Of a stretch of 64,000 bases of DNA, positions 1-64,000 are shown piece by piece. The position numbers and the translations under genes are program-made. Within the stretch, counting starts at the first letter, position 1; every line of letters starts with the position of its first letter. The notes beneath the pieces were generated by a model. It was not told the origin of the DNA. It searched no databases and saw nothing but the letters and a program-made list of their open reading frames with translations. Location: the NCBI GenBank assembly GCA_022340245.1, contig JAJDOI010000016.1, forward strand, positions 1 through 64,000, written 5' to 3'. This stretch comes from Thiogranum sp. (GTDB taxonomy: Bacteria > Pseudomonadota > Gammaproteobacteria > DSM-19610).

Positions 1-1193
1 AACACCCGCTTGAGATAGTCGATCTCCCCTTCTTCGAGAATCAGATCGTTCCGGTTGTCCATGACGTAAATCTTCTTGCTGTTATGCAGGTAGTCCTCGA
101 TGGACTCAAGACTCATGCGTTTGATCATTTCGTCGCGGCTGATGGGCTTGTCCAGTCTGGCGTTGTAAAACGGGTAGAAGAACCGGTGAAAGTAGTCGGT
201 GAATCCCAGGCGCATGGCCACTTTAGCGTAGACGCCGGGAGAACTGTTGCGGCCCAGTATCACGTTCTTCGGTTTGATAAAGCCGTAGTTCGTCATAACA
301 TCGGAGGTGAACGCCAGATTCGCCGAGGAAAAGCGGAACGACAATCCAACCAGGGCCGCAAGTTCTTCGTCTTTGGGTTTCAGCTCCTGGAAGACCTTAT
401 AAAGAAACTCTTCGCCCAGCTCCAGCTTGTTCTCGCGCGTATAGACCGCGCTGAAGGCTTTGACCATCTTGTCATAGAAACGGCTGAAGTTATCCGGCCC
501 GCCGGGAACATTTTCCAGCATGCGATCCAGCATGGAAATCGAGTTGTACAGCCTGACGGGCGGGTTTATCAGCAGCGCGTTCTTGAAGTTGAACACCTTG
601 CGCTGTTCGTCCAGCCAGGTGACAAAAGCGGTATTGAAGGCCCCCAGACTGTAGCCGGTTACATAGAAGTCAGTGACCTTGATGTCACCTTTGAACTTGT
701 TCCAGATGATCTCCATGACATTGTAGAGATCCTCGGCGTCGTGTATCGCGTGGCCCGGCACGCTGGTCTTCGAGGCAGCAACAATGAAGTTCGGCAAGGT
801 CGGGGACGACAGTGACACGACGTGATACCCGGCATTATAAAACGCTTTGGCCATGGCGACGTTTTTCTGCCCGTCGTAGGAACCCCCGGTACCGGCGATC
901 AGGAATATCAGCGGCGCAGGTTTGTCCTGAAAAGCATAGGAGTAGCGCAACTCCGACTCGTACCACAGATAATCGGGCACCTTGCGGTCCGGGAAGACAG
1001 TGAGGCGGGCACGCTTGAGCGGTGCCGGCGGGAAAGCCTTCTGGTAAGCCTCGGGGGTACCGACCACCGTAGCCGTGAAACTGTCCTGGATCGGATAACC
1101 GTAGGAGGAATCATCCGGTGACGATCCGGTGGCGGCCCAACCGGTGCTCAGCCAGACCAGCGCGGCCAGGAGAACACTCAACCTCTTTAACAT
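1..1193 (-). CDS. Exported alpha/beta-hydrolase-fold protein (3' end outside window)
   Basis: Open minus-strand frame from ATG at 1193 (MLKRLSVLLAALVWLSTGWA signal-like start) running off the left edge; contains GxSxG nucleophile elbow 'TGYSLGAF'. Not in the ORF track because it has no stop inside the window. Confidence 0.65.
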   Translation of the reverse strand, partial: MLKRLSVLLAALVWLSTGWAATGSSPDDSSYGYPIQDSFTATVVGTPEAYQKAFPPAPLKRARLTVFPDRKVPDYLWYESELRYSYAFQDKPAPLIFLIAGTGGSYDGQKNVAMAKAFYNAGYHVVSLSSPTLPNFIVAASKTSVPGHAIHDAEDLYNVMEIIWNKFKGDIKVTDFYVTGYSLGAFNTAFVTWLDEQRKVFNFKNALLINPPVRLYNSISMLDRMLENVPGGPDNFSRFYDKMVKAFSAVYTRENKLELGEEFLYKVFQELKPKDEELAALVGLSFRFSSANLAFTSDVMTNYGFIKPKNVILGRNSSPGVYAKVAMRLGFTDYFHRFFYPFYNARLDKPISRDEMIKRMSLESIEDYLHNSKKIYVMDNRNDLILEEGEIDYLKRV

Positions 1194-1724
1194 TGCACGC
1201 ATCCCCGCAATTTTGTGTTGTTCATCTTTACGCACGCTCTAGCAGAGCCATGCATGCACTTTGCACCGGAGCTTATACACGAGCACATCAGCTGGGTCTT
1301 GTCATTTCGCGCCAGCACATGCCGGCTGCCGGCGGAAACGCCCCGCTAGTCTAGTGTCGCCCCTGCGCTGCTGCAAGCTTTCCCTGCCCGCCGGACCAGG
1401 CGTCGCTGTCGTGTTTGCCAATGCCCCGCGCCGCTACGGTGCAAAAGCGCAGCATACGCCGAAACACAGGTATACAAACGGACACCCGTCATTTTGGTGT
1501 CGCCACGCGGGGTGTTAGGATGTTTCGACTTGCTGTACCGGTATGCGGTGGTTTGGGCCGCGCTTGCCCGGTACCCACCGGCACACGACCGGCGCTGTTG
1601 ACCGCCGTTGCCTTCGGTTATGCTTAACACATCTTCGCGGGATTCCGCGCCAGACCCTCCAACGCGGCGGGCCGCGTGCTCATCGGGCGCAGCGAAATAC
1701 GCGCCAAAAAAAGGAGAACATCTG

Positions 1725-2741
1725 ATGCAACTGGGCATGCTGGGTCTGGGTCGCATGGGCGGCAACATCGTCCGCCGGCTGATGAAAAACGGCCATGACT
1801 GTGTGGTTTTCGATACCCGGCCTGAAGCGGTGTCCGCGCTGGCAGGCGAAGGCGCCACGGGCGCCACCGACCTGGCCGACTTCGTCGCCAGGCTGGAAAC
1901 GCCGCGCGCGGTGTGGATCATGGTGCCCGCGGGTGCGGTCGATTCGCTGGTCGATGATCTGGCCGCGCACCTGCAGAGCGGCGACACCATTATCGACGGT
2001 GGCAATTCCTACTATAAGGACGACCTGGCACGCGCATCCAGGCTCTCGAGCCGGGGCATCCACTACGTGGATGTCGGCACCAGCGGCGGCGTGTGGGGCC
2101 TGGAGCGCGGCTACTGCCTGATGATCGGCGGCGAAGACGCTGTCGTCACCCGTCTCGACCCGGTGTTCAAAACCATCGCCCCCGGTATGGGCGATGTCGA
2201 GCGCACCCCGGGCCGCAAGGGGCAACCCTCGACCTCCGAGCTGGGTTACCTGTACTGCGGGCCGAACGGCGCCGGTCACTTCGTCAAGATGGTACACAAC
2301 GGCATCGAGTACGGCATCATGGCGGCTTATGCGGAAGGCATGAACATTCTGAAGCACGCCAATGTCGGCAAGGACGAGCGGGCACAGGATGCCGAGACAA
2401 CACCGCTGCGTAACCCCGAGCACTACTGCTACGACATCGATATCGCCGAAGTCGCCGAGGTCTGGCGCCGTGGCAGCGTGATTGCCTCCTGGTTGCTGGA
2501 CCTGAGCGCCATTGCTCTCAGGGACAGTCCGGACCTTTCAGACTTCGCCGGTGAGATAGCCGACTCCGGCGAAGGACGCTGGACCAGTATGGCTGCAATC
2601 GAAACCGGCACCCCAGCCCAGGTACTGAGCGCGGCCCTGTTCAAGCGCTTCATGTCGCGCGGTGAAGCGGACTTCGCCAACCGCCTGGTGTCGGCGATGC
2701 GCTTCCAGTTCGGCGGCCACCAGGAAAAACACGAGGGCTGA
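1725..2741 (+). CDS. gnd: 6-phosphogluconate dehydrogenase, decarboxylating (short form)
   Basis: MQLGMLGLGRMGGNIVRRL Rossmann start preceded by AAAGGAG; 'GGNSYYKDD', 'DVGTSGGVWGLERGYCLMIGG', 'HFVKMVHNGIEYG' motifs; 339 codons including stop. Confidence 0.93.
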   Translation: MQLGMLGLGRMGGNIVRRLMKNGHDCVVFDTRPEAVSALAGEGATGATDLADFVARLETPRAVWIMVPAGAVDSLVDDLAAHLQSGDTIIDGGNSYYKDDLARASRLSSRGIHYVDVGTSGGVWGLERGYCLMIGGEDAVVTRLDPVFKTIAPGMGDVERTPGRKGQPSTSELGYLYCGPNGAGHFVKMVHNGIEYGIMAAYAEGMNILKHANVGKDERAQDAETTPLRNPEHYCYDIDIAEVAEVWRRGSVIASWLLDLSAIALRDSPDLSDFAGEIADSGEGRWTSMAAIETGTPAQVLSAALFKRFMSRGEADFANRLVSAMRFQFGGHQEKHEG

Positions 2742-2801
2742 CTGCATGCACGGCGGAATTCGGCAAACCGGCAGGGCGCTGCCCTGCGCACGCTACCGAC
2801 T

Positions 2802-4880
2802 ATGAAAACCTACACCACCCGGGCGGGCAAACGTTATCCCGCGGGCGCCAGAGCCGGCGACGACGGCTTCAACTTTTCCGTCTTCAGCCACCACGCCACC
2901 CAGGTGGAACTGCTGCTGTTCGACCACGCAGACAGTCCCGAACCCTTCCAGGTGATACATCTCGATCCGGCGGTCAACAAGAGTTTTTTTGCCTGGCATG
3001 TCTATGTCGAGACATTGCCGGCGGGCACCTGGTACGCCTGGCGCATCGACGGGCCGGACGATACCGAGCACTCGGGCCTGCGCTTCGACCCCGGCAAGGC
3101 GCTGCTCGATCCACATGCGCTGGCCGTCAGCCAGGCAGTGTGGGAGAGAAAGGCGGCCTGCGAACCGGGCGACAACAGCGGCCACTGCATGCGCAGTATG
3201 GTATTGACGGATGATTATGACTGGGAAGACGACGAGCCGCTGGCGCGGCCCCAGCAAAACGCCATTATCTATGAACTGCATGTTGGCGGCTTCACCAGCC
3301 ATCCCTCCTCCGGCGTCGCCCACCCGGGCACTTTCGACGGCCTGATCGAAAAGATCCCTTACCTGAAGGCGCTGGGCATTACCCACGTCGAGCTGCTGCC
3401 GATCATGGCGTTCGACGAACAGGATGTACCACCGGATACCGCCGCGCTCGGCCTGGAAAACTACTGGGGCTACAGCACCCACAGCTTTTTCTCGCCACAC
3501 CCGGGGTATTGCGTCACCCCCGAACAGGGCACCCACCAGCGCGAGTTCCGCGACCTTGTCAAGGCGCTGCACCGTGCGGGCATCGGAATTATCCTCGACG
3601 TGGTATTCAATCACACCGCCGAGGGCGGAGAAGGCGGGCCCATTATCAACTTCAAGGGTCTCGAAAACGGCGTTTTCTACCACCTCGACGCCGCGGACAA
3701 ACGCATATACCGCGACTACACCGGTTGCGGCAACACAGTCAATTGCAACCACCCCATCGTCGCCAGCTTCATCCTCAACTGCCTGGAATACTGGGTGCGC
3801 GAAATGCACGTGGACGGGTTTCGCTTCGATCTGGCCAGTGCCATGGCGCGTGGCGAAGACGGCCACCCGTTGCGCGACGCACCGCTCATCTGGGGTATAG
3901 AGCTGTCCGAGCAACTGGCCGCCACCAAACTGATCGCTGAAGCCTGGGATGCCGTCGGTCTCTACCAGCTGGGCAACTTCCCCGGGTTCCGCTGGGCGGA
4001 GTGGAACGGTCGCTACCGCGACCTTATCCGCGGCTTTGTCCGGGGTGACAGGGGCCTTATCAGTGAAGTCGCCACCCGCATCAGCGGCAGCCCGGATTTC
4101 TACCAGCCGCAGCATCGCCTGCCCATCAACAGCATCAACTTCGTCACCTGTCACGACGGTTTCACGCTGCACGACCTGTTCAGTTACGAAACCAAGCACA
4201 ATCACGCCAACGGCGAGGATAACCGCGACGGGCATAACGAGAACATCAGCTCCAATTGCGGCGTGGAGGGCGATACCACGGATCCGCAGATCCTGGCCTT
4301 GCGCCGTCAGCTGGCCAAAAACACCACCGCCATCCTGCTGCTGAGCCAGGGTGTGCCGATGCTGCTCGCCGGCGACGAGGTCCTGCGCAGCCAGCGCGGC
4401 AACAACAACTGTTACTGCCAGAACAACGAACTGTCCTGGCTGGACTGGAACCTGTGCGACACCCATGCCGACATGTTACGTTTTGTCCGGGAGATGATCG
4501 CATTGCGTCACCGGCATCCCTCGCTCATGCGCCGCCGCTTTCTCAGCGGCAACCCTGTCGGCGAACGCGGCGCACCGGACATCAGCTGGTACGGCTCCAA
4601 GTCGGAACCACCGAACTGGCACGACGCGCGGGCACAGGTGCTCGGCTTCACGCTCGCGGGAGTCGGCGAACAGGAAGCCGATCTTCACGTGCTGCTGAAT
4701 ATGGCGTCATCTCCCCTGGAGACGCTCCTGCCGCCCACCGTCGGGCGCCGCTGGCGACTCGCCGTGGACACCAGCCGCGAATCTCCCAACGATATCATTC
4801 CCGCAGCCGCGCAGCAGCCGGTCGATCAATCGGTGATCAGCGTGGCCGCACGCAGCGTGGTGGTCTTCGAGGGCGCCTGA
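2802..4880 (+). CDS. glgX: Glycogen debranching enzyme GlgX
   Basis: GH13 motifs 'DVVFNHT', 'GFRFDLAS', 'NFVTCHDGFTLHDLFSY'; 692 aa. Confidence 0.95.
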   Translation: MKTYTTRAGKRYPAGARAGDDGFNFSVFSHHATQVELLLFDHADSPEPFQVIHLDPAVNKSFFAWHVYVETLPAGTWYAWRIDGPDDTEHSGLRFDPGKALLDPHALAVSQAVWERKAACEPGDNSGHCMRSMVLTDDYDWEDDEPLARPQQNAIIYELHVGGFTSHPSSGVAHPGTFDGLIEKIPYLKALGITHVELLPIMAFDEQDVPPDTAALGLENYWGYSTHSFFSPHPGYCVTPEQGTHQREFRDLVKALHRAGIGIILDVVFNHTAEGGEGGPIINFKGLENGVFYHLDAADKRIYRDYTGCGNTVNCNHPIVASFILNCLEYWVREMHVDGFRFDLASAMARGEDGHPLRDAPLIWGIELSEQLAATKLIAEAWDAVGLYQLGNFPGFRWAEWNGRYRDLIRGFVRGDRGLISEVATRISGSPDFYQPQHRLPINSINFVTCHDGFTLHDLFSYETKHNHANGEDNRDGHNENISSNCGVEGDTTDPQILALRRQLAKNTTAILLLSQGVPMLLAGDEVLRSQRGNNNCYCQNNELSWLDWNLCDTHADMLRFVREMIALRHRHPSLMRRRFLSGNPVGERGAPDISWYGSKSEPPNWHDARAQVLGFTLAGVGEQEADLHVLLNMASSPLETLLPPTVGRRWRLAVDTSRESPNDIIPAAAQQPVDQSVISVAARSVVVFEGA

Positions 4881-4888
4881 AACGGTCT

Positions 4889-6985
4889 ATGACTCAGAAC
4901 ATCTACATAACCGGCGCCGAACAGGGCAGCGGCAAGTCGGTCGTCGTTCTGGCCATGATGGAAACCCTGTCAGGACACGGGAGCCGGCCGGGTTTCTTCA
5001 GACCGATTGTCCACCCGGATGCGCGCGACCCGTTGATTCATCTGGTCGCCGCGCGTTACCGGCTCGACTGTGACTATGAGGACATGTATGGCTGCACCAG
5101 CGACATCGCCCGCGAACTGATTGCCGGAGATCGTTACGACGAGCTGCTGAAACGGATCCTCGGTAGATACCGCGAGCTACAGGTGCGCTGTGACCGTGTG
5201 CTGTGCGCCGGGACCAGCTACCGCAACGCCCACACGACGCTGGAGTTCGACTTCAACGCCGATATCGCCAATAACCTCGGCTGCTTCATTCTGCCGGTGG
5301 TGCCTGGCGGCGGGCGCAGCCAGGCCGACATCCAGGACGCGACCGGTGCATTCCTCACCTCGCTCAGGGAACGCGGCTGCGACATCCTCGCTGCCATCGT
5401 CAACGGCGTTGCAACAGACTGCTTCGACGCAGTCAAAGCCCATTTCGACGCGCGCCTGGCCGTTGAAGTACCGGTGTACGTGGTACCGGACAACCCTACC
5501 CTGTCGAAGCCGACCCTCGGCAACATCGCCGCTGATCTGCACGCGGAACTGCTGTATGGCGATGTCACCCACCTGAACCGGACGGTGCAGCATTACAAGA
5601 TCGCGGCCATGCACATTCCGGATTTTCTCGATTACCTCGAAGACGACTGCTTGATTATCACGCCCGGCGATCGCGCGGATATTATCCTGGCCAGCGTCAT
5701 GGCCCACCGCTCGACCGCCTACCCGCGCATCGCCGGTCTGCTGCTGACCGGTAACCAGAAACCGGCCCCGCAACTGCTCAGACTGCTCGACGGGCTCGGC
5801 GAGCCGCCCTTCGGGGTGCTGGGTGTCGCCGGCGATACGTTCACTACCGCCATGGCTGTCAGCCGGGTCAGCGCCGCGTTGACGCCGGAAAACGAACACA
5901 TGATCGCCGCGGCACTTGGCACAGTGGAAGCCAACGTAGACCTCGATGCCCTCGAGCAGTCGCTGGCGACACGGCACAGCACGCGCGTTACTCCGCTGAT
6001 GTTCGAATATGAGCTGGTGCAGCGCGCACGGCGTGTCAAACAGCACATCGTACTGCCCGAAGGCAACGATGAGCGCATTCTGCGCGCGGCGGAAATACTC
6101 AGCCTGCGCGGCGTGGCAAAACTGACCCTGCTCGGCAACGTCGACGAAATCCGCCAGAAGATAGACAGTATGGGGCTGCACCCGGTCGACGTCGATATTG
6201 TCGACCCCCAGCAATCAGCCTGGCGCCAGGCTTTCGCCGACACCTATTTCGAACTGCGCAAACACAAGGGTATCTCACCGGCAATGGCCTTCGACACGCT
6301 GGCGGACGTCAGCTACTTCGGCACACTCATGGTTTACGCCGGCAAGGCCGACGGCATGGTCTCGGGCGCCACGCACACCACCCAGCACACCATCCGCCCG
6401 GCCTTCGAAGTCATCAAGACACGTCCCGGCACGGCCATCGTCTCCAGTGTCTTCCTGATGTGCCTCGCCGACCGGGTACTGGTATACGGTGACTGCGCCG
6501 TCAACCCGGAGCCGGACGCACAACAACTCGCCGACATCGCGGTCGCCTCGGCGGACACCGCGCAGATGTTCGGCGTCGAACCGCGCATCGCCATGCTCTC
6601 TTACTCCACCGGCACCTCCGGCAAGGGTCAGGCAGTGGACAAGGTCAGGGCGGCTACCGAACTGGTGCGCTCGCTGCGCCCGGCCCTGAAAATCAGTGGC
6701 CCCATACAGTACGACGCCGCGGTTGACGTCAGTGTCGCCCGAACCAAGCGGCTGGATGGTGACGTGGCCGGCAGTGCCACGGTGTTCGTGTTCCCCGATC
6801 TCAACACCGGTAACAATACCTACAAGGCGGTGCAGCGATCGGCGGGCGCGGTCGCCATCGGGCCGGTGCTGCAGGGCCTGAACAAACCGGTCAACGATCT
6901 CAGCCGCGGCTGCACGGTCACCGATATCGTCAACACCGTGGCCATTACCGCCATTCAGGCCCAAACTGGAACCGGGGCGGCGTGA
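4889..6985 (+). CDS. pta: Phosphate acetyltransferase (DRTGG-containing long form)
   Basis: MTQNIYITGAEQGSGKSVVVL N-terminal P-loop-like domain; C-terminal PTA_PTB domain ('SGATHTTQHTIRPAFEVIKT', 'SYSTGTSGKG'). Confidence 0.95.
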   Translation: MTQNIYITGAEQGSGKSVVVLAMMETLSGHGSRPGFFRPIVHPDARDPLIHLVAARYRLDCDYEDMYGCTSDIARELIAGDRYDELLKRILGRYRELQVRCDRVLCAGTSYRNAHTTLEFDFNADIANNLGCFILPVVPGGGRSQADIQDATGAFLTSLRERGCDILAAIVNGVATDCFDAVKAHFDARLAVEVPVYVVPDNPTLSKPTLGNIAADLHAELLYGDVTHLNRTVQHYKIAAMHIPDFLDYLEDDCLIITPGDRADIILASVMAHRSTAYPRIAGLLLTGNQKPAPQLLRLLDGLGEPPFGVLGVAGDTFTTAMAVSRVSAALTPENEHMIAAALGTVEANVDLDALEQSLATRHSTRVTPLMFEYELVQRARRVKQHIVLPEGNDERILRAAEILSLRGVAKLTLLGNVDEIRQKIDSMGLHPVDVDIVDPQQSAWRQAFADTYFELRKHKGISPAMAFDTLADVSYFGTLMVYAGKADGMVSGATHTTQHTIRPAFEVIKTRPGTAIVSSVFLMCLADRVLVYGDCAVNPEPDAQQLADIAVASADTAQMFGVEPRIAMLSYSTGTSGKGQAVDKVRAATELVRSLRPALKISGPIQYDAAVDVSVARTKRLDGDVAGSATVFVFPDLNTGNNTYKAVQRSAGAVAIGPVLQGLNKPVNDLSRGCTVTDIVNTVAITAIQAQTGTGAA

Positions 6986-8178
6986 AAGTACTGGTCATCA
7001 ACTGCGGCAGTTCGTCCATTAAATACGGGCTGTTCGCCATGCCGGCGGGCGAGGCGCTGGCGAGCGGCCTGGTGGAACGCATCGGCGAACCCCAGGCCTG
7101 CCACCGGTACAGCAATGCCGGCGACAGCGCCCAGCAGAGTGAAACGCTGTCAGTTGCCGATCACCGCGAAGCCCTGGCGCGTATCATCGCCGCATTGACC
7201 ACTTCGGGCGCCGTCACCGACCTGTCCGAACTCGCGGCCATTGGCCATCGCGTGGTCCACGGTGGAGAGCTGTTTCGCCAACCGACGCGGATTGATGCCG
7301 AGGTCATCGCGCAGATCCGCGAGCTGGTTCCGCTGGCGCCCCTGCACAACCCCGCGGGCCTTGCCGGCATCGAGGTCAGCCTGCAGGCCGCGCCCGGCGT
7401 GCCGCAGGTCGCCGTGTTCGATACAGCCTTCCACCACAGCATGCCCGATTTCGCCTGTCACTACGCCCTGCCCCGGCGCTTCTATTCACAATACCGGGTA
7501 CGGCGCTATGGATTTCACGGGATTTCCTATAGCTACGTCGCGAGCCAGGCGGCCCGTTTCCTGCGGCGTCCCCTGGAAGAGCTCAACCTGATCGCGTTGC
7601 ACCTCGGCAACGGCGCCAGCGCCGCGGCAATCGCCAACGGCCGCAGCATGGACACATCCATGGGCATGACCCCGCTCGAGGGCCTGGTAATGGGTACCCG
7701 CAGCGGCGACATCGACCCGGCCATCCCCTTCTACCTGGGACGCGAAGCCGGGCTCGCCCCGGACGAAGTCGAAACCACCCTCAACCGGGAAAGCGGGCTG
7801 AAAGGCCTGTGCGGCAGCGGCGACATGCGCGAGGTCCACCGGCTGGCGGAAACGGGCGACGCGGACGCTCGACTGGCGCTGGACATGGTGTGTCACCGGT
7901 TGAGGAAGTACATCGGCGCCTACAGCGCAGTGCTCGGCCATGTTGACGCGCTGGTATTTACAGGCGGCATCGGTGAAAACGACAGCTGGCTGCGCGCACG
8001 CAGCTGTAGCGGTTTGGCGACGCTCGGGATCCGGATCGACCCACAGAAAAATAACCGACCCGGTACCGGCGACCGTGCTGTCCATCACGCCGACAGCCGG
8101 GTTTCCGTACTCGTCGTGCCCACCGATGAGGAACTCGAAATAGCCCGCCAGGTCAGCGGCTGCCTGCAGGCAGGCTGA
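6982..8178 (+). CDS. ackA: Acetate kinase
   Basis: 'VLVINCGSSSIKYGLF', 'RYGFHGISYSYV', 'HLGNGASAAAI', 'MTPLEGLVMGTRSGDIDP'; GTG start overlapping the pta stop by 4 nt. Confidence 0.95.
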   Translation: MKVLVINCGSSSIKYGLFAMPAGEALASGLVERIGEPQACHRYSNAGDSAQQSETLSVADHREALARIIAALTTSGAVTDLSELAAIGHRVVHGGELFRQPTRIDAEVIAQIRELVPLAPLHNPAGLAGIEVSLQAAPGVPQVAVFDTAFHHSMPDFACHYALPRRFYSQYRVRRYGFHGISYSYVASQAARFLRRPLEELNLIALHLGNGASAAAIANGRSMDTSMGMTPLEGLVMGTRSGDIDPAIPFYLGREAGLAPDEVETTLNRESGLKGLCGSGDMREVHRLAETGDADARLALDMVCHRLRKYIGAYSAVLGHVDALVFTGGIGENDSWLRARSCSGLATLGIRIDPQKNNRPGTGDRAVHHADSRVSVLVVPTDEELEIARQVSGCLQAG

Positions 8179-8212
8179 GCGCTGTGAGCGAGAATGCCGG
8201 GCTTCGCTGCCA

Positions 8213-8288
8213 TAGGTTGGGCTGAGGCACCAAGCCCAACGTGGCTGGCCTGCTCCTGTTGGGCTTCGCAAGCTCAGCCCAACCTACG
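8213..8288. repeat. Paired inverted REP-like palindromes, locus 1
   Basis: TAGGTTGGGCTGAGGCACCAAGCCCAACG (8213-8241) and GTTGGGCTTCGCAAGCTCAGCCCAACCTACG (8258-8288) in opposite orientation. Confidence 0.85.
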
Positions 8289-8432
8289 TTCAGCTCAACC
8301 CGGGTTCAGCCCAACGCACCTTCTGCCCGAGCTTCCCTGCTGGACAGTCTGTCAATTGCATCGCCGCCATGTGCGCGTAAAATGCGCTTCCCGACCCGAC
8401 AAAGTTTTCTCCTAAAGAAAGAGGTTTCCCAA

Positions 8433-9482
8433 ATGCGCAGCACCGCCCGCCGCACCCTTGAGTACCCTGTATTTCATTTCTGGCTGACACTGGCGCTGCT
8501 GTTGTTGGCGACCCCTGCCGGGGCGGACGAAATCATCATGCGCGATGGTTCCCGCCTGTTGGGTTCAGTTGTCAAGGGCGAGGGTGAGACCCTTGCCTTC
8601 AAGACCAGCTTCGCGGGGGTTATCAATATCAAGTGGGACCAGATCGCAGAAATCAACAGCGAAAAACCCATGGAATTCCTGTTGTCGGACGACACCATCG
8701 TGTCCGGGACCCATGTGACCAACAATGTCGATCAGCTGGTGGTGGAAGGCGCGTTCGGTCAGCCTTCACAGACCATCGGACAGGCCGAGGTCGCGGTCAT
8801 CAACCCTGAATCCTGGCGCAAGGGCGACGGCTACAAGGTCTCGGGCCGCGTCAACTTCGCGTTTTCGCGACAGCGTGGCAACACCGACAACGAGGAAACC
8901 GATGTCGATGGCGATCTCACCTGGCGACGCAAGAACGATCGTTTCACCGCCTTCGGTGAGCTGGAGCGTGACCGCAACGACAACAAGACGACCACCGACA
9001 AGTGGAGGCTGGAAGGCGCCTATAATTACTTCGTCACCAAGCAGTGGTACTGGGGCGGCTTTGGGCGTCTCGAGCACGACAAGTTCGCCGACCTGGACCT
9101 GCGCACCTCGGTCGGCCCGCTGGTTGGTTATCAGTGGTTCGAGAGCAAGAAAATGAACCTGAGCACCTCGACCGGTATCAGCTACGTCAGGGAAAACTTC
9201 ATCAGCCAGTCTGACGATGACTATGCCGCTCTGCCCTGGTCCATAAAGTTCGACCGTTTCCTGTTCGGTGACTTCATGCAGTTTTATCATAGGCAAACCG
9301 GCTTCTGGAACCTGGAAAATACCAATGACGTGGTCTGGGATACCTGGACGGGCCTGCGATTCCCGCTGGTTCTGGGCCTGGTGGCCAGCACCGAAATACA
9401 GGTCGACTACGACAGCGGTGCGGCCAAGGGTGCGAAGTCTACCGATACCACCTACAGCCTCAAACTCGGTTACCAGTGGTGA
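8433..9482 (+). CDS. DUF481 family outer-membrane/periplasmic protein
   Basis: Signal peptide ...LALLLLATPAGADE; 'VSGRVNFAFSRQRGNTDNEETDVDGDLTWRR' and beta-rich C-terminus ending 'YSLKLGYQW'. Confidence 0.83.
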   Translation: MRSTARRTLEYPVFHFWLTLALLLLATPAGADEIIMRDGSRLLGSVVKGEGETLAFKTSFAGVINIKWDQIAEINSEKPMEFLLSDDTIVSGTHVTNNVDQLVVEGAFGQPSQTIGQAEVAVINPESWRKGDGYKVSGRVNFAFSRQRGNTDNEETDVDGDLTWRRKNDRFTAFGELERDRNDNKTTTDKWRLEGAYNYFVTKQWYWGGFGRLEHDKFADLDLRTSVGPLVGYQWFESKKMNLSTSTGISYVRENFISQSDDDYAALPWSIKFDRFLFGDFMQFYHRQTGFWNLENTNDVVWDTWTGLRFPLVLGLVASTEIQVDYDSGAAKGAKSTDTTYSLKLGYQW

Positions 9483-9499
9483 TGCCTTGTTGAAAAATC

Positions 9500-12400
9500 G
9501 TGCGCACACCTAGCGCAATCTGTTGCATCGTTGCATTGCTTGCCTGCCTCGCAGGGGCCGCGGTGTGGGCGGCACCGCCCGCGGCCGGCCCCGCGGGAGC
9601 ATCATCGCTTTCCAAAAGTGTCGTCGAGAGTCGGCTGAAAGAAGCCGAGTCCGCTTCGGATTTTGACGAGAAGACCAGAACCGCCCTGAAGGATCTCTAT
9701 CACAAGATACTCAGCAACCTGGAATCGGCACATAGCGACAGCGATTCCGCAAACATATTCAGCCAGGCGCGCGAAAAGGCCGGCGACGAAGCAAAGCAAC
9801 TGCGGGACAAGCTGGAGAAAGTCCAGCAGGAAAACCCGCCGGTAACCGTCAACGTCACCCACAGGACACCGCTGGCGGACGTTGAAAAGATGCTGCTAAA
9901 GGACAAGGCGGACTTCGCGGCAGTCGATGCCAAACTCAACAGCCTGGAACAGCTGCTGGACCAGGAAACGGCCCGCCCCGATCAGGCGAGACAACGGCTG
10001 ACGGAAGCCCGCCAGCAGCTCGATGCGCTCAACGCGCAGCTCAAACAGCCACCGGCGCAGGACGAGCCTTCCGTTTTGACCGAGGCCCGCCGCTGGAACC
10101 TGCAGTCACAGGTCAAGGCGCTGAATGCCGAGATCAATATGCTCGACCAGGAACTGCTGAGCCAGCCGATGCGCCTGGATCTGGTAAGGGCGCAACGCGA
10201 CACCACCACTCGCAACCGCAAGCGCATCGGGGAACGCATCAAGCTGCTGGAAGACGCACTCAACCAGAAACGCCGCAGCGAGGTCGAACAGGCGCGCGCG
10301 GAAGTCGAATCGGCACAGGGTGAATTCAAGAACAAACCTGCCCTGGTACAGGACTACGCGGCCCGCAACGCCGAGTTGAGCGACGAACTGACCGGCCTGA
10401 CCAACCAGCTGGAACAAGTCGCCTCCGGCGGCCAGATCACCAGTGACCGCGCGAAGCTCATCGAGGACGAATTCCGGCGCACCCAGCAAAAGCTGCAAGT
10501 GGCAGGTCTCAGCCAGTCCCTTGGGCAGATACTCCTGGAACAACGCCGTCTGTTACCGGACATGCGGGAAATCCGCAAGGCCGCGGGGGCACGTGAAAAA
10601 ACCATTGCCGAAACTGCCCTCGCACAGATCCAGCACAATGAAGCGCTGAAGAACCTGCAAAACCTCGGTGTCTACGTCGCCGACCTGACCGCCGGCCTGG
10701 ACCCGGAGACCGTGAGAAAGGTCCGCGCCGACCTGATGGATCTCGCCCGGACCCGGCGTAACCTGCTGGAAAAAATCGTCGCCACGGGTGAGAGCTACCT
10801 GCGCGCGCTGGGCGAACTCGACTACGCACAAAACCACTTGCTGGAAACCGTCAAGGCCTATGACAACTTCCTGGCCGAGCGCCTGTTGTGGGTACGCAGC
10901 GCACCCGCGCCCAGCCTTGCCATCCTTATGAACACACCCGCCCAGGTCGTGGATATTCTTTCGCCAGCCAGGTGGCTCGCTGTCCTGAATACGCTGGTGA
11001 ACCAGATGCTGGCCTCGCCCCTGGCAATCAGCATGCTGCTGCTGACCGCGCTGCTTCTTACCAGGAAAGGCGCAATCGTCCGGGCCCTGGTGGCGACAGG
11101 GAAAAATGTCAACAAACCCCGGGCCGACCAGTTCCGCTACACTGTGGAAGCGTTGGGGCTGACAATGCTGCTGGTACTGCCCTGGCCAATGCTGCTGTGG
11201 ACCATCGGCTGGACGTTGTCTACGTCGCTCGAGGCGGGTAACTTCGAGCGCGCCGTAGCGCGTGCGCTGATGGTTGTCAGCCCGGCGTTTCTGTACCTCA
11301 GTGGATTCCGCGCCCTGTGCCGTTCGAGCGGCGTGGCTATCGTGCATTTCCGCTGGCCGGAGAACAGCACGCGGGCGCTGCGTCGCCAGATCAGCATACT
11401 CATGGCGGTTTTCGTGCCGGCGGCAATCGTAGCCGTGATCAGCATACGCAGCACCGGCACGGCCGAGGGCGCCCTGGGCCGGATTGCGTTTGTCGTCTTT
11501 ATCAGCGCGCTTTCCTGGTTCTTTTACCGGCTTCTCGGTCCCAATAAACCGGTACTGGAAGCCGAACTCAGGGGACATCCTGACAGCCCCCTGGCACGTT
11601 ATCGCTACCTGTGGCTGGTACTGGCAATGATCATCCCGGTGCTCCTGATCGTGCTCGCGGTGAGCGGCTTTCTGTATACCGCGGGTACACTGACCGGCAG
11701 CCTGATAGACACCCTGTGGCTGGTCCTGGGCTTTCTGGTGATCCACCAGGCCGCCGTGCGGTGGCTGCTGCTCTCGCGCCGCAAGCTCGCCTTTGACGCC
11801 GCGGTGGAACGGCGCAGGGCCGCGCTGGCGAGTCAGCAAGGTAGCCAGGAGACGGCCGAAATACCCCATGACGAAACCGAGCTCGAGGAACCCGAGATCA
11901 ACCTGGTGGCGCTGAACCAGGAAAGTCTGAAACTGTTGAACGCCGCTATCGCTTTCGGCGCTATCACCGGGCTGTGGTTCATCTGGTCGAACGTGCTGCC
12001 GGCATTCGGCCGCCTCGACCATATTGACCTGTGGCACTACAAGGGCATGATTAACGGCGAGGAAGGCATGCTGCCGGTGACAGTCGCCGATGTTCTGCTG
12101 GCCGCACTTTTTTTGCTTGTCACTCTAGTTGCCGCGCGGCGTTTTCCCGCGCTGCTGGAAATCGTTCTGTTGAAGCGCGTGTCTGTTACGCCAGGTGGCC
12201 GCTACACGGCAACCAAGGTGGCACGCTATACCATAGCCGCCGTCGGGGTTCTGCTGGCACTGAACACGCTCGGCGTCAGGTGGTCGCAGGTACAATGGAT
12301 GGCGGCTGCCCTGAGTGTGGGCATCGGCTTCGGTTTGCAGGAAATCGTCGCCAACTTTATCAGTGGCCTGATTATCCTGTTCGAGCGCCCCATCCGCGTG

Positions 12401-12886
12401 GGCGACGTTGTCACGGTGGGTGATACCGACGGCGTGGTGACGCGCATCCAGATCCGTGCCACCACCATCCGTACCTGGGACCGCCAGGAACTGCTGGTGC
12501 CCAACAAGGAGTTCATCACCAGCCGCCTGCTGAACTGGTCGTTGTCCGACCAGACGACACGGCTGCGCATACCGGTGGGCGTGGCCTACGGCAGCGACGT
12601 GCAGAAAGCCATGACGCTGATGCGCGAGGTCGCCGAGCAGAACCGTCTGATTCTGGACGATCCCGTGCCCTACGCGCTGTTCCGGGAGTTCGGCGACAAT
12701 ACCCTGAATCTCGAGCTCCGCTGCTTTGTCGGAACCCAGGACGACCGGCTGCCCGCCTCATCCCAACTGCACGAAGCGATCAACGACCGCTTCAATCAAA
12801 ACGGTATTGTCATCGCGTTCCCGCAGCGCGACGTGCACCTGGATACCAGCGAGCCGCTGGATGTGCGCATTCATCCGCAGACCTGA
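9500..12886 (+). CDS. MscK/KefA-type mechanosensitive ion channel
   Basis: Signal peptide, long periplasmic coiled coil, multiple TMs, C-terminal MscS domain 'LSVGIGFGLQEIVANFISGLIILFERPIRVGDVVTVG'; 1128 aa. Confidence 0.88.
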   Translation: MRTPSAICCIVALLACLAGAAVWAAPPAAGPAGASSLSKSVVESRLKEAESASDFDEKTRTALKDLYHKILSNLESAHSDSDSANIFSQAREKAGDEAKQLRDKLEKVQQENPPVTVNVTHRTPLADVEKMLLKDKADFAAVDAKLNSLEQLLDQETARPDQARQRLTEARQQLDALNAQLKQPPAQDEPSVLTEARRWNLQSQVKALNAEINMLDQELLSQPMRLDLVRAQRDTTTRNRKRIGERIKLLEDALNQKRRSEVEQARAEVESAQGEFKNKPALVQDYAARNAELSDELTGLTNQLEQVASGGQITSDRAKLIEDEFRRTQQKLQVAGLSQSLGQILLEQRRLLPDMREIRKAAGAREKTIAETALAQIQHNEALKNLQNLGVYVADLTAGLDPETVRKVRADLMDLARTRRNLLEKIVATGESYLRALGELDYAQNHLLETVKAYDNFLAERLLWVRSAPAPSLAILMNTPAQVVDILSPARWLAVLNTLVNQMLASPLAISMLLLTALLLTRKGAIVRALVATGKNVNKPRADQFRYTVEALGLTMLLVLPWPMLLWTIGWTLSTSLEAGNFERAVARALMVVSPAFLYLSGFRALCRSSGVAIVHFRWPENSTRALRRQISILMAVFVPAAIVAVISIRSTGTAEGALGRIAFVVFISALSWFFYRLLGPNKPVLEAELRGHPDSPLARYRYLWLVLAMIIPVLLIVLAVSGFLYTAGTLTGSLIDTLWLVLGFLVIHQAAVRWLLLSRRKLAFDAAVERRRAALASQQGSQETAEIPHDETELEEPEINLVALNQESLKLLNAAIAFGAITGLWFIWSNVLPAFGRLDHIDLWHYKGMINGEEGMLPVTVADVLLAALFLLVTLVAARRFPALLEIVLLKRVSVTPGGRYTATKVARYTIAAVGVLLALNTLGVRWSQVQWMAAALSVGIGFGLQEIVANFISGLIILFERPIRVGDVVTVGDTDGVVTRIQIRATTIRTWDRQELLVPNKEFITSRLLNWSLSDQTTRLRIPVGVAYGSDVQKAMTLMREVAEQNRLILDDPVPYALFREFGDNTLNLELRCFVGTQDDRLPASSQLHEAINDRFNQNGIVIAFPQRDVHLDTSEPLDVRIHPQT

Positions 12887-12958
12887 GCCTCAGGCAGGCG
12901 CATGCGCTGCGCAGACCGGCGTGTTATAAAGACACGACCACACAGGAGGAGAACACCC

Positions 12959-13534
12959 ATGTTTAGTCTCACCCGCCTTTCCCTGATACTGCTGATGCTG
13001 ATGCTGGCGCTGCCACTGGCCGGCGCCCGCGCCGACGAATATTCCGATACCGTCAAGGTATTCCAGGACGCCGGCGAGAGTGGAGAATTTTTCGCCAAAA
13101 GCTACGGTTATGCATTATTTCCAACCATCGGCAAAGGCGGCATCGGCATCGGCGGTGCTTACGGCAAGGGCCGCGTCTATGCGCAGGGCAACTACGTCGG
13201 CAATGCCTCGATGACCCAGGTCACCATCGGCTTCCAGCTCGGCGGTCAGGCCTATAGCCAGATTATCTTCTTCGAGGACAAACGTGCCTTTGACGAGTTC
13301 ACCGGCGGGAATTTCGAGTTCGGCGCAGAAGCGTCCGCGGTGGCGATCACCGCCGGAGCCTCCGCCCGGGCAAGCACCACCGGCAGCTCGGCAGGCGCCA
13401 GCGGCGGCAAGTACGACGCCACCACGGCATCCTCCGGATTCCGCAAGGGCATGGCGGTCTTCACCGTTGCCAAGGGCGGGCTGATGTACGAAGCCAGCAT
13501 CGGTGGACAGAAGTTCAATTATACCCCGAAATAG
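12959..13534 (+). CDS. Lipid-binding SYLF (Ysc84-like) domain protein
   Basis: Signal peptide; 'FAKSYGYALFPTIGKGGIGIGGAYGKGRVY', 'KGGLMYEASIGGQKFNY'; AGGAGG ribosome site upstream. Confidence 0.85.
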   Translation: MFSLTRLSLILLMLMLALPLAGARADEYSDTVKVFQDAGESGEFFAKSYGYALFPTIGKGGIGIGGAYGKGRVYAQGNYVGNASMTQVTIGFQLGGQAYSQIIFFEDKRAFDEFTGGNFEFGAEASAVAITAGASARASTTGSSAGASGGKYDATTASSGFRKGMAVFTVAKGGLMYEASIGGQKFNYTPK

Positions 13535-13600
13535 CCGCCGCCCCTCGCGGCGCGAACGGCCGGCGACGCGAACAGGCTGCGAAGACCGCGGCGATGCGTG

Positions 13601-14590
13601 CTAGTTGAGTCGCGGCGCCCAGCGCAGGCAGTGAACACTGAACAGCTGCTGATCGTCCGTCCACACCCGTTCGGCGACGAAGCCGCTTGACGCGGCCAGC
13701 GCCTGGAATTCAGCGATATCGTATTTATACGAATTCTCGGTATGCAGCGATTCGCCCGCAGCGAAGGCAATGGGACTGCCCGCCACCATGACCTGCTGGG
13801 GACCCCTGCTTAGCAGGTGCATTTCGACGCGCCCGGCCTGCTCGTTAAAGAACGCCCGGTGCTCAAAGCGCTCGAGATCGAAATCGCCGCCCAGCTCCCG
13901 GTTGATGCGCTGCAGCAGATTGAGGTTGAACGCCGCCGTGAGCCGCTGCGCATCGTTGTAGGCCGCGTGCAGGATAGCGTTGTCTTTTTTCAGATCGACG
14001 CCGATCAGCAGCCTGCCGTCCTGGCCCAGGTGCGCGCCGACCCGGCGCATCAGCGCGCAGGCCTCGGCAGGTTCGAAGTTACCGATGCTGGATCCAGGGA
14101 AAAACGCCGCCCGCCGCAGCTGCCCCGGCAGCTCGGGCAGCTCAAACTCAGTACTGTAATCGGTACAGGCCGCGTGCACGTCCAGGTGCGGATAGTCCTT
14201 TGCCAGGGCTTTGGCCGAACTCAGCAGGTGATCGCGGGAGATATCCAGGGGGACGTAAGCCGCGGGTCGCAAGGCGTCCAGCAGCACGCGGATCTTGCGA
14301 CTGCTGCCGCTGCCGAGCTCCATCAACAGGCAGTCATCACCAAGGAACTCTGCGATCTGTTCGCCGTTGGCTTCCAGGATATTAAGCTCGGTGCGGGTCG
14401 GGTAGTACTCGGGAAGCTCGGTGATCGCATCGAACAGCTGCGAGCCCCGCTGGTCATAGAAGTACTTCGGCGGAATCTGCTTCGGCCGTTTGCTCAGCCC
14501 CCCGAGCACCTCGGCCTTGATATCCGCTACAGGCGGATGATAGTCATAGAAATGTATGCTTCCGTTCATAGTTGTCTGCGTGTGGGGCAA
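13601..14590 (-). CDS. egtD: L-histidine N-alpha-methyltransferase (ergothioneine pathway EgtD family)
   Basis: 'PPKYFYDQRGSQLFDAITELPEYYPTRTE', 'LMELGSGSSRKIRVLLDAL', 'FFPGSSIGNFEP', 'LHTENSYKYD'. An in-frame ATG at 14569 is also possible. Confidence 0.9.
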   Translation of the reverse strand: MPHTQTTMNGSIHFYDYHPPVADIKAEVLGGLSKRPKQIPPKYFYDQRGSQLFDAITELPEYYPTRTELNILEANGEQIAEFLGDDCLLMELGSGSSRKIRVLLDALRPAAYVPLDISRDHLLSSAKALAKDYPHLDVHAACTDYSTEFELPELPGQLRRAAFFPGSSIGNFEPAEACALMRRVGAHLGQDGRLLIGVDLKKDNAILHAAYNDAQRLTAAFNLNLLQRINRELGGDFDLERFEHRAFFNEQAGRVEMHLLSRGPQQVMVAGSPIAFAAGESLHTENSYKYDIAEFQALAASSGFVAERVWTDDQQLFSVHCLRWAPRLN

Positions 14591-14675
14591 GCGATGCGCT
14601 GCACGCGGGCTAACCTTACGCGCCGGCGCCGCGGACTGTCAAATCACCCACATCAGGGGGCTGATGACTGGTCGA

Positions 14676-15395
14676 CTAGAAGCGCTGTATTTTCTTGCCG
14701 ATCAGCTTGTCACGGACCTTCCAGAACAACCTGTCGGGATTGACGACCACGATAAAAATCTTCCGCATCCGGTCTTCGGGGCACGTCAGGGCCCGCACGC
14801 CGTGCCAGGCGCGGTCACTGCGTTCGAGGATCGCACTGACATTACCTCTGGATTTGCACGTGATTATGTTTTTGAAATCCTCAAAGGCCGGTGCCGAGTC
14901 CGGATCGAGTTGCCCACCGTCATCCAGCACGAGAGTTTCACCGCCCCAGGACGGATCCCAGTCGTCTTCGGTATTGAAGTAGAACAGGTGCGAACCGTGT
15001 TCGCGTTTGGCGTCACAGTGCGGCGACACCGAACAACCGCTGGGTGCGTAGTGCCAGTGGAAACGGAATTCCACCTTGCGCGCCTCGAACAGACGCCCAA
15101 TGGCATTGCGATAACGATCACTGCGCAACTCGGCGATGAAGTCGATCCACGGCTGCGGCACGTCGATCCCTTCTTCATACTCCAGCGAATAACGGTCGTG
15201 GGGCTGCTGTCCGGCCCGGCGCTGGTAACCGAATTTCTGCTCAAACAGCGAAAAATCCGGCATGTTGAGGCGCAAGGCCTCGAAACCTTCGTCGGTCAGC
15301 AGCTTTTCCGGGTTCGCCCAGGGATAGGGTGTCTGTTGCCGGAAAGTTTCCACATCGATGGCGTCAAGGGCATCGAAATCAATATACCGGGACAT
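14676..15395 (-). CDS. 2-oxoglutarate/Fe(II)-dependent oxygenase-like protein
   Basis: HxD-like 'SPHCDAKREHGSHLFYFNTEDDWDPSWGGETLVLDDGG' and distal 'ERSDRAWHGVRAL' of the prolyl-4-hydroxylase-like cupin fold. Confidence 0.72.
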   Translation of the reverse strand: MSRYIDFDALDAIDVETFRQQTPYPWANPEKLLTDEGFEALRLNMPDFSLFEQKFGYQRRAGQQPHDRYSLEYEEGIDVPQPWIDFIAELRSDRYRNAIGRLFEARKVEFRFHWHYAPSGCSVSPHCDAKREHGSHLFYFNTEDDWDPSWGGETLVLDDGGQLDPDSAPAFEDFKNIITCKSRGNVSAILERSDRAWHGVRALTCPEDRMRKIFIVVVNPDRLFWKVRDKLIGKKIQRF

Positions 15396-15408
15396 TTGCA
15401 GCTTCCTT

Positions 15409-16311
15409 TTATGCTGTCAACGGCGGCGTTCGCTCCACCAACTTAAGCGCGTCATGGCGCACGTGATTCTTTTGCATTTCATCGTGCAGCAACGACTCAC
15501 TGACGATGCCTTGCTCAAGACACTCCTTCAGCAGGCCGAAGAAGAAGCGCTCCTGGTTCTTGTCCGGATGCGCGTGATAGCGCCCGAGCAGGGCATATTC
15601 ACCAAACAGCCCGGCGCGCAGGCGATTGAAAAACCCCAGCAACGGGTATTTTCTCAGCTTGTCGGCCGGTGTGAAATCGACCGGCAGACCGGTTTTCCAC
15701 GGCTGGGTGCGGCGCTTGGTGTTGTGCAGCATGCGCGTCTTGTCCGTCAGACGGTCGAAGTCATTCCACTCGTCTTCGAAATAGCCGACATTCTCCGGCG
15801 ATTCATCGCGCAGGCACATCCACGCCTTGTAGTCGCGTTCGAAGCGGAACAGCTCGTCGAACTCCTTTTCCGCATCCCAGTGCCTCAGTCGGGCGCAGTC
15901 CATCAGCATGACACTGGTAGCGACACACTGGCCCTTTTCGCGGTTTTTGGAGCGATGGCGACCCATCACGCCCTTGCCCTGCATGTCGCGGTCGAAAAGT
16001 TCGTTGATGTCACCGACGGCAAATATATCGGGATCGATGACAATCGCTCGTCCCTCGTAGCCCATCAGTTTGGGTGGCAGAAAACGCAGGGGAGTAAAGG
16101 ACTGCAGGTCATCGAGGTGCCAGATACGGGTCGTGCCGCCGCGCAGAAAGGGCTGGCCCTCCTTGCGCTTGAGGAAGTCGAAGTCCTTGACCTGCAGGAA
16201 TTCGATGCTGAAGGCGTCGGGGTTGGCCGAATTGCGCTTCAGCGCATAAGCCGCCACCAGCGCGCCGACCCATTGCTTTTCGTTGGTGTGGATATAGACG
16301 CGTTTCTTCAT
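15409..16311 (-). CDS. Uncharacterised protein resembling GT-A nucleotide-sugar transferases
   Basis: 'YEGRAIVIDPDIFAVGDINELFD' resembles the DxD region of GT-A folds; N-terminal 'RVYIHTNEKQWVGALVAAYAL'. Weak family call. Confidence 0.5.
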   Translation of the reverse strand: MKKRVYIHTNEKQWVGALVAAYALKRNSANPDAFSIEFLQVKDFDFLKRKEGQPFLRGGTTRIWHLDDLQSFTPLRFLPPKLMGYEGRAIVIDPDIFAVGDINELFDRDMQGKGVMGRHRSKNREKGQCVATSVMLMDCARLRHWDAEKEFDELFRFERDYKAWMCLRDESPENVGYFEDEWNDFDRLTDKTRMLHNTKRRTQPWKTGLPVDFTPADKLRKYPLLGFFNRLRAGLFGEYALLGRYHAHPDKNQERFFFGLLKECLEQGIVSESLLHDEMQKNHVRHDALKLVERTPPLTA

Positions 16312-16315
16312 TCCC

Positions 16316-17275
16316 TCAGGCTCCTGAGACCACCTCGCCCGCCGGTTCCTTCAACGGTGCCGGTGCCGGTTCACTGTGGTAACCGAACACCTCGGAGAGC
16401 CGCGAATCGACCATGCCATCGATTTCGGCGAGTTGCGTGTCGTCGAAGTAATCACGGTAACCGCCGACTTTGGCGCGACGCACCTTGTAGGAATGCGGGT
16501 TGTTGGGATCCTTGGCCTTTACGCGGCTGCCGCTGCGCCAGAAATAGTTTTCCTTTTCCATTTTCCTCAGGTTCTCCACCGTGGCGAATTCAACAGCGTC
16601 CCTGACGTGCTGTGCGTCGGGCTCCAGTCCGAGAAATTCGACAATGCGGGTCAGCTGTTGTTCCGTATCACTGCGCAGGTCTTCGTAGCGCACCAGCAAC
16701 AGATTCCTGATCCTGGGCAACTCGGTGGCCCAGACGTTCATGAAGTCGATAATGCGCGGCAGACCGACATCCGGGTTGGTGACAAAATCATGGACGGAGA
16801 GATCCGCCCCCGCCGGCGGGTAACGGTTCATGGCCATCTTGCCCGGGCGCATGCGGTACTTCCACTGGAAAAACTGCGACACGGCTACATCCTGGGGTCG
16901 CCGCACCAGCAACACGACCTTCTTGTCGTAGAAATCCTTTTTGTCACCCAGGTTGCCGGTATAACCGCGCAGGTAGTTATCGTGGGTGTAGAAGATCCGG
17001 GGTACGGCCGGGTTGATCTTGTGGAAGTTGTCGAAGCCCATGAGGATGCGCTCGGGCAGCGCGTAAGCCTGCTGGTAGTAGCGCGAGATCATGACGCGCA
17101 CCCAGGTCCGTCCACTCTTGCCGTAGGACGCAAAAATGTAATCGCAAAGCCTGTACTTGCGATACTCCTCCCGCCCCCGCCGCCAGCGCTCCAGCGCATG
17201 CGCCTGTTTCTGCGGCAGGAACACGGAAATTGCACGCACCAGCCAGCGCATGATCCGTTTGAAAATGATGTGCAT
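16316..17275 (-). CDS. Sulfotransferase domain protein
   Basis: PAPS-type 5'-phosphosulfate loop 'ASYGKSGRTWVRVMISRYYQ' and 'KKVVLLVRRPQDVAVSQFFQWKYR', 'LLVRYEDLRSDTEQQLTRIVEFLGLE'. Confidence 0.8.
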   Translation of the reverse strand: MHIIFKRIMRWLVRAISVFLPQKQAHALERWRRGREEYRKYRLCDYIFASYGKSGRTWVRVMISRYYQQAYALPERILMGFDNFHKINPAVPRIFYTHDNYLRGYTGNLGDKKDFYDKKVVLLVRRPQDVAVSQFFQWKYRMRPGKMAMNRYPPAGADLSVHDFVTNPDVGLPRIIDFMNVWATELPRIRNLLLVRYEDLRSDTEQQLTRIVEFLGLEPDAQHVRDAVEFATVENLRKMEKENYFWRSGSRVKAKDPNNPHSYKVRRAKVGGYRDYFDDTQLAEIDGMVDSRLSEVFGYHSEPAPAPLKEPAGEVVSGA

Positions 17276-17370
17276 CGAGCACCTCGCGGGACAACGGCTT
17301 CCAACCGTTAAAATTAAACGATCAATGGTGCCTTAACAAGTGGCCGGGCGGAGATCCGGCCGCGAAAAAA

Positions 17371-17455
17371 TGGTGCCGACGGCCGGAGTCGAACCGGCAC
17401 GGCTTACGCCACTACCCCCTCAAGATAGCGTGTCTACCAATTCCACCACGTCGGC
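17371..17455 (-). tRNA. tRNA-Leu (anticodon GAG)
   Basis: Reverse complement GCCGACGTGGTGGAATTGGTAGACACGCTATCTTGAGGGGGTAGTGGCGTAAGCCGTGCCGGTTCGACTCCGGCCGTCGGCACCA: paired acceptor stem, class II variable arm, GGTTCGACTCC T-arm, encoded CCA. Confidence 0.95.
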
Positions 17456-17465
17456 GATAGCGTCT

Positions 17466-17975
17466 TTATTGCGGTTTTTTGGCCGCGGAATCCTTGGGTG
17501 CTGAATCCTTTGCTGCCGTATCTCCGGTTACCGGGACGTCGGCGGCCGGTACCGGCTTGACCGCCACCTCTGGAGCAGCGGCGGGCGCCGTGTCCAGGCC
17601 ACCCGTCTCATCCACCTCGGGCAGGTCCGCCGGCGGCAGGTCGACACTGCTGTCTGCGCCCGGCGTGCCTTCGGCGGGCGGCGTTTCCGGCTTCGGCGCT
17701 GCGGGGATCTTGGCGGCAATGCTGCTCTCGGACGGGTGCCGGTCACCGAGCACCAGCGGCGACGACAGCAACACGCTGTTGATGAAGAACGCCGCCGCGA
17801 GAACGCCCGTGGCACGGGTGAAAAAGGATCCGGTGCCGCGGGCGCCGAAAACCGTGCCCGACGCACCCGCCCCGAAAGCGGCGCCCATATCGGCGCCCTT
17901 GCCCTGCTGCAGCAGCACCAGGCCAATAATGGCAACACCGAGCAATACCTGAAGAATCAATAAGGCTGTAAACAT
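17466..17975 (-). CDS. secG: Preprotein translocase subunit SecG with long C-terminal extension
   Basis: MFTALLILQVLLGVAIIGLVLLQQGKGADMGAAFGAGASGTVFGARG... adjacent to tRNA-Leu and tpiA (classic synteny). Confidence 0.92.
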   Translation of the reverse strand: MFTALLILQVLLGVAIIGLVLLQQGKGADMGAAFGAGASGTVFGARGTGSFFTRATGVLAAAFFINSVLLSSPLVLGDRHPSESSIAAKIPAAPKPETPPAEGTPGADSSVDLPPADLPEVDETGGLDTAPAAAPEVAVKPVPAADVPVTGDTAAKDSAPKDSAAKKPQ

Positions 17976-18045
17976 TTAATCTGTCCAGAAAACCATCGTA
18001 GGCCCGCTTGCCTCGCGCCCGATGGCGCAAGGGAGAGGGAACGGA

Positions 18046-18798
18046 CTAACCACCGGCCTTGCAAATCGCCAGAAACTCGCCGGCATCCAGCGAGGCGCCG
18101 CCGATCAGGCCACCATCGATATCCGGCATGGCGAACAACTCGGCGGCGTTGGCACCCTTGACGCTGCCGCCATAGAGAATCTGTACCTTGTCGGCAACCG
18201 CCTGGTCGAGACCGGCGAGCTTGCCGCGGATAAAGGCGTGTACGTCCTGCGCCTGCTGCGGGCTGGCCGTCTTGCCGGTACCGATTGCCCAGACCGGCTC
18301 GTAAGCGAGGACACACTCACCGATGGCGCCAATACCTTCCAGCGCGATGACCGCGTCCAGCTGCCGGGCGACCACCTGTTCGGTGACACCCTGCTCGCGT
18401 TCCCCCAGGCTTTCCCCCACGCACAGGATCGGGGTCAGGCCGGTGCGGCGCGCCGCGGCAAACTTGCGTGCGGTGAAATCGTCGTCTTCCGCGTACAGGC
18501 TGCGGCGTTCCGAGTGACCGACGATGGCATAAGTGCAGCCAAATTCCCCAAGCATGGCGCCTGCCACCTCGCCGGTAAAAGCGCCGGTATCCTGGTCACT
18601 GATATCCTGGCTGCCCCAAGCGACCTTGCTGCCGGCCAGCAGCTCGGCAACCAGCGGAATGTAAACAAACGGCGGGCAGACCGCAATGCGGGTGTTGCCG
18701 GCATCGCCTTCACCGGCGGTAATCCCTGAAACGAGTGTTTTAATGCTGTCCAGCGAACCGTTCAGTTTCCAGTTCCCTGCCACCAGTATCTGCCGCAT
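18046..18798 (-). CDS. tpiA: Triosephosphate isomerase
   Basis: MRQILVAGNWKLNG, 'YAIVGHSERR', 'LAYEPVWAIGTG', 'ILYGGSVKGANAAEL'; start moved from 18855 to the ATG after GGAGATGGGC. Confidence 0.95.
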   Translation of the reverse strand: MRQILVAGNWKLNGSLDSIKTLVSGITAGEGDAGNTRIAVCPPFVYIPLVAELLAGSKVAWGSQDISDQDTGAFTGEVAGAMLGEFGCTYAIVGHSERRSLYAEDDDFTARKFAAARRTGLTPILCVGESLGEREQGVTEQVVARQLDAVIALEGIGAIGECVLAYEPVWAIGTGKTASPQQAQDVHAFIRGKLAGLDQAVADKVQILYGGSVKGANAAELFAMPDIDGGLIGGASLDAGEFLAICKAGG

Positions 18799-18968
18799 GC
18801 CCATCTCCTGCAAGCCCTTGAAAATAGCCGCGTAGACTAGCGATCCGGGGCGCAAAAAGCAAATTTTTTAATGCTGCCGCGGGCCCCATTCCCCCTGTTT
18901 ACCGGGGGTTTAGTTGACTGATTCCGATACCAATTTATACTGCCGGGAGCGAATATCAGGAGACCCTT

Positions 18969-20093
18969 ATGAGCACCCCCGCCGCTTTCGCCGACACTGA
19001 TCTGCAGGCCACCATGCGATCCATCATTCAGCGCATCGCCACCGGCCCGGAACTGTCCAAGGACATTTCCGAGGAAGAAGCGCGTCTTGGCACCGCCGCC
19101 ATCTTCGAAGACAAGGTGGACCCGGTGCGCGCGGCGATCTTTTTTATCGCCCTGCGCATGAAACGCGAAACCGCCGAAGAAAATCGCGGCGTGCTGGATG
19201 CCATCCGCGACTACACCACCTGCGTCACCGCCAACGTCGACGAGGTGGTCGACCTGGCCGACCCCTATGACGGCTACAATCGCACCCTGCCCGCCTCGCC
19301 CTTCCTGCCGGCGCTGCTGGCCGCCTGCGGCGCGCCCACGGTATCCCATGGCCTGGACACGGTGGGCCCGAAATACGGCATCACCCACCGCCATGTGCTG
19401 GCTGCGGCGGGCGTACCCGTGGATCTCTCCACACAGGCTGCGGCCGATCGCCTGTCGAATCCCGAACTGGGCTGGACCTACGTCGACCAGGCGCAGTTCT
19501 GCCCCCGGCTGCACGACCTGGTGAGCCTGCGGCAGAAAATGATCAAACGCCCCGTGCTGACCACCGTCGAAGTCCTCGCCAAGCCCATCAGCGGCCGGCA
19601 GAAGACCCACTTCGTCACCGGCTATGTACACAAGCCCTACCCGCCGGTCTACGCCATGCTGGCGCGTCACGTGGGGTTCGATTCGGCGCTGATCGTGCGC
19701 GGCACCGAAGGCGGGGTGATCCCCTCGCTGCGCCAGGCAGGCAAGTACTTCGCCTACCACGACGGCGGCGAGGAAGTCGGGGTCGACGTCGACCCGGTGA
19801 GTATCGGCATCCGCCAGGAGTTGCGCGCCGTGCCGCTGCCCGACGATCTGCCCGAGGCGGAGCAGAGCGGCGACGACATCGCCCTGACGGTCAACGTCCG
19901 GGCCGCGGCCAAAGCCGCCGCCGATGCCGGCATGGCGGCGCTCGCCGGCGAGAAAGGCGGCGCCTACGATTCACTGGTGTATGCCGGTGCCCTGGTACTG
20001 CACCACCTGCGCAGACAGCCCGATCTCAACAGCGCCGCCGACCAGGTGCGCGCCGTACTGGATTCCGGCGCCGCCGCCGCGCGCGTCAAGTAA
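18969..20093 (+). CDS. Anthranilate phosphoribosyltransferase-family (TrpD2-like) protein
   Basis: Glycosyltransferase family 3 architecture: N-terminal 'ISEEEARLGTAAIFEDKVDPVRAAIFFIALRMKRET', 'GPKYGITHRHVLAAAGVP', 'LIVRGTEGGVIPSLRQ'. Confidence 0.78.
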   Translation: MSTPAAFADTDLQATMRSIIQRIATGPELSKDISEEEARLGTAAIFEDKVDPVRAAIFFIALRMKRETAEENRGVLDAIRDYTTCVTANVDEVVDLADPYDGYNRTLPASPFLPALLAACGAPTVSHGLDTVGPKYGITHRHVLAAAGVPVDLSTQAAADRLSNPELGWTYVDQAQFCPRLHDLVSLRQKMIKRPVLTTVEVLAKPISGRQKTHFVTGYVHKPYPPVYAMLARHVGFDSALIVRGTEGGVIPSLRQAGKYFAYHDGGEEVGVDVDPVSIGIRQELRAVPLPDDLPEAEQSGDDIALTVNVRAAAKAAADAGMAALAGEKGGAYDSLVYAGALVLHHLRRQPDLNSAADQVRAVLDSGAAAARVK

Positions 20094-20106
20094 TCGGGAG
20101 ACGCCC

Positions 20107-20421
20107 GTGGACGCACCTTTCGAAGCGGTGGCCGTTGAAGGCGAACTCGCGCCCGGCCAGATGAAAAAAATCCGGCCCGCAGGCCGTCGGCTGTTGCTGT
20201 GCAATGCCGAAGGCGACTACTACGCCGTCGACGAAATGTGCAGCCACGAAGACTATTCGCTGTCGCTGGGCTGTATCCATGGCAGGAAAATCAAGTGCTC
20301 GCTGCACGGCAGCTACTTCGACCTGGCCTCGGGCGAAGCGCTCGTCGAGCCCGCCGATGAACCCATCCGCACCTACCCGGTGAAAATCGACGCCGGGCGG
20401 ATCTGGGTGGATCCCACATAA
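20107..20421 (+). CDS. Rieske [2Fe-2S] ferredoxin-like protein
   Basis: 'MCSHEDYSLSLGCIHGRKIKCSLHGSYFDL' (CxH...CxxH); GTG start closely following the upstream CDS. Confidence 0.82.
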   Translation: MDAPFEAVAVEGELAPGQMKKIRPAGRRLLLCNAEGDYYAVDEMCSHEDYSLSLGCIHGRKIKCSLHGSYFDLASGEALVEPADEPIRTYPVKIDAGRIWVDPT

Positions 20422-20449
20422 AAAAACGCCTGCCCCTGGAGGCAGGCGT
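20420..20449 (-). terminator. Intrinsic terminator (minus-strand orientation)
   Basis: Minus strand ACGCCTGCC-TCCAGG-GGCAGGCGT followed by T-tract; 9-bp perfect stem. Confidence 0.7.
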
Positions 20450-20520
20450 CGGTAACACATCTGTCAAGTCCGGTTAGAAGAAGCCCGGCCCGACACCGAC
20501 CGGTGCCGTGCCAAAGGTGC

Positions 20521-21031
20521 TTACTTACCGGCTTTAATCAGCTTCTTCACGAAGTTGGTGTCATCGCTGTCGCTGCAGGTATTTCACCCCGCGACGGTGA
20601 CCATGTTCACCATGCTCATGGTCGTCCCTGACGCATGGCGGCGCAACCACATCCTTGAGGTCGATCAGCCAGGTCGCGTCACCCCGACCGTTGATCTCGT
20701 CGCCGGTGCTGTCGGGGTGCTGGACGTTGATAATGAACTGCGTCGGGTTAACCGGGCTGAAGATCATGCCGGTGTTCTCCGCACCCTTGACCTGCAGGCT
20801 CATGAAGTGGTCCATGGACTCCGCCACGCCGTCACCGTCGCTGTCGCGCAAAAACCAGACATCGCCACCGACATTGTCGGCATTGGGCTTGTCTTCCACG
20901 ACATTGAACCGGTTCATACCTTCTCCTGAATTCAAGGCTACGAGTAACGGGGTGGTAGTTCCTGTACGCGCATGCGTACGGCCATCCGGCGCCACGCAGG
21001 GTAAGGCGCGCGCTTGACTGTTTGGTGACAT
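20521..21031 (-). pseudogene. C-terminal remnant of a PhoX/DUF839-like phosphatase, frameshifted
   Basis: 'MNRFNVVEDKPNADNVGGDVWFLRDSDGDGVAESMDHFMSLQVKGAENTGMIFSPVNPTQFIINVQHPDSTGDE' resembles the C-terminus of DUF839 proteins; the frame stops at 20561 but the adjacent frame continues SDSDDTNFVKKLIKAGK* to 20521; no N-terminal part present. Confidence 0.6.
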
Positions 21032-21138
21032 CGCTGTGATTTTTTCGTTACCTCACAGCGGGCCGGTTTGTTCCGCAAGGCGCCAGGGACTACTATGACG
21101 CGGTTCACCATTGAATCGACGGGGCGCGCACTACAACC

Positions 21139-22749
21139 GTGAGAAGCATGTCAAACGAAAGGAAATGGGCAGGCGATGCCGCTGCAAAGCCGCGTGGTCC
21201 GGCCTCCGGCAGGCAACTCCCTGGAGCTGCCCTCGCCGTGTGCCTTTGCCTGGTGGCTTCCGCGCCGCTGACGGCCGGCGGCATCAGCGCCGAACAGTGG
21301 TACAGCAACGGCGAGCAGGCCGCGAAACAGGCCATGCAGCTCAAGCCAAATCGTCACAAGGCGCGCAACATTATCCTGTTCATCGGTGATGGCATGGGCG
21401 TGTCCACGGTAACCGCGGCGCGTATCCTGCAAGGCCAGCAACGCGGCGAAAGCGGTGAGGAAAACCTGCTCAGCTTCGAGCACTTCCCTTACCTGGCGCT
21501 GTCGAAAACCTACAACACCAATCAGCAGACGCCGGACTCGGCCGGCACCATGACGGCCATCATGACCGGTGAAAAGACCCTGGCCGGTGTGATAGCCATC
21601 GATAAGACGGCACGGCGCAACGATTGCAAAAGTGCGCGCGGACACGCTTTGCACACCCTGCTGGAACAGGCCGAACAGGCAGGCAGATCCACGGGCATTG
21701 TCACCACCACGCGTCTGACCCACGCCACCCCGGCGGCGACCTATGCGCACAGCCCGGAGCGCGAGTGGGAAGGCGACAGCGAGATGCCGCCCGAGGCCCT
21801 GGCCACGGGCTGCAAGGACATTGCCGCCCAGCTGATCGATTTCCCCTACGGCGACGGGCCCGACGTCGCCATGGGCGGGGGGCGGCGCTATTTCCAGCCA
21901 ACATCGGCCAACGACCCTGAAGCACCGGCAATGCACGGCACCCGCAAGGACGGGCGCGACCTGATCGCCGAATGGCTGGCAAATCGCAAAAACGCGGCCT
22001 ACGTCTGGAACGACGCGCAGCTGGAGGCGCTGGATGTCTCGCACACCGATCACCTGCTGGGGCTGTTCAACGCCTCGCACATGCACTACGAAGCCGACCG
22101 CAGCCAGGACGTGGGCGGCGAGCCCTCGCTCAGCGAAATGACCGCCCGGGCGATCGAGATCCTGCGCAGGAACCGGCGAGGCTATTTCCTCATGGTGGAG
22201 GCCGGGCGTATCGACCACGCCCACCACGCGGGCAATGCCTACCGCGCGCTGACCGACACCATCGAGCTGTCGCGCGCCGTGTCAACCGCGCGCGCCATGA
22301 CCAGCGCCAACGAGACGCTGATTATTGTCACGGCCGACCACAGTCATGCCTTTGCCATGGCGGGCTATGCCACGCGCGGCAACCCCATCCTGGGAAAGGT
22401 GGTCAGCAACGACGCGTTCGGCGAACCGGAAGCCAGGACAAAACTTGCCGAGGACGGCAAGCCATACACGACCCTGGGCTACCTCACGGGCCCTGGTTAC
22501 GCGTTTGACAAGGAGATGGTGCAGAGCAGCAAGCGGCGCAAGCCCGTCGCGGGGCGCGCGCAGGACCTCGGCGACATCGACACCACCGACCGCCGTTTCC
22601 ACCAGCAGTCTCTGGTGCCGCTGAAATCCGAAACCCACAGCGGTGAAGACGTGGCGGTATACGCCGACGGCCCGGGCGCCTACCTGGTGCACGGCGTGAT
22701 GGAGCAGAACGTCATCTACCACATCATGCGCCAGGCAATGGGTTTGTAG
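21139..22749 (+). CDS. Alkaline phosphatase (PhoA superfamily)
   Basis: 'NIILFIGDGMGVSTVTAARI', 'QTPDSAGTMTAIMTGEKT' (Ser nucleophile), 'VEAGRIDHAHHAGNA', 'VTADHSHAF', 'TETHSGEDVAVYADGP'-like C-terminus. Alternative ATG at 21148. Confidence 0.92.
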   Translation: MRSMSNERKWAGDAAAKPRGPASGRQLPGAALAVCLCLVASAPLTAGGISAEQWYSNGEQAAKQAMQLKPNRHKARNIILFIGDGMGVSTVTAARILQGQQRGESGEENLLSFEHFPYLALSKTYNTNQQTPDSAGTMTAIMTGEKTLAGVIAIDKTARRNDCKSARGHALHTLLEQAEQAGRSTGIVTTTRLTHATPAATYAHSPEREWEGDSEMPPEALATGCKDIAAQLIDFPYGDGPDVAMGGGRRYFQPTSANDPEAPAMHGTRKDGRDLIAEWLANRKNAAYVWNDAQLEALDVSHTDHLLGLFNASHMHYEADRSQDVGGEPSLSEMTARAIEILRRNRRGYFLMVEAGRIDHAHHAGNAYRALTDTIELSRAVSTARAMTSANETLIIVTADHSHAFAMAGYATRGNPILGKVVSNDAFGEPEARTKLAEDGKPYTTLGYLTGPGYAFDKEMVQSSKRRKPVAGRAQDLGDIDTTDRRFHQQSLVPLKSETHSGEDVAVYADGPGAYLVHGVMEQNVIYHIMRQAMGL

Positions 22750-22793
22750 AAGACCGAAGGCCGGATTGATCGGCCCGCCGTCCGCTGAATACC

Positions 22794-22933
22794 GTAGGTT
22801 GGGCTGAGCGTAGCGAAGCCCAACGGCGTCGCCGGGTAACCCGGGCACCTGAACCACCCGGGCAACCAGCATCTCTACGCGCCGCGTTTGTGGTGCAGTT
22901 GTGTTGGGCTTCGCTACGCTCAGCCCAACCTAC
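22794..22933. repeat. Paired inverted REP-like palindromes, locus 2
   Basis: TAGGTTGGGCTGAGCGTAGCGAAGCCCAACG (22794-22824) and GTTGGGCTTCGCTACGCTCAGCCCAACCTAC (22903-22933), exact reverse complements over the core. Confidence 0.9.
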
Positions 22934-22980
22934 CGCTGTCACCGAAAGGCGAAGGATTGATAACCCGTCTGGCAGGAACG

Positions 22981-24660
22981 CTAAAGGCGGGCTTTGATTT
23001 TTTCCGCCACCCGAAAGGCATTCGCATAGATGGTCCAAGTGTAAGGCACGCTGCCGCCGGTGGGCATGAAACTGCCATCGGTGACGTACAGGTTGTCGAC
23101 ATCGTGCGCGCGGCACTCGGCATCCAGTACCGAGGTCGCCGGATCCCGGCCGAAGCGGCAGCCGCCGGCCACCAGGTTCTGCGGTGGCGAACCGCTGATA
23201 CCCGAACGGATATTCTTCGCGCCCATCTTTGCCAGCACCGGTTTGACGCGCTGATCGATGTAGCGGCCCACCTTCAGATCGTGCTGGTGGTAGCCGATGC
23301 GTACCCGGGCCACGGGCGTGCCCCACTGGTCGCGCACGCTGTCATCCAGACCGACGAAACAGTTGTCCGTGGGCAGCCAGTCGCAGAAGATTTCGTAACG
23401 CAGATACTGCGCCGAGGTGAAGACCGACTTCAGACGCTGTTGCAGCGGTCGGCCCCACACCAGCCGGTCGTCGTCGCCCCACTTCCCGGACATCGCCCGG
23501 CCGATAGGGTTGGGATGGCTCAACAGGAAATCCACCGTACCGCCCTTGGCGCGCCCGCCGAAGGTCGTGTCGTCGATGGTGTACCACTCCTGCAGACCGC
23601 GGTTGACGAAGGGTCCGCGCGTCTTCAGCCCGTCGGCCAGCTTGCCGTCCAGATCGGCATAGATGAAATCGCCTGTGCCCGAGCCGCCCGCCGAGAACAA
23701 CAGGTTGCGGCCGACCTGCCCGTGGCGGTTGCCCAGTCCGTGCGGATGCTTCGGCCCGATCGAGCCCAACAGCAACCGGCTGCTTTCGATCGCCTGGCAG
23801 GCGACGACGAAAATTTTCGCTGTCACCGTCTGCGGTTTATCGTCGGCATCGAAATACTCCGCCGCGACCACCTTGCCCGTGGCGTCGCTTGCCAGCCTGT
23901 ACACCTTGGCGTGCGGGCGGATGTCACAGTGGCCGGTGCGCACCGCTCGGTCCAACAACGCCGCACGCGCACTGCCCTTGGCGCCCGAAGAACAGCCATA
24001 GCTGCCGCAATATCCGGAATACTCGCAACTGCGGCGCTGGTCTTTGGCTTGCGACAGTATGGCGCGCGGCGTCGGCAACGGATGCAGCCCTAGTGTGGTG
24101 CAGGCCGTATCGATATGAGTGGAGATGGGGTGCTCGCGCGTGGGAGGGTAAGGAAAATCCGCCGTCGAGCGCCGATCCGCAAAGGGGTGCTCCACAACCC
24201 GCCCGGAGATGCCCACCTCGGTTTCCGCCAGGGTGTAATAGGGTTCCAGGTCATCGTAACTGATCGGCCAGTCAGCGACGTTCGCGCCGTCAATCGGTCC
24301 GAACTCCGAGCGCAGGCGAAAGTCTACGGGCTTGAGGCGGTAGAAAAAACCGCTCATGAAGTTCGACGAGCCACCCACGCAGTTGCCGTTCCAGAAATCC
24401 CAGCCGGAATCCGACGTGGCCTCACCGACCCAGTCGCCGTCGGCATCCAGATCCTCGATCACGTGCTGTTCATCGGCAAGCTTCGGCGTATACACACTGC
24501 GCCGGCAACAGGCCAGCTCGTCCTTGAAGAAGTCCCGCTCCGTAAACCACGGCCCCTTCTCCAGCACCAGCACCGAGTACCCCGCAGCCGCGAGCATCCA
24601 GGCCACCGGCCCGCCACCCGCGCCACTGCCTATCACACAAACATCAAAGTCCCTCGCCAT
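22981..24660 (-). CDS. GMC-family FAD-dependent oxidoreductase/dehydrogenase
   Basis: 'DVCVIGSGAGGGPVAWMLAAAGYSVLVLEKG' FAD motif; 'GGSSNFMSGFF'; C-terminal 'NLYVTDGSFMPTGGSVPYTWTIYANAFRVAE'. Confidence 0.9.
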   Translation of the reverse strand: MARDFDVCVIGSGAGGGPVAWMLAAAGYSVLVLEKGPWFTERDFFKDELACCRRSVYTPKLADEQHVIEDLDADGDWVGEATSDSGWDFWNGNCVGGSSNFMSGFFYRLKPVDFRLRSEFGPIDGANVADWPISYDDLEPYYTLAETEVGISGRVVEHPFADRRSTADFPYPPTREHPISTHIDTACTTLGLHPLPTPRAILSQAKDQRRSCEYSGYCGSYGCSSGAKGSARAALLDRAVRTGHCDIRPHAKVYRLASDATGKVVAAEYFDADDKPQTVTAKIFVVACQAIESSRLLLGSIGPKHPHGLGNRHGQVGRNLLFSAGGSGTGDFIYADLDGKLADGLKTRGPFVNRGLQEWYTIDDTTFGGRAKGGTVDFLLSHPNPIGRAMSGKWGDDDRLVWGRPLQQRLKSVFTSAQYLRYEIFCDWLPTDNCFVGLDDSVRDQWGTPVARVRIGYHQHDLKVGRYIDQRVKPVLAKMGAKNIRSGISGSPPQNLVAGGCRFGRDPATSVLDAECRAHDVDNLYVTDGSFMPTGGSVPYTWTIYANAFRVAEKIKARL

Positions 24661-24662
24661 GT

Positions 24663-25271
24663 TCAGGTGGCCTTGCGGTGAAACGTCACGCGTTCACCGA
24701 GTCGGTACCAGGTCTTGTTCGGCGGCGGCGTCGGATACCCCGGCTGGTGCTCCAGCCACTGCCAACCGATCCCCTGCGGATTCCCGCCATAGACCGGATC
24801 CGCGAGCAAGGCCTCGAGCAGATACGTCAGCAGCAGCGACAACCAGTTGCGTCCCGCCCTGCTGTCCTCGATCCGGCGCAACACAATGTCACGCTGCTGT
24901 TCATCGAGCCCCGCAAACGGCCGCTGGTACTTGTCCTGTGTCAAGTCGTTCAACCAGCCGACACCGTTAACGATAAAGGTCCTGTCCTCACCGTCTGCAT
25001 CGGGATTTTCAATCGCATTGTGCAGGTAACGCAGCGCACCGATATCAACCGCGCCCGGCGCATCGGTGGCGGCGGGAAACAGGTGCTGCTGGACGGCGTT
25101 GAGCGTCATCCACGGATCTGCTGCGGACCAGGCACCAGTGTCCGGCGATTCACTCGCTGCCTCACGCAATGCCGCGAGCGCGGAGGCCGGGTAGACGGCC
25201 ATCAAGGCACCCAGACACGTCAGACGGTTCAGGAAAGTACGGCGGCCGATAGCGTCTTCGCGATCGCTCAT
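24663..25271 (-). CDS. Gluconate 2-dehydrogenase subunit 3-like protein with Tat-like signal
   Basis: 'GRRTFLNRLTCLGALMAVYPASALAAL' leader; 'FPAATDAPGAVDIGALRYLHNAI', 'VYGGNPQGIGWQWLEHQPGYPTPPP'; immediately upstream of the GMC gene. Confidence 0.78.
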   Translation of the reverse strand: MSDREDAIGRRTFLNRLTCLGALMAVYPASALAALREAASESPDTGAWSAADPWMTLNAVQQHLFPAATDAPGAVDIGALRYLHNAIENPDADGEDRTFIVNGVGWLNDLTQDKYQRPFAGLDEQQRDIVLRRIEDSRAGRNWLSLLLTYLLEALLADPVYGGNPQGIGWQWLEHQPGYPTPPPNKTWYRLGERVTFHRKAT

Positions 25272-25749
25272 GGCGATTTTCCTGTCTCTCCGAACTCGGA
25301 AAACTTCATTGCAGCAGTATCGCACCTGGTTTGCAACATTGCCGCCACCCTGTCCTGCGACAGTCCACCCCTACGCCGGCCGGGGTCGCGACCAGGGAAA
25401 TCGCCATCCGGCCCGCTAAGCCGACCATTGCCGGCGAATAGGCAAGGCGCCATACCCGGCATGCCGTCACCAGACGGGTCATCCATGTCCCGACGGGGGG
25501 TATGCCCTGCCCGCTGACGAGCGACCGGAAGTTACAGTGGCGCAACGCACGGCTTGCCATGATGTCGATGGTTCTCACGCTCCGGAAAAAACCCGCGACA
25601 GATTTATCTTTTCCCCGGGTACAGATCCGGGTGATAGAATGACACGTGACCCCGCGGTCCCTCAAAGGCCCGGAACTAGCGAAACCGGTGGCAGACTAAA
25701 TCCATCGGGGGCTGTACACCGGTACCATCGCGTCGTGCAAGGATACTCG

Positions 25750-26886
25750 ATGAAACAACAATACCTGCGTCCGGCACTACTCGGGGCAAGCCTTCTGCTG
25801 GCCGCCTGCAACGAGGCGACGCCCCAGAATCCCGGTATCCCGCCGCCTCCCGAAGTTGCCGTTATTGAAGTCCACCCACAATCCGTGCCGCTGAACCGCG
25901 AACTTGTCGGTCGCCTGGCGCCAACGCGGGTGGCGCAGGTACGGGCGCGGGTGGCGGGGATCATCCTCAAACGCGTTTACACGGAAGGCACCGACGTCAG
26001 GCAAGGTGATGTCCTGTACCTGATAGACCCTGCGCCCCTGAAAACGGCCCTGCACGCGCAGGAGGCCGCGCTCGCCAAGGCCCGGGCCGATGCGGTCAAT
26101 GCGGCGGCGACCGCCAAGCGCTATCGCGAACTGGCGACAAAAAAGCTGCTGGCGACGCAGGATCTGGATACCGCCCTGGCCACCGAACGCAGTACCGCGG
26201 CGGCGGTCAAGCAGGCACAGGCCGATGTGGAAAGCGCGCGCCTGGATCTGGGCTATGCCACCGTCACCGCCCCCATCGCCGGGCGGGCCGGCCGGGCGCT
26301 GGTCACCGAAGGCGCCCTCGTGGGGCAGGGCGAAGCGACGCAGCTCACCACCATCGAGCAGATCGATCCGATTTATGTGAACTTCAGCCAGTCGGTGTCC
26401 GAGCTGGGGCAATTGCGCAGTAACACGAGCAGCGACCACCCGGCGCAAGTGGATGTATCGCTGCCGGATGGCTCGCCGTATTCGCAGCCCGGTACGCTGG
26501 ATTTTTCCGATCTCGCTGTCGATCCCCTCACGGGCACCGTGTCATTGCGCGCGGTACTGCCCAATACCGAACGCACCCTGCTGCCGGGTATGTTCGTCAA
26601 CATCAAACTGACCACCGGCGTGCTCGACCACGCCTTCGTGCTACCGCAGGCCGCAGTGGCACGCGATGCCCAGGGCGCCTACGTCCTGGTTGTCGGTGCA
26701 GAGGGCAAGGTGGCGCAGCGGCGCATCGAAATTCACGGCATGACCCGTTCGCAGTGGATCGCCAAGGGCGCTCTGAACGACGGTGACAGGGTGATCGTGG
26801 AAGGACTGCAGAAGGTCCAGCCGGGCGCCGCTGCCAAGGCAGTGCCCGCGGGTGCGCCGGCCGGCGATCGCACGGCCAAACTCTGA
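25750..26886 (+). CDS. RND efflux periplasmic adaptor (lipoprotein, MexA/AcrA type)
   Basis: Lipobox 'LLLAACNE'; 'RVAQVRARVAGIILKRVYTEGTDVRQGDVLYLIDPAP', 'LGYATVTAPIAGRAGRALVTEGALVG'. Confidence 0.92.
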   Translation: MKQQYLRPALLGASLLLAACNEATPQNPGIPPPPEVAVIEVHPQSVPLNRELVGRLAPTRVAQVRARVAGIILKRVYTEGTDVRQGDVLYLIDPAPLKTALHAQEAALAKARADAVNAAATAKRYRELATKKLLATQDLDTALATERSTAAAVKQAQADVESARLDLGYATVTAPIAGRAGRALVTEGALVGQGEATQLTTIEQIDPIYVNFSQSVSELGQLRSNTSSDHPAQVDVSLPDGSPYSQPGTLDFSDLAVDPLTGTVSLRAVLPNTERTLLPGMFVNIKLTTGVLDHAFVLPQAAVARDAQGAYVLVVGAEGKVAQRRIEIHGMTRSQWIAKGALNDGDRVIVEGLQKVQPGAAAKAVPAGAPAGDRTAKL

Positions 26887-26898
26887 GGCGCCGCGGCG

Positions 26899-29800
26899 AT
26901 GCCACGTTTTTTCATCGACCGGCCCATCTTCGCCTGGGTGGTGGCCATCCTGATTACCCTCGCCGGTGCAGCCGCCATCTTCAACCTGCCGGTGTCGGCC
27001 TATCCACCGATCGCCCCGCCGCAGATCAGCATCAATGCAGTCTATCCTGGCGCCAGCGCCGAGGTGATCGAAAACAGCGTGACCGCGGTAATCGAGCAGC
27101 AGCTCACCGGCGTCGACAACCTGCTGTATTTCGATTCGACCTCACGCTCCAACGGTACCGCACAGATCACTCTGACTTTCCTCAGCGGCACCGATCCAGA
27201 TATCGCCCAGGTGCAGGTACAGAACCGACTCAGTATTGCGCAGCCGCGCCTGCCCGAGGAGGTGATACAGAACGGCATTACTGTGTCCAAGGCCAACAAC
27301 GACTTTCTCATGGTGGTGGCGCTGCGTTCCGGGGACCGTAGCCTCGACACCTATGCCCTGAACAATCTGATCGCCTCGCAGGTGCTCGATCCGATCCAGC
27401 GACTGCCCGGTGTGGGCGACGCGCACCTGTTCGGTGCCGCCTACGCCATGCGCATCTGGCTCAACCCCGACAAGCTGCGGGGCTACGGTCTGAGCGCCTC
27501 GCAGGCGCTGAACGCGGTGCGCAACCAGAATGTGCAGATTGCCGCAGGCTATGTCGGCGCCGAACCGGCTCCACCGGGACAGGGTTTCAGCGCATCAGTC
27601 AACGCCGCCAGTCGTTTTACCTCCCCCGAGCAGTTCCGCGACATCATTTTGCGCACCAACCCGGACGGCAGCAGCGTGCGCCTCAAAGACGTCGCGCGTA
27701 TCACTCTCGGGGCCGAGTCCTATGGTCATGACGTGCACCTCAACGGGGATCCCATCGCCGGCTTCGCCATCCTGCTCGCGCCAAATGCCAATGCCCTGCA
27801 GGTGGCCGCCGCCGTGCATGCCAAGATGAACGAACTGGACAAATACTTTCCACCCGGGGTGACCTGGCTGGTGCCTTATGACACCACGCAGTTTATCCGC
27901 ATCTCTATCCACGAGGTGCTCTATACGCTCGTCGAGGCGGTGGTGCTGGTGTTCCTGGTGATCCTGCTGTTCCTGCAGAATCTGCGCGCGACGCTGATCC
28001 CCACGCTGGTGGTGCCGGTGGCACTGACCAGCGCCTTCGGCGGCATGTATATGGCCGGCTTTTCCATCAATGTGCTCACACTCTTCGGCCTGGTGCTGGC
28101 CATCGGTCTGGTGGTGGATGACGCGATCGTGGTAGTGGAAAACGTGGAGCGCATCATGACCGAGGAAGGCCTGGCGCCGAAAGAGGCGACGCGCAAGGCC
28201 ATGGACCAGATCACCGGCGCGGTGATCGCCATGACCACGGTGCTGGCGGCCGTTTTCATCCCGATGGCGCTGGTTGGCGGCAGCGTAGGCGTGATCTACC
28301 GCCAGTTCTCCCTCACCATCGCCATCTCCATGGCCATTTCGGCGCTAATGGCGTTGAGCTTCACGCCAGCGCTTTGCGCGACCCTCCTCAAACCGGTGCA
28401 CAAAGAACCAAATCGCTTCTTCCGCGGATTCAACCGCCTGTATGGCGCTCTGACAAGCGGCTATCTGGCGCGCGTCGGTCAGTCGATTCGCCATACGCCG
28501 CGCTGGATGGCGGCCTTCGTGGTGCTCGTTGGTATAGCGCTGCTGTTGTTCAGCCGCCTGCCCAGCAGCTTTCTGCCTGAGGAGGACCAGGGTTACGCGC
28601 TGGTGGTGGTGCAGCTGCCGCCGGGCGCCAGTATGGAGCGCACCGGCGATGTGCTGCGGGACATGGAGACCATCATTCAGAAAAGCCCCGCGGTCGACCA
28701 GGTGCTGGATGTAGCCGGGTTCAGCTTCGTCGGTCAGGGCGAAAACGTGGGTCTTGGTTTCATCCGTCTCAAGGACTGGAGCAAGCGCCGCTCGGCGGAT
28801 GAACAGATCAATGCCTTCATCCGGTGGGCCAACGGCGCGCTGCAGGCTATCAAGGGCGCACGCATGTTCGTCATCAATCTGCCCACTGTTCGCGGTCTGG
28901 GCCGCTTCGGTGGTTTCGACTTCCGCCTTGAAGACCGCGCCGGACTGGGACACGACCGGTTGATGCAGGCTCGCAATATTCTGCTCGCCAAGGCCGCCAG
29001 CGAGCCGGTACTGTCGGGCGTGCGCCCCAACCAGCTGGAGGATGCACCCGAGCTGCACCTGCACGTCGACCGCGTGCAGGCACAGTCCATGGGCCTGTCA
29101 TTGCCGGATATCTATGACGCCATCCGCCTGATGCTGGCACCGGTGTACGCCAACGATTTCAACTACAAGGGCCGCGTGTTGAAAGTGCTGTTGCAGGCCG
29201 ACGCCGGCTACCGCAGCCGCGTCGAAGACCTGAGCCATTACTACATTCCCGCCAGCCGGGGTGGCCTCGACAACATGGTGCCGCTCAACAGCGTTGTGTC
29301 AACCAGCTGGACCATCGGACCACCGGCTGTCGATCACTACAACGGTCATCCCGCCGTCCAGATCAACGGGTCGGCCGCCCCGGGCCACAGCTCCGGGCAG
29401 GCCATGGACGCGATGCAGGGCATCGTCACGCAGGACCTGGGCCAGGGTATCGGCTATGAATGGTCGGGCCAGTCGCTGCAGGAGATCATCTCCAGTCAGC
29501 AGGCCCCCATCCTCTTCGCGCTGTCGCTGCTGGTGGTGTTCCTCGCGCTGGCCGCGCTCTACGAAAGCTGGTCGATCCCGGTGGCCGTCATGCTGGTGGT
29601 GCCGCTCGGCGTGCTGGGCGCGCTTACCTTCACCTGGTTGCGCGGTCTGGAGAACGATGTGTATTTCAAGGTCGGGCTCATCGCGGTGATCGGTCTGTCG
29701 GCCAAGAACGCCATCCTGATCATTGAGTTTGCCAACACCATGCGCCAGCAGGGCCGCGGCGTGCTCGATGCGACACTGGAGGCCTGCCGCCTGCGCTTTC

Positions 29801-30027
29801 GGCCGATACTGATGACCTCAATCGCGTTCATCCTGGGCGTGCTGCCCCTGGCCGTCTCCACCGGTGCCGGGGCCAACAGCCGGCATGCGATCGGCACCGA
29901 TGTCATGGGCGGCATGGTCGGCGCCACGCTGCTCGGCGTGCTGTTCGTCCCGGTGTTTTTCGTGGTGGTCCGGCGCCTGCTAGGAGACAGGATGGACGGC
30001 GAGGAAAAGCGCACGCGGGACGAGTGA
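26899..30027 (+). CDS. RND multidrug efflux permease (HAE1/AcrB type)
   Basis: MPRFFIDRPIFAWVVAILITLAGAAAI..., 'GLVVDDAIVVVENVERIM', 'VGLIAVIGLSAKNAILIIEFA'; 1042 aa. Confidence 0.96.
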   Translation: MPRFFIDRPIFAWVVAILITLAGAAAIFNLPVSAYPPIAPPQISINAVYPGASAEVIENSVTAVIEQQLTGVDNLLYFDSTSRSNGTAQITLTFLSGTDPDIAQVQVQNRLSIAQPRLPEEVIQNGITVSKANNDFLMVVALRSGDRSLDTYALNNLIASQVLDPIQRLPGVGDAHLFGAAYAMRIWLNPDKLRGYGLSASQALNAVRNQNVQIAAGYVGAEPAPPGQGFSASVNAASRFTSPEQFRDIILRTNPDGSSVRLKDVARITLGAESYGHDVHLNGDPIAGFAILLAPNANALQVAAAVHAKMNELDKYFPPGVTWLVPYDTTQFIRISIHEVLYTLVEAVVLVFLVILLFLQNLRATLIPTLVVPVALTSAFGGMYMAGFSINVLTLFGLVLAIGLVVDDAIVVVENVERIMTEEGLAPKEATRKAMDQITGAVIAMTTVLAAVFIPMALVGGSVGVIYRQFSLTIAISMAISALMALSFTPALCATLLKPVHKEPNRFFRGFNRLYGALTSGYLARVGQSIRHTPRWMAAFVVLVGIALLLFSRLPSSFLPEEDQGYALVVVQLPPGASMERTGDVLRDMETIIQKSPAVDQVLDVAGFSFVGQGENVGLGFIRLKDWSKRRSADEQINAFIRWANGALQAIKGARMFVINLPTVRGLGRFGGFDFRLEDRAGLGHDRLMQARNILLAKAASEPVLSGVRPNQLEDAPELHLHVDRVQAQSMGLSLPDIYDAIRLMLAPVYANDFNYKGRVLKVLLQADAGYRSRVEDLSHYYIPASRGGLDNMVPLNSVVSTSWTIGPPAVDHYNGHPAVQINGSAAPGHSSGQAMDAMQGIVTQDLGQGIGYEWSGQSLQEIISSQQAPILFALSLLVVFLALAALYESWSIPVAVMLVVPLGVLGALTFTWLRGLENDVYFKVGLIAVIGLSAKNAILIIEFANTMRQQGRGVLDATLEACRLRFRPILMTSIAFILGVLPLAVSTGAGANSRHAIGTDVMGGMVGATLLGVLFVPVFFVVVRRLLGDRMDGEEKRTRDE

Positions 30028-30261
30028 GCCCGGCTCCTGCCCCGCACGGCCCCCCTGTTTCTCCGCCACCGACCTGGAGCCGTCTCCTGTCCTTCGGGGC
30101 GCCTTTTTGTTGGGGATAGTCGGACCTTAACGGAAAAGTACCTTTCCTTCTCCTATACTCAGTTCTCGGTATAAGCCTCCGAGCCGCGCACAGCCAGCCA
30201 GTTCGGCGACAACGCGGTTCCCCCGGCATACACTAGTCAGATTGCGGTGGGAGCGCGAACG

Positions 30262-30612
30262 ATGTATTCAAAAGCACTATTAGCCAGCGGTCTGGTTGCA
30301 CTTGTTTTGACCGTGTCTCTGCAGTTTGTCTCCAGTGGTGGGCGCGTGTACCTGTCTGCTGTCGACTGGGGACAGGTAAATTCCATGAACTATCAGGAAG
30401 GTCAGGCATATCTGGCCGAGCGCAGCAAGGAGATTACGCGATGGGAGTCTTTGCACAACGGATTGCGTTATTCGGAGTTCTGGCTCTCCGCGTTCGCGGA
30501 TTGGCTCCTGTATTCGGCCGTTGGTTTTGCAAGTTGTATCGTGTTCCGTCAGCTGCCGCAATCCAAGCGATCGCTCAAGTCGGGGCCGCGCGAAAGACCG
30601 CCCGCCCCTTAA
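30262..30612 (+). CDS. Hypothetical small membrane protein
   Basis: Two hydrophobic segments (ALLASGLVALVLTVSLQFV; FADWLLYSAVGFASCIVF); no family recognised. Confidence 0.45.
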   Translation: MYSKALLASGLVALVLTVSLQFVSSGGRVYLSAVDWGQVNSMNYQEGQAYLAERSKEITRWESLHNGLRYSEFWLSAFADWLLYSAVGFASCIVFRQLPQSKRSLKSGPRERPPAP

Positions 30613-30755
30613 CTCAGCCGTCAACTTTGCAGCGTTCTTCCCTCTTGGGCCGGAACCGGCGCACCGGGCAGATCAAGGGTGAGACTACGTTCCCCGACTT
30701 CACGTATTCTGCCTCCCTGAACAGATCCAGCCTGGATCCATAACCTTAGGCATCC

Positions 30756-31493
30756 ATGAGCGCTGTACTACTGTCGCTGGCGACATTCTTTTCGACTCTT
30801 GCCGGGGGGCTGCTTGCGCTCAGGTTCCGCGACCGGCTGCACTTTATTCTCAGCTTCACTGCCGGCGTGCTTCTGGGCGTGGTGAGCTTCGACATTTTGC
30901 CAGAGATTTTTGCCCTGAGCCGCGAGCAGGGCATTGATGTAATGGGGGCAATGATTGCCCTCGTCGTCGGGTTTATTCTTTTTCACAGCCTTGAGAAGTT
31001 CGTGCTGGTTCATCATGCTCACGAGGCTGACTACGCCGCGCACTATCACCCGCAGGTCGGTCTGCTCTCAGCCATTGCCCTGGTCGGGCACAGCTTCATG
31101 GACGGAGTCGCGATTGGCCTGGCGTTTCAAGCCTCGGAAGCGGTTGGCCTTGTCGTAGCCATTGCTGTCATTGCACACGACTTTTGTGACGGCCTCAACA
31201 CGGTCAGCTTGATGCTGGTTCACCGCAACACGACCCTCCGTGCCTTCGCGATGCTGGTGCTGGATGCGCTTGCTCCGGTCTTCGGTGCGGCTTCTACATT
31301 GCTCGTTCGGGTCCCTGCTCCGATACTGGTGCTCTACCTTGGATTCTTCGCCGGGTTCCTTTTGTATATCGGGGCCTCGGACATTCTGCCCGAGGCACAC
31401 TCGCAGAACCGCTCGGCCATTACCGGCAGCCTCATCGGGCTTACCTGCCTGGGAGCGGCCTTTATCTTCCTCGTGGTTCACCTCGCCCGATAG
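30756..31493 (+). CDS. ZIP-family metal transporter
   Basis: Eight-TM pattern; 'ALVGHSFMDGVAIGLAFQ' and 'AVIAHDFCDGLNTVSLML' TM4/TM5 metal-site motifs. Confidence 0.87.
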   Translation: MSAVLLSLATFFSTLAGGLLALRFRDRLHFILSFTAGVLLGVVSFDILPEIFALSREQGIDVMGAMIALVVGFILFHSLEKFVLVHHAHEADYAAHYHPQVGLLSAIALVGHSFMDGVAIGLAFQASEAVGLVVAIAVIAHDFCDGLNTVSLMLVHRNTTLRAFAMLVLDALAPVFGAASTLLVRVPAPILVLYLGFFAGFLLYIGASDILPEAHSQNRSAITGSLIGLTCLGAAFIFLVVHLAR

Positions 31494-31529
31494 TACAGGC
31501 ATCGATCTTCACAATCGGCGGCACTGGCA

Positions 31530-32063
31530 CTATCTCCGCAACCGTCTTTTGCCCCGCTCCACCGCCAGACCCCACACCCCGATGGCCCGGTTGCGGGCGA
31601 TCTTCTCCAGAGCCTGGTACTCGAAGGGTGCATCCTGCAGCGCCACGGCCCATCCCTGGCGCAAGAGTTCCGCCGCAAGATCCTCGTCGCCCGCCTCGCA
31701 CACGGCCACATAGCTTCCGTCCGTGTTGCGGCTGCGGGTGTTGCAGTGCACGAAGTCGGTTCCGATATTGAATTTCAGCGCCAGCGCCGCGCGCGGACCG
31801 CACGGCGCCGGTTTTTCGAAAAAATAACAGCTCTCCTCGGTAGGAGGGATCAGGATACCGTAAAGGTGCATGGTCCGATTGCGGACGTTGAGCGTGCCAT
31901 CGTCATTCACGAAGGCGAAACCATCGAACCGCGCGCCGCGTGCCGCTGGCAGTGCCAGGCAAAATAGCACAACGATGGCGAGAGCCCGGATAAGGGGATG
32001 GGTTTCGTCCTTCCGGATGTGGTCACTCGCTGCTGACACTGCTTCCTCCTGCATCGTGATCAC
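31530..32063 (-). CDS. Thermonuclease/SNase-like exported protein
   Basis: '[24 protein letters not shown]', '[14 protein letters not shown]', '[38 protein letters not shown]' typical of SNase-like domains. Confidence 0.65.
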
Positions 32064-32418
32064 GACGCGCTGGCGGGCACGGCTGTGCTATTTTGACAAG
32101 GCGCGCGGCACAACAAGGCCGTCGAGCAGCACCGCCAGCTTGAAAAAGAAAGGTGGTGATAAGGGGAAATGTTGCAAGTGCCCCATGCGTATCAGCTCCC
32201 TGTCGCCTCGCGATCAAGCTTGCCACCAGCCTCGTGGTCGCGCAACGGCATCAGCGGGCGGCTCGCCTGATCCCGATGTCAACTGCACGCGTCGATTGAA
32301 TCCACGCTATTGTAATTGCAGGCAAATCGCAGTACGTTCCCGCACGGGCTGCCCTTCGGCAGAACAAGCCGCGCAACGAGTCAACTTTGAGCCAGCCGGT
32401 TCGATAAAGGACATATGC

Positions 32419-32760
32419 ATGAGTGATTTACCCAGGTGCCCCGAATGTGGCTCGGAATACACGTACGCAGACGGAGATTTGTATGTTTGTCCGGAATGCG
32501 CGCATGAATGGGCGAAAGATGCAATTCCCGAGAGCAGCGATGCGAAGCCTGTCGTTACCGACGCGAACGGCAATGTGCTGGAGGATGGCGATACTGTTTC
32601 GGTAATCAAGGACCTGAAGGTCAAGGGCTCGTCATCGGTGGTCAAGGTTGGGACGAAAGTCAAAAATATCCGCCTCGTTGAAGGTGATCATGACATTGAC
32701 TGCAAGATCGATGGTATCGGCGCAATGAAATTGAAATCAGAGTTTGTCAAGAAGGCGTAA
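32419..32760 (+). CDS. yjdM: Zinc-ribbon YjdM/PhnA family protein
   Basis: [31 protein letters not shown]... '[65 protein letters not shown]'. Confidence 0.93.
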
Positions 32761-32880
32761 ACGACCGCGCTCAAGCGATCAGGCGGCATTTCACCAACAA
32801 ATAACTTACAGCGGCGACGGCCTGCATTTGCTTTTGCCGGTGTCAGACGTTCTCGTCAATCAAGTCTGACCCCATCGATG

Positions 32881-33798
32881 CTACTTCTCCACGCACCTGT
32901 CCCAATATGGCACGCCCGCAAACCGTTCCACCAGGAAATCCACGAAGGCGCGCACGCGTTGTGACAGGTGACGGGTCTGCGGGTACACCGCGTAGGCATT
33001 GATACTGCGCCAGGTGTAGTCACCGAGCACGGGCACCAGTTCGCCCTGTTCTATCGCCTCGTGGCAGATAAAGGTCGGCTGTAGCACAATGCCCCGCCCG
33101 GCGGTCGCCATGTCGCGCAGAAAGTCGCCGTTGTTGGCCTTCAGGGTTGGGTTGACCTTTACCCGGCCCGCTTCTCCTTTCTTGTCGCGATAACTCCACA
33201 GCGCCGGTTCCGGCAAATTGGTATAGACCAGGCAGTGATGCTGTTGGAGCTCCGCCGGTGTGCGCGGCTTGCCGTAGTGCTCCAGGTAGCTGGGACTGGC
33301 AATCAAGGTGCTGTGAATGGGCGCAATACGACGGGCAATCAGGGTGGAGTCTTCAAGCTCGGCGATACGGACAGCCACGTCGAAACTTTCCTGCAGGATG
33401 TCGACCTGGCGATCATTGAAATCCAGATCGAATTGCACATCGGGGTGCAACTGCAGAAAATCGTCGATTGCCCCCGTCAGGTGCCTCAACCCAAAGCTCA
33501 GCGGCGCGGCCACCCGCAGGCTGCCCGACAGGGCACCGTGTTCGCTGGATACCGCCAGTTCGGTTTCCTGCAGATCGGCGAGCAGCCGCACGGCTCGCTC
33601 GTACAGACTGCGGCCGGTGGCGGTGAGATCCATCCTGCGGGTGGTGCGACGCAACAGCTGCACGCCCAGGCGCTGCTCCAGCTCCGCCAGGCGGCGGCTT
33701 ACCGCGGATTTGGCGACCTGCATGCGGTCCGCTGCACCGCTGATGCTGCCCGCCTCCACCACCCGCACAAAGGTCTCCAGCGCCTCGAATCGGTCCAT
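32881..33798 (-). CDS. LysR-family transcriptional regulator
   Basis: MDRFEALETFVRVVEAGSISGAADRMQVAKSAVSRRLAELEQRLGVQLLRRTTRRMDLTATG HTH start. Confidence 0.94.
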   Translation of the reverse strand: MDRFEALETFVRVVEAGSISGAADRMQVAKSAVSRRLAELEQRLGVQLLRRTTRRMDLTATGRSLYERAVRLLADLQETELAVSSEHGALSGSLRVAAPLSFGLRHLTGAIDDFLQLHPDVQFDLDFNDRQVDILQESFDVAVRIAELEDSTLIARRIAPIHSTLIASPSYLEHYGKPRTPAELQQHHCLVYTNLPEPALWSYRDKKGEAGRVKVNPTLKANNGDFLRDMATAGRGIVLQPTFICHEAIEQGELVPVLGDYTWRSINAYAVYPQTRHLSQRVRAFVDFLVERFAGVPYWDRCVEK

Positions 33799-33820
33799 AT
33801 TGTTGCCTTTTACAGAATAA

Positions 33821-33838
33821 TCTATTGCTGATAATAGA
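33821..33838. promoter_or_regulatory. Candidate LysR operator between lysR-type gene and azoR
   Basis: Perfect 6-bp inverted repeat TCTATT-GCTGAT-AATAGA in the divergent intergenic region, AT-rich against a GC-rich background. Confidence 0.45.
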
Positions 33839-33930
33839 CTTTATCCCTTACACGTCAACGCCTAAAGTGTTCCCCAGTCCCGCCGGGAGTCCCCGGCGTC
33901 TGAAAACCTCGAAGAGAAAGGAGCACGACG

Positions 33931-34560
33931 ATGACCACCACAGCAACGCCCCCCCTGAATGTGTTGCACGTCGACGCCAGCGGCCGCTACCAGGGATCGG
34001 TGTCACGTGCGCTGTCCGGCAAGTTCATTGAAACCCTGCGCAACGAAATGGGAGAACCGGTCATCCGGCACCGGGACGTGGCGAGGGGCCTGCCGTTCGT
34101 CGACGCCGACTGGATTGGCGCCAACTTCACCCCCGCCGAACAACGTAGCGAACAGCAGCAACAACGGCTTGCCGAATCGGACGCCCTGGTGGGGGAACTC
34201 GTGCCTGCCGACGTCATCGTCATCGGTACGCCGGTCTATAATTTTTCCATTCCCGCGAGTCTCAAGGCCTGGGTCGACCTGGTGGCCCGCGCGGGCCTGA
34301 CGTTCCGCTACACCGAAAACGGCCCCGTGGGTCTGCTCGAGGGCAAGAAGGCCTACGTCATTGTCGCGACTGGCGGCACGCCGGTGGGCAGCGACATCGA
34401 CTTTGCCAGCGGTTACCTGCGCCACCTGCTGGGTTTTATCGGTATCGACGATGTGACCATTATCGGTGCCGACCGCCTGATGCAACAGGCCGACACGGCC
34501 CTGGCGGGGGCCGAGCAACAGATCGTACAGGCCGTAGCCGCACTGCGCGCCGCCGCCTGA
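33931..34560 (+). CDS. azoR: FMN-dependent NADH-azoreductase
   Basis: 'VLHVDASGRYQGSVSRALSGKFI', 'IVIGTPVYNFSIPASLKAWVDLVARAGLTFRYTENGPVGLLEGKKAYVI'. Confidence 0.92.
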   Translation: MTTTATPPLNVLHVDASGRYQGSVSRALSGKFIETLRNEMGEPVIRHRDVARGLPFVDADWIGANFTPAEQRSEQQQQRLAESDALVGELVPADVIVIGTPVYNFSIPASLKAWVDLVARAGLTFRYTENGPVGLLEGKKAYVIVATGGTPVGSDIDFASGYLRHLLGFIGIDDVTIIGADRLMQQADTALAGAEQQIVQAVAALRAAA

Positions 34561-34579
34561 GCACGTAAGGAGTCATACC

Positions 34580-35437
34580 ATGTCAAACCGTAGCGTAGAG
34601 AAACTTGTCCACGCCCGCGCCGTCACCGAAGGCGCCGGGGTTACCGCGCACCGCACAATAGGCACGCCCGCCCTGCCCAATCTCGACCCGTTCCTGATGC
34701 TGGATCACTTCGGCAGTGACAACCCGGACGAGTATATCGCCGGCTTTCCGGATCATCCGCACCGCGGCTTCATTACCTTCACCTACATGCTGGACGGGCA
34801 CATGCTGCACCAGGACAGCATGGGCAACAAAGGTGATCTGAAATCCGGCGGCGCGCAGTGGATGAAAGCCGCGAGCGGCGTCATTCATTCCGAAATGCCG
34901 CAGCAGAGCGCCGGCCTGATGCGCGGTTTTCAATTGTGGATCAACCTGCCCGCGAGCGAAAAAATGACCGCACCGGCTTACCAGGAGTTTTCACCCGAAG
35001 CCATTCCGGTATCCAGCGGCGACGGCGTTACCGTGAAGGTGCTGGCTGGGCGGTACGCCGACGTCACCGGTCCCATCAAGGATCCGCATACCGATGTGCA
35101 GTACCTGGACGTCACGCTGGACGGGGCACGAACCTTCACCCACACGCTGTACAGTAACCGCCAGGCCTTCGTCTACGTGTTCGAGGGCGAAGCAACGCTG
35201 GAAGACTATGGTCTGCCCAAACACACCCTCGCTGTTCTGGGTACCGGCGACACGGTGCGCATCAGCGCGAGCGGCGGCGGCGCACGCTTCATCCTGGTAT
35301 CAGGCCGGCCCATCGGTGAGCCTATCGAACAGTACGGGCCGTTTGTAATGAACAGCCAGGCGGAAATCCAGCAGGCGATGGCGGATTATCGGGATGGCGA
35401 GCTGGTTCAGCGGAAGGCGACCGTTACCGCGGCGTGA
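34580..35437 (+). CDS. Pirin-family protein
   Basis: 'LDPFLMLDHFGSDNPDEYIAGFPDHPHRGFITFTYMLDG', 'GGAQWMKAASGVIHSEMPQ'. Confidence 0.94.
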   Translation: MSNRSVEKLVHARAVTEGAGVTAHRTIGTPALPNLDPFLMLDHFGSDNPDEYIAGFPDHPHRGFITFTYMLDGHMLHQDSMGNKGDLKSGGAQWMKAASGVIHSEMPQQSAGLMRGFQLWINLPASEKMTAPAYQEFSPEAIPVSSGDGVTVKVLAGRYADVTGPIKDPHTDVQYLDVTLDGARTFTHTLYSNRQAFVYVFEGEATLEDYGLPKHTLAVLGTGDTVRISASGGGARFILVSGRPIGEPIEQYGPFVMNSQAEIQQAMADYRDGELVQRKATVTAA

Positions 35438-35525
35438 AACATGCGCGGTAGACGGATTGATTGGGTTTCGCGGCGCTCAATCCAGCGCGGGGCTCTGAGC
35501 CTGCGAAGCCCAGCGGATTTCCAGG

Positions 35526-35718
35526 TAGGTTGGGCTGAGCGCAGCGAAGCCCAACGTGTTCAACCGAGGCGGATCCGTTGATTCATCTAACTCGTAGATC
35601 GTCCATTGGACATGCCTGTAATGGGTCGAACCGATAATATGCCGGCTTGTTTGTTCCTTGCCTGTCTGCCTTACAGCGTCCTGGTCATTGGGCTTCGCTG
35701 CGCTCAGCCCAACCTACG
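35526..35718. repeat. Paired inverted REP-like palindromes, locus 3
   Basis: TAGGTTGGGCTGAGCGCAGCGAAGCCCAACG (35526-35556) and ATTGGGCTTCGCTGCGCTCAGCCCAACCTACG (35687-35718); a degraded copy GATTGGGTTTCGCGGCGCTCAATCCA lies at about 35457-35483. Confidence 0.88.
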
Positions 35719-36316
35719 GGCATGGCTGGTCGATGTGAATGACCAGGGAGCCGTCTTCATAGCGGGCGGTTTCGATCTTGTGTTTGCGCACCAGCAGGCC
35801 CGACTGGGAGCGGTAGACGGTGTATTCGTAGGCCGGGTCGATGGCTTCATACACGGAGCTGCCGAAGTAGGTGTCGACGGGCGACCAGGACAGCCAGCGT
35901 TCGTTCAGGTGGTCGGTCAGGTCGATGCCGGGTTTGTCACCGATCTGGTGGGCATGCTGCTGACGCGTGTTGGCCTCGTCGATCTTGCTGTAGCGCCCGC
36001 CGAGGCGATCGAGGCGGTACATGGCGTCGAGGCCGAACAGGTTGGCGACCGGCTTCCATTTGAGGAAACGCGCGTCGAGGCGCCATTCGTCGCCGCTGAT
36101 TTTGAAATGCTGCACCGTGCAGAAGTTGCCGCTGCGCAACTCGACCGCGTACTGCTGCGGCGCGAGTTCGACAAACTGCAGTTTCGCGATGGGCGCTTCG
36201 GAGGTCAGGCGGTGAAAGGTGTGCAGGTTCCAGCCGACCAGCGCCGCCGGCAGACCCAGCAGAACCAGGACAAGCAACGGCAGGCTTCTGGCCCTTCTGA
36301 GAAATCTCATCGCCAC
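35714..36316 (-). CDS. Conserved hypothetical membrane-anchored protein
   Basis: N-terminal TM (LPLLVLVLLGLPAALVGWNL); soluble domain; stop TAG lies inside the REP-like unit. Confidence 0.6.
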   Translation of the reverse strand: MAMRFLRRARSLPLLVLVLLGLPAALVGWNLHTFHRLTSEAPIAKLQFVELAPQQYAVELRSGNFCTVQHFKISGDEWRLDARFLKWKPVANLFGLDAMYRLDRLGGRYSKIDEANTRQQHAHQIGDKPGIDLTDHLNERWLSWSPVDTYFGSSVYEAIDPAYEYTVYRSQSGLLVRKHKIETARYEDGSLVIHIDQPCP

Positions 36317-36442
36317 GTCGCGCGCCTGCCGTCGGGAAGCAGAAAGTGTGTTTGCAACGAAAACCGAAAAGCAGACATGGATAGCGCTAAGACGAGGACG
36401 TCACTGGTTTCTGCGAGAAAAATACATCTGTCCCCTCTCGCC

Positions 36443-37798
36443 TCAGGCTGACTTGATCTGTCGTTCAACGGTCTGGGCGACCACCTCGGCCAGGTGCTCG
36501 GCCTGCTGCCTGACCAAGCTTTCGTTCTCGCCTTCGACCATGACGCGGATCAGCGGCTCGGTGCCCGAGGGCCGCAGCAACACCCGTCCCTTGCCGTTCA
36601 TCACCGTCTCGGCGTCCTTGACGGCCTGCAGTACCACCGTATTGCCGGTCACATCGACACGCTCTGCGAGCGGCACGTTGATCATGATCTGCGGGAACTT
36701 GGACATACCCTGGCGCAAGGTCTGCAGGCTCGACCCGCTCTGTACCAAGGCTGCCAGCACCTGCAACGCGGAGACGATACCGTCGCCGGTGGTGGTGCGG
36801 TCCAGGCAGATAATGTGTCCGGAGGATTCGCCGCCCAGCATACCCTCGTGCGCCTGCAGCATTTCCATCACGTAGCGGTCCCCGACGTTGGCGCGCAGAA
36901 ACGCGATACCCTCGCCCTGCAGCGCCAGCTCCAGGCCGAGGTTGCTCATCAGGGTGCCCACTACCGGGCCGCTCAGTTTGCCGTTACCGGCGCGTGCGCG
37001 GGCAATGATATACAGGAGTTCGTCGCCGTCGACCAGCTCGCCTGTGTGATCCACCATCAGCACCCGGTCGCCGTCGCCGTCCAGCGCGATGCCCAGGTCG
37101 GCTTTCTCCGCCAGCACCCGCTCGCGCAGTCCCTCGGGCGCCGTCGAACCGCAGCCCTGGTTGATGTTCAGGCCGTCGGGGTTCACCCCGATGGCGGTCA
37201 CCTCGGCACCCAGTTCCTTGAACACGCTGGGCGCCACCTGGTAGGTCGCGCCGTTGGCGCAATCGACCACGATTTTCACGCCGCGCAGGTTCAGCCGTCC
37301 GGGAAAGGTGCTCTTGCAGTACTCGATATAGCGGCCGCGCGCGTCTTCGACACGCACCGCCTTGCCCAGGCGTTCCGACGGCACGGTCACCATATCCGCT
37401 TCGAGCTCGCGCTCGATCTCGGCCTCCACATCGTCCGGCAGCTTGGTACCGTCGGCGGAAAAGAACTTGATACCGTTATCGTAATGGGGATTGTGCGAGG
37501 CGCTGATGACGATGCCCGCACAGGCGCCCAGGGTACGCGTCAGGTAGGCGATCGCCGGTGTCGGCATCGGTCCCAGCAAGCGGATATCGACACCCGCGGC
37601 CGACAGGCCCGCTTCCAGGGCGGACTCGAACATGTAACCGGAAATACGCGTGTCCTTGCCGATGACCACGCGCCCGCAGCCACCCTTGCCGAGCACCCGT
37701 CCCGCGGCCCAGCCGAGTTTCAGCATGAATTCCGCGTTGATGGGTTGTTCACCCACGCGACCGCGAATGCCGTCTGTGCCGAAATATTTTCTGGTCAT
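36443..37798 (-). CDS. glmM: Phosphoglucosamine mutase
   Basis: '[17 protein letters not shown]', '[19 protein letters not shown]', '[16 protein letters not shown]', '[15 protein letters not shown]'. Confidence 0.97.
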
Positions 37799-37837
37799 TG
37801 TGTTATTCCCCCATACTGCATCTTCGGTGCTATGTTT

Positions 37838-38668
37838 TTACTGCGCCGCCCGCAGCGCCACCTGCATCTGCAGCGCCTGCCAGGTGGGCGCGACATCGTG
37901 CGCCCTCACCAGCGCCGCACCACGTTCAACGGCCATCACTGCCAGTGCGATGCTGGCCGCGAGGCGTTCGCCGACATCCAGTCCCAGCAATTTGCCAATC
38001 ATCGACTTGCGCGACAAGCCGACCAGCAGCGGAAACCCGAGTGCGCCAATGGTTTCCAGCCGCGCCAGCAGTTGCAGGTTGTGCTGCAGCGTTTTACCGA
38101 AGCCGAAGCCCGGGTCCAGCAGAATATGCTCGCGGGCGATGCCCGCCTGTTCACAGGCTGCCGCCCGCTGCAGCAGGAAACCGCTCACCTCGTCCACCAC
38201 ATCATCGTAGTGTGGATCCGCCTGCATGGTACGCGGTTCACCCTGCATGTGCATCAGGCACACCGGCACCTGGCACTCGGCGGCGGCCTCAAGCGCGCCC
38301 GGTGCTCGCAAGGCGTTGACGTCGTTAATGAACCCCGCACCGGCCGCGACCGCGGCCCGCATCACTTCCGGCTTTTGTGTATCGATGGATATCGGCACAG
38401 TCAGCCGCACCTGCAAGGCCTCGATCACCGGCACCACGCGGCGTATTTCGTCTTCGGCGGATACCGGCCCCGCGCCCGGGCGCGTCGACTCGCCACCGAT
38501 ATCGATAATCGCCGCGCCTTCGGCCTGCATCGCCAGGGCCCGTTCCACAGCCGCATCGGCAGAAAAAAAATCACCCCCGTCCGAGAAGGAATCGGGGGTG
38601 ACATTGAGAACGCCCATTACCTGCGGACGCGACAGATCCAGTGCCTTACCCTTACAGTCCAGCGGCAA
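37838..38668 (-). CDS. folP: Dihydropteroate synthase
   Basis: 'VMGVLNVTPDSFSDGGDFF', 'AAIIDIGGESTRPGA', 'VCLMHMQGEPRTMQ', 'DPGFGFGKTLQHN', 'GLSRKSMIG'. Confidence 0.96.
   Translation of the reverse strand: MPLDCKGKALDLSRPQVMGVLNVTPDSFSDGGDFFSADAAVERALAMQAEGAAIIDIGGESTRPGAGPVSAEDEIRRVVPVIEALQVRLTVPISIDTQKPEVMRAAVAAGAGFINDVNALRAPGALEAAAECQVPVCLMHMQGEPRTMQADPHYDDVVDEVSGFLLQRAAACEQAGIAREHILLDPGFGFGKTLQHNLQLLARLETIGALGFPLLVGLSRKSMIGKLLGLDVGERLAASIALAVMAVERGAALVRAHDVAPTWQALQMQVALRAAQ
38563..38601 (-). terminator. Intrinsic-terminator-like hairpin within the folP coding region
   Basis: Minus strand UCACCCCCG-AUUCCUUCUCGGA-CGGGGGUGA followed by UUUUUUUU; perfect 9-bp stem about 70 nt into folP. 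Function not demonstrated. Confidence 0.45.
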
Positions 38669-38669
38669 C

Positions 38670-40598
<1,929 letters not shown>

Positions 40599-40703
40599 AT
40601 CAAATACCTCATTAAATCAGGCGGAGGTTCTCAGGACGGGAGGATACGAGAAGATGTTGTCCTATAAGACGTTTCGGCCTGGTTGGCGGTTTCCTGAAAC
40701 ATA

Positions 40704-41324
40704 CTATATTTTACGTCCCCTCGCCAGCGCATAGACTTCTCGGGAGCGCGGTCTGGAGGCCCGCGGCTTGCGCATGACAACCTTGTCGTAGCGCGCGCGC
40801 AGATCCTTCAACAGGGGGTCAAAGCCCTCCCCCTGGAACAGTTTGACCAGCAAATCACCCCCAGGGCGAAGCACACGGTCTGCAAAATCCACCGCCAATT
40901 CCGCAAGATAGATGGCTCGCGGCTGATCGACGGCATCCACACCCGTTATATTGGGTGCAATATCCGACATTACAAGGTCAATTTCCCGGCCGTTTAAGCG
41001 GTTAAGCAGTGCCTCCAGTACAGCTTCTTCACGAAAATCACCCTGCAGGAACTCCACCCCGGGCAGCGGTTCCATGGCCAGGATATCCATGGCCACGATC
41101 CGCCCTTTACGGCCTACCAGCCCCAACGCGTACTGGCTCCAGCCGCCCGGCGCGGCGCCGAGGTCGACAACGGACATGCACGGCTTGAGAATGTGGTCCT
41201 TGCGCTGGATCTCTTCCAGCTTGAACACGGCGCGCGAGCGATAGCCCTCGCGCTGTGCACGTTTGACAAACTCGTCGTCGAAATGTTCTTTCAACCAGCG
41301 GTGACTGCTTTTGCTGCGTGCCAT
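40704..41324 (-). CDS. rlmE: 23S rRNA (uridine-2'-O)-methyltransferase RlmE/FtsJ
   Basis: '[17 protein letters not shown]', '[21 protein letters not shown]'; ATG at 41324 preferred over 41357. Confidence 0.95.
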
Positions 41325-41396
41325 ATGAGGAATTCTGTATACTGCCTCGCGTGCCAATGTAAGCGGGACAGGTTGTGAGGCCGGCCCGCCATAACC

Positions 41397-41690
41397 ATGA
41401 ATCTTACAGAAGAACAGAAGAAAAAGTTACGCGGCCTCGGCCACGCGCTGAAGCCGGTGATCATCGTGGGCGCGGGCGGATTGTCCGACTCGCTGCTCGA
41501 AGAATTCGACCGTTCGCTGGCCCACCACGAGCTGATGAAAGTCAAGCTCAATGTCGGCGACCGTGACGAGCGCGACCGGATGATTGCGGCGCTGTGCGAG
41601 CACAGCCACGCCGTGCTGGTGCAACGGGTGGGCAATATCGCCCTGCTGTTTCTGCGTAAACGGAAAGATTCGAAATTTCCGGCGCTTTAG
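41397..41690 (+). CDS. yhbY: YhbY/CRS1-YhbY ribosome-associated RNA-binding protein
   Basis: [51 protein letters not shown]... Confidence 0.93.
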
Positions 41691-41806
41691 GCCTGGGCCG
41701 GTCGGGTGAAAATGATCACGTCCGGACCGATGATCTGCATATCGGCCAGCCCTTCCCCACACAGCCGGCACTGATTGCGGCCGGCCGTATCAGCGGGGAC
41801 AGTCAT
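41687..41806 (-). CDS. Candidate small protein (39 aa) with CxxC motif
   Basis: Minus-strand ATG-to-TAA frame [39 protein letters not shown] filling the yhbY-thioredoxin gap; convergent stop overlap with yhbY. Below the ORF-track size cutoff. Confidence 0.35.
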   Translation of the reverse strand: MTVPADTAGRNQCRLCGEGLADMQIIGPDVIIFTRPAQA

Positions 41807-41833
41807 AATGCATAAACCTGAAAGAAACAGTCG

Positions 41834-42922
41834 ATGCTGAGTATACTACGGGTTATGGACATGGCCGTCAGGCGACACACGGGCTGCGCACTGGGCCCCT
41901 GGCTGATCTGCATTATCTTGCTCGGCGCGGGAAACGCCTGGTGCGCAGACAGCGGCGATGATTTCGACAGCTTCGGCGAGCTGAAACCCTTCAAGGACGC
42001 ACCTCTGCCCGAGGCCATCACCCACCCGGCCTGGTTCAAGCTCAGTTTCCTCGATCTGCGCGACGATCTCGCCGAGGCCATCGACAGCGGCAAGCAGGGC
42101 CTGCTGGTGTATTTCGGACAAAAGTATTGCGCTTATTGCAAGAAGCTGCTGGAAATCAACTTCGGTAAAAAACAGGACATTGTCGACTACACCCGCAAGC
42201 ACTTCGACGTCATCGGCATGGACATTCACGGCCAGCGCGCAGTCACCGGCATGGACGGTCGCGAGTGGGACGAACACAGCTTCGCGCTGGAAAACCACAT
42301 CAACTTCACGCCCACGCTGATCTTCTATGACAAGGAGCGGCGCGAGGCGTTGCGCCTGTCAGGCTATTATCCGCCCTACCAGTTTCAGGCGGCGCTGGAA
42401 TACGTCGCCGACGGGTTCTACAAGCGCGAGAGTTTTCGTTCCTACCTGGCGCGCGCCGATGTTCCGATGGTCTTCGACAGCGGCGACATGAATTACGAGG
42501 ACTTCTTCGCGCCGGGGCCGCAGGCACTGGACAGAAGCCGTATCCCTGCCCAGCGGCCGCTGGTGGTGTTTTTCGAACAAAGCGACTGCCACGCCTGCGA
42601 CATACTGCACACCGGTCCGCTGCGCGATCCGGACATTCTCCAGCGCGTCGCCCGGTTCGACGCCAGTCAGCTGAACATGTGGAAGAACACGCCGGTGATC
42701 ACCCCCGGCGGCGAGCACACCACCGCAAAAAAATGGGCCGACGAGCTCGGCCTGTTCTACACGCCCACCCTGGTGTTCTTCGACGAGCACGGCAAGGAAA
42801 TCCTGCGTGTCGACTCGGTGGTGCAATTTTACCGGCTGCGTAACGTGCTGGACTACGTGCTGAGCGGCGCCTACCACGAATACCCGACCTTCCAGCAGTG
42901 GCGTACCGCCACCCGGCGCTAG
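41834..42922 (+). CDS. Exported protein with two thioredoxin-like domains
   Basis: Signal-like N-terminus; domain 1 'LLVYFGQKYCAYCKKLLEINF...INFTPTLIFYD', domain 2 'LVVFFEQSDCHACDILHTGPL...LFYTPTLVFFD' each with CxxC and cis-Pro loop. Confidence 0.8.
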   Translation: MLSILRVMDMAVRRHTGCALGPWLICIILLGAGNAWCADSGDDFDSFGELKPFKDAPLPEAITHPAWFKLSFLDLRDDLAEAIDSGKQGLLVYFGQKYCAYCKKLLEINFGKKQDIVDYTRKHFDVIGMDIHGQRAVTGMDGREWDEHSFALENHINFTPTLIFYDKERREALRLSGYYPPYQFQAALEYVADGFYKRESFRSYLARADVPMVFDSGDMNYEDFFAPGPQALDRSRIPAQRPLVVFFEQSDCHACDILHTGPLRDPDILQRVARFDASQLNMWKNTPVITPGGEHTTAKKWADELGLFYTPTLVFFDEHGKEILRVDSVVQFYRLRNVLDYVLSGAYHEYPTFQQWRTATRR

Positions 42923-42965
42923 CGGCTCTGCTTAGCTCTATGCGCCGGGTGCGCCTGCAGTCTCG

Positions 42966-43053
42966 CAGGTTGGGCCGAGCTTGCGAAGCCCAACATTGAG
43001 GAGCCCGCCCTGTTGCAGGGATCGTTGGGCTTCGCAAGCTCAGCCCAACCTGC
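42966..43053. repeat. Paired inverted REP-like palindromes, locus 4
   Basis: CAGGTTGGGCCGAGCTTGCGAAGCCCAAC (42966-42994) and GTTGGGCTTCGCAAGCTCAGCCCAACCTGCG (about 43024-43054). Confidence 0.85.
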
Positions 43054-43078
43054 GGTGTTGGCGGCTTATGCAGGACGC

Positions 43079-44320
43079 CTAACGGCTGGTGAGTTTGAGT
43101 TCGATACGACGGTTGCGCCGGTAGGCTTCGGGCGTGTCGCCGGTGTCCAACGGGTGATACTGGGCGAAGCCCGCAGCGACCAGGTGTTCCGGCGGCACGC
43201 CCTGGGCGATCAGGTATTTGACAATGCTGGTGGCCCGCGCCGAGGACAGTTCCCAGTTGGACGGAAAAACTGTGCGCACCGGGCGGCGGTCGGTATGACC
43301 GTCGACCCGCAACACCCAGTCCATACCCGCCGGGATCTTGTCCATGATCTCTTTCAGGCTATGCGCCACCTTGGCGATTTCAGCCTGCCCACGCTTGTCC
43401 AGATCGGCGGAAGCCGAGGGAAACAGCACTTCGGACGGCAACAGGAAGCGGTCGCCTTCGATCCTGATGTCGGGATCGTCTTTCAACGCTTCGCGCAGCT
43501 TGCCGAAAAATTCCGAGCGATAGGCCTCGAGCTCCTCGACCTTTGCGGCGAGTGCAACATTCAGGCGTGCTCCCAGGTTCTCGACTTCCAGCGTCTTGTC
43601 TTTCAGATTGGCCTCGGACACCGCCAGCGCCTTGTTGAGACGCGCGAGCTGTTCGTTCAGCGCCTCCAGGCGCAGGTTGAGCGCGTCGGCATCGCTCCTG
43701 GCGCGTCCGGTATCCTCGCGACTCGCCTCCAGCTGTGTCTGCAGCGTGTCGCGTGCCGAACTCAGGGTGCGAATCTGTTCCACCTGCTGGTCGGCCAGTT
43801 GCTGCTGGTCGGAGAGTTGACTGCGGCTGGTATCCAGTTCGCCTTTCAACCGGTCGCGCGCCGCGGCGAGATTTTCGATTTGTGCGGCCTGTTGTTCGCC
43901 CAGCTGCTTTTGTTCCGACAGCTGCGACTGGCTGGTATTCAGTTCGAGCTGCAGCGCCGCCAGCGCCAGCTCGGCGTCGTGGGCCTTGAGCGTAAGCGCC
44001 GCCAGTTGTGCCTGCAGATCGTCACGTGTCGCCCGGGTGCTTTGCAGTTGGCTGTCCAGTCCCTCGAGGCGCTGCTGCAGCTGTTGTTTATCATCCCGCG
44101 TCTGCGCCAGCAGCGCCGACAGGCTGCTGATCTGGCCGCGTAACCGGCCGAGCGCCGCATCGCGTCCGACCAGCGCATCGCTCAACAGATACTGTCCCAG
44201 CGAAAACAGCAGCAGGACAAAGATCACCACCATGAGCAACGCCGCGAGGGCGTCGACAAAGCCCGGCCAGATGTCCAGGCTGCGGCGGCTGCGGCGACTT
44301 GCAATCAGCATGCTGCTCAA
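43079..44320 (-). CDS. OmpA/MotB-like peptidoglycan-anchored protein with long coiled coil
   Basis: Single TM with Asp 'WPGFVDALAALLMVVIFVLLLFSL', long heptad region, C-terminal OmpA domain 'LRVDGHTDRRPV...ELSSARATSIVKYLIAQGVPPEHLVAAGFAQYHP'. Confidence 0.85.
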   Translation of the reverse strand: MSSMLIASRRSRRSLDIWPGFVDALAALLMVVIFVLLLFSLGQYLLSDALVGRDAALGRLRGQISSLSALLAQTRDDKQQLQQRLEGLDSQLQSTRATRDDLQAQLAALTLKAHDAELALAALQLELNTSQSQLSEQKQLGEQQAAQIENLAAARDRLKGELDTSRSQLSDQQQLADQQVEQIRTLSSARDTLQTQLEASREDTGRARSDADALNLRLEALNEQLARLNKALAVSEANLKDKTLEVENLGARLNVALAAKVEELEAYRSEFFGKLREALKDDPDIRIEGDRFLLPSEVLFPSASADLDKRGQAEIAKVAHSLKEIMDKIPAGMDWVLRVDGHTDRRPVRTVFPSNWELSSARATSIVKYLIAQGVPPEHLVAAGFAQYHPLDTGDTPEAYRRNRRIELKLTSR

Positions 44321-45291
44321 CTCGCGCGCTTGCGGTCACGCGGCGTATTGCGCCCGTGGGCTTCGGCCGACAACGCGCGGCCGATGAGACGCAACTCGTC
44401 GCGGATGTCCTCGGACAACTGGCCGCGTCCGGACGACAGTTCCTCGGCGAGCCGCCGGATGCTGGCATCCAGGTCGCGCCGCTGGGCTTCGTCACGGGTC
44501 ATGCCGCGCTGCAACCGGTCGAGCGTCTCGGCGGTCTTTTCCAGCAGCGCATGAATATAGGTCGGTTCACTCAAACCGTCTTCGGCGTACATCTGCAGCC
44601 CGGCCATATGGGTGAGGCTGGTCAGCCAGTCCTCCAACTGGTTGAAAAACCGGTTCTGGGCATGACCGACCTGCAGGTCAAGAAAGCCGAGGATCAGCGA
44701 ACCCGCTAGGCCGAACAGGGAGGAACTGAACGCCGTGCCCATGCCCGACAGCGGCTCTTTCAGCCCCGCTAGCAGGCCACCGAACAGCATTGCGTTGTCG
44801 CCGCCGGTATGCATCTCACTGATCATGTGAGCGACTGCGCTCACGGTTTGCAGCAGGCCCCAGAAGGTGCCGAGCAGACCGAGAAAAATCAACAACCCGA
44901 TGGTATAACGCGACACATCGCGCGCCTCGTCGAGGCGCAGGCGGACACTGTCCAGCACGGCGCGCAGCGACAGCGGTGACAGGCGCATCGGCTCGTCGCC
45001 ATGCTGTTCCACCAGCTTTTCCAGCGCGGCCAGCATACGCGTACGCTTCTGGGGCCCGCGGCGGCGGCCGCGGCCGCGATGCCGGTTCACCCAGGCGGCT
45101 TCGAACGACAGGCTGGAGATCTGCTGAAAGTTGACAATCACCCCGATCAGGAACACCGCCACGATCACGGCGTTGAACACCGGGTTGGAAAGAAACGCTT
45201 CGCTCAGCGGCTTGAACAGAACCACAACCGCCACAGCGATCAGGGCAAGAAAAGGGACCATCCACACCAGTACCCGTGCGGGCCGTGTCAT
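44317..45291 (-). CDS. MotA/TolQ/ExbB-like ion channel protein
   Basis: 'IGLLIFLGLLGTFWGLLQTVSAV', 'GMGTAFSSSLFGLAGSLILGFLDLQ'; overlaps the OmpA-like gene by 4 nt. Confidence 0.82.
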   Translation of the reverse strand: MTRPARVLVWMVPFLALIAVAVVVLFKPLSEAFLSNPVFNAVIVAVFLIGVIVNFQQISSLSFEAAWVNRHRGRGRRRGPQKRTRMLAALEKLVEQHGDEPMRLSPLSLRAVLDSVRLRLDEARDVSRYTIGLLIFLGLLGTFWGLLQTVSAVAHMISEMHTGGDNAMLFGGLLAGLKEPLSGMGTAFSSSLFGLAGSLILGFLDLQVGHAQNRFFNQLEDWLTSLTHMAGLQMYAEDGLSEPTYIHALLEKTAETLDRLQRGMTRDEAQRRDLDASIRRLAEELSSGRGQLSEDIRDELRLIGRALSAEAHGRNTPRDRKRAS

Positions 45292-45376
45292 ACCAGACTC
45301 CTTGTTAGTGATACTTCAACGCCCGGTACGGAACCGGACAACAGGCCGTCGGGCCGGCGAGGTTGCCGCGTGGCTG

Positions 45377-45751
45377 TCACCCGCCGGCGCCCGGCCAGAG
45401 TCTCAGGCCCAGCCAAAAAAATCCCGGCATCAACAGACCACAACCGGCAACAGCAATGAACAACGCCAGGTCGAAACCGCCGGTCATCAGCCTGCGTATC
45501 CCCGTCGCAGCGCCGATCGCCGCGAGGAAAAACCCGAACTCGGTGAGGATCAGCTGTGTCAACAGCGGCAGGGTGCGCCCGCCTTCCGGCCCCATCGCCC
45601 CGGTTTGCAGCAACACCAGTGCGAGCAACAGCCCTACACCCAGGGCCAGCCAGGCAAACGGCCACTTCACGCCACGCGCGCCGGCGACGGGCCGCCCGGA
45701 TGCCCCATCAGGTGTCTTCCCGCATGACGTTGCCCTGCCCGCCGCGGCCAT
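45377..45751 (-). CDS. Hypothetical membrane protein
   Basis: Three or four hydrophobic segments; same strand and upstream of the MotA-like gene; start uncertain. Confidence 0.5.
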   Translation of the reverse strand: MAAAGRATSCGKTPDGASGRPVAGARGVKWPFAWLALGVGLLLALVLLQTGAMGPEGGRTLPLLTQLILTEFGFFLAAIGAATGIRRLMTGGFDLALFIAVAGCGLLMPGFFWLGLRLWPGAGG

Positions 45752-45993
45752 GAATGCATACTTCGATCATGATGGCACCGTATACGACTATTGACTTACC
45801 GGTGCAGTTCCGCCAAAACTCTGACAAACCGGTGACCCTCCCTGAAAAGACCAACACATGGGCTCACTATACTGAAAAACGATCTGGCGGTTAATGCTTC
45901 AGATCAATACGGGGAAATATCCCGCTACCGCCGGTGCCGAACAGAACCAGCCGGGCGAACGCCCGCAGGCGCATGCAGCGTTGCTGCCTGGCC

Positions 45994-46503
45994 TCAGCTA
46001 TCCGCCTTCAACAACTCAAGCAGCCCGCGCAGCAAAGCCGTGGGGGTGGGCGGACAGCCCGGGATGACAATATCGACCGGTACAACCTTGTCCACGCCGC
46101 CAAGACTCGCATAGGAACAACCGAATTCGCCGCCGCCCACAGCGCAGTCGCCCACCGCAATGACCCACTTCGGTGCCGGCGTGGCGGCGTAGGTGCGTTG
46201 CAGGGCGGCGGCCATGTGGCGTGACACCGGCCCGGTCACCAGCAGCGCATCGGCATGGCGCGGCGATGCCACGAAGTGCACACCGAACCGCTCCACATCG
46301 TAGAAGGGGTTATTCAGCGCGTGGACTTCGAGTTCGCAACCGTTACAGGATCCCGCATCAACTGCGCGGATGGCGAAACTACCGCGCATGCGCCGCCCCA
46401 CCCGGCGTTTGACCTCGATGCCGAGCGCCTCCAGGGACGGCTCTGCGGCTACCGGTTCGGTGACAATGCCGATTTTGCGGATTTTGTTGAGGATTCTCAG
46501 CAT
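45994..46503 (-). CDS. hyfI: Hydrogenase-4 HyfI/NuoB-like small subunit
   Basis: 'DAGSCNGCELEVHAL', 'VIAVGDCAVGGGEFG', 'IPGCPPTPTALLRGLLEL': all N2-type/proximal cluster cysteines retained. Confidence 0.88.
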   Translation of the reverse strand: MLRILNKIRKIGIVTEPVAAEPSLEALGIEVKRRVGRRMRGSFAIRAVDAGSCNGCELEVHALNNPFYDVERFGVHFVASPRHADALLVTGPVSRHMAAALQRTYAATPAPKWVIAVGDCAVGGGEFGCSYASLGGVDKVVPVDIVIPGCPPTPTALLRGLLELLKADS

Positions 46504-46512
46504 GACGGTGGG

Positions 46513-48105
46513 TTACAGGTCGTGCCCCGAGTAGGAGGCGTTGACGGATTTATTGCAAACCGGGAAATCCGGCACGATATTTCCGTGAATCAATTGTTCC
46601 AGCGCCGGCCAGATGAGCCAGCTGGGGTCACGCGGAAAAAAACGCGCGACCTTGCCCGCGTCGCCGAAACGCACGTAACACAGGACTTCGCCGCGCCAGC
46701 CCTCCAGCAGTCCCAGCCCTTCGGCACCGGACGCCGGTGGCTGCCACGGTAGCGCGGTTTCCCCCTCGGGCAGCGTATCCAGCAGTTGCTGAATCAGCGC
46801 CAGCGAGTGTCCGATTTCATGGGTCCGCACCCTGAGCCTGGCAGCGACGTCACCTTCCCGGAAGACCGGCGATTCCACCTGCAGGCGATGATACGGCGCA
46901 TAGGCGTGATCCCGGCGCAGATCGTAGTCGCGACCGCTGGCTTTGCCCACGTAACCCACGGTGCCGAGCAGCGCCGCCGTCTCGGGCGTCAATACACCCG
47001 TACCGAGCAGGCGGTCTTCGAGAGAGGGGTGATAATCGACAATCGGTGACAGCTCCTCGAGTTCCCCGCCCAGCTCGGCATGACTGGCCTTCAGTGCATC
47101 GAGCTGCGCTGCATCCAGGTCGCGGGAAACACCGCCCGGGATCACACAATCCATCAGCAGCCGATGACCGAAGACCTGCCCGTTGACGCGTTGCCAGGTT
47201 TCGCGCAGCCGGCCGAACTGGTAGTGGGCGAAGGCGAAACCGACATCGTTACAGACGGCCCCGATGTCGCCGAGGTGGTTGGCAATGCGCTCGCGTTCAA
47301 CCAGCACAGCGCGCAGGTGCAGCGCCCGCGGCGGCACGCTGCAGCGCGCGGCACGCTCCATCGCCATGCACGCCGCCCAGGCGTGTGCCACGCTGCTGTC
47401 GCCGCAAACGCGCCCCGCGAGCCGGGCCAAACCGGCCGCGTCGCGGCCCTCGGCGATTTTTTCGATACCCTTGTGCACATAGCCGAGTCGTTCTTCGAGG
47501 TTCAGCACGGTTTCTCCGAGCGCCTGAAAACGGAAGTGCCCCGGTTCTATGATACCGGCATGCACCGGGCCCACCGGGATTTCATAAACGCCAGTGCCCT
47601 GCACCTGGAAGAACGGATAATCAGCGTCCGGCGCGCAGATCTCACCGCCGCGATCACCCTCGGCGGGGAAGTCCCTGCGCAACGGGTAATGCCCCTCCGA
47701 CCAGGCCTGGTGACGGGTCCAGCGACGGGCATCGGGATGATCGCTGAAGACAATGCCGAACATGTCCTGCACGTGCCGCTCCGGCCGGTTGGCCGCGGGG
47801 AACCAGGGTGTCTGCGACGGCAGCACCGGCTGGCGGAGGTCTACCCCCGCGCGCACCACCAGGTAGTCACCGCGGTATTCGAAACAGGCATTGAGGTTGA
47901 AAAGCCCGCTATCGACCTGGTCGGCCCAAACCGCCGACCAGCGGCATCCGTAGGCGTGCGCCACCGCGGCAAAGCTTCCCCAGTCCTCGTGATCGATGTC
48001 CAGCAGGTGCACCAGCGCGAGTTGCGTCGCCGAACCGTGGCGCACCAGTACGTGCTCGTCCTCGCAACGTGCCAGCAGCTCGGACAACCACTCGAAACGG
48101 ATCAC
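46513..48105 (-). CDS. hyfG: HyfG-like large subunit (NuoC-NuoD fusion) lacking Ni-Fe CxxC ligands
   Basis: NuoC-like 'RPERHVQDMFGIVFSDHPDARRW...HYPLRRDFP' fused to NuoD/large-subunit domain; L1 reads RVCGDSSVAHA, C-terminus reads DFPVCNKSVNASYSGHDL*. Confidence 0.88.
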   Translation of the reverse strand: MIRFEWLSELLARCEDEHVLVRHGSATQLALVHLLDIDHEDWGSFAAVAHAYGCRWSAVWADQVDSGLFNLNACFEYRGDYLVVRAGVDLRQPVLPSQTPWFPAANRPERHVQDMFGIVFSDHPDARRWTRHQAWSEGHYPLRRDFPAEGDRGGEICAPDADYPFFQVQGTGVYEIPVGPVHAGIIEPGHFRFQALGETVLNLEERLGYVHKGIEKIAEGRDAAGLARLAGRVCGDSSVAHAWAACMAMERAARCSVPPRALHLRAVLVERERIANHLGDIGAVCNDVGFAFAHYQFGRLRETWQRVNGQVFGHRLLMDCVIPGGVSRDLDAAQLDALKASHAELGGELEELSPIVDYHPSLEDRLLGTGVLTPETAALLGTVGYVGKASGRDYDLRRDHAYAPYHRLQVESPVFREGDVAARLRVRTHEIGHSLALIQQLLDTLPEGETALPWQPPASGAEGLGLLEGWRGEVLCYVRFGDAGKVARFFPRDPSWLIWPALEQLIHGNIVPDFPVCNKSVNASYSGHDL

Positions 48106-49586
48106 AGCAGCCCCCTGCCGGTGATCAGCACCGCCGCCTGGTCAAACCATTCGGCCAGAAACGTCGGGATCGACAAGCCCAGCCACAGCACCAGCACCAG
48201 ATGCAGCACCACCGGCCACATGCTGGCCTGTACCGCCTGCTGCCCTTCCGGCCGATCGCCGTAGACCATCGGGTGCAGGTGCCGGAACAGGCCCGCAAAG
48301 GCGACGCCGAGGCCGGCCAGCAGCGGCACCGTCAGCCACGGGTAGCTCTGCATGGTCGCCGACAGCAGCAGGAACTCGCTGGTGAACACGCCGAACGGGG
48401 GGAACCCGGCAATAGCCACGGTGCCGATCAACAGTCCCCAGCCGACGGCCGGCTGTGTCTGGATCAAGCCGCGAATCCCGTCGATAGCCTGGGTACGGGC
48501 GATATGACTGGCGTGCCCGACGGCGACGAATATCGCCGACTTGGTCAGCGAGTGCACCGTCATGTGCAGCAGCCCGCCAAAGGTCGCAAGCGGGCCGCCC
48601 AGGCCGAAGGCGAAGGTCATCAGGCCCATGTGTTCAATGGAGGAATAGCTGAACAGACGCTTGATATCCCGCTGCCGGTGCAGGAACAGTCCGGCGACCG
48701 TAAAAGACACCACGCCAAAGCCCATCATCAGGTAGCCCGCAAGGTGGGGATCGTGCACCGTGCCGCCGGCGAGCGCGCTGTCGGTGAGTATTTTGACGCG
48801 CACCAGCGCATACAGCGCCACGTTCAGCAACAGGCCCGACAGCACCGCCGACATCGGTGTGGGGCCTTCCGAGTGGGCATCGGGCAGCCAGGTGTGCATC
48901 GGCACCAGTCCCACCTTGGTTCCGTAACCCACCAGCAGGAACACGAAGGCGATCGCCATCACCACCGGCTGCAGCGCACTGGCGTGTTCGGCGAGCACCG
49001 TCCACAGCAAGGCGTTTTCGACGTCCGGGATGACCTGCGCGGCAGCGAAATACAACAGCACGGTACCGAACAGTGCCAGAGCGATGCCCACGCCGCAGAC
49101 GATGAAGTATTTCCAGGCGGCTTCCACCGATTCGGGCGTGCGATAGAGACTGACCAGTAACACGGTCGCCAGCGTTGCGCCTTCGAGCGCGACCCACAGC
49201 ACACCCAGGTTGTTGGTGGTGAGCGCGAGCTGCATGGTGAACAGGAATCCCTGGTAACTCGCGTGGTACAGCCGCATGCGGCCCGGCCCGAGGCGGCCGT
49301 TGGCCTGCTCCTGCGCCATGTAGGCGGCGGAGAAGAACGATGTTGTCGCTCCGACCAGCGCCGTCAGCGCGATCAGGTAGACGTTGAAGGAATCAATATG
49401 GAACTGCCCGGCTTCGCCGCCGAGCGGGCCCTGCTGCAATACCGTGCGCGCCAGCCACACGCTGGCGGCGAACCCGCCCGCACTGGCCGACACGTTGAAG
49501 ACGGCCGCACCACGCCGGTCGCCCAACAGCGCCAGCAGCATGCCGGCAAACAGCGGTATCAGCAGCGTCAGGTACAGCGCGCTCAT
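48102..49586 (-). CDS. hyfF: HyfF-like proton-translocating antiporter subunit (NuoL/M/N family)
   Basis: 'VGLVPMHTWLPDAHSEGPTPMSAVLSGLLLNVALYALVR', 'LFSYSSIEHMGLMTFAFG'. Confidence 0.9.
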   Translation of the reverse strand: MSALYLTLLIPLFAGMLLALLGDRRGAAVFNVSASAGGFAASVWLARTVLQQGPLGGEAGQFHIDSFNVYLIALTALVGATTSFFSAAYMAQEQANGRLGPGRMRLYHASYQGFLFTMQLALTTNNLGVLWVALEGATLATVLLVSLYRTPESVEAAWKYFIVCGVGIALALFGTVLLYFAAAQVIPDVENALLWTVLAEHASALQPVVMAIAFVFLLVGYGTKVGLVPMHTWLPDAHSEGPTPMSAVLSGLLLNVALYALVRVKILTDSALAGGTVHDPHLAGYLMMGFGVVSFTVAGLFLHRQRDIKRLFSYSSIEHMGLMTFAFGLGGPLATFGGLLHMTVHSLTKSAIFVAVGHASHIARTQAIDGIRGLIQTQPAVGWGLLIGTVAIAGFPPFGVFTSEFLLLSATMQSYPWLTVPLLAGLGVAFAGLFRHLHPMVYGDRPEGQQAVQASMWPVVLHLVLVLWLGLSIPTFLAEWFDQAAVLITGRGLL

Positions 49587-50257
49587 TCGTCCGACTCCGA
49601 CAGCCGGTTGAGCTGGTCCACGTCCAGCGATTCGATGCTGTCGCGGATATGAAAGAAGAACACCCCGAAAATAACCGCGGCGACCAGCACATCGAAGGCG
49701 ATGCCCAGTTCCACCACCATGGGCATGCCGTGGGTGGCAGCCACCGCAGCGAAGAACAGACCGTTTTCCAGCGACATGAAGCCCACCACCTGGGCAACCG
49801 CCTTGCCGCGGCTGACCAGCATCAGCATGCCGAGCAGCACCACCGCCATACTGATGGCGATGGTGTTGCGCGTCACCGACGCCGACAGTTCACTGATGGG
49901 CTCGGCGACGTAGTAGCAGAAGATCACCAGCAACGCGCCGATGAGCAACACCGTGGCCGGGTGCTCGGCACCGTGTTCGTCACGGTCTATACCCAGCCGG
50001 GTGACCAGCCGGTGCAACAGCCAGGGAACAAACAGCGCCTTGAGCAGGACTGCGAGCAGCGCCGAGATGTACAGATCGTGCTTGCCGCTGTCGAACGCCA
50101 CCAGGCCGGTGGTGATCGCCACCAGCAGCCCCTGCCAGGCAAACACGTGGATCATGGGCACCACCCGGCTCTGGGCCAGCAGCGCAAATGAGGTAAACAT
50201 CACCAGCGCCGCGAGGGTAAGGATGGCCTGCTGATAGAGCGGCAACTGTTCGAGCAC
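49583..50257 (-). CDS. hyfE: HyfE-like membrane subunit
   Basis: Multi-TM ~224 aa protein between NuoH-like and NuoL/M-like genes; 'GKAVAQVVGFMSLENGLFFAAVAATHGMPMVVELGIAFDVLVAAVIFGVFFFHIRDSIESLDVDQLNRL'. Confidence 0.87.
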   Translation of the reverse strand: MLEQLPLYQQAILTLAALVMFTSFALLAQSRVVPMIHVFAWQGLLVAITTGLVAFDSGKHDLYISALLAVLLKALFVPWLLHRLVTRLGIDRDEHGAEHPATVLLIGALLVIFCYYVAEPISELSASVTRNTIAISMAVVLLGMLMLVSRGKAVAQVVGFMSLENGLFFAAVAATHGMPMVVELGIAFDVLVAAVIFGVFFFHIRDSIESLDVDQLNRLSESDE

Positions 50258-50259
50258 TG

Positions 50260-51204
50260 TCAGCCGACCTCGAGGATGATGTGACTCAACAGCCCGATCA
50301 GCGCCAGCGTCAGCGCCAGCACCAGGAATGCCGGCACGCGAAACAGGCGCATCTTCGCCAGCACGCTCTCACCCACGGCCAGCAGCGCACCCAGCACCAT
50401 CAGTTTGAAAAATACCACGGCCGCGCCGATGGCCAGCGCCGTGACGCTGTTGTGGGTGGCGATTCCCCAGGGGAAAAAGATGTTGACGATCAGCACGCCG
50501 TAGATCAGCAGTTTGATTTGCGCGGCCCACTCGATGAGCGCCAGGTGGCGGCCGCTGTACTCCAGGACCATGGCCTCGTGAATCATGGTCAGTTCCAGGT
50601 GAGTTGCCGGGTTGTCCACCGGGATACGCCCGGTTTCGGCAATGCCAACCAGCATCAGGCCAAGCAGTGCGAACAACAACGACGGGCGTAACACCAGCCC
50701 CTGGGCGAGTATCTGGTCGATGACCGTGGACAAGTTGGTGCTGGAGGCCACCATGGCCAGCGTAAACACCGCCACGAGCATGGCGGGCTCTGCCAGTGCG
50801 GCAATGGTCATTTCGCGCGATGAGCCCATGCCGCCGAATGCGGTGCCGACATCCATGCCGGCAAGTGCGAGGAAAAACCGCGCCAGGGAAAAGAAGCCGG
50901 CCAGTACGATCACGTCGGCGATGGCAGCTGTCGGCAGGTTCACGGCAATAAAGGGCACCACCGCGGCCGCCAGCAGCGTCGCACCGGCAATGATGTACGG
51001 CGTCATGACAAACAGCGGCGAGGCGGTTTCGGCCATCACCACCTGCTTGGAGAACAGGCGGCGCAGGTCACGGTACGGCTGGAGGAGTGCCGGCGAGCTA
51101 CGATTCTGCAGCCAGCACTTCACCCGTTTCACCCAGGCCGCGAACAACGGCGCCAGCGCCACAAACAGCAGCGTTCCGAGCAGCGCCAGCAGCCAGTCGT
51201 TCAT
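50260..51204 (-). CDS. hyfC: HyfC-like (NuoH family) membrane subunit
   Basis: 'MNDWLLALLGTLLFVALAPLFAAWVKRVKCWLQNRSSPALLQPYRDLRRLFSKQ', 'IPVDNPATHLELTMIHEAMVLEYSG'; start placed at 51204 (ATGA overlap with the upstream stop). Confidence 0.9.
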   Translation of the reverse strand: MNDWLLALLGTLLFVALAPLFAAWVKRVKCWLQNRSSPALLQPYRDLRRLFSKQVVMAETASPLFVMTPYIIAGATLLAAAVVPFIAVNLPTAAIADVIVLAGFFSLARFFLALAGMDVGTAFGGMGSSREMTIAALAEPAMLVAVFTLAMVASSTNLSTVIDQILAQGLVLRPSLLFALLGLMLVGIAETGRIPVDNPATHLELTMIHEAMVLEYSGRHLALIEWAAQIKLLIYGVLIVNIFFPWGIATHNSVTALAIGAAVVFFKLMVLGALLAVGESVLAKMRLFRVPAFLVLALTLALIGLLSHIILEVG

Positions 51205-53234
51205 GTTATCAGCCACAGCAACAACAGCAGCGTCACAAAGGTGTAACCAAGGTAGTGGCGCAGATTGCCCGTCTGGATACGGCTCACCCGGCGAGTGGTG
51301 GCGTGCAGCAACTGCACCACCGGCCGGTAAAACCATTTCCAGGTCACGTCCCCGGTGCGCACCTGGTAGCGTGTCTGACGCGCTTCGCTTCCCGGACCGG
51401 TCCGGGCGTCGCGCTCGGCGTCAGCCTGCCCGGGCCACAGCGGCGCGAAAATACGCCGGATCGGCATGCTGAACGACGTGGCGGTGTACTGCATGCGCGC
51501 GCTCAGCGGACCGAAGCCGCAATCCCAGGCGTCGCTGCGCACCGTTACCACCCGGCCTGCGGGACGCAGAATGAAATTCACCACCGCCCAGGCAAGCAGC
51601 GCGAGCAACATGCCGACAAACACCAGCGGGGCACTGTAGGAAGCGGTGTCCGCCGATATCGGCGTGAGCCACAACCAGCCCTTGGCGGTAGCCGCAGGCA
51701 ACACCTGCCCGGTCAGGGAGCGGGTGACGTTGGCCATGGCGTCGATCGCGAGCGTCGGGAAAATACCCGACAGCAGGCAGGCCAGTGCCAGCAGGGCCTG
51801 CCCCAGCAGCATGCCGCGCCCCGCTTCGTTGCTGCGCCGCACCCGCCGGGTGCGGGCCTGGCCCAGAAAGGCAGTACCGTAGACCTTGACGAAACAGGCT
51901 GCTGCCAGCGCACCGGTCAGCGCCAGCACCGCGGCGGCAAGCGGAATCACCGCGCGCAGCACGCCGCTTTCGAGGCTCGGCACCTGCAACGCCGTCTGGA
52001 AGGTCAGCCATTCGGAAACAAAACCGTTGAACGGCGGCAGCGCCGAAATGCTGATACAGCCGACCAGAAAAAACAAACCGGTCCAGGGCATGCGCCGGAG
52101 CAAGCCGCCCATGCGGTCCAGGTCGCGCTCATGACTGCGCTGCAACACCGCGCCGGCCCCGAGAAACAGCAGGCTCTTGAACAGGGCGTGACTGAGCGTG
52201 TGATACAGCGCGGCCACCAGGCCCAGCGTGCCCAGCAACGGGAAGCCGGTGCCGTAGAAAATCATCGACAGTCCCAGTCCGATAAAGATTATGCCGATGT
52301 TCTCCACCGAGCTGTAGGCCAGCAAGCGCTTCAGGTCATGCTGCATAAGCGCGTACAGCACGCCGAACACGGCAGTGATACTGGCAATAATCAGCAACGC
52401 CACTCCCCAGGCCCAGTGCACGTTGCCGATGAGGTCGAAACTGAAGCGGATGAATCCGTAAACAGCCACCTTGAGCATCACACCCGACATCAGCGCCGAA
52501 ATATGCGACGGCGCCACGGGGTGGGCTTCCGGCAGCCAGGCGTGCAGCGGCACCAGCCCGGCCTTCATGCCGAACCCGAATACGCCGAGGGCGAAGGCGA
52601 TGGATGCCCAGGCCGGCGTCAGCGGCGCCGCGCGCATTGCCGCAAAAGAAAACCCGTCGCCGAAGCCGGCGAGCACACCGAAACCGAGCAGAATCGTCAG
52701 CGCGCCCACCTCGGCCATGAGCAGGTACAGGAACCCGGCCCGGCGGTTGGCCGCGTTGCGGTGCTGATAGGCCACCAGGAAATAGCTGGACAGCGACATC
52801 AGCTCCCAGGCGAGCATGAACGAAAAGGCGTCGGCGGCGACCACCACCATCAGCATGCCGCTGACAAACAGCCCGGTAAAAAAACCGAGTACCGCGAGCG
52901 ACTGTTTGCCGTGTTCGAATTCGCGGACGTAGCCCGGCCCGAACAGACTCACGGCGGTGACCACGAAGCCGATCAATGCCAGGAAAAAACCGGCCAGAGG
53001 GTCCACACGCAGGTGCCAGTGCAGCCAGGGCAACCCGAGCGGATAGACGAGTGTCTCGCTGGTGCCCTGTAACAGGGCATGACCGCCGAGCCCGACCGCC
53101 ATCAAGCCCGCCACACCCAGTAGCGGAAACACCAGCCCGCGCATGAGCGCCGGTCGGTGATCGGCGGCGGAGGCCACCACGCCCGAGAGCAACGGCAAGA
53201 CCAGCGTGACGGCTAACAGGAGGGATGTCGACAT
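51201..53234 (-). CDS. hyfB: HyfB-like proton-translocating antiporter subunit
   Basis: 'MKAGLVPLHAWLPEAHPVAPSHISALMSGVMLKVAVYGFIR', 'LLAYSSVENIGIIFIGLGLS', 'HTLSHALFKSLLFLGAGAVLQ'. Confidence 0.9.
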   Translation of the reverse strand: MSTSLLLAVTLVLPLLSGVVASAADHRPALMRGLVFPLLGVAGLMAVGLGGHALLQGTSETLVYPLGLPWLHWHLRVDPLAGFFLALIGFVVTAVSLFGPGYVREFEHGKQSLAVLGFFTGLFVSGMLMVVVAADAFSFMLAWELMSLSSYFLVAYQHRNAANRRAGFLYLLMAEVGALTILLGFGVLAGFGDGFSFAAMRAAPLTPAWASIAFALGVFGFGMKAGLVPLHAWLPEAHPVAPSHISALMSGVMLKVAVYGFIRFSFDLIGNVHWAWGVALLIIASITAVFGVLYALMQHDLKRLLAYSSVENIGIIFIGLGLSMIFYGTGFPLLGTLGLVAALYHTLSHALFKSLLFLGAGAVLQRSHERDLDRMGGLLRRMPWTGLFFLVGCISISALPPFNGFVSEWLTFQTALQVPSLESGVLRAVIPLAAAVLALTGALAAACFVKVYGTAFLGQARTRRVRRSNEAGRGMLLGQALLALACLLSGIFPTLAIDAMANVTRSLTGQVLPAATAKGWLWLTPISADTASYSAPLVFVGMLLALLAWAVVNFILRPAGRVVTVRSDAWDCGFGPLSARMQYTATSFSMPIRRIFAPLWPGQADAERDARTGPGSEARQTRYQVRTGDVTWKWFYRPVVQLLHATTRRVSRIQTGNLRHYLGYTFVTLLLLLWLIT

Positions 53235-53466
53235 GGTCACGCGCGGCAAACCGCGCTAGGTGCAGGCGATGGCAGGCACGGCTGCCCGATCGAGCATGGA
53301 ATAGAAACTGTCGAGAGTGTCTGACACGGCGCTCGACTGTAGCACATGCGCGCCTGCAAACGAAGGTCGGGCGCAGCCGATAGCGCCCGGTTCAGCCGAC
53401 ACAGGGTCCGCCGATACAACAAAAAGCGCTAAGCTCATCAGGGACACCGACCGGGATAGGGCCAGC

Positions 53467-54078
53467 ATGGAAGTCATTGCCGGAATCGTATTCGCCACGT
53501 TACTGATACTGACATCGTTTGCCGTCAATCGCCGGATTCTGGGCGCCAGGCTGGTTATCGACGTCTACCGGCTGGCGCTAACGGCCTCCTCCGTCCTGCT
53601 GCTTGCGGTTGTCGCCGAGTCCGTCATCAACCCGCTTTACGCCATGTGGGTGGGAAACAAACTCTGGGAGTACCGTGCTTTCCCGCTGCACGACGCCAAC
53701 GTGTCGGCCCTGGCGGTCATCGTCTGGACGGCCTACGGCGTTCACCTGTACTTCACCCGCCAGTCACTGGAACAGAAACTGACGCCGCGCTGGAACAGCG
53801 ACTGCGCCAAGGCGGTCATCATCGGCTTCGAAGCGCCGTTCATCTTCGAGGTCAGCGGGAATTTCGTATTTCTGCTGCTGATGAACAACTACTACGCCTA
53901 TTACCTGCCGGATGACGTGTTTCACCTGACATCATTGCGCGTGGTGCCCGTGTATATGCTGTGCATCTATGTCGGGCTGATGATTCTCAGATCGCTGGAG
54001 CGGCTGCCGCGCAGCGCCATCCTGCCGCCCGCACTGTTTGCCGGCGGTATCGCTTACCTGTTCGCCGGCTCAGTCTGA
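53467..54078 (+). CDS. Hypothetical multi-TM membrane protein
   Basis: At least five hydrophobic helices; divergent from hyfB; ATG at 53467 preferred to 53317. Confidence 0.6.
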   Translation: MEVIAGIVFATLLILTSFAVNRRILGARLVIDVYRLALTASSVLLLAVVAESVINPLYAMWVGNKLWEYRAFPLHDANVSALAVIVWTAYGVHLYFTRQSLEQKLTPRWNSDCAKAVIIGFEAPFIFEVSGNFVFLLLMNNYYAYYLPDDVFHLTSLRVVPVYMLCIYVGLMILRSLERLPRSAILPPALFAGGIAYLFAGSV

Positions 54079-54507
54079 TTCGGGACCGGCGATAACCAGC
54101 GCCAGGCCCAGCAGGCTGGTAAGCAGGTAACCACTGGCGGCCACCCCGTGCAAACGTCCGAACTGCACCGAATCCGCCAGACCCTGGGTGCGCAGCCCGG
54201 CGATCATGGGGGCAAGGTAGAACTCTCCCACCGCAATCAGCAACAGCATCAGCAGCAGGACCAGCGCCCGCCAGTTGAACCGCCGCCGGCTGTTGCGCAC
54301 CTGGTTGAACACCAGCAACAGACCACCGCACAGCAGACCCACATAGGCGATGATCTCGAACATGACGCCCGCCAGCGAACCGGCCAGCGCCCGGTCCTCA
54401 AGGTTGGCGAACAACGCCGGTGCCACGATGTAACCGATCGCCCACAGTCCGCCTACCCACAACGTCAGGAGAATGCGTTCGCCGGCGAGAAGACGGGAGT
54501 CAGACAA
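54070..54507 (-). CDS. DUF4149-like membrane protein
   Basis: 'ERILLTLWVGGLWAIGYIVAPALFANLEDRALAGSLAGVMFEIIAYVGL' typical of DUF4149; convergent 9-nt overlap with the previous CDS. Confidence 0.78.
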   Translation of the reverse strand: MSDSRLLAGERILLTLWVGGLWAIGYIVAPALFANLEDRALAGSLAGVMFEIIAYVGLLCGGLLLVFNQVRNSRRRFNWRALVLLLMLLLIAVGEFYLAPMIAGLRTQGLADSVQFGRLHGVAASGYLLTSLLGLALVIAGPESD

Positions 54508-54533
54508 AGGTGTTCGGGCCGCGAAGCAGCGGT

Positions 54534-55010
54534 CTATTCGTAGCGCACTTCGACGATTTCGAGATTGCGCTCGCCGCCGGGGGCTACCACGGTGGCGACG
54601 TCGCCTTCCTCTTTGCCGATCAGGGCACGCGCTATCGGCGAGCTGACCGATATCATACCTTGCTTGATATCCGCCTCGTCCTCGCCGACGATCTGGTAGG
54701 TCACCTCTTCCCCGGAATCCTCATCAGCCAGATCCACGGTGGCGCCGAAGACCACTTTGCCGCCGGCATCAAGACTGGTGACGTCGATGATATTGGCGTG
54801 CGACAGCTTGCCCTCGATTTCCTTGATACGGCCCTCGGCAAAGCTCTGCTGTTCGCGCGCGGCGTGATACTCGGCGTTTTCCTTGAGGTCGCCGTGGGCG
54901 CGCGCCTCGGCAATCGCCTGGATAATGCGCGGCCGGTCCACCGTCTTGAGCCGCTGCAGTTCGGCGCGCAGTTTCTCCGCGCCGCGCTTGGTCAATGGTA
55001 CCTTGGTCAT
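54534..55010 (-). CDS. greA: Transcription elongation factor GreA
   Basis: [57 protein letters not shown]... Confidence 0.97.
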
Positions 55011-58000
55011 GCCACCTGCTCCCGATGTAAATCCTGCAGCCGCGCGACGCGGGGCGAATCGATAAAGGTCAGCGCCAGGCTGGTCGCGTAGGCGTGCGCC
55101 ATGGTCGTACTGTAGGGCACCTTGATCTGCAGGGCCGCGCCACGAATGGTGTAGGAATCGGCGATCGCCTGCTTGCCCTCGGTGGTGTTAACGATCAGAT
55201 CGATTTGTTCGTTCTTGATCATGTCGACGATATGCGGCCGGCCTTCGAGCACCTTGTTGACCACCGTGCAGGCGATACCCGCAGCGCTGATCGCCGCCGC
55301 CGTGCCGCGGGTCGCCACGATGGTGAAACCCAGCCGGGCAAGCTCGCCAGCCACCTGCACGGCGTCTTCCTTGTCGGCATTGCGCACACTGATGAACACC
55401 CTGCCGGAGCGCGGCAGGTCTTCGCCGGCACCGAGCTGCGCCTTGGCGAAGGCTTCACCGAAGCTGCGCCCGACACCCATCACTTCACCCGTGGACTTCA
55501 TTTCCGGGCCAAGCAGCGGATCGACGCCGGGGAATTTAACAAACGGGAATACCGCTTCCTTGACGGAGTAGTACGACGGTATCAGCTCCTCGGTCACACC
55601 CTGCACCTTCAGCGAGCGTCCGGCCATGCAGCGCGCCGCGATCTTCGCCAGCGGCAAGCCGGTGGCCTTGGAAACAAACGGCACCGTGCGCGAGGCGCGC
55701 GGGTTGACCTCCAGCACAAAGATATCCTCGTCCTTGATGGCGAACTGGGCGTTCATCAGCCCCACGACGTTCAGTGCGCGCGCCATGGCGCGCATCTGTT
55801 CGCGCAGACGGTCCTGTACTTCCTTGCTCAGACTGTAGGCCGGCAAGGAACAGGCCGAATCGCCGGAGTGCACCCCGGCCTGCTCGATATGCTGCATGAT
55901 GCCGCCGATCAGGACGTCTTCGCCATCACACACGGCATCGACATCAACCTCGATGGCATCGCTTAGAAAGCGGTCCAGCAGAACCGGAGACTCGTTGGAG
56001 ACGCTCACCGCCTGCACCATGTAGTTGCGCAGATCGGCTTCGTTACGAACGATCTCCATGGCTCGCCCGCCCAGCACGTAGGAAGGCCGCACCACCAGCG
56101 GATAGCCGATCTCATCAGCCAGAGCAATCGCCGTGTCCACGCTGCGCGCCGTGCGGTTGGGCGGCTGCAGCAGGCCCAGCTCGTTGATCATCTGCTGGAA
56201 GCGCTCGCGGTCTTCGGCCAGATCGATGGAATCCGGCGTGGTGCCGATGATCGGCGCCCCGGCCTCTTCCAGCGCTCGCGCGAGTTTCAACGGCGTCTGA
56301 CCGCCGTACTGCACAATCACACCCTTGGGTTGTTCCGTGTGAATGACCTCGAGCACGTCTTCGAGCGTCAGTGGTTCGAAGTAAAGGCGATCCGAGGTAT
56401 CGAAGTCGGTGGACACGGTTTCCGGGTTGCAGTTCACCATGATGGTCTCGAAACCGTCTTCGCGCATCGCCAGCGCCGCATGCACGCAACAGTAGTCGAA
56501 TTCGATCCCCTGGCCGATACGGTTCGGACCCCCGCCCAGCACCATGATCTTGTCCCTGTCGCCCGGCCGCGCCTCGCATTCCTCTTCATAGGTGGAATAC
56601 ATGTAGGCGGTGCTGGTGGCAAATTCCGCCGCGCAGGTGTCCACCCGTTTGTAGACCGGCCGCACACCCAGGTGGTGGCGCAATTCGCGGATTTCTCTTT
56701 CCGCTACGCGCAGCAGTGTCGCCAGGCGCCGGTCGGAGAAACCCTTGCGCTTGAGCAACCGCACCCGTTCGGCGTCGAGCGCGGCCACGCCCTCGGCGCG
56801 GACCTCTTCCTCGATTTGCACCAGCTCCTCGATCTGCACCAGGAACCAGGGATCTATACCCGTCAGCTCGTGGATTTCCTCGAGAAACAGACCGACGCGG
56901 AACGCGTCGGCGGTATACAGAATACGTTCGGCGCCCGCCTCGCGCAGTTCGTGGCGCACCAGGTCGAGCACATCCTCCTGGTCAGGCCGCACCTTCTCGT
57001 CGAAACCATCGATACCCGTCTCCAGACCGCGCAGGGCCTTTTGCAGCGATTCCTGGAAGGTACGCCCGATGGCCATGACTTCGCCGACCGACTTCATCTG
57101 GGTGGTCAGGCGGTTTTGCGCCTTGGGGAATTTCTCGAAGGTGAACCGCGGTACCTTGGTCACCACGTAGTCGATGCTCGGCTCGAACGAGGCCGGCGTC
57201 GCGCCGCCGGTGATTTCGTTCTGCAGCTCGTCCAGCGTATAGCCGACCGCGAGCTTCGCCGCGACCTTGGCGATAGGAAAACCGGTCGCCTTGGAGGCCA
57301 GCGCCGAGGAGCGCGACACGCGCGGGTTCATTTCTATAATGATCATGCGGCCGTCATCGGGGTTGATGGCGAACTGCACGTTCGAACCACCGGTATCCAC
57401 GCCGATTTCCCGCAGCACCGCCAGCGATGCGTTGCGCATGATCTGGTATTCCTTGTCGGTCAGCGTCTGCGCCGGCGCCACCGTGATGGAATCGCCGGTA
57501 TGGATACCCATGGGATCGAAGTTTTCGATGGAACAGATGATGATGCAGTTGTCCTTGTGGTCACGCACCACTTCCATTTCGTATTCTTTCCAGCCGAGTA
57601 TCGACTCCTCGATCAGCAGCTCGTTGGTCGGTGACAGCTCCAGACCGCGTTCGCAGATCTCGACGAACTCCTCCTTGTTGTAGGCGATGCCGCCACCGCT
57701 TCCGCCCATGGTGAAAGACGGACGAATGACAGTGGGAAAACCGACCCGCGCCTGCACCTGCAGCGCCTCTTCCATGCTGTGGGCAACTGCCGCGCTGGGC
57801 ATGTCCAGACCGATTTTGATCATCGCTTCGCGGAACTGGTCGCGGTCTTCGGCCTTGTCGATGGCTTCCCGGGTCGCGCCGATCATCTCGACGCCGTGCT
57901 GCTGCAGCACGCCTTCGCGCGCCAGGTCCAGCGCGCAGTTGAGCGCTGTCTGCCCGCCCATGGTCGGCAGCAAGGCATCCGGCCGCTCTTTCTCGATAAT

Positions 58001-58228
58001 CCGCGCCACCGTCTTCCAGGTAATCGGTTCGATGTAGGTGGCATCAGCGCTGTTGGGGTCGGTCATGATGGTGGCCGGATTGGAGTTCACCAGGATCACC
58101 CGAAAACCCTCTTCCTTGAGCGCCTTGCAGGCCTGCGCACCGGAGTAGTCGAACTCGCACGCCTGGCCAATGACAATCGGCCCCGCGCCCAGGATCAGAA
58201 TGCTTTTAATGTCCGTTCTCTTTGGCAT
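55007..58228 (-). CDS. carB: Carbamoyl-phosphate synthase large subunit
   Basis: [30 protein letters not shown]...; 1073 aa, two ATP-grasp halves plus MGS-like C-terminus. Confidence 0.98.
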
Positions 58229-58377
58229 CAGTCAAAATCGTCTTTTGGTTAAGCACATATTCGCGCACAGGCGCGCAGGAAATTTATCGAATACCGCCGA
58301 ACCCCGTCCGCGGGCCACCCCAGGTGCCGAACCGACAAACACCCGGACGGCCCGGGCGCGACGGACAGGAATTTCCG

Positions 58378-59538
58378 TCAGTTCGCAGAGCGTCGTTGCT
58401 GCCCCAGCGAGGCATCCATCAGTTCGATAAAATGGTCGAACAGCGGTGCCACATCGTGCGGCCCAGGACTGGCTTCCGGGTGTCCCTGGAAGCTGAAGGC
58501 GGGTTTATCGGTCCTGTGTATGCCCTGCAGGCTGCCATCAAACAGCGAGCGGTGTGTGGCACGCAGGCAGGACGGCAGGCTCGCCTCGTCTACCGCGAAA
58601 CCGTGGTTCTGACTGGTGATCATCACCGTGCCACTGTCGAGATCCTGCACCGGGTGATTGGCGCCATGATGGCCGAACTTCATTTTCACGGTCCTTGCGC
58701 CGCTGGCCAGCGACAGCAGCTGGTGCCCGAGGCAGATGCCGAACACCGGAACACACGTATCCACAATATCGCGGATGGCACGGATGGCATAATCGCAGGG
58801 CTCGGGGTCACCCGGCCCGTTGGACAGGAACACGCCATCGGGGTCCAGCCCCAGGACATCCGCCGCGGACGTCTGCGCCGGGACCACGGTGAGGCGGCAG
58901 CCGCGGTCGACCAGCATACGCAGAATGTTGCGCTTTACGCCGAAATCGTAGGCGACTACGTGGAACGGCAATGCACCGGCCTGCCGCGGCTCGGGCAACC
59001 CGGTCTCCAGCGCCCAGGTGCCCTGCAACCAGTTGTATTGCTCGCTGGTGGTCACCTCTTTGGCCAGATCCATGCCTTTCAACCCCGGGAAAGCCCGTGC
59101 CGCGGCCAGCGCGGCCTGCTCATCGATCTGCTCACCGGCCATCAGGCAACCGTTCTGGGCGCCCTTTTCCCGCAGGATACGCGTCAGGCGCCGGGTATCG
59201 ATGTCAGCGATCGCGACCACGCCCTGGGACTTGAGATAATCATCCAGACTGCCTTCGCTGCGGAAACTGCTCACCCGGCGCGGCAGGTCACGAATGATGA
59301 GGCCCGCGCACTGGATGCGCGACGACTCCTCGTCTTCGCTGTTCACCCCTGTGTTGCCGATGTGCGGGTAGGTCAGGGTCACCATCTGACGGGCGTAGGA
59401 CGGGTCGGTGATGATTTCCTGATAGCCGGTCATCGCGGTATTGAACACCACCTCGCCTGCGCTCTGGCCAGCCGAACCGATCGACCGACCCCTGAACAGG
59501 GTGCCGTCTTCCAGGGCCAGTAAGGCCGATATACTCAA
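58378..59538 (-). CDS. carA: Carbamoyl-phosphate synthase small subunit
   Basis: '[17 protein letters not shown]', '[16 protein letters not shown]', '[14 protein letters not shown]'. Confidence 0.97.
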
Positions 59539-59779
59539 GGAAACCTCCGCTGCTGGGGCTGTGTGTCTCGTAAGATGCCGACAGAACGCCGCACAGTATC
59601 CTGCCTGATGGCTGATCGAACTGAAAGTTTACTAGATGCGTATACCGCTGCCAAGATGGCCTGATAAAAAAACCGTCTTGTTTTAATAACTTGGGATTGC
59701 TGCCGGGGCACCGCTAACTGCCTTGCAGCGCACAGGAAATTCACCGTTGAGACCCGCAGCGCAAGCCGCGGAGTGTGCG

Positions 59780-60592
<813 letters not shown>

Positions 60593-60670
60593 TCAAACAA
60601 GAAGCTGGAAAGCGTTATTTGAACACAAAGCGCCGGCGAAGGCACCCGGGCGGCCCGCATCGCGGGCGAT

Positions 60671-61801
60671 TCACTCGGTAAAGAACTTCTTCACGCCGTC
60701 GAGCCAGGAGTGATGCTGCGGACTGTGTTTGCCGTTGCCGCTGAGGCTGTCGTCCAGCTGGCGCAGCAAGTCTTTTTGTTCGCCGCTGAGCTTCACCGGC
60801 GTCTCGACGACAACCCGGCACAGCAGGTCGCCGACAGCGCCGCCGCGCACCGGCTGAACGCCCTTGCCACGGATTCGAAACAACTTGCCGGTCTGGGTTT
60901 CAGGCGGCACCTTCAGAACCACCCGCCCGTCCAGGGTAGGCACCTGCAGCTCGCCGCCCAGTGCGGCGGTGGCGAAACTGATCGGCACCTCGCTGTACAG
61001 ATTGGCGTCGTCGCGCTTGAAAATCGGATGATCCTTGACCTGGATCTGCACGTAGAGATCGCCGGCCGAGCCGCCATTCTCTCCGGCCTCGCCCTCGCTG
61101 GCCAGACGAATGCGGTCACCGGTATCGACGCCCGCCGGCACCTTCACCGACAGAGTCTTCTGTTCCTTGACGCGTCCCTGGCCATGACAGGTATCGCAGG
61201 GATCGGCAATGATGCTGCCGGTGCCGTTGCAGCGTGGACAGGTTTGTTGTACGGAGAAGAACCCCTGCTGCATGCGTACCTGTCCGTGCCCGCCGCAGGT
61301 CGTACAGGTGCTGGGAGTGGTGCCTTTCTTCGCGCCGGTGCCATCGCAGGTCTTGCAGCTTGTGTAGGTCGGAACGCGGATCTTTACGGTGGTGCCACGC
61401 ACGGCGTCTTCCAGCGACAGTTCCAGGTTGTAACGCAGGTCGGCCCCACGATAAACGCGCTGTCCGCCGCCGCGCCCACTGGCGCCGAAAATATCGCCGA
61501 ACACGTCGCCGAAAATATCGCTGAAGCTGGCACCGCCTCCGCCAAAGCCGGCGCCACCCCCGCCGCCCATACTCGGGTCGACGCCGGCATGCCCGAACTG
61601 GTCGTAGGCCGCGCGTTTCTGCGGATCGTTGAGGATCTCGTAGGCTTCTTTCGCCTGCTTGAAGCTGTCTTCGGCACCGGCGTCGTCCGGATTGCGATCC
61701 GGGTGGAACTTCTGCGCCGCGCGGCGATAGGCCTTTTTCAGCTCGGCGTCACTGGCATTTTTGGAAACACCGAGAACTTCGTAATAATCTCGTTTAGACA
61801 T
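60671..61801 (-). CDS. dnaJ: Chaperone protein DnaJ
   Basis: [42 protein letters not shown]-rich linker; four CxxCxGxG zinc repeats. Confidence 0.98.
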
Positions 61802-61830
61802 AGCTTGTTGGTCTTGTTAACCACATAAGG

Positions 61831-61914
61831 AGAAAAGGGGTCAGAGCCCTTTTTCTCACGCAAATCATGTAATCGCTAGCCACTTGGAAGAAAAAGGGCT
61901 CTGACCCCTTTTCT
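61831..61914. repeat. Perfect 26-bp inverted repeat in dnaK-dnaJ intergenic region
   Basis: AGAAAAGGGGTCAGAGCCCTTTTTCT (61831-61856) and its exact reverse complement AGAAAAAGGGCTCTGACCCCTTTTCT (61889-61914), 32-nt spacer. Confidence 0.95.
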
Positions 61915-62021
61915 GTGTACGCTGCTTTTCTGTCCGTTTCTCGCACCGATCGTAAACGGCAAAAATCCGGGGTCGGCTTGCGCCCACCCCGGACCTGCTG
62001 TCAGCGGCAGGACGACCCGCC

Positions 62022-63962
62022 TTATTTGTTGTCGTCCTTGACTTCCTCGAACTCGGCATCGACAACGTCCTCGCCGGCCGAGCCACCGCCGCCCTCGGCA
62101 CTGCCGCCGGCAGCACCGGCAGCCGCACCACCTTCGGTATCGGCCTTGGCATACAGCTTTTCCGCCAGTTTACCGGACTTCTCCGCGAGCGCCGCCGTTT
62201 TGCTTTCGATGGCGCCTTTGTCGTCGCTCTTCAACACCTGCTTCAGCTCTTCGATAGCCGCGTCGATGTCGGCTTTTTCCTCGGCACTGACCTTGTCCTC
62301 GCCCAGTTCCTTGAGTGACTTCTCGGTGGCGTGGATCATGTTGTCGGCCGCATTGCGGGCATCGGCCAGTTCGTGGAACTTGCGGTCTTCGTCCGCGTGA
62401 GTCTCCGCGTCCTTGACCATGCGATCCACCTCGTCATCGGACAACCCGCTGGACGCCTTGATGACGATGTTCTGCTCCTTGCCGGTGCCTTTATCCTTTG
62501 CCGACACATTGAGGATACCGTTGGCGTCGATATCAAACATCACCTCGATCTGCGGGACGCCACGCGGCGCCGGCGGGATATCGCTCAGGTCAAAACGGCC
62601 CAGCGACTTGTTGGCGTTGGCGACTTCACGCTCACCCTGGAGTACGTGCACGGTAACGGCACCCTGATTGTCGTCGGCTGTCGAGAACACCTGCTGCGCC
62701 TTGGTGGGGATCGTGGTGTTCTTTTCGATAAGCTTGGTCATCACGCCACCCAGGGTCTCGATACCGAGCGACAGCGGGGTCACGTCGAGCAGCAGCACAT
62801 CCTTGACCTCGCCACCCAGCACACCACCCTGAATGGCGGCGCCGACTGCCACGGCTTCGTCCGGATTAACGTCCTTGCGCGGCTCCTTGCCGAAGAAGTC
62901 CTGCACCACCGCCTGCACCTTGGGCATACGCGTCTGGCCACCGACGAGGATCACGTCGTCGATGTCGGCACCCGACAGTCCGGCGTCCTTCAGCGCCATC
63001 TTGCAAGGTTCGATAGTGCGGGTAACCAGCTCTTCAACCAGCGACTCCAGCTTGGCGCGGGTGATCTTCAGATTGAGGTGCTTGGGGCCGCTGGCATCGG
63101 CCGTGATGTACGGCAGGTTCACATCGGTCTGCTGACTGGACGACAGCTCGATCTTGGCCTTTTCCGCGGCTTCCTTCAGGCGCTGCATGGCCAGCGGGTC
63201 GCCGCGCAGGTCAATACCCTGGTCCTTTTTGAATTCGTCGGCCAGGTAGTCGATCAGGCGCTTGTCGAAGTCTTCACCACCCAGGAAGGTATCACCGTTG
63301 GTGGACAACACTTCGAACTGGTGTTCGCCATCGACATCGGCGATCTCGATAATGGATATATCGAAAGTACCGCCGCCGAGGTCATACACGGCCACCTTGG
63401 TGTCGCCGCGCTTCTTGTCCATGCCGTAGGCCAGCGCGGCCGCGGTCGGCTCGTTGATAATGCGCTTGACCGTCAGGCCGGCTATTTTGCCCGCGTCCTT
63501 GGTGGCCTGGCGCTGCGAATCGTTGAAGTAGGCCGGCACCGTGATCACGGCCTCGGTGACCGGTTCGCCAAGGTAGTCCTCTGCGGTCTTTTTCATCTTC
63601 TGCAGCACACGCGCCGAGACTTCCGGTGCGGCCATCTTCTTGCCGTTGACTTCGACCCAGGCATCACCGTTGTCCGCCTTGACGATCTTGTAGGGCACCA
63701 GGCCGATGTCCTTCTGGACTTCCGCGTCCTGGAAGCGACGGCCGATGAGGCGCTTGATCGCGTAAAGGGTATTGGCCGGGTTGGTGACAGCCTGGCGTTT
63801 GGCGGCCTGACCGACCAGTACTTCGTCGCCGCTGCTAAACGCCACGATGGACGGCGTGGTGCGGTCACCTTCGCTGTTTTCGATGACGCGCGGTTCACCG
63901 CCTTCCATGACTGCGACGCAGGAGTTGGTGGTCCCCAGGTCAATTCCGATAATTTTGCCCAT
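62022..63962 (-). CDS. dnaK: Chaperone protein DnaK
   Basis: [42 protein letters not shown]..., ends EEVKDDNK. Confidence 0.99.
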
Positions 63963-64000
63963 TGTATTCAGTCTCCCAGATCAAAAGTTCCGCATTAGTT

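Follow-up and report, generated by a model that had tools for sequence, protein, structure and literature searches.

The 64,000-nucleotide stretch of a Thiogranum sp. genome that was analysed here (the window) contains a gene for the histidine N-alpha-trimethyltransferase EgtD alongside those for a sulfotransferase (ST), a glycosyltransferase-like protein (GT) and a 2OG-Fe(II) oxygenase-like protein (OG). This raises the question of whether the four make up a tailoring cluster that contains EgtD but no EgtB, as the headline of the first-pass annotation had it. The explanation that we favour, and hold to be likely, is that two functionally independent units, egtD on the one hand and an ST-GT-OG glycan-decoration trio on the other, are neighbours at a broken chromosomal junction. 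The first unit, egtD, would provide hercynine for an ergothioneine-type pathway with an egtC-egtB operon elsewhere in the genome. The co-directional ST-GT-OG genes of the second would be a module that decorates LPS or some other surface glycan, an LPS-like substrate being presumed, in which GT would add a sugar from a nucleotide-sugar donor, OG would hydroxylate an acceptor carbon and ST would sulfate a hydroxyl with PAPS, if the reactions follow that order.

Table 1. Genes of the egtD-trio region and its flanks, with positions in the window
Feature	Position	Strand	Evidence
MscK-type mechanosensitive channel	9500..12886	(+)	PF12794, PF12795, PF00924
EgtD, histidine N-alpha-trimethyltransferase	13601..14569	(-)	ATG start; TIGR03438 415 bits
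OG, predicted P4H-type 2OG-Fe(II) oxygenase, 239 aa	14676..15395	(-)	invariant HxD...H + Arg, fold
GT, predicted GT8/LgtC-like glycosyltransferase, 300 aa	15409..16311	(-)	fold match LgtC + DPD motif
ST, PAPS-type sulfotransferase, 319 aa	16316..17275	(-)	PF00685 2.9e-20
tRNA-Leu, anticodon GAG	17371..17455	(-)	ARAGORN
secG, backbone gene	17466..17975	(-)	synteny tpiA-secG-tRNA-Leu in genus and other families
tpiA, backbone gene	18046..18855	(-)	matches in 35/39 related genomes; synteny with secG

The four minus-strand open reading frames and the gaps between them (4, 13 and 85 nt in the order ST, GT, OG, EgtD, counting EgtD from a TTG start) lie where the first-pass annotation had placed them, and the profile, motif and fold matches described below uphold the identities that it gave to the four genes. 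The longer EgtD reading runs over 13601-14590(-) with its TTG at 14590; the EgtD alignments of relatives begin at the internal ATG at 14569 (for example G002, MNGRLHFYDYHP), and the TTG is probably not used as a start. With EgtD starting at the ATG, the gap between OG and EgtD becomes about 106 nt. Promoter and terminator scans gave results near the chance level.

ST scored 73.2 bits with Sulfotransfer_1 (PF00685), over the cut-off of 22 bits, and its nearest solved structures were the glycopeptide sulfotransferases TEG12 and Teg14, followed by SULTs; a 5'-PSB-like loop (SYGKSGRTW), a 3'-PB-like motif (RRPQDVAVS) and a T-H before NYLRGY could be recognised by eye. For GT, no Pfam family scored above its cut-off (PF01501 gave 14.1 against 24.3 bits, E 0.035), and comparison of a GT profile with the sequences of solved structures gave no relevant match. 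A DPD motif at residues 93-95 is invariant across 20 homologs, and when an AF2 model (pLDDT 80.7) was searched with Foldseek the best match was LgtC (1g9r, E 3.3e-8) and the others were GT8-type, with modest TM-scores of about 0.44. GT is thus predicted from the model to have a GT-A fold with a DxD motif, and what we claim for it is a GT8-like fold, not GT8 family membership. OG likewise scored below the cut-off of PF13640 (2OG-FeII_Oxy_3; 24 against 27 bits). Its residues H126-x-D128, H198 and R211 are unchanged in homologs with as little as 38% identity, and its AF2 model (pLDDT 86.5) found its best folds in PasI and PolD, then in Tpa1 and PHD2; with an HxD...H metal triad, a 2OG-binding Arg and a P4H-type fold, OG has the predicted features of a 2OG-Fe(II) oxygenase.

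The genomic surroundings of related genes bear on what the trio acts upon. In a search of 56 relatives, GT was present in one to seven copies per genome in the genus and in its sister genus g2, with one weak match elsewhere; another GT lies within 1.5 kb of 31 of the 59 copies among those listed, and ST or OG is next to many of the remainder. ST and GT paralogs adjoin genes for an ELM1-type glycosyltransferase and a lipid A acyltransferase, and distant OGs (51-53% identical, from Wenzhouxiangella, Binatia and Salinicola) are found downstream of GT8-like/ELM1 fusion proteins. These two associations make a surface glycan the likeliest substrate, and we think that LPS or another surface glycan is probably, though by no means certainly, what the trio modifies; surface-glycan tailoring had been one option of the first-pass annotation, and the paralogs' neighbours favour it. 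A literature search for a link between ELM1, sulfotransferases and LPS returned nothing useful. That the trio is directed at a small secreted metabolite, a lipid or a protein instead, with EgtD just a neighbour, is unlikely. The nearest solved relatives of ST do act on glycopeptide antibiotics (TEG12), those of OG (PasI, PolD, P4H) on a compound of nucleoside type, on amino acids or on proteins, and in clade A the trio is followed by an alpha/beta hydrolase and a convergent acyltransferase/AMP-ligase; however, the fold of GT is nearest to that of an LPS galactosyltransferase, LgtC, the paralogs and distant OGs keep the company just described, and we noticed neither NRPS nor PKS genes around the trio at the loci read.

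Taking the surface glycan as the substrate, we advance more tentatively, as a possibility rather than an expectation, that ST-GT8-2OG constitutes a module, so far undescribed, which recurs in Gammaproteobacteria and would place a sulfated, hydroxylated sugar on the LPS core or on some other surface glycan. The GT of this module would represent a lineage-restricted expansion in a Thiohalobacter-like family, and its relatives would be the GT8-ELM1/2OG systems of Binatia, Wenzhouxiangella and Salinicola. Repeated as it is across Gammaproteobacteria related to Thiohalobacter, the set is a candidate for making sulfated surface glycans. As regards PAPS, an APS kinase was not found in the genome of the window (3.41 Mb in 238 contigs, 92% complete), which gave weak PF01583 matches and a Sat-like match that lacks the kinase part, a point that counts against our explanation; strong APS-kinase matches occur in six congeners, and the one that was checked is a Sat-CysC.

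EgtD itself is readily identified. It matched Methyltransf_33 (PF10017) with 387 bits (6.3e-116), scored 414.9 bits with the equivalog TIGR03438 against a curated cut-off of 290.9 bits, and aligned with Mycobacterium smegmatis EgtD (4uy6) at E 2.8e-64. It can be seen in that alignment that the residues matching E282 and S284 of the M. smegmatis enzyme, which we take to be histidine-binding residues, are kept within a TE-x-S motif. The gene in the window is the only Methyltransf_33 gene of the genome, and the ergothioneine genes that go with it are on another contig. C229 carries an egtB fragment at 1-678(-) that begins with the start codon, is cut by the contig end and encodes the N-terminal 226 aa, including DinB_2, the first part of FGE-sulfatase and an HNSQH motif; the end of an adjoining egtC (TIGR03442, 222.8 against 218.65 bits) overlaps the egtB start. 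The gene order on this contig, egtB-egtC-phoB-phoR-pstS, is the same as in G002 and G006, which places C229 in the lineage of the window; contamination was considered and rejected in view of this synteny, which extends through phoB-phoR-pstS beyond egtC. EgtB matches were found in 16 of the 17 genomes of the genus, this one included (none in G005, a weak one only in G013), and egtC adjoins egtB wherever the neighbours could be read, in G003 beside a fragment. We conclude that the lack of a partner for EgtD is probably an effect of where the window ends: the statement that no EgtB lies in the window is not contradicted, but the egtB fragment on C229 removes the apparent case of an EgtD lacking its EgtB.

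Whether the hercynine goes on to ergothioneine or to selenoneine, both routes start from it, so EgtD has a partner either way. A selenoneine (SenA-type) destination, which would be compatible with two separate units, is distinctly improbable in our estimation: the full-length EgtB-like relatives score 287-290 bits with the SenA model (cut-off 420) and 271-279 bits with that for EgtB (cut-off 360), below both, but the partner egtC passes the TIGR03442 cut-off, EgtC belongs to the gamma-glutamylcysteine route of EgtB, and no SenB-like neighbour was noticed. The egtC partner favours ergothioneine over selenoneine.

The distance between egtD and egtCB has parallels within the genus, where two types of EgtD occur. 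In type 1 (G001, G003, G007, G008, G010 and G012, G003 being similar to this type with a sequence that contains N runs) and in the sister-genus genome G017, egtD is divergent to egtC-egtB and its product is 41-43% identical to the EgtD of the window. Type 2 (the window genome, G002, G004, G006, G011, G014 and G016) has egtCB without an adjoining egtD and a different EgtD, EgtD2, encoded behind secG-tRNA-Leu; G015 has a different EgtD on contig C54. It seems that a second EgtD, located at a new site, has taken the place of the one linked to egtCB.

The egtD gene and the trio are also found apart from one another. At the tpiA-secG locus of G002, G004 and G014, EgtD2 is present and the trio is not, and at least five genomes outside the genus (BM003, bin107, VeSed34, bin74 and Ww342) have the trio with no egtD within the available flanks. 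The two occur together in G006, G011 and G016 (the last read across two contigs), where egtD precedes ST-GT-OG; the order is reversed in the window, with ST-GT-OG before egtD. In G015 an intact trio stands beside an EgtD match of 23 residues, on the same side of it as the trio has in those three congeners, after which the contig runs on into other genes; this arrangement may be a mis-assembly. Since EgtD stands alone in some genomes and the trio in others, egtD and ST-GT-OG are separate units. The headline of a tailoring cluster with EgtD is therefore unsupported, and the other option that the first-pass annotation had offered, that EgtD is merely a neighbour, is favoured. Of the two observations that it had named as telling against its proposal, an egtB, cut by a contig end, was found elsewhere, and a lack of conserved linkage was found only in part: the linkage of egtD and trio recurs, but within a single small clade of a single genus and with differing gene order.

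In a tree of the concatenated trio, the window grouped with G011, G006, G015 and G016 with a support of 100/99, and a grouping of the window with BM003 was rejected (p-AU 0.0025). A linkage confined to one small clade fits shared descent with rearrangement and not a common pathway, and we think that it probably arose once in the clade of the window and was rearranged later. The change could have been a tandem duplication followed by reciprocal loss, taking tRNA-egtD-ST-GT-OG to tRNA-ST-GT-OG-egtD; alternatively, two separate insertions may have occurred at the same spot. Intergenic remnants as proof of a tandem duplication with loss were unconvincing: the secG-ST spacer matches the secG-egtD spacer of relatives because of the tRNA gene, and the OG-EgtD spacer matched that of G014 weakly (of 33 comparisons, this one scored 34, where shuffled sequences reached at most 27).

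A single pathway, in which hercynine made by EgtD is glycosylated, hydroxylated and sulfated to a betaine metabolite, would account for the short gaps between four co-directional genes and for the recurrence of the linkage in G006, G011, G016 and, with its egtD remnant, G015, but is most improbable given the egtCB elsewhere in the genome, the three congeners and five other genomes that have one unit and not the other, the reduction of the G015 egtD beside an intact trio, and the lipid A acyltransferase and ELM1 genes next to GT and ST paralogs. Counting against full independence of the two units, the four genes of the window are co-directional and all five complete trios of the genus adjoin egtD2 or an egtD remnant; there may be a weak regulatory or functional tie between them.

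How egtD and the trio came to their present site is suggested by the tRNA-Leu gene between secG and ST, which the first-pass annotation did not contain. A tRNA-Leu follows secG in every member of the genus in which the site could be read. Type-1 congeners and other families of the class share the order tpiA-secG-tRNA-Leu-nuoA-nuoB-nuoC, with secG-tRNA-Leu-nuoA in G001, G003, G008 and G009. The comparison points to secG-tRNA-Leu-nuoA as the ancestral order; in the lineage of the window tRNA-Leu and nuoA no longer adjoin, and egtD, the trio and further genes fill the broken junction. The interval from nuoA to tRNA-Leu measures about 20 kb in G004. It starts at the nuoA end with ST, GT, ST, an ELM1 glycosyltransferase, another 2OG oxygenase and ST, and continues with genes for a periplasmic binding protein, mlaA, a 6-phosphogluconate dehydrogenase-type and a glycogen-debranching-type protein, DUF481, mscK and egtD. 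Except for pta-ackA and an extra SYLF gene, this segment and the left part of the window are colinear, and contig C157 of the same genome reads nuoA-ST-GT-lipid A acyltransferase-ST. Beyond egtD, away from the trio, the first gene to be conserved is mscK; G004 and G014 have it at the same flank of egtD, and in G016 it comes after the trio. The repeat of the tRNA 3' end that classically marks an integrated island was not found in the window, G004 or C157, and no integrase was noticed. A mobile island was rejected on these two grounds and because the segment also carries gnd, pta-ackA and mscK. We conclude that the segment is a rearranged junction, that rearrangement of the chromosome at tRNA-Leu produced this neighbourhood, and that what the window holds is an ordinary EgtD with a putative glycan-decoration trio as its neighbour.

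Each protein can be set against a known system. Like TEG12, Teg14 and other PAPS sulfotransferases, ST has a Sulfotransfer_1 domain with recognisable PAPS motifs; unlike TEG12 and Teg14, it is linked to GT8-like and 2OG genes and not to an NRPS cluster. GT shares its predicted fold and the invariant DPD (DxD) with LgtC and GT8 enzymes, but is 17% identical to LgtC, falls under the Pfam GT8 cut-off and is expanded in its lineage. OG has the P4H-type fold and the HxD...H plus Arg of PasI, PolD, Tpa1 and PHD2, although it is 11-20% identical to the best-ranked P4H-type structures and is linked to GT8-like genes. EgtD matches TIGR03438 and M. smegmatis EgtD over its whole length, far above the cut-off and with the presumed histidine-binding residues kept, and differs in lying apart from egtB, as a second EgtD lineage at tRNA-Leu. 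Pathway genes at separate loci are also known from Methylobacterium: strain 22A has egtA, egtC and egtE away from egtBD, and an egtBD cluster is missing from some species (PMC4621440). The genome of the window differs from these in that egtC and egtB are together and egtD is apart, and in having related species that keep egtD beside egtCB.

In some members of one genus, a second EgtD lineage has apparently displaced the EgtD linked to egtCB (contig C229 of the window's own genome, G000, and loci L191-L206); the two EgtD lineages are 41-43% identical. It was also seen that in the related genome G015 egtD is reduced to a C-terminal remnant on contig C91, adjoining an intact trio of sulfotransferase, GT8-like and 2OG oxygenase genes, and that this genome carries a different EgtD on C54.

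Adjacency of tRNA-Leu(GAG) and nuoA is conserved across families; in the window's lineage this junction is broken (in the window, in L080, which is G004:C36:1-20000, and in L087, on G000:C157), and is filled by approximately 20 kb that has sulfotransferase, GT8-like, ELM1 and 2OG genes among its contents.

A genus-wide search found that the GT8-like family has undergone expansion in two sister genera, where a single genome can hold up to seven copies. Some of these sit inserted among cytochrome oxidase genes, and the glycosyltransferase pair on G000:C11 is flanked by cytochrome oxidase-type genes on one side and a UbiA prenyltransferase gene on the other. Three loci encode a GT8-like domain fused to an ELM1 domain (PF06258), and downstream of each fusion lies a 2OG oxygenase homologous to that in the window. 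No convincing match to APS kinase was found in G000, G001 or G011, despite the presence of PAPS-type sulfotransferases there.

Positions of the features discussed
Feature	Location
tRNA-Leu(GAG)	window 17371-17455
C-terminal egtD remnant	L073:4380-4448
GT8-like/ELM1 fusion	L146:7711-9969
GT8-like/ELM1 fusion	L157:7408-10005
GT8-like/ELM1 fusion	L115:4739-7213
GT8-like copies, own genome	G000:C11, C119, C157
EgtB-like protein beside egtC	L191:6663-7817
EgtB-like protein beside egtC	L197:4644-5792

The EgtB-like proteins adjoining egtC scored about equally as SenA (selenoneine synthase) and as EgtB, each score lying below the respective cut-off.
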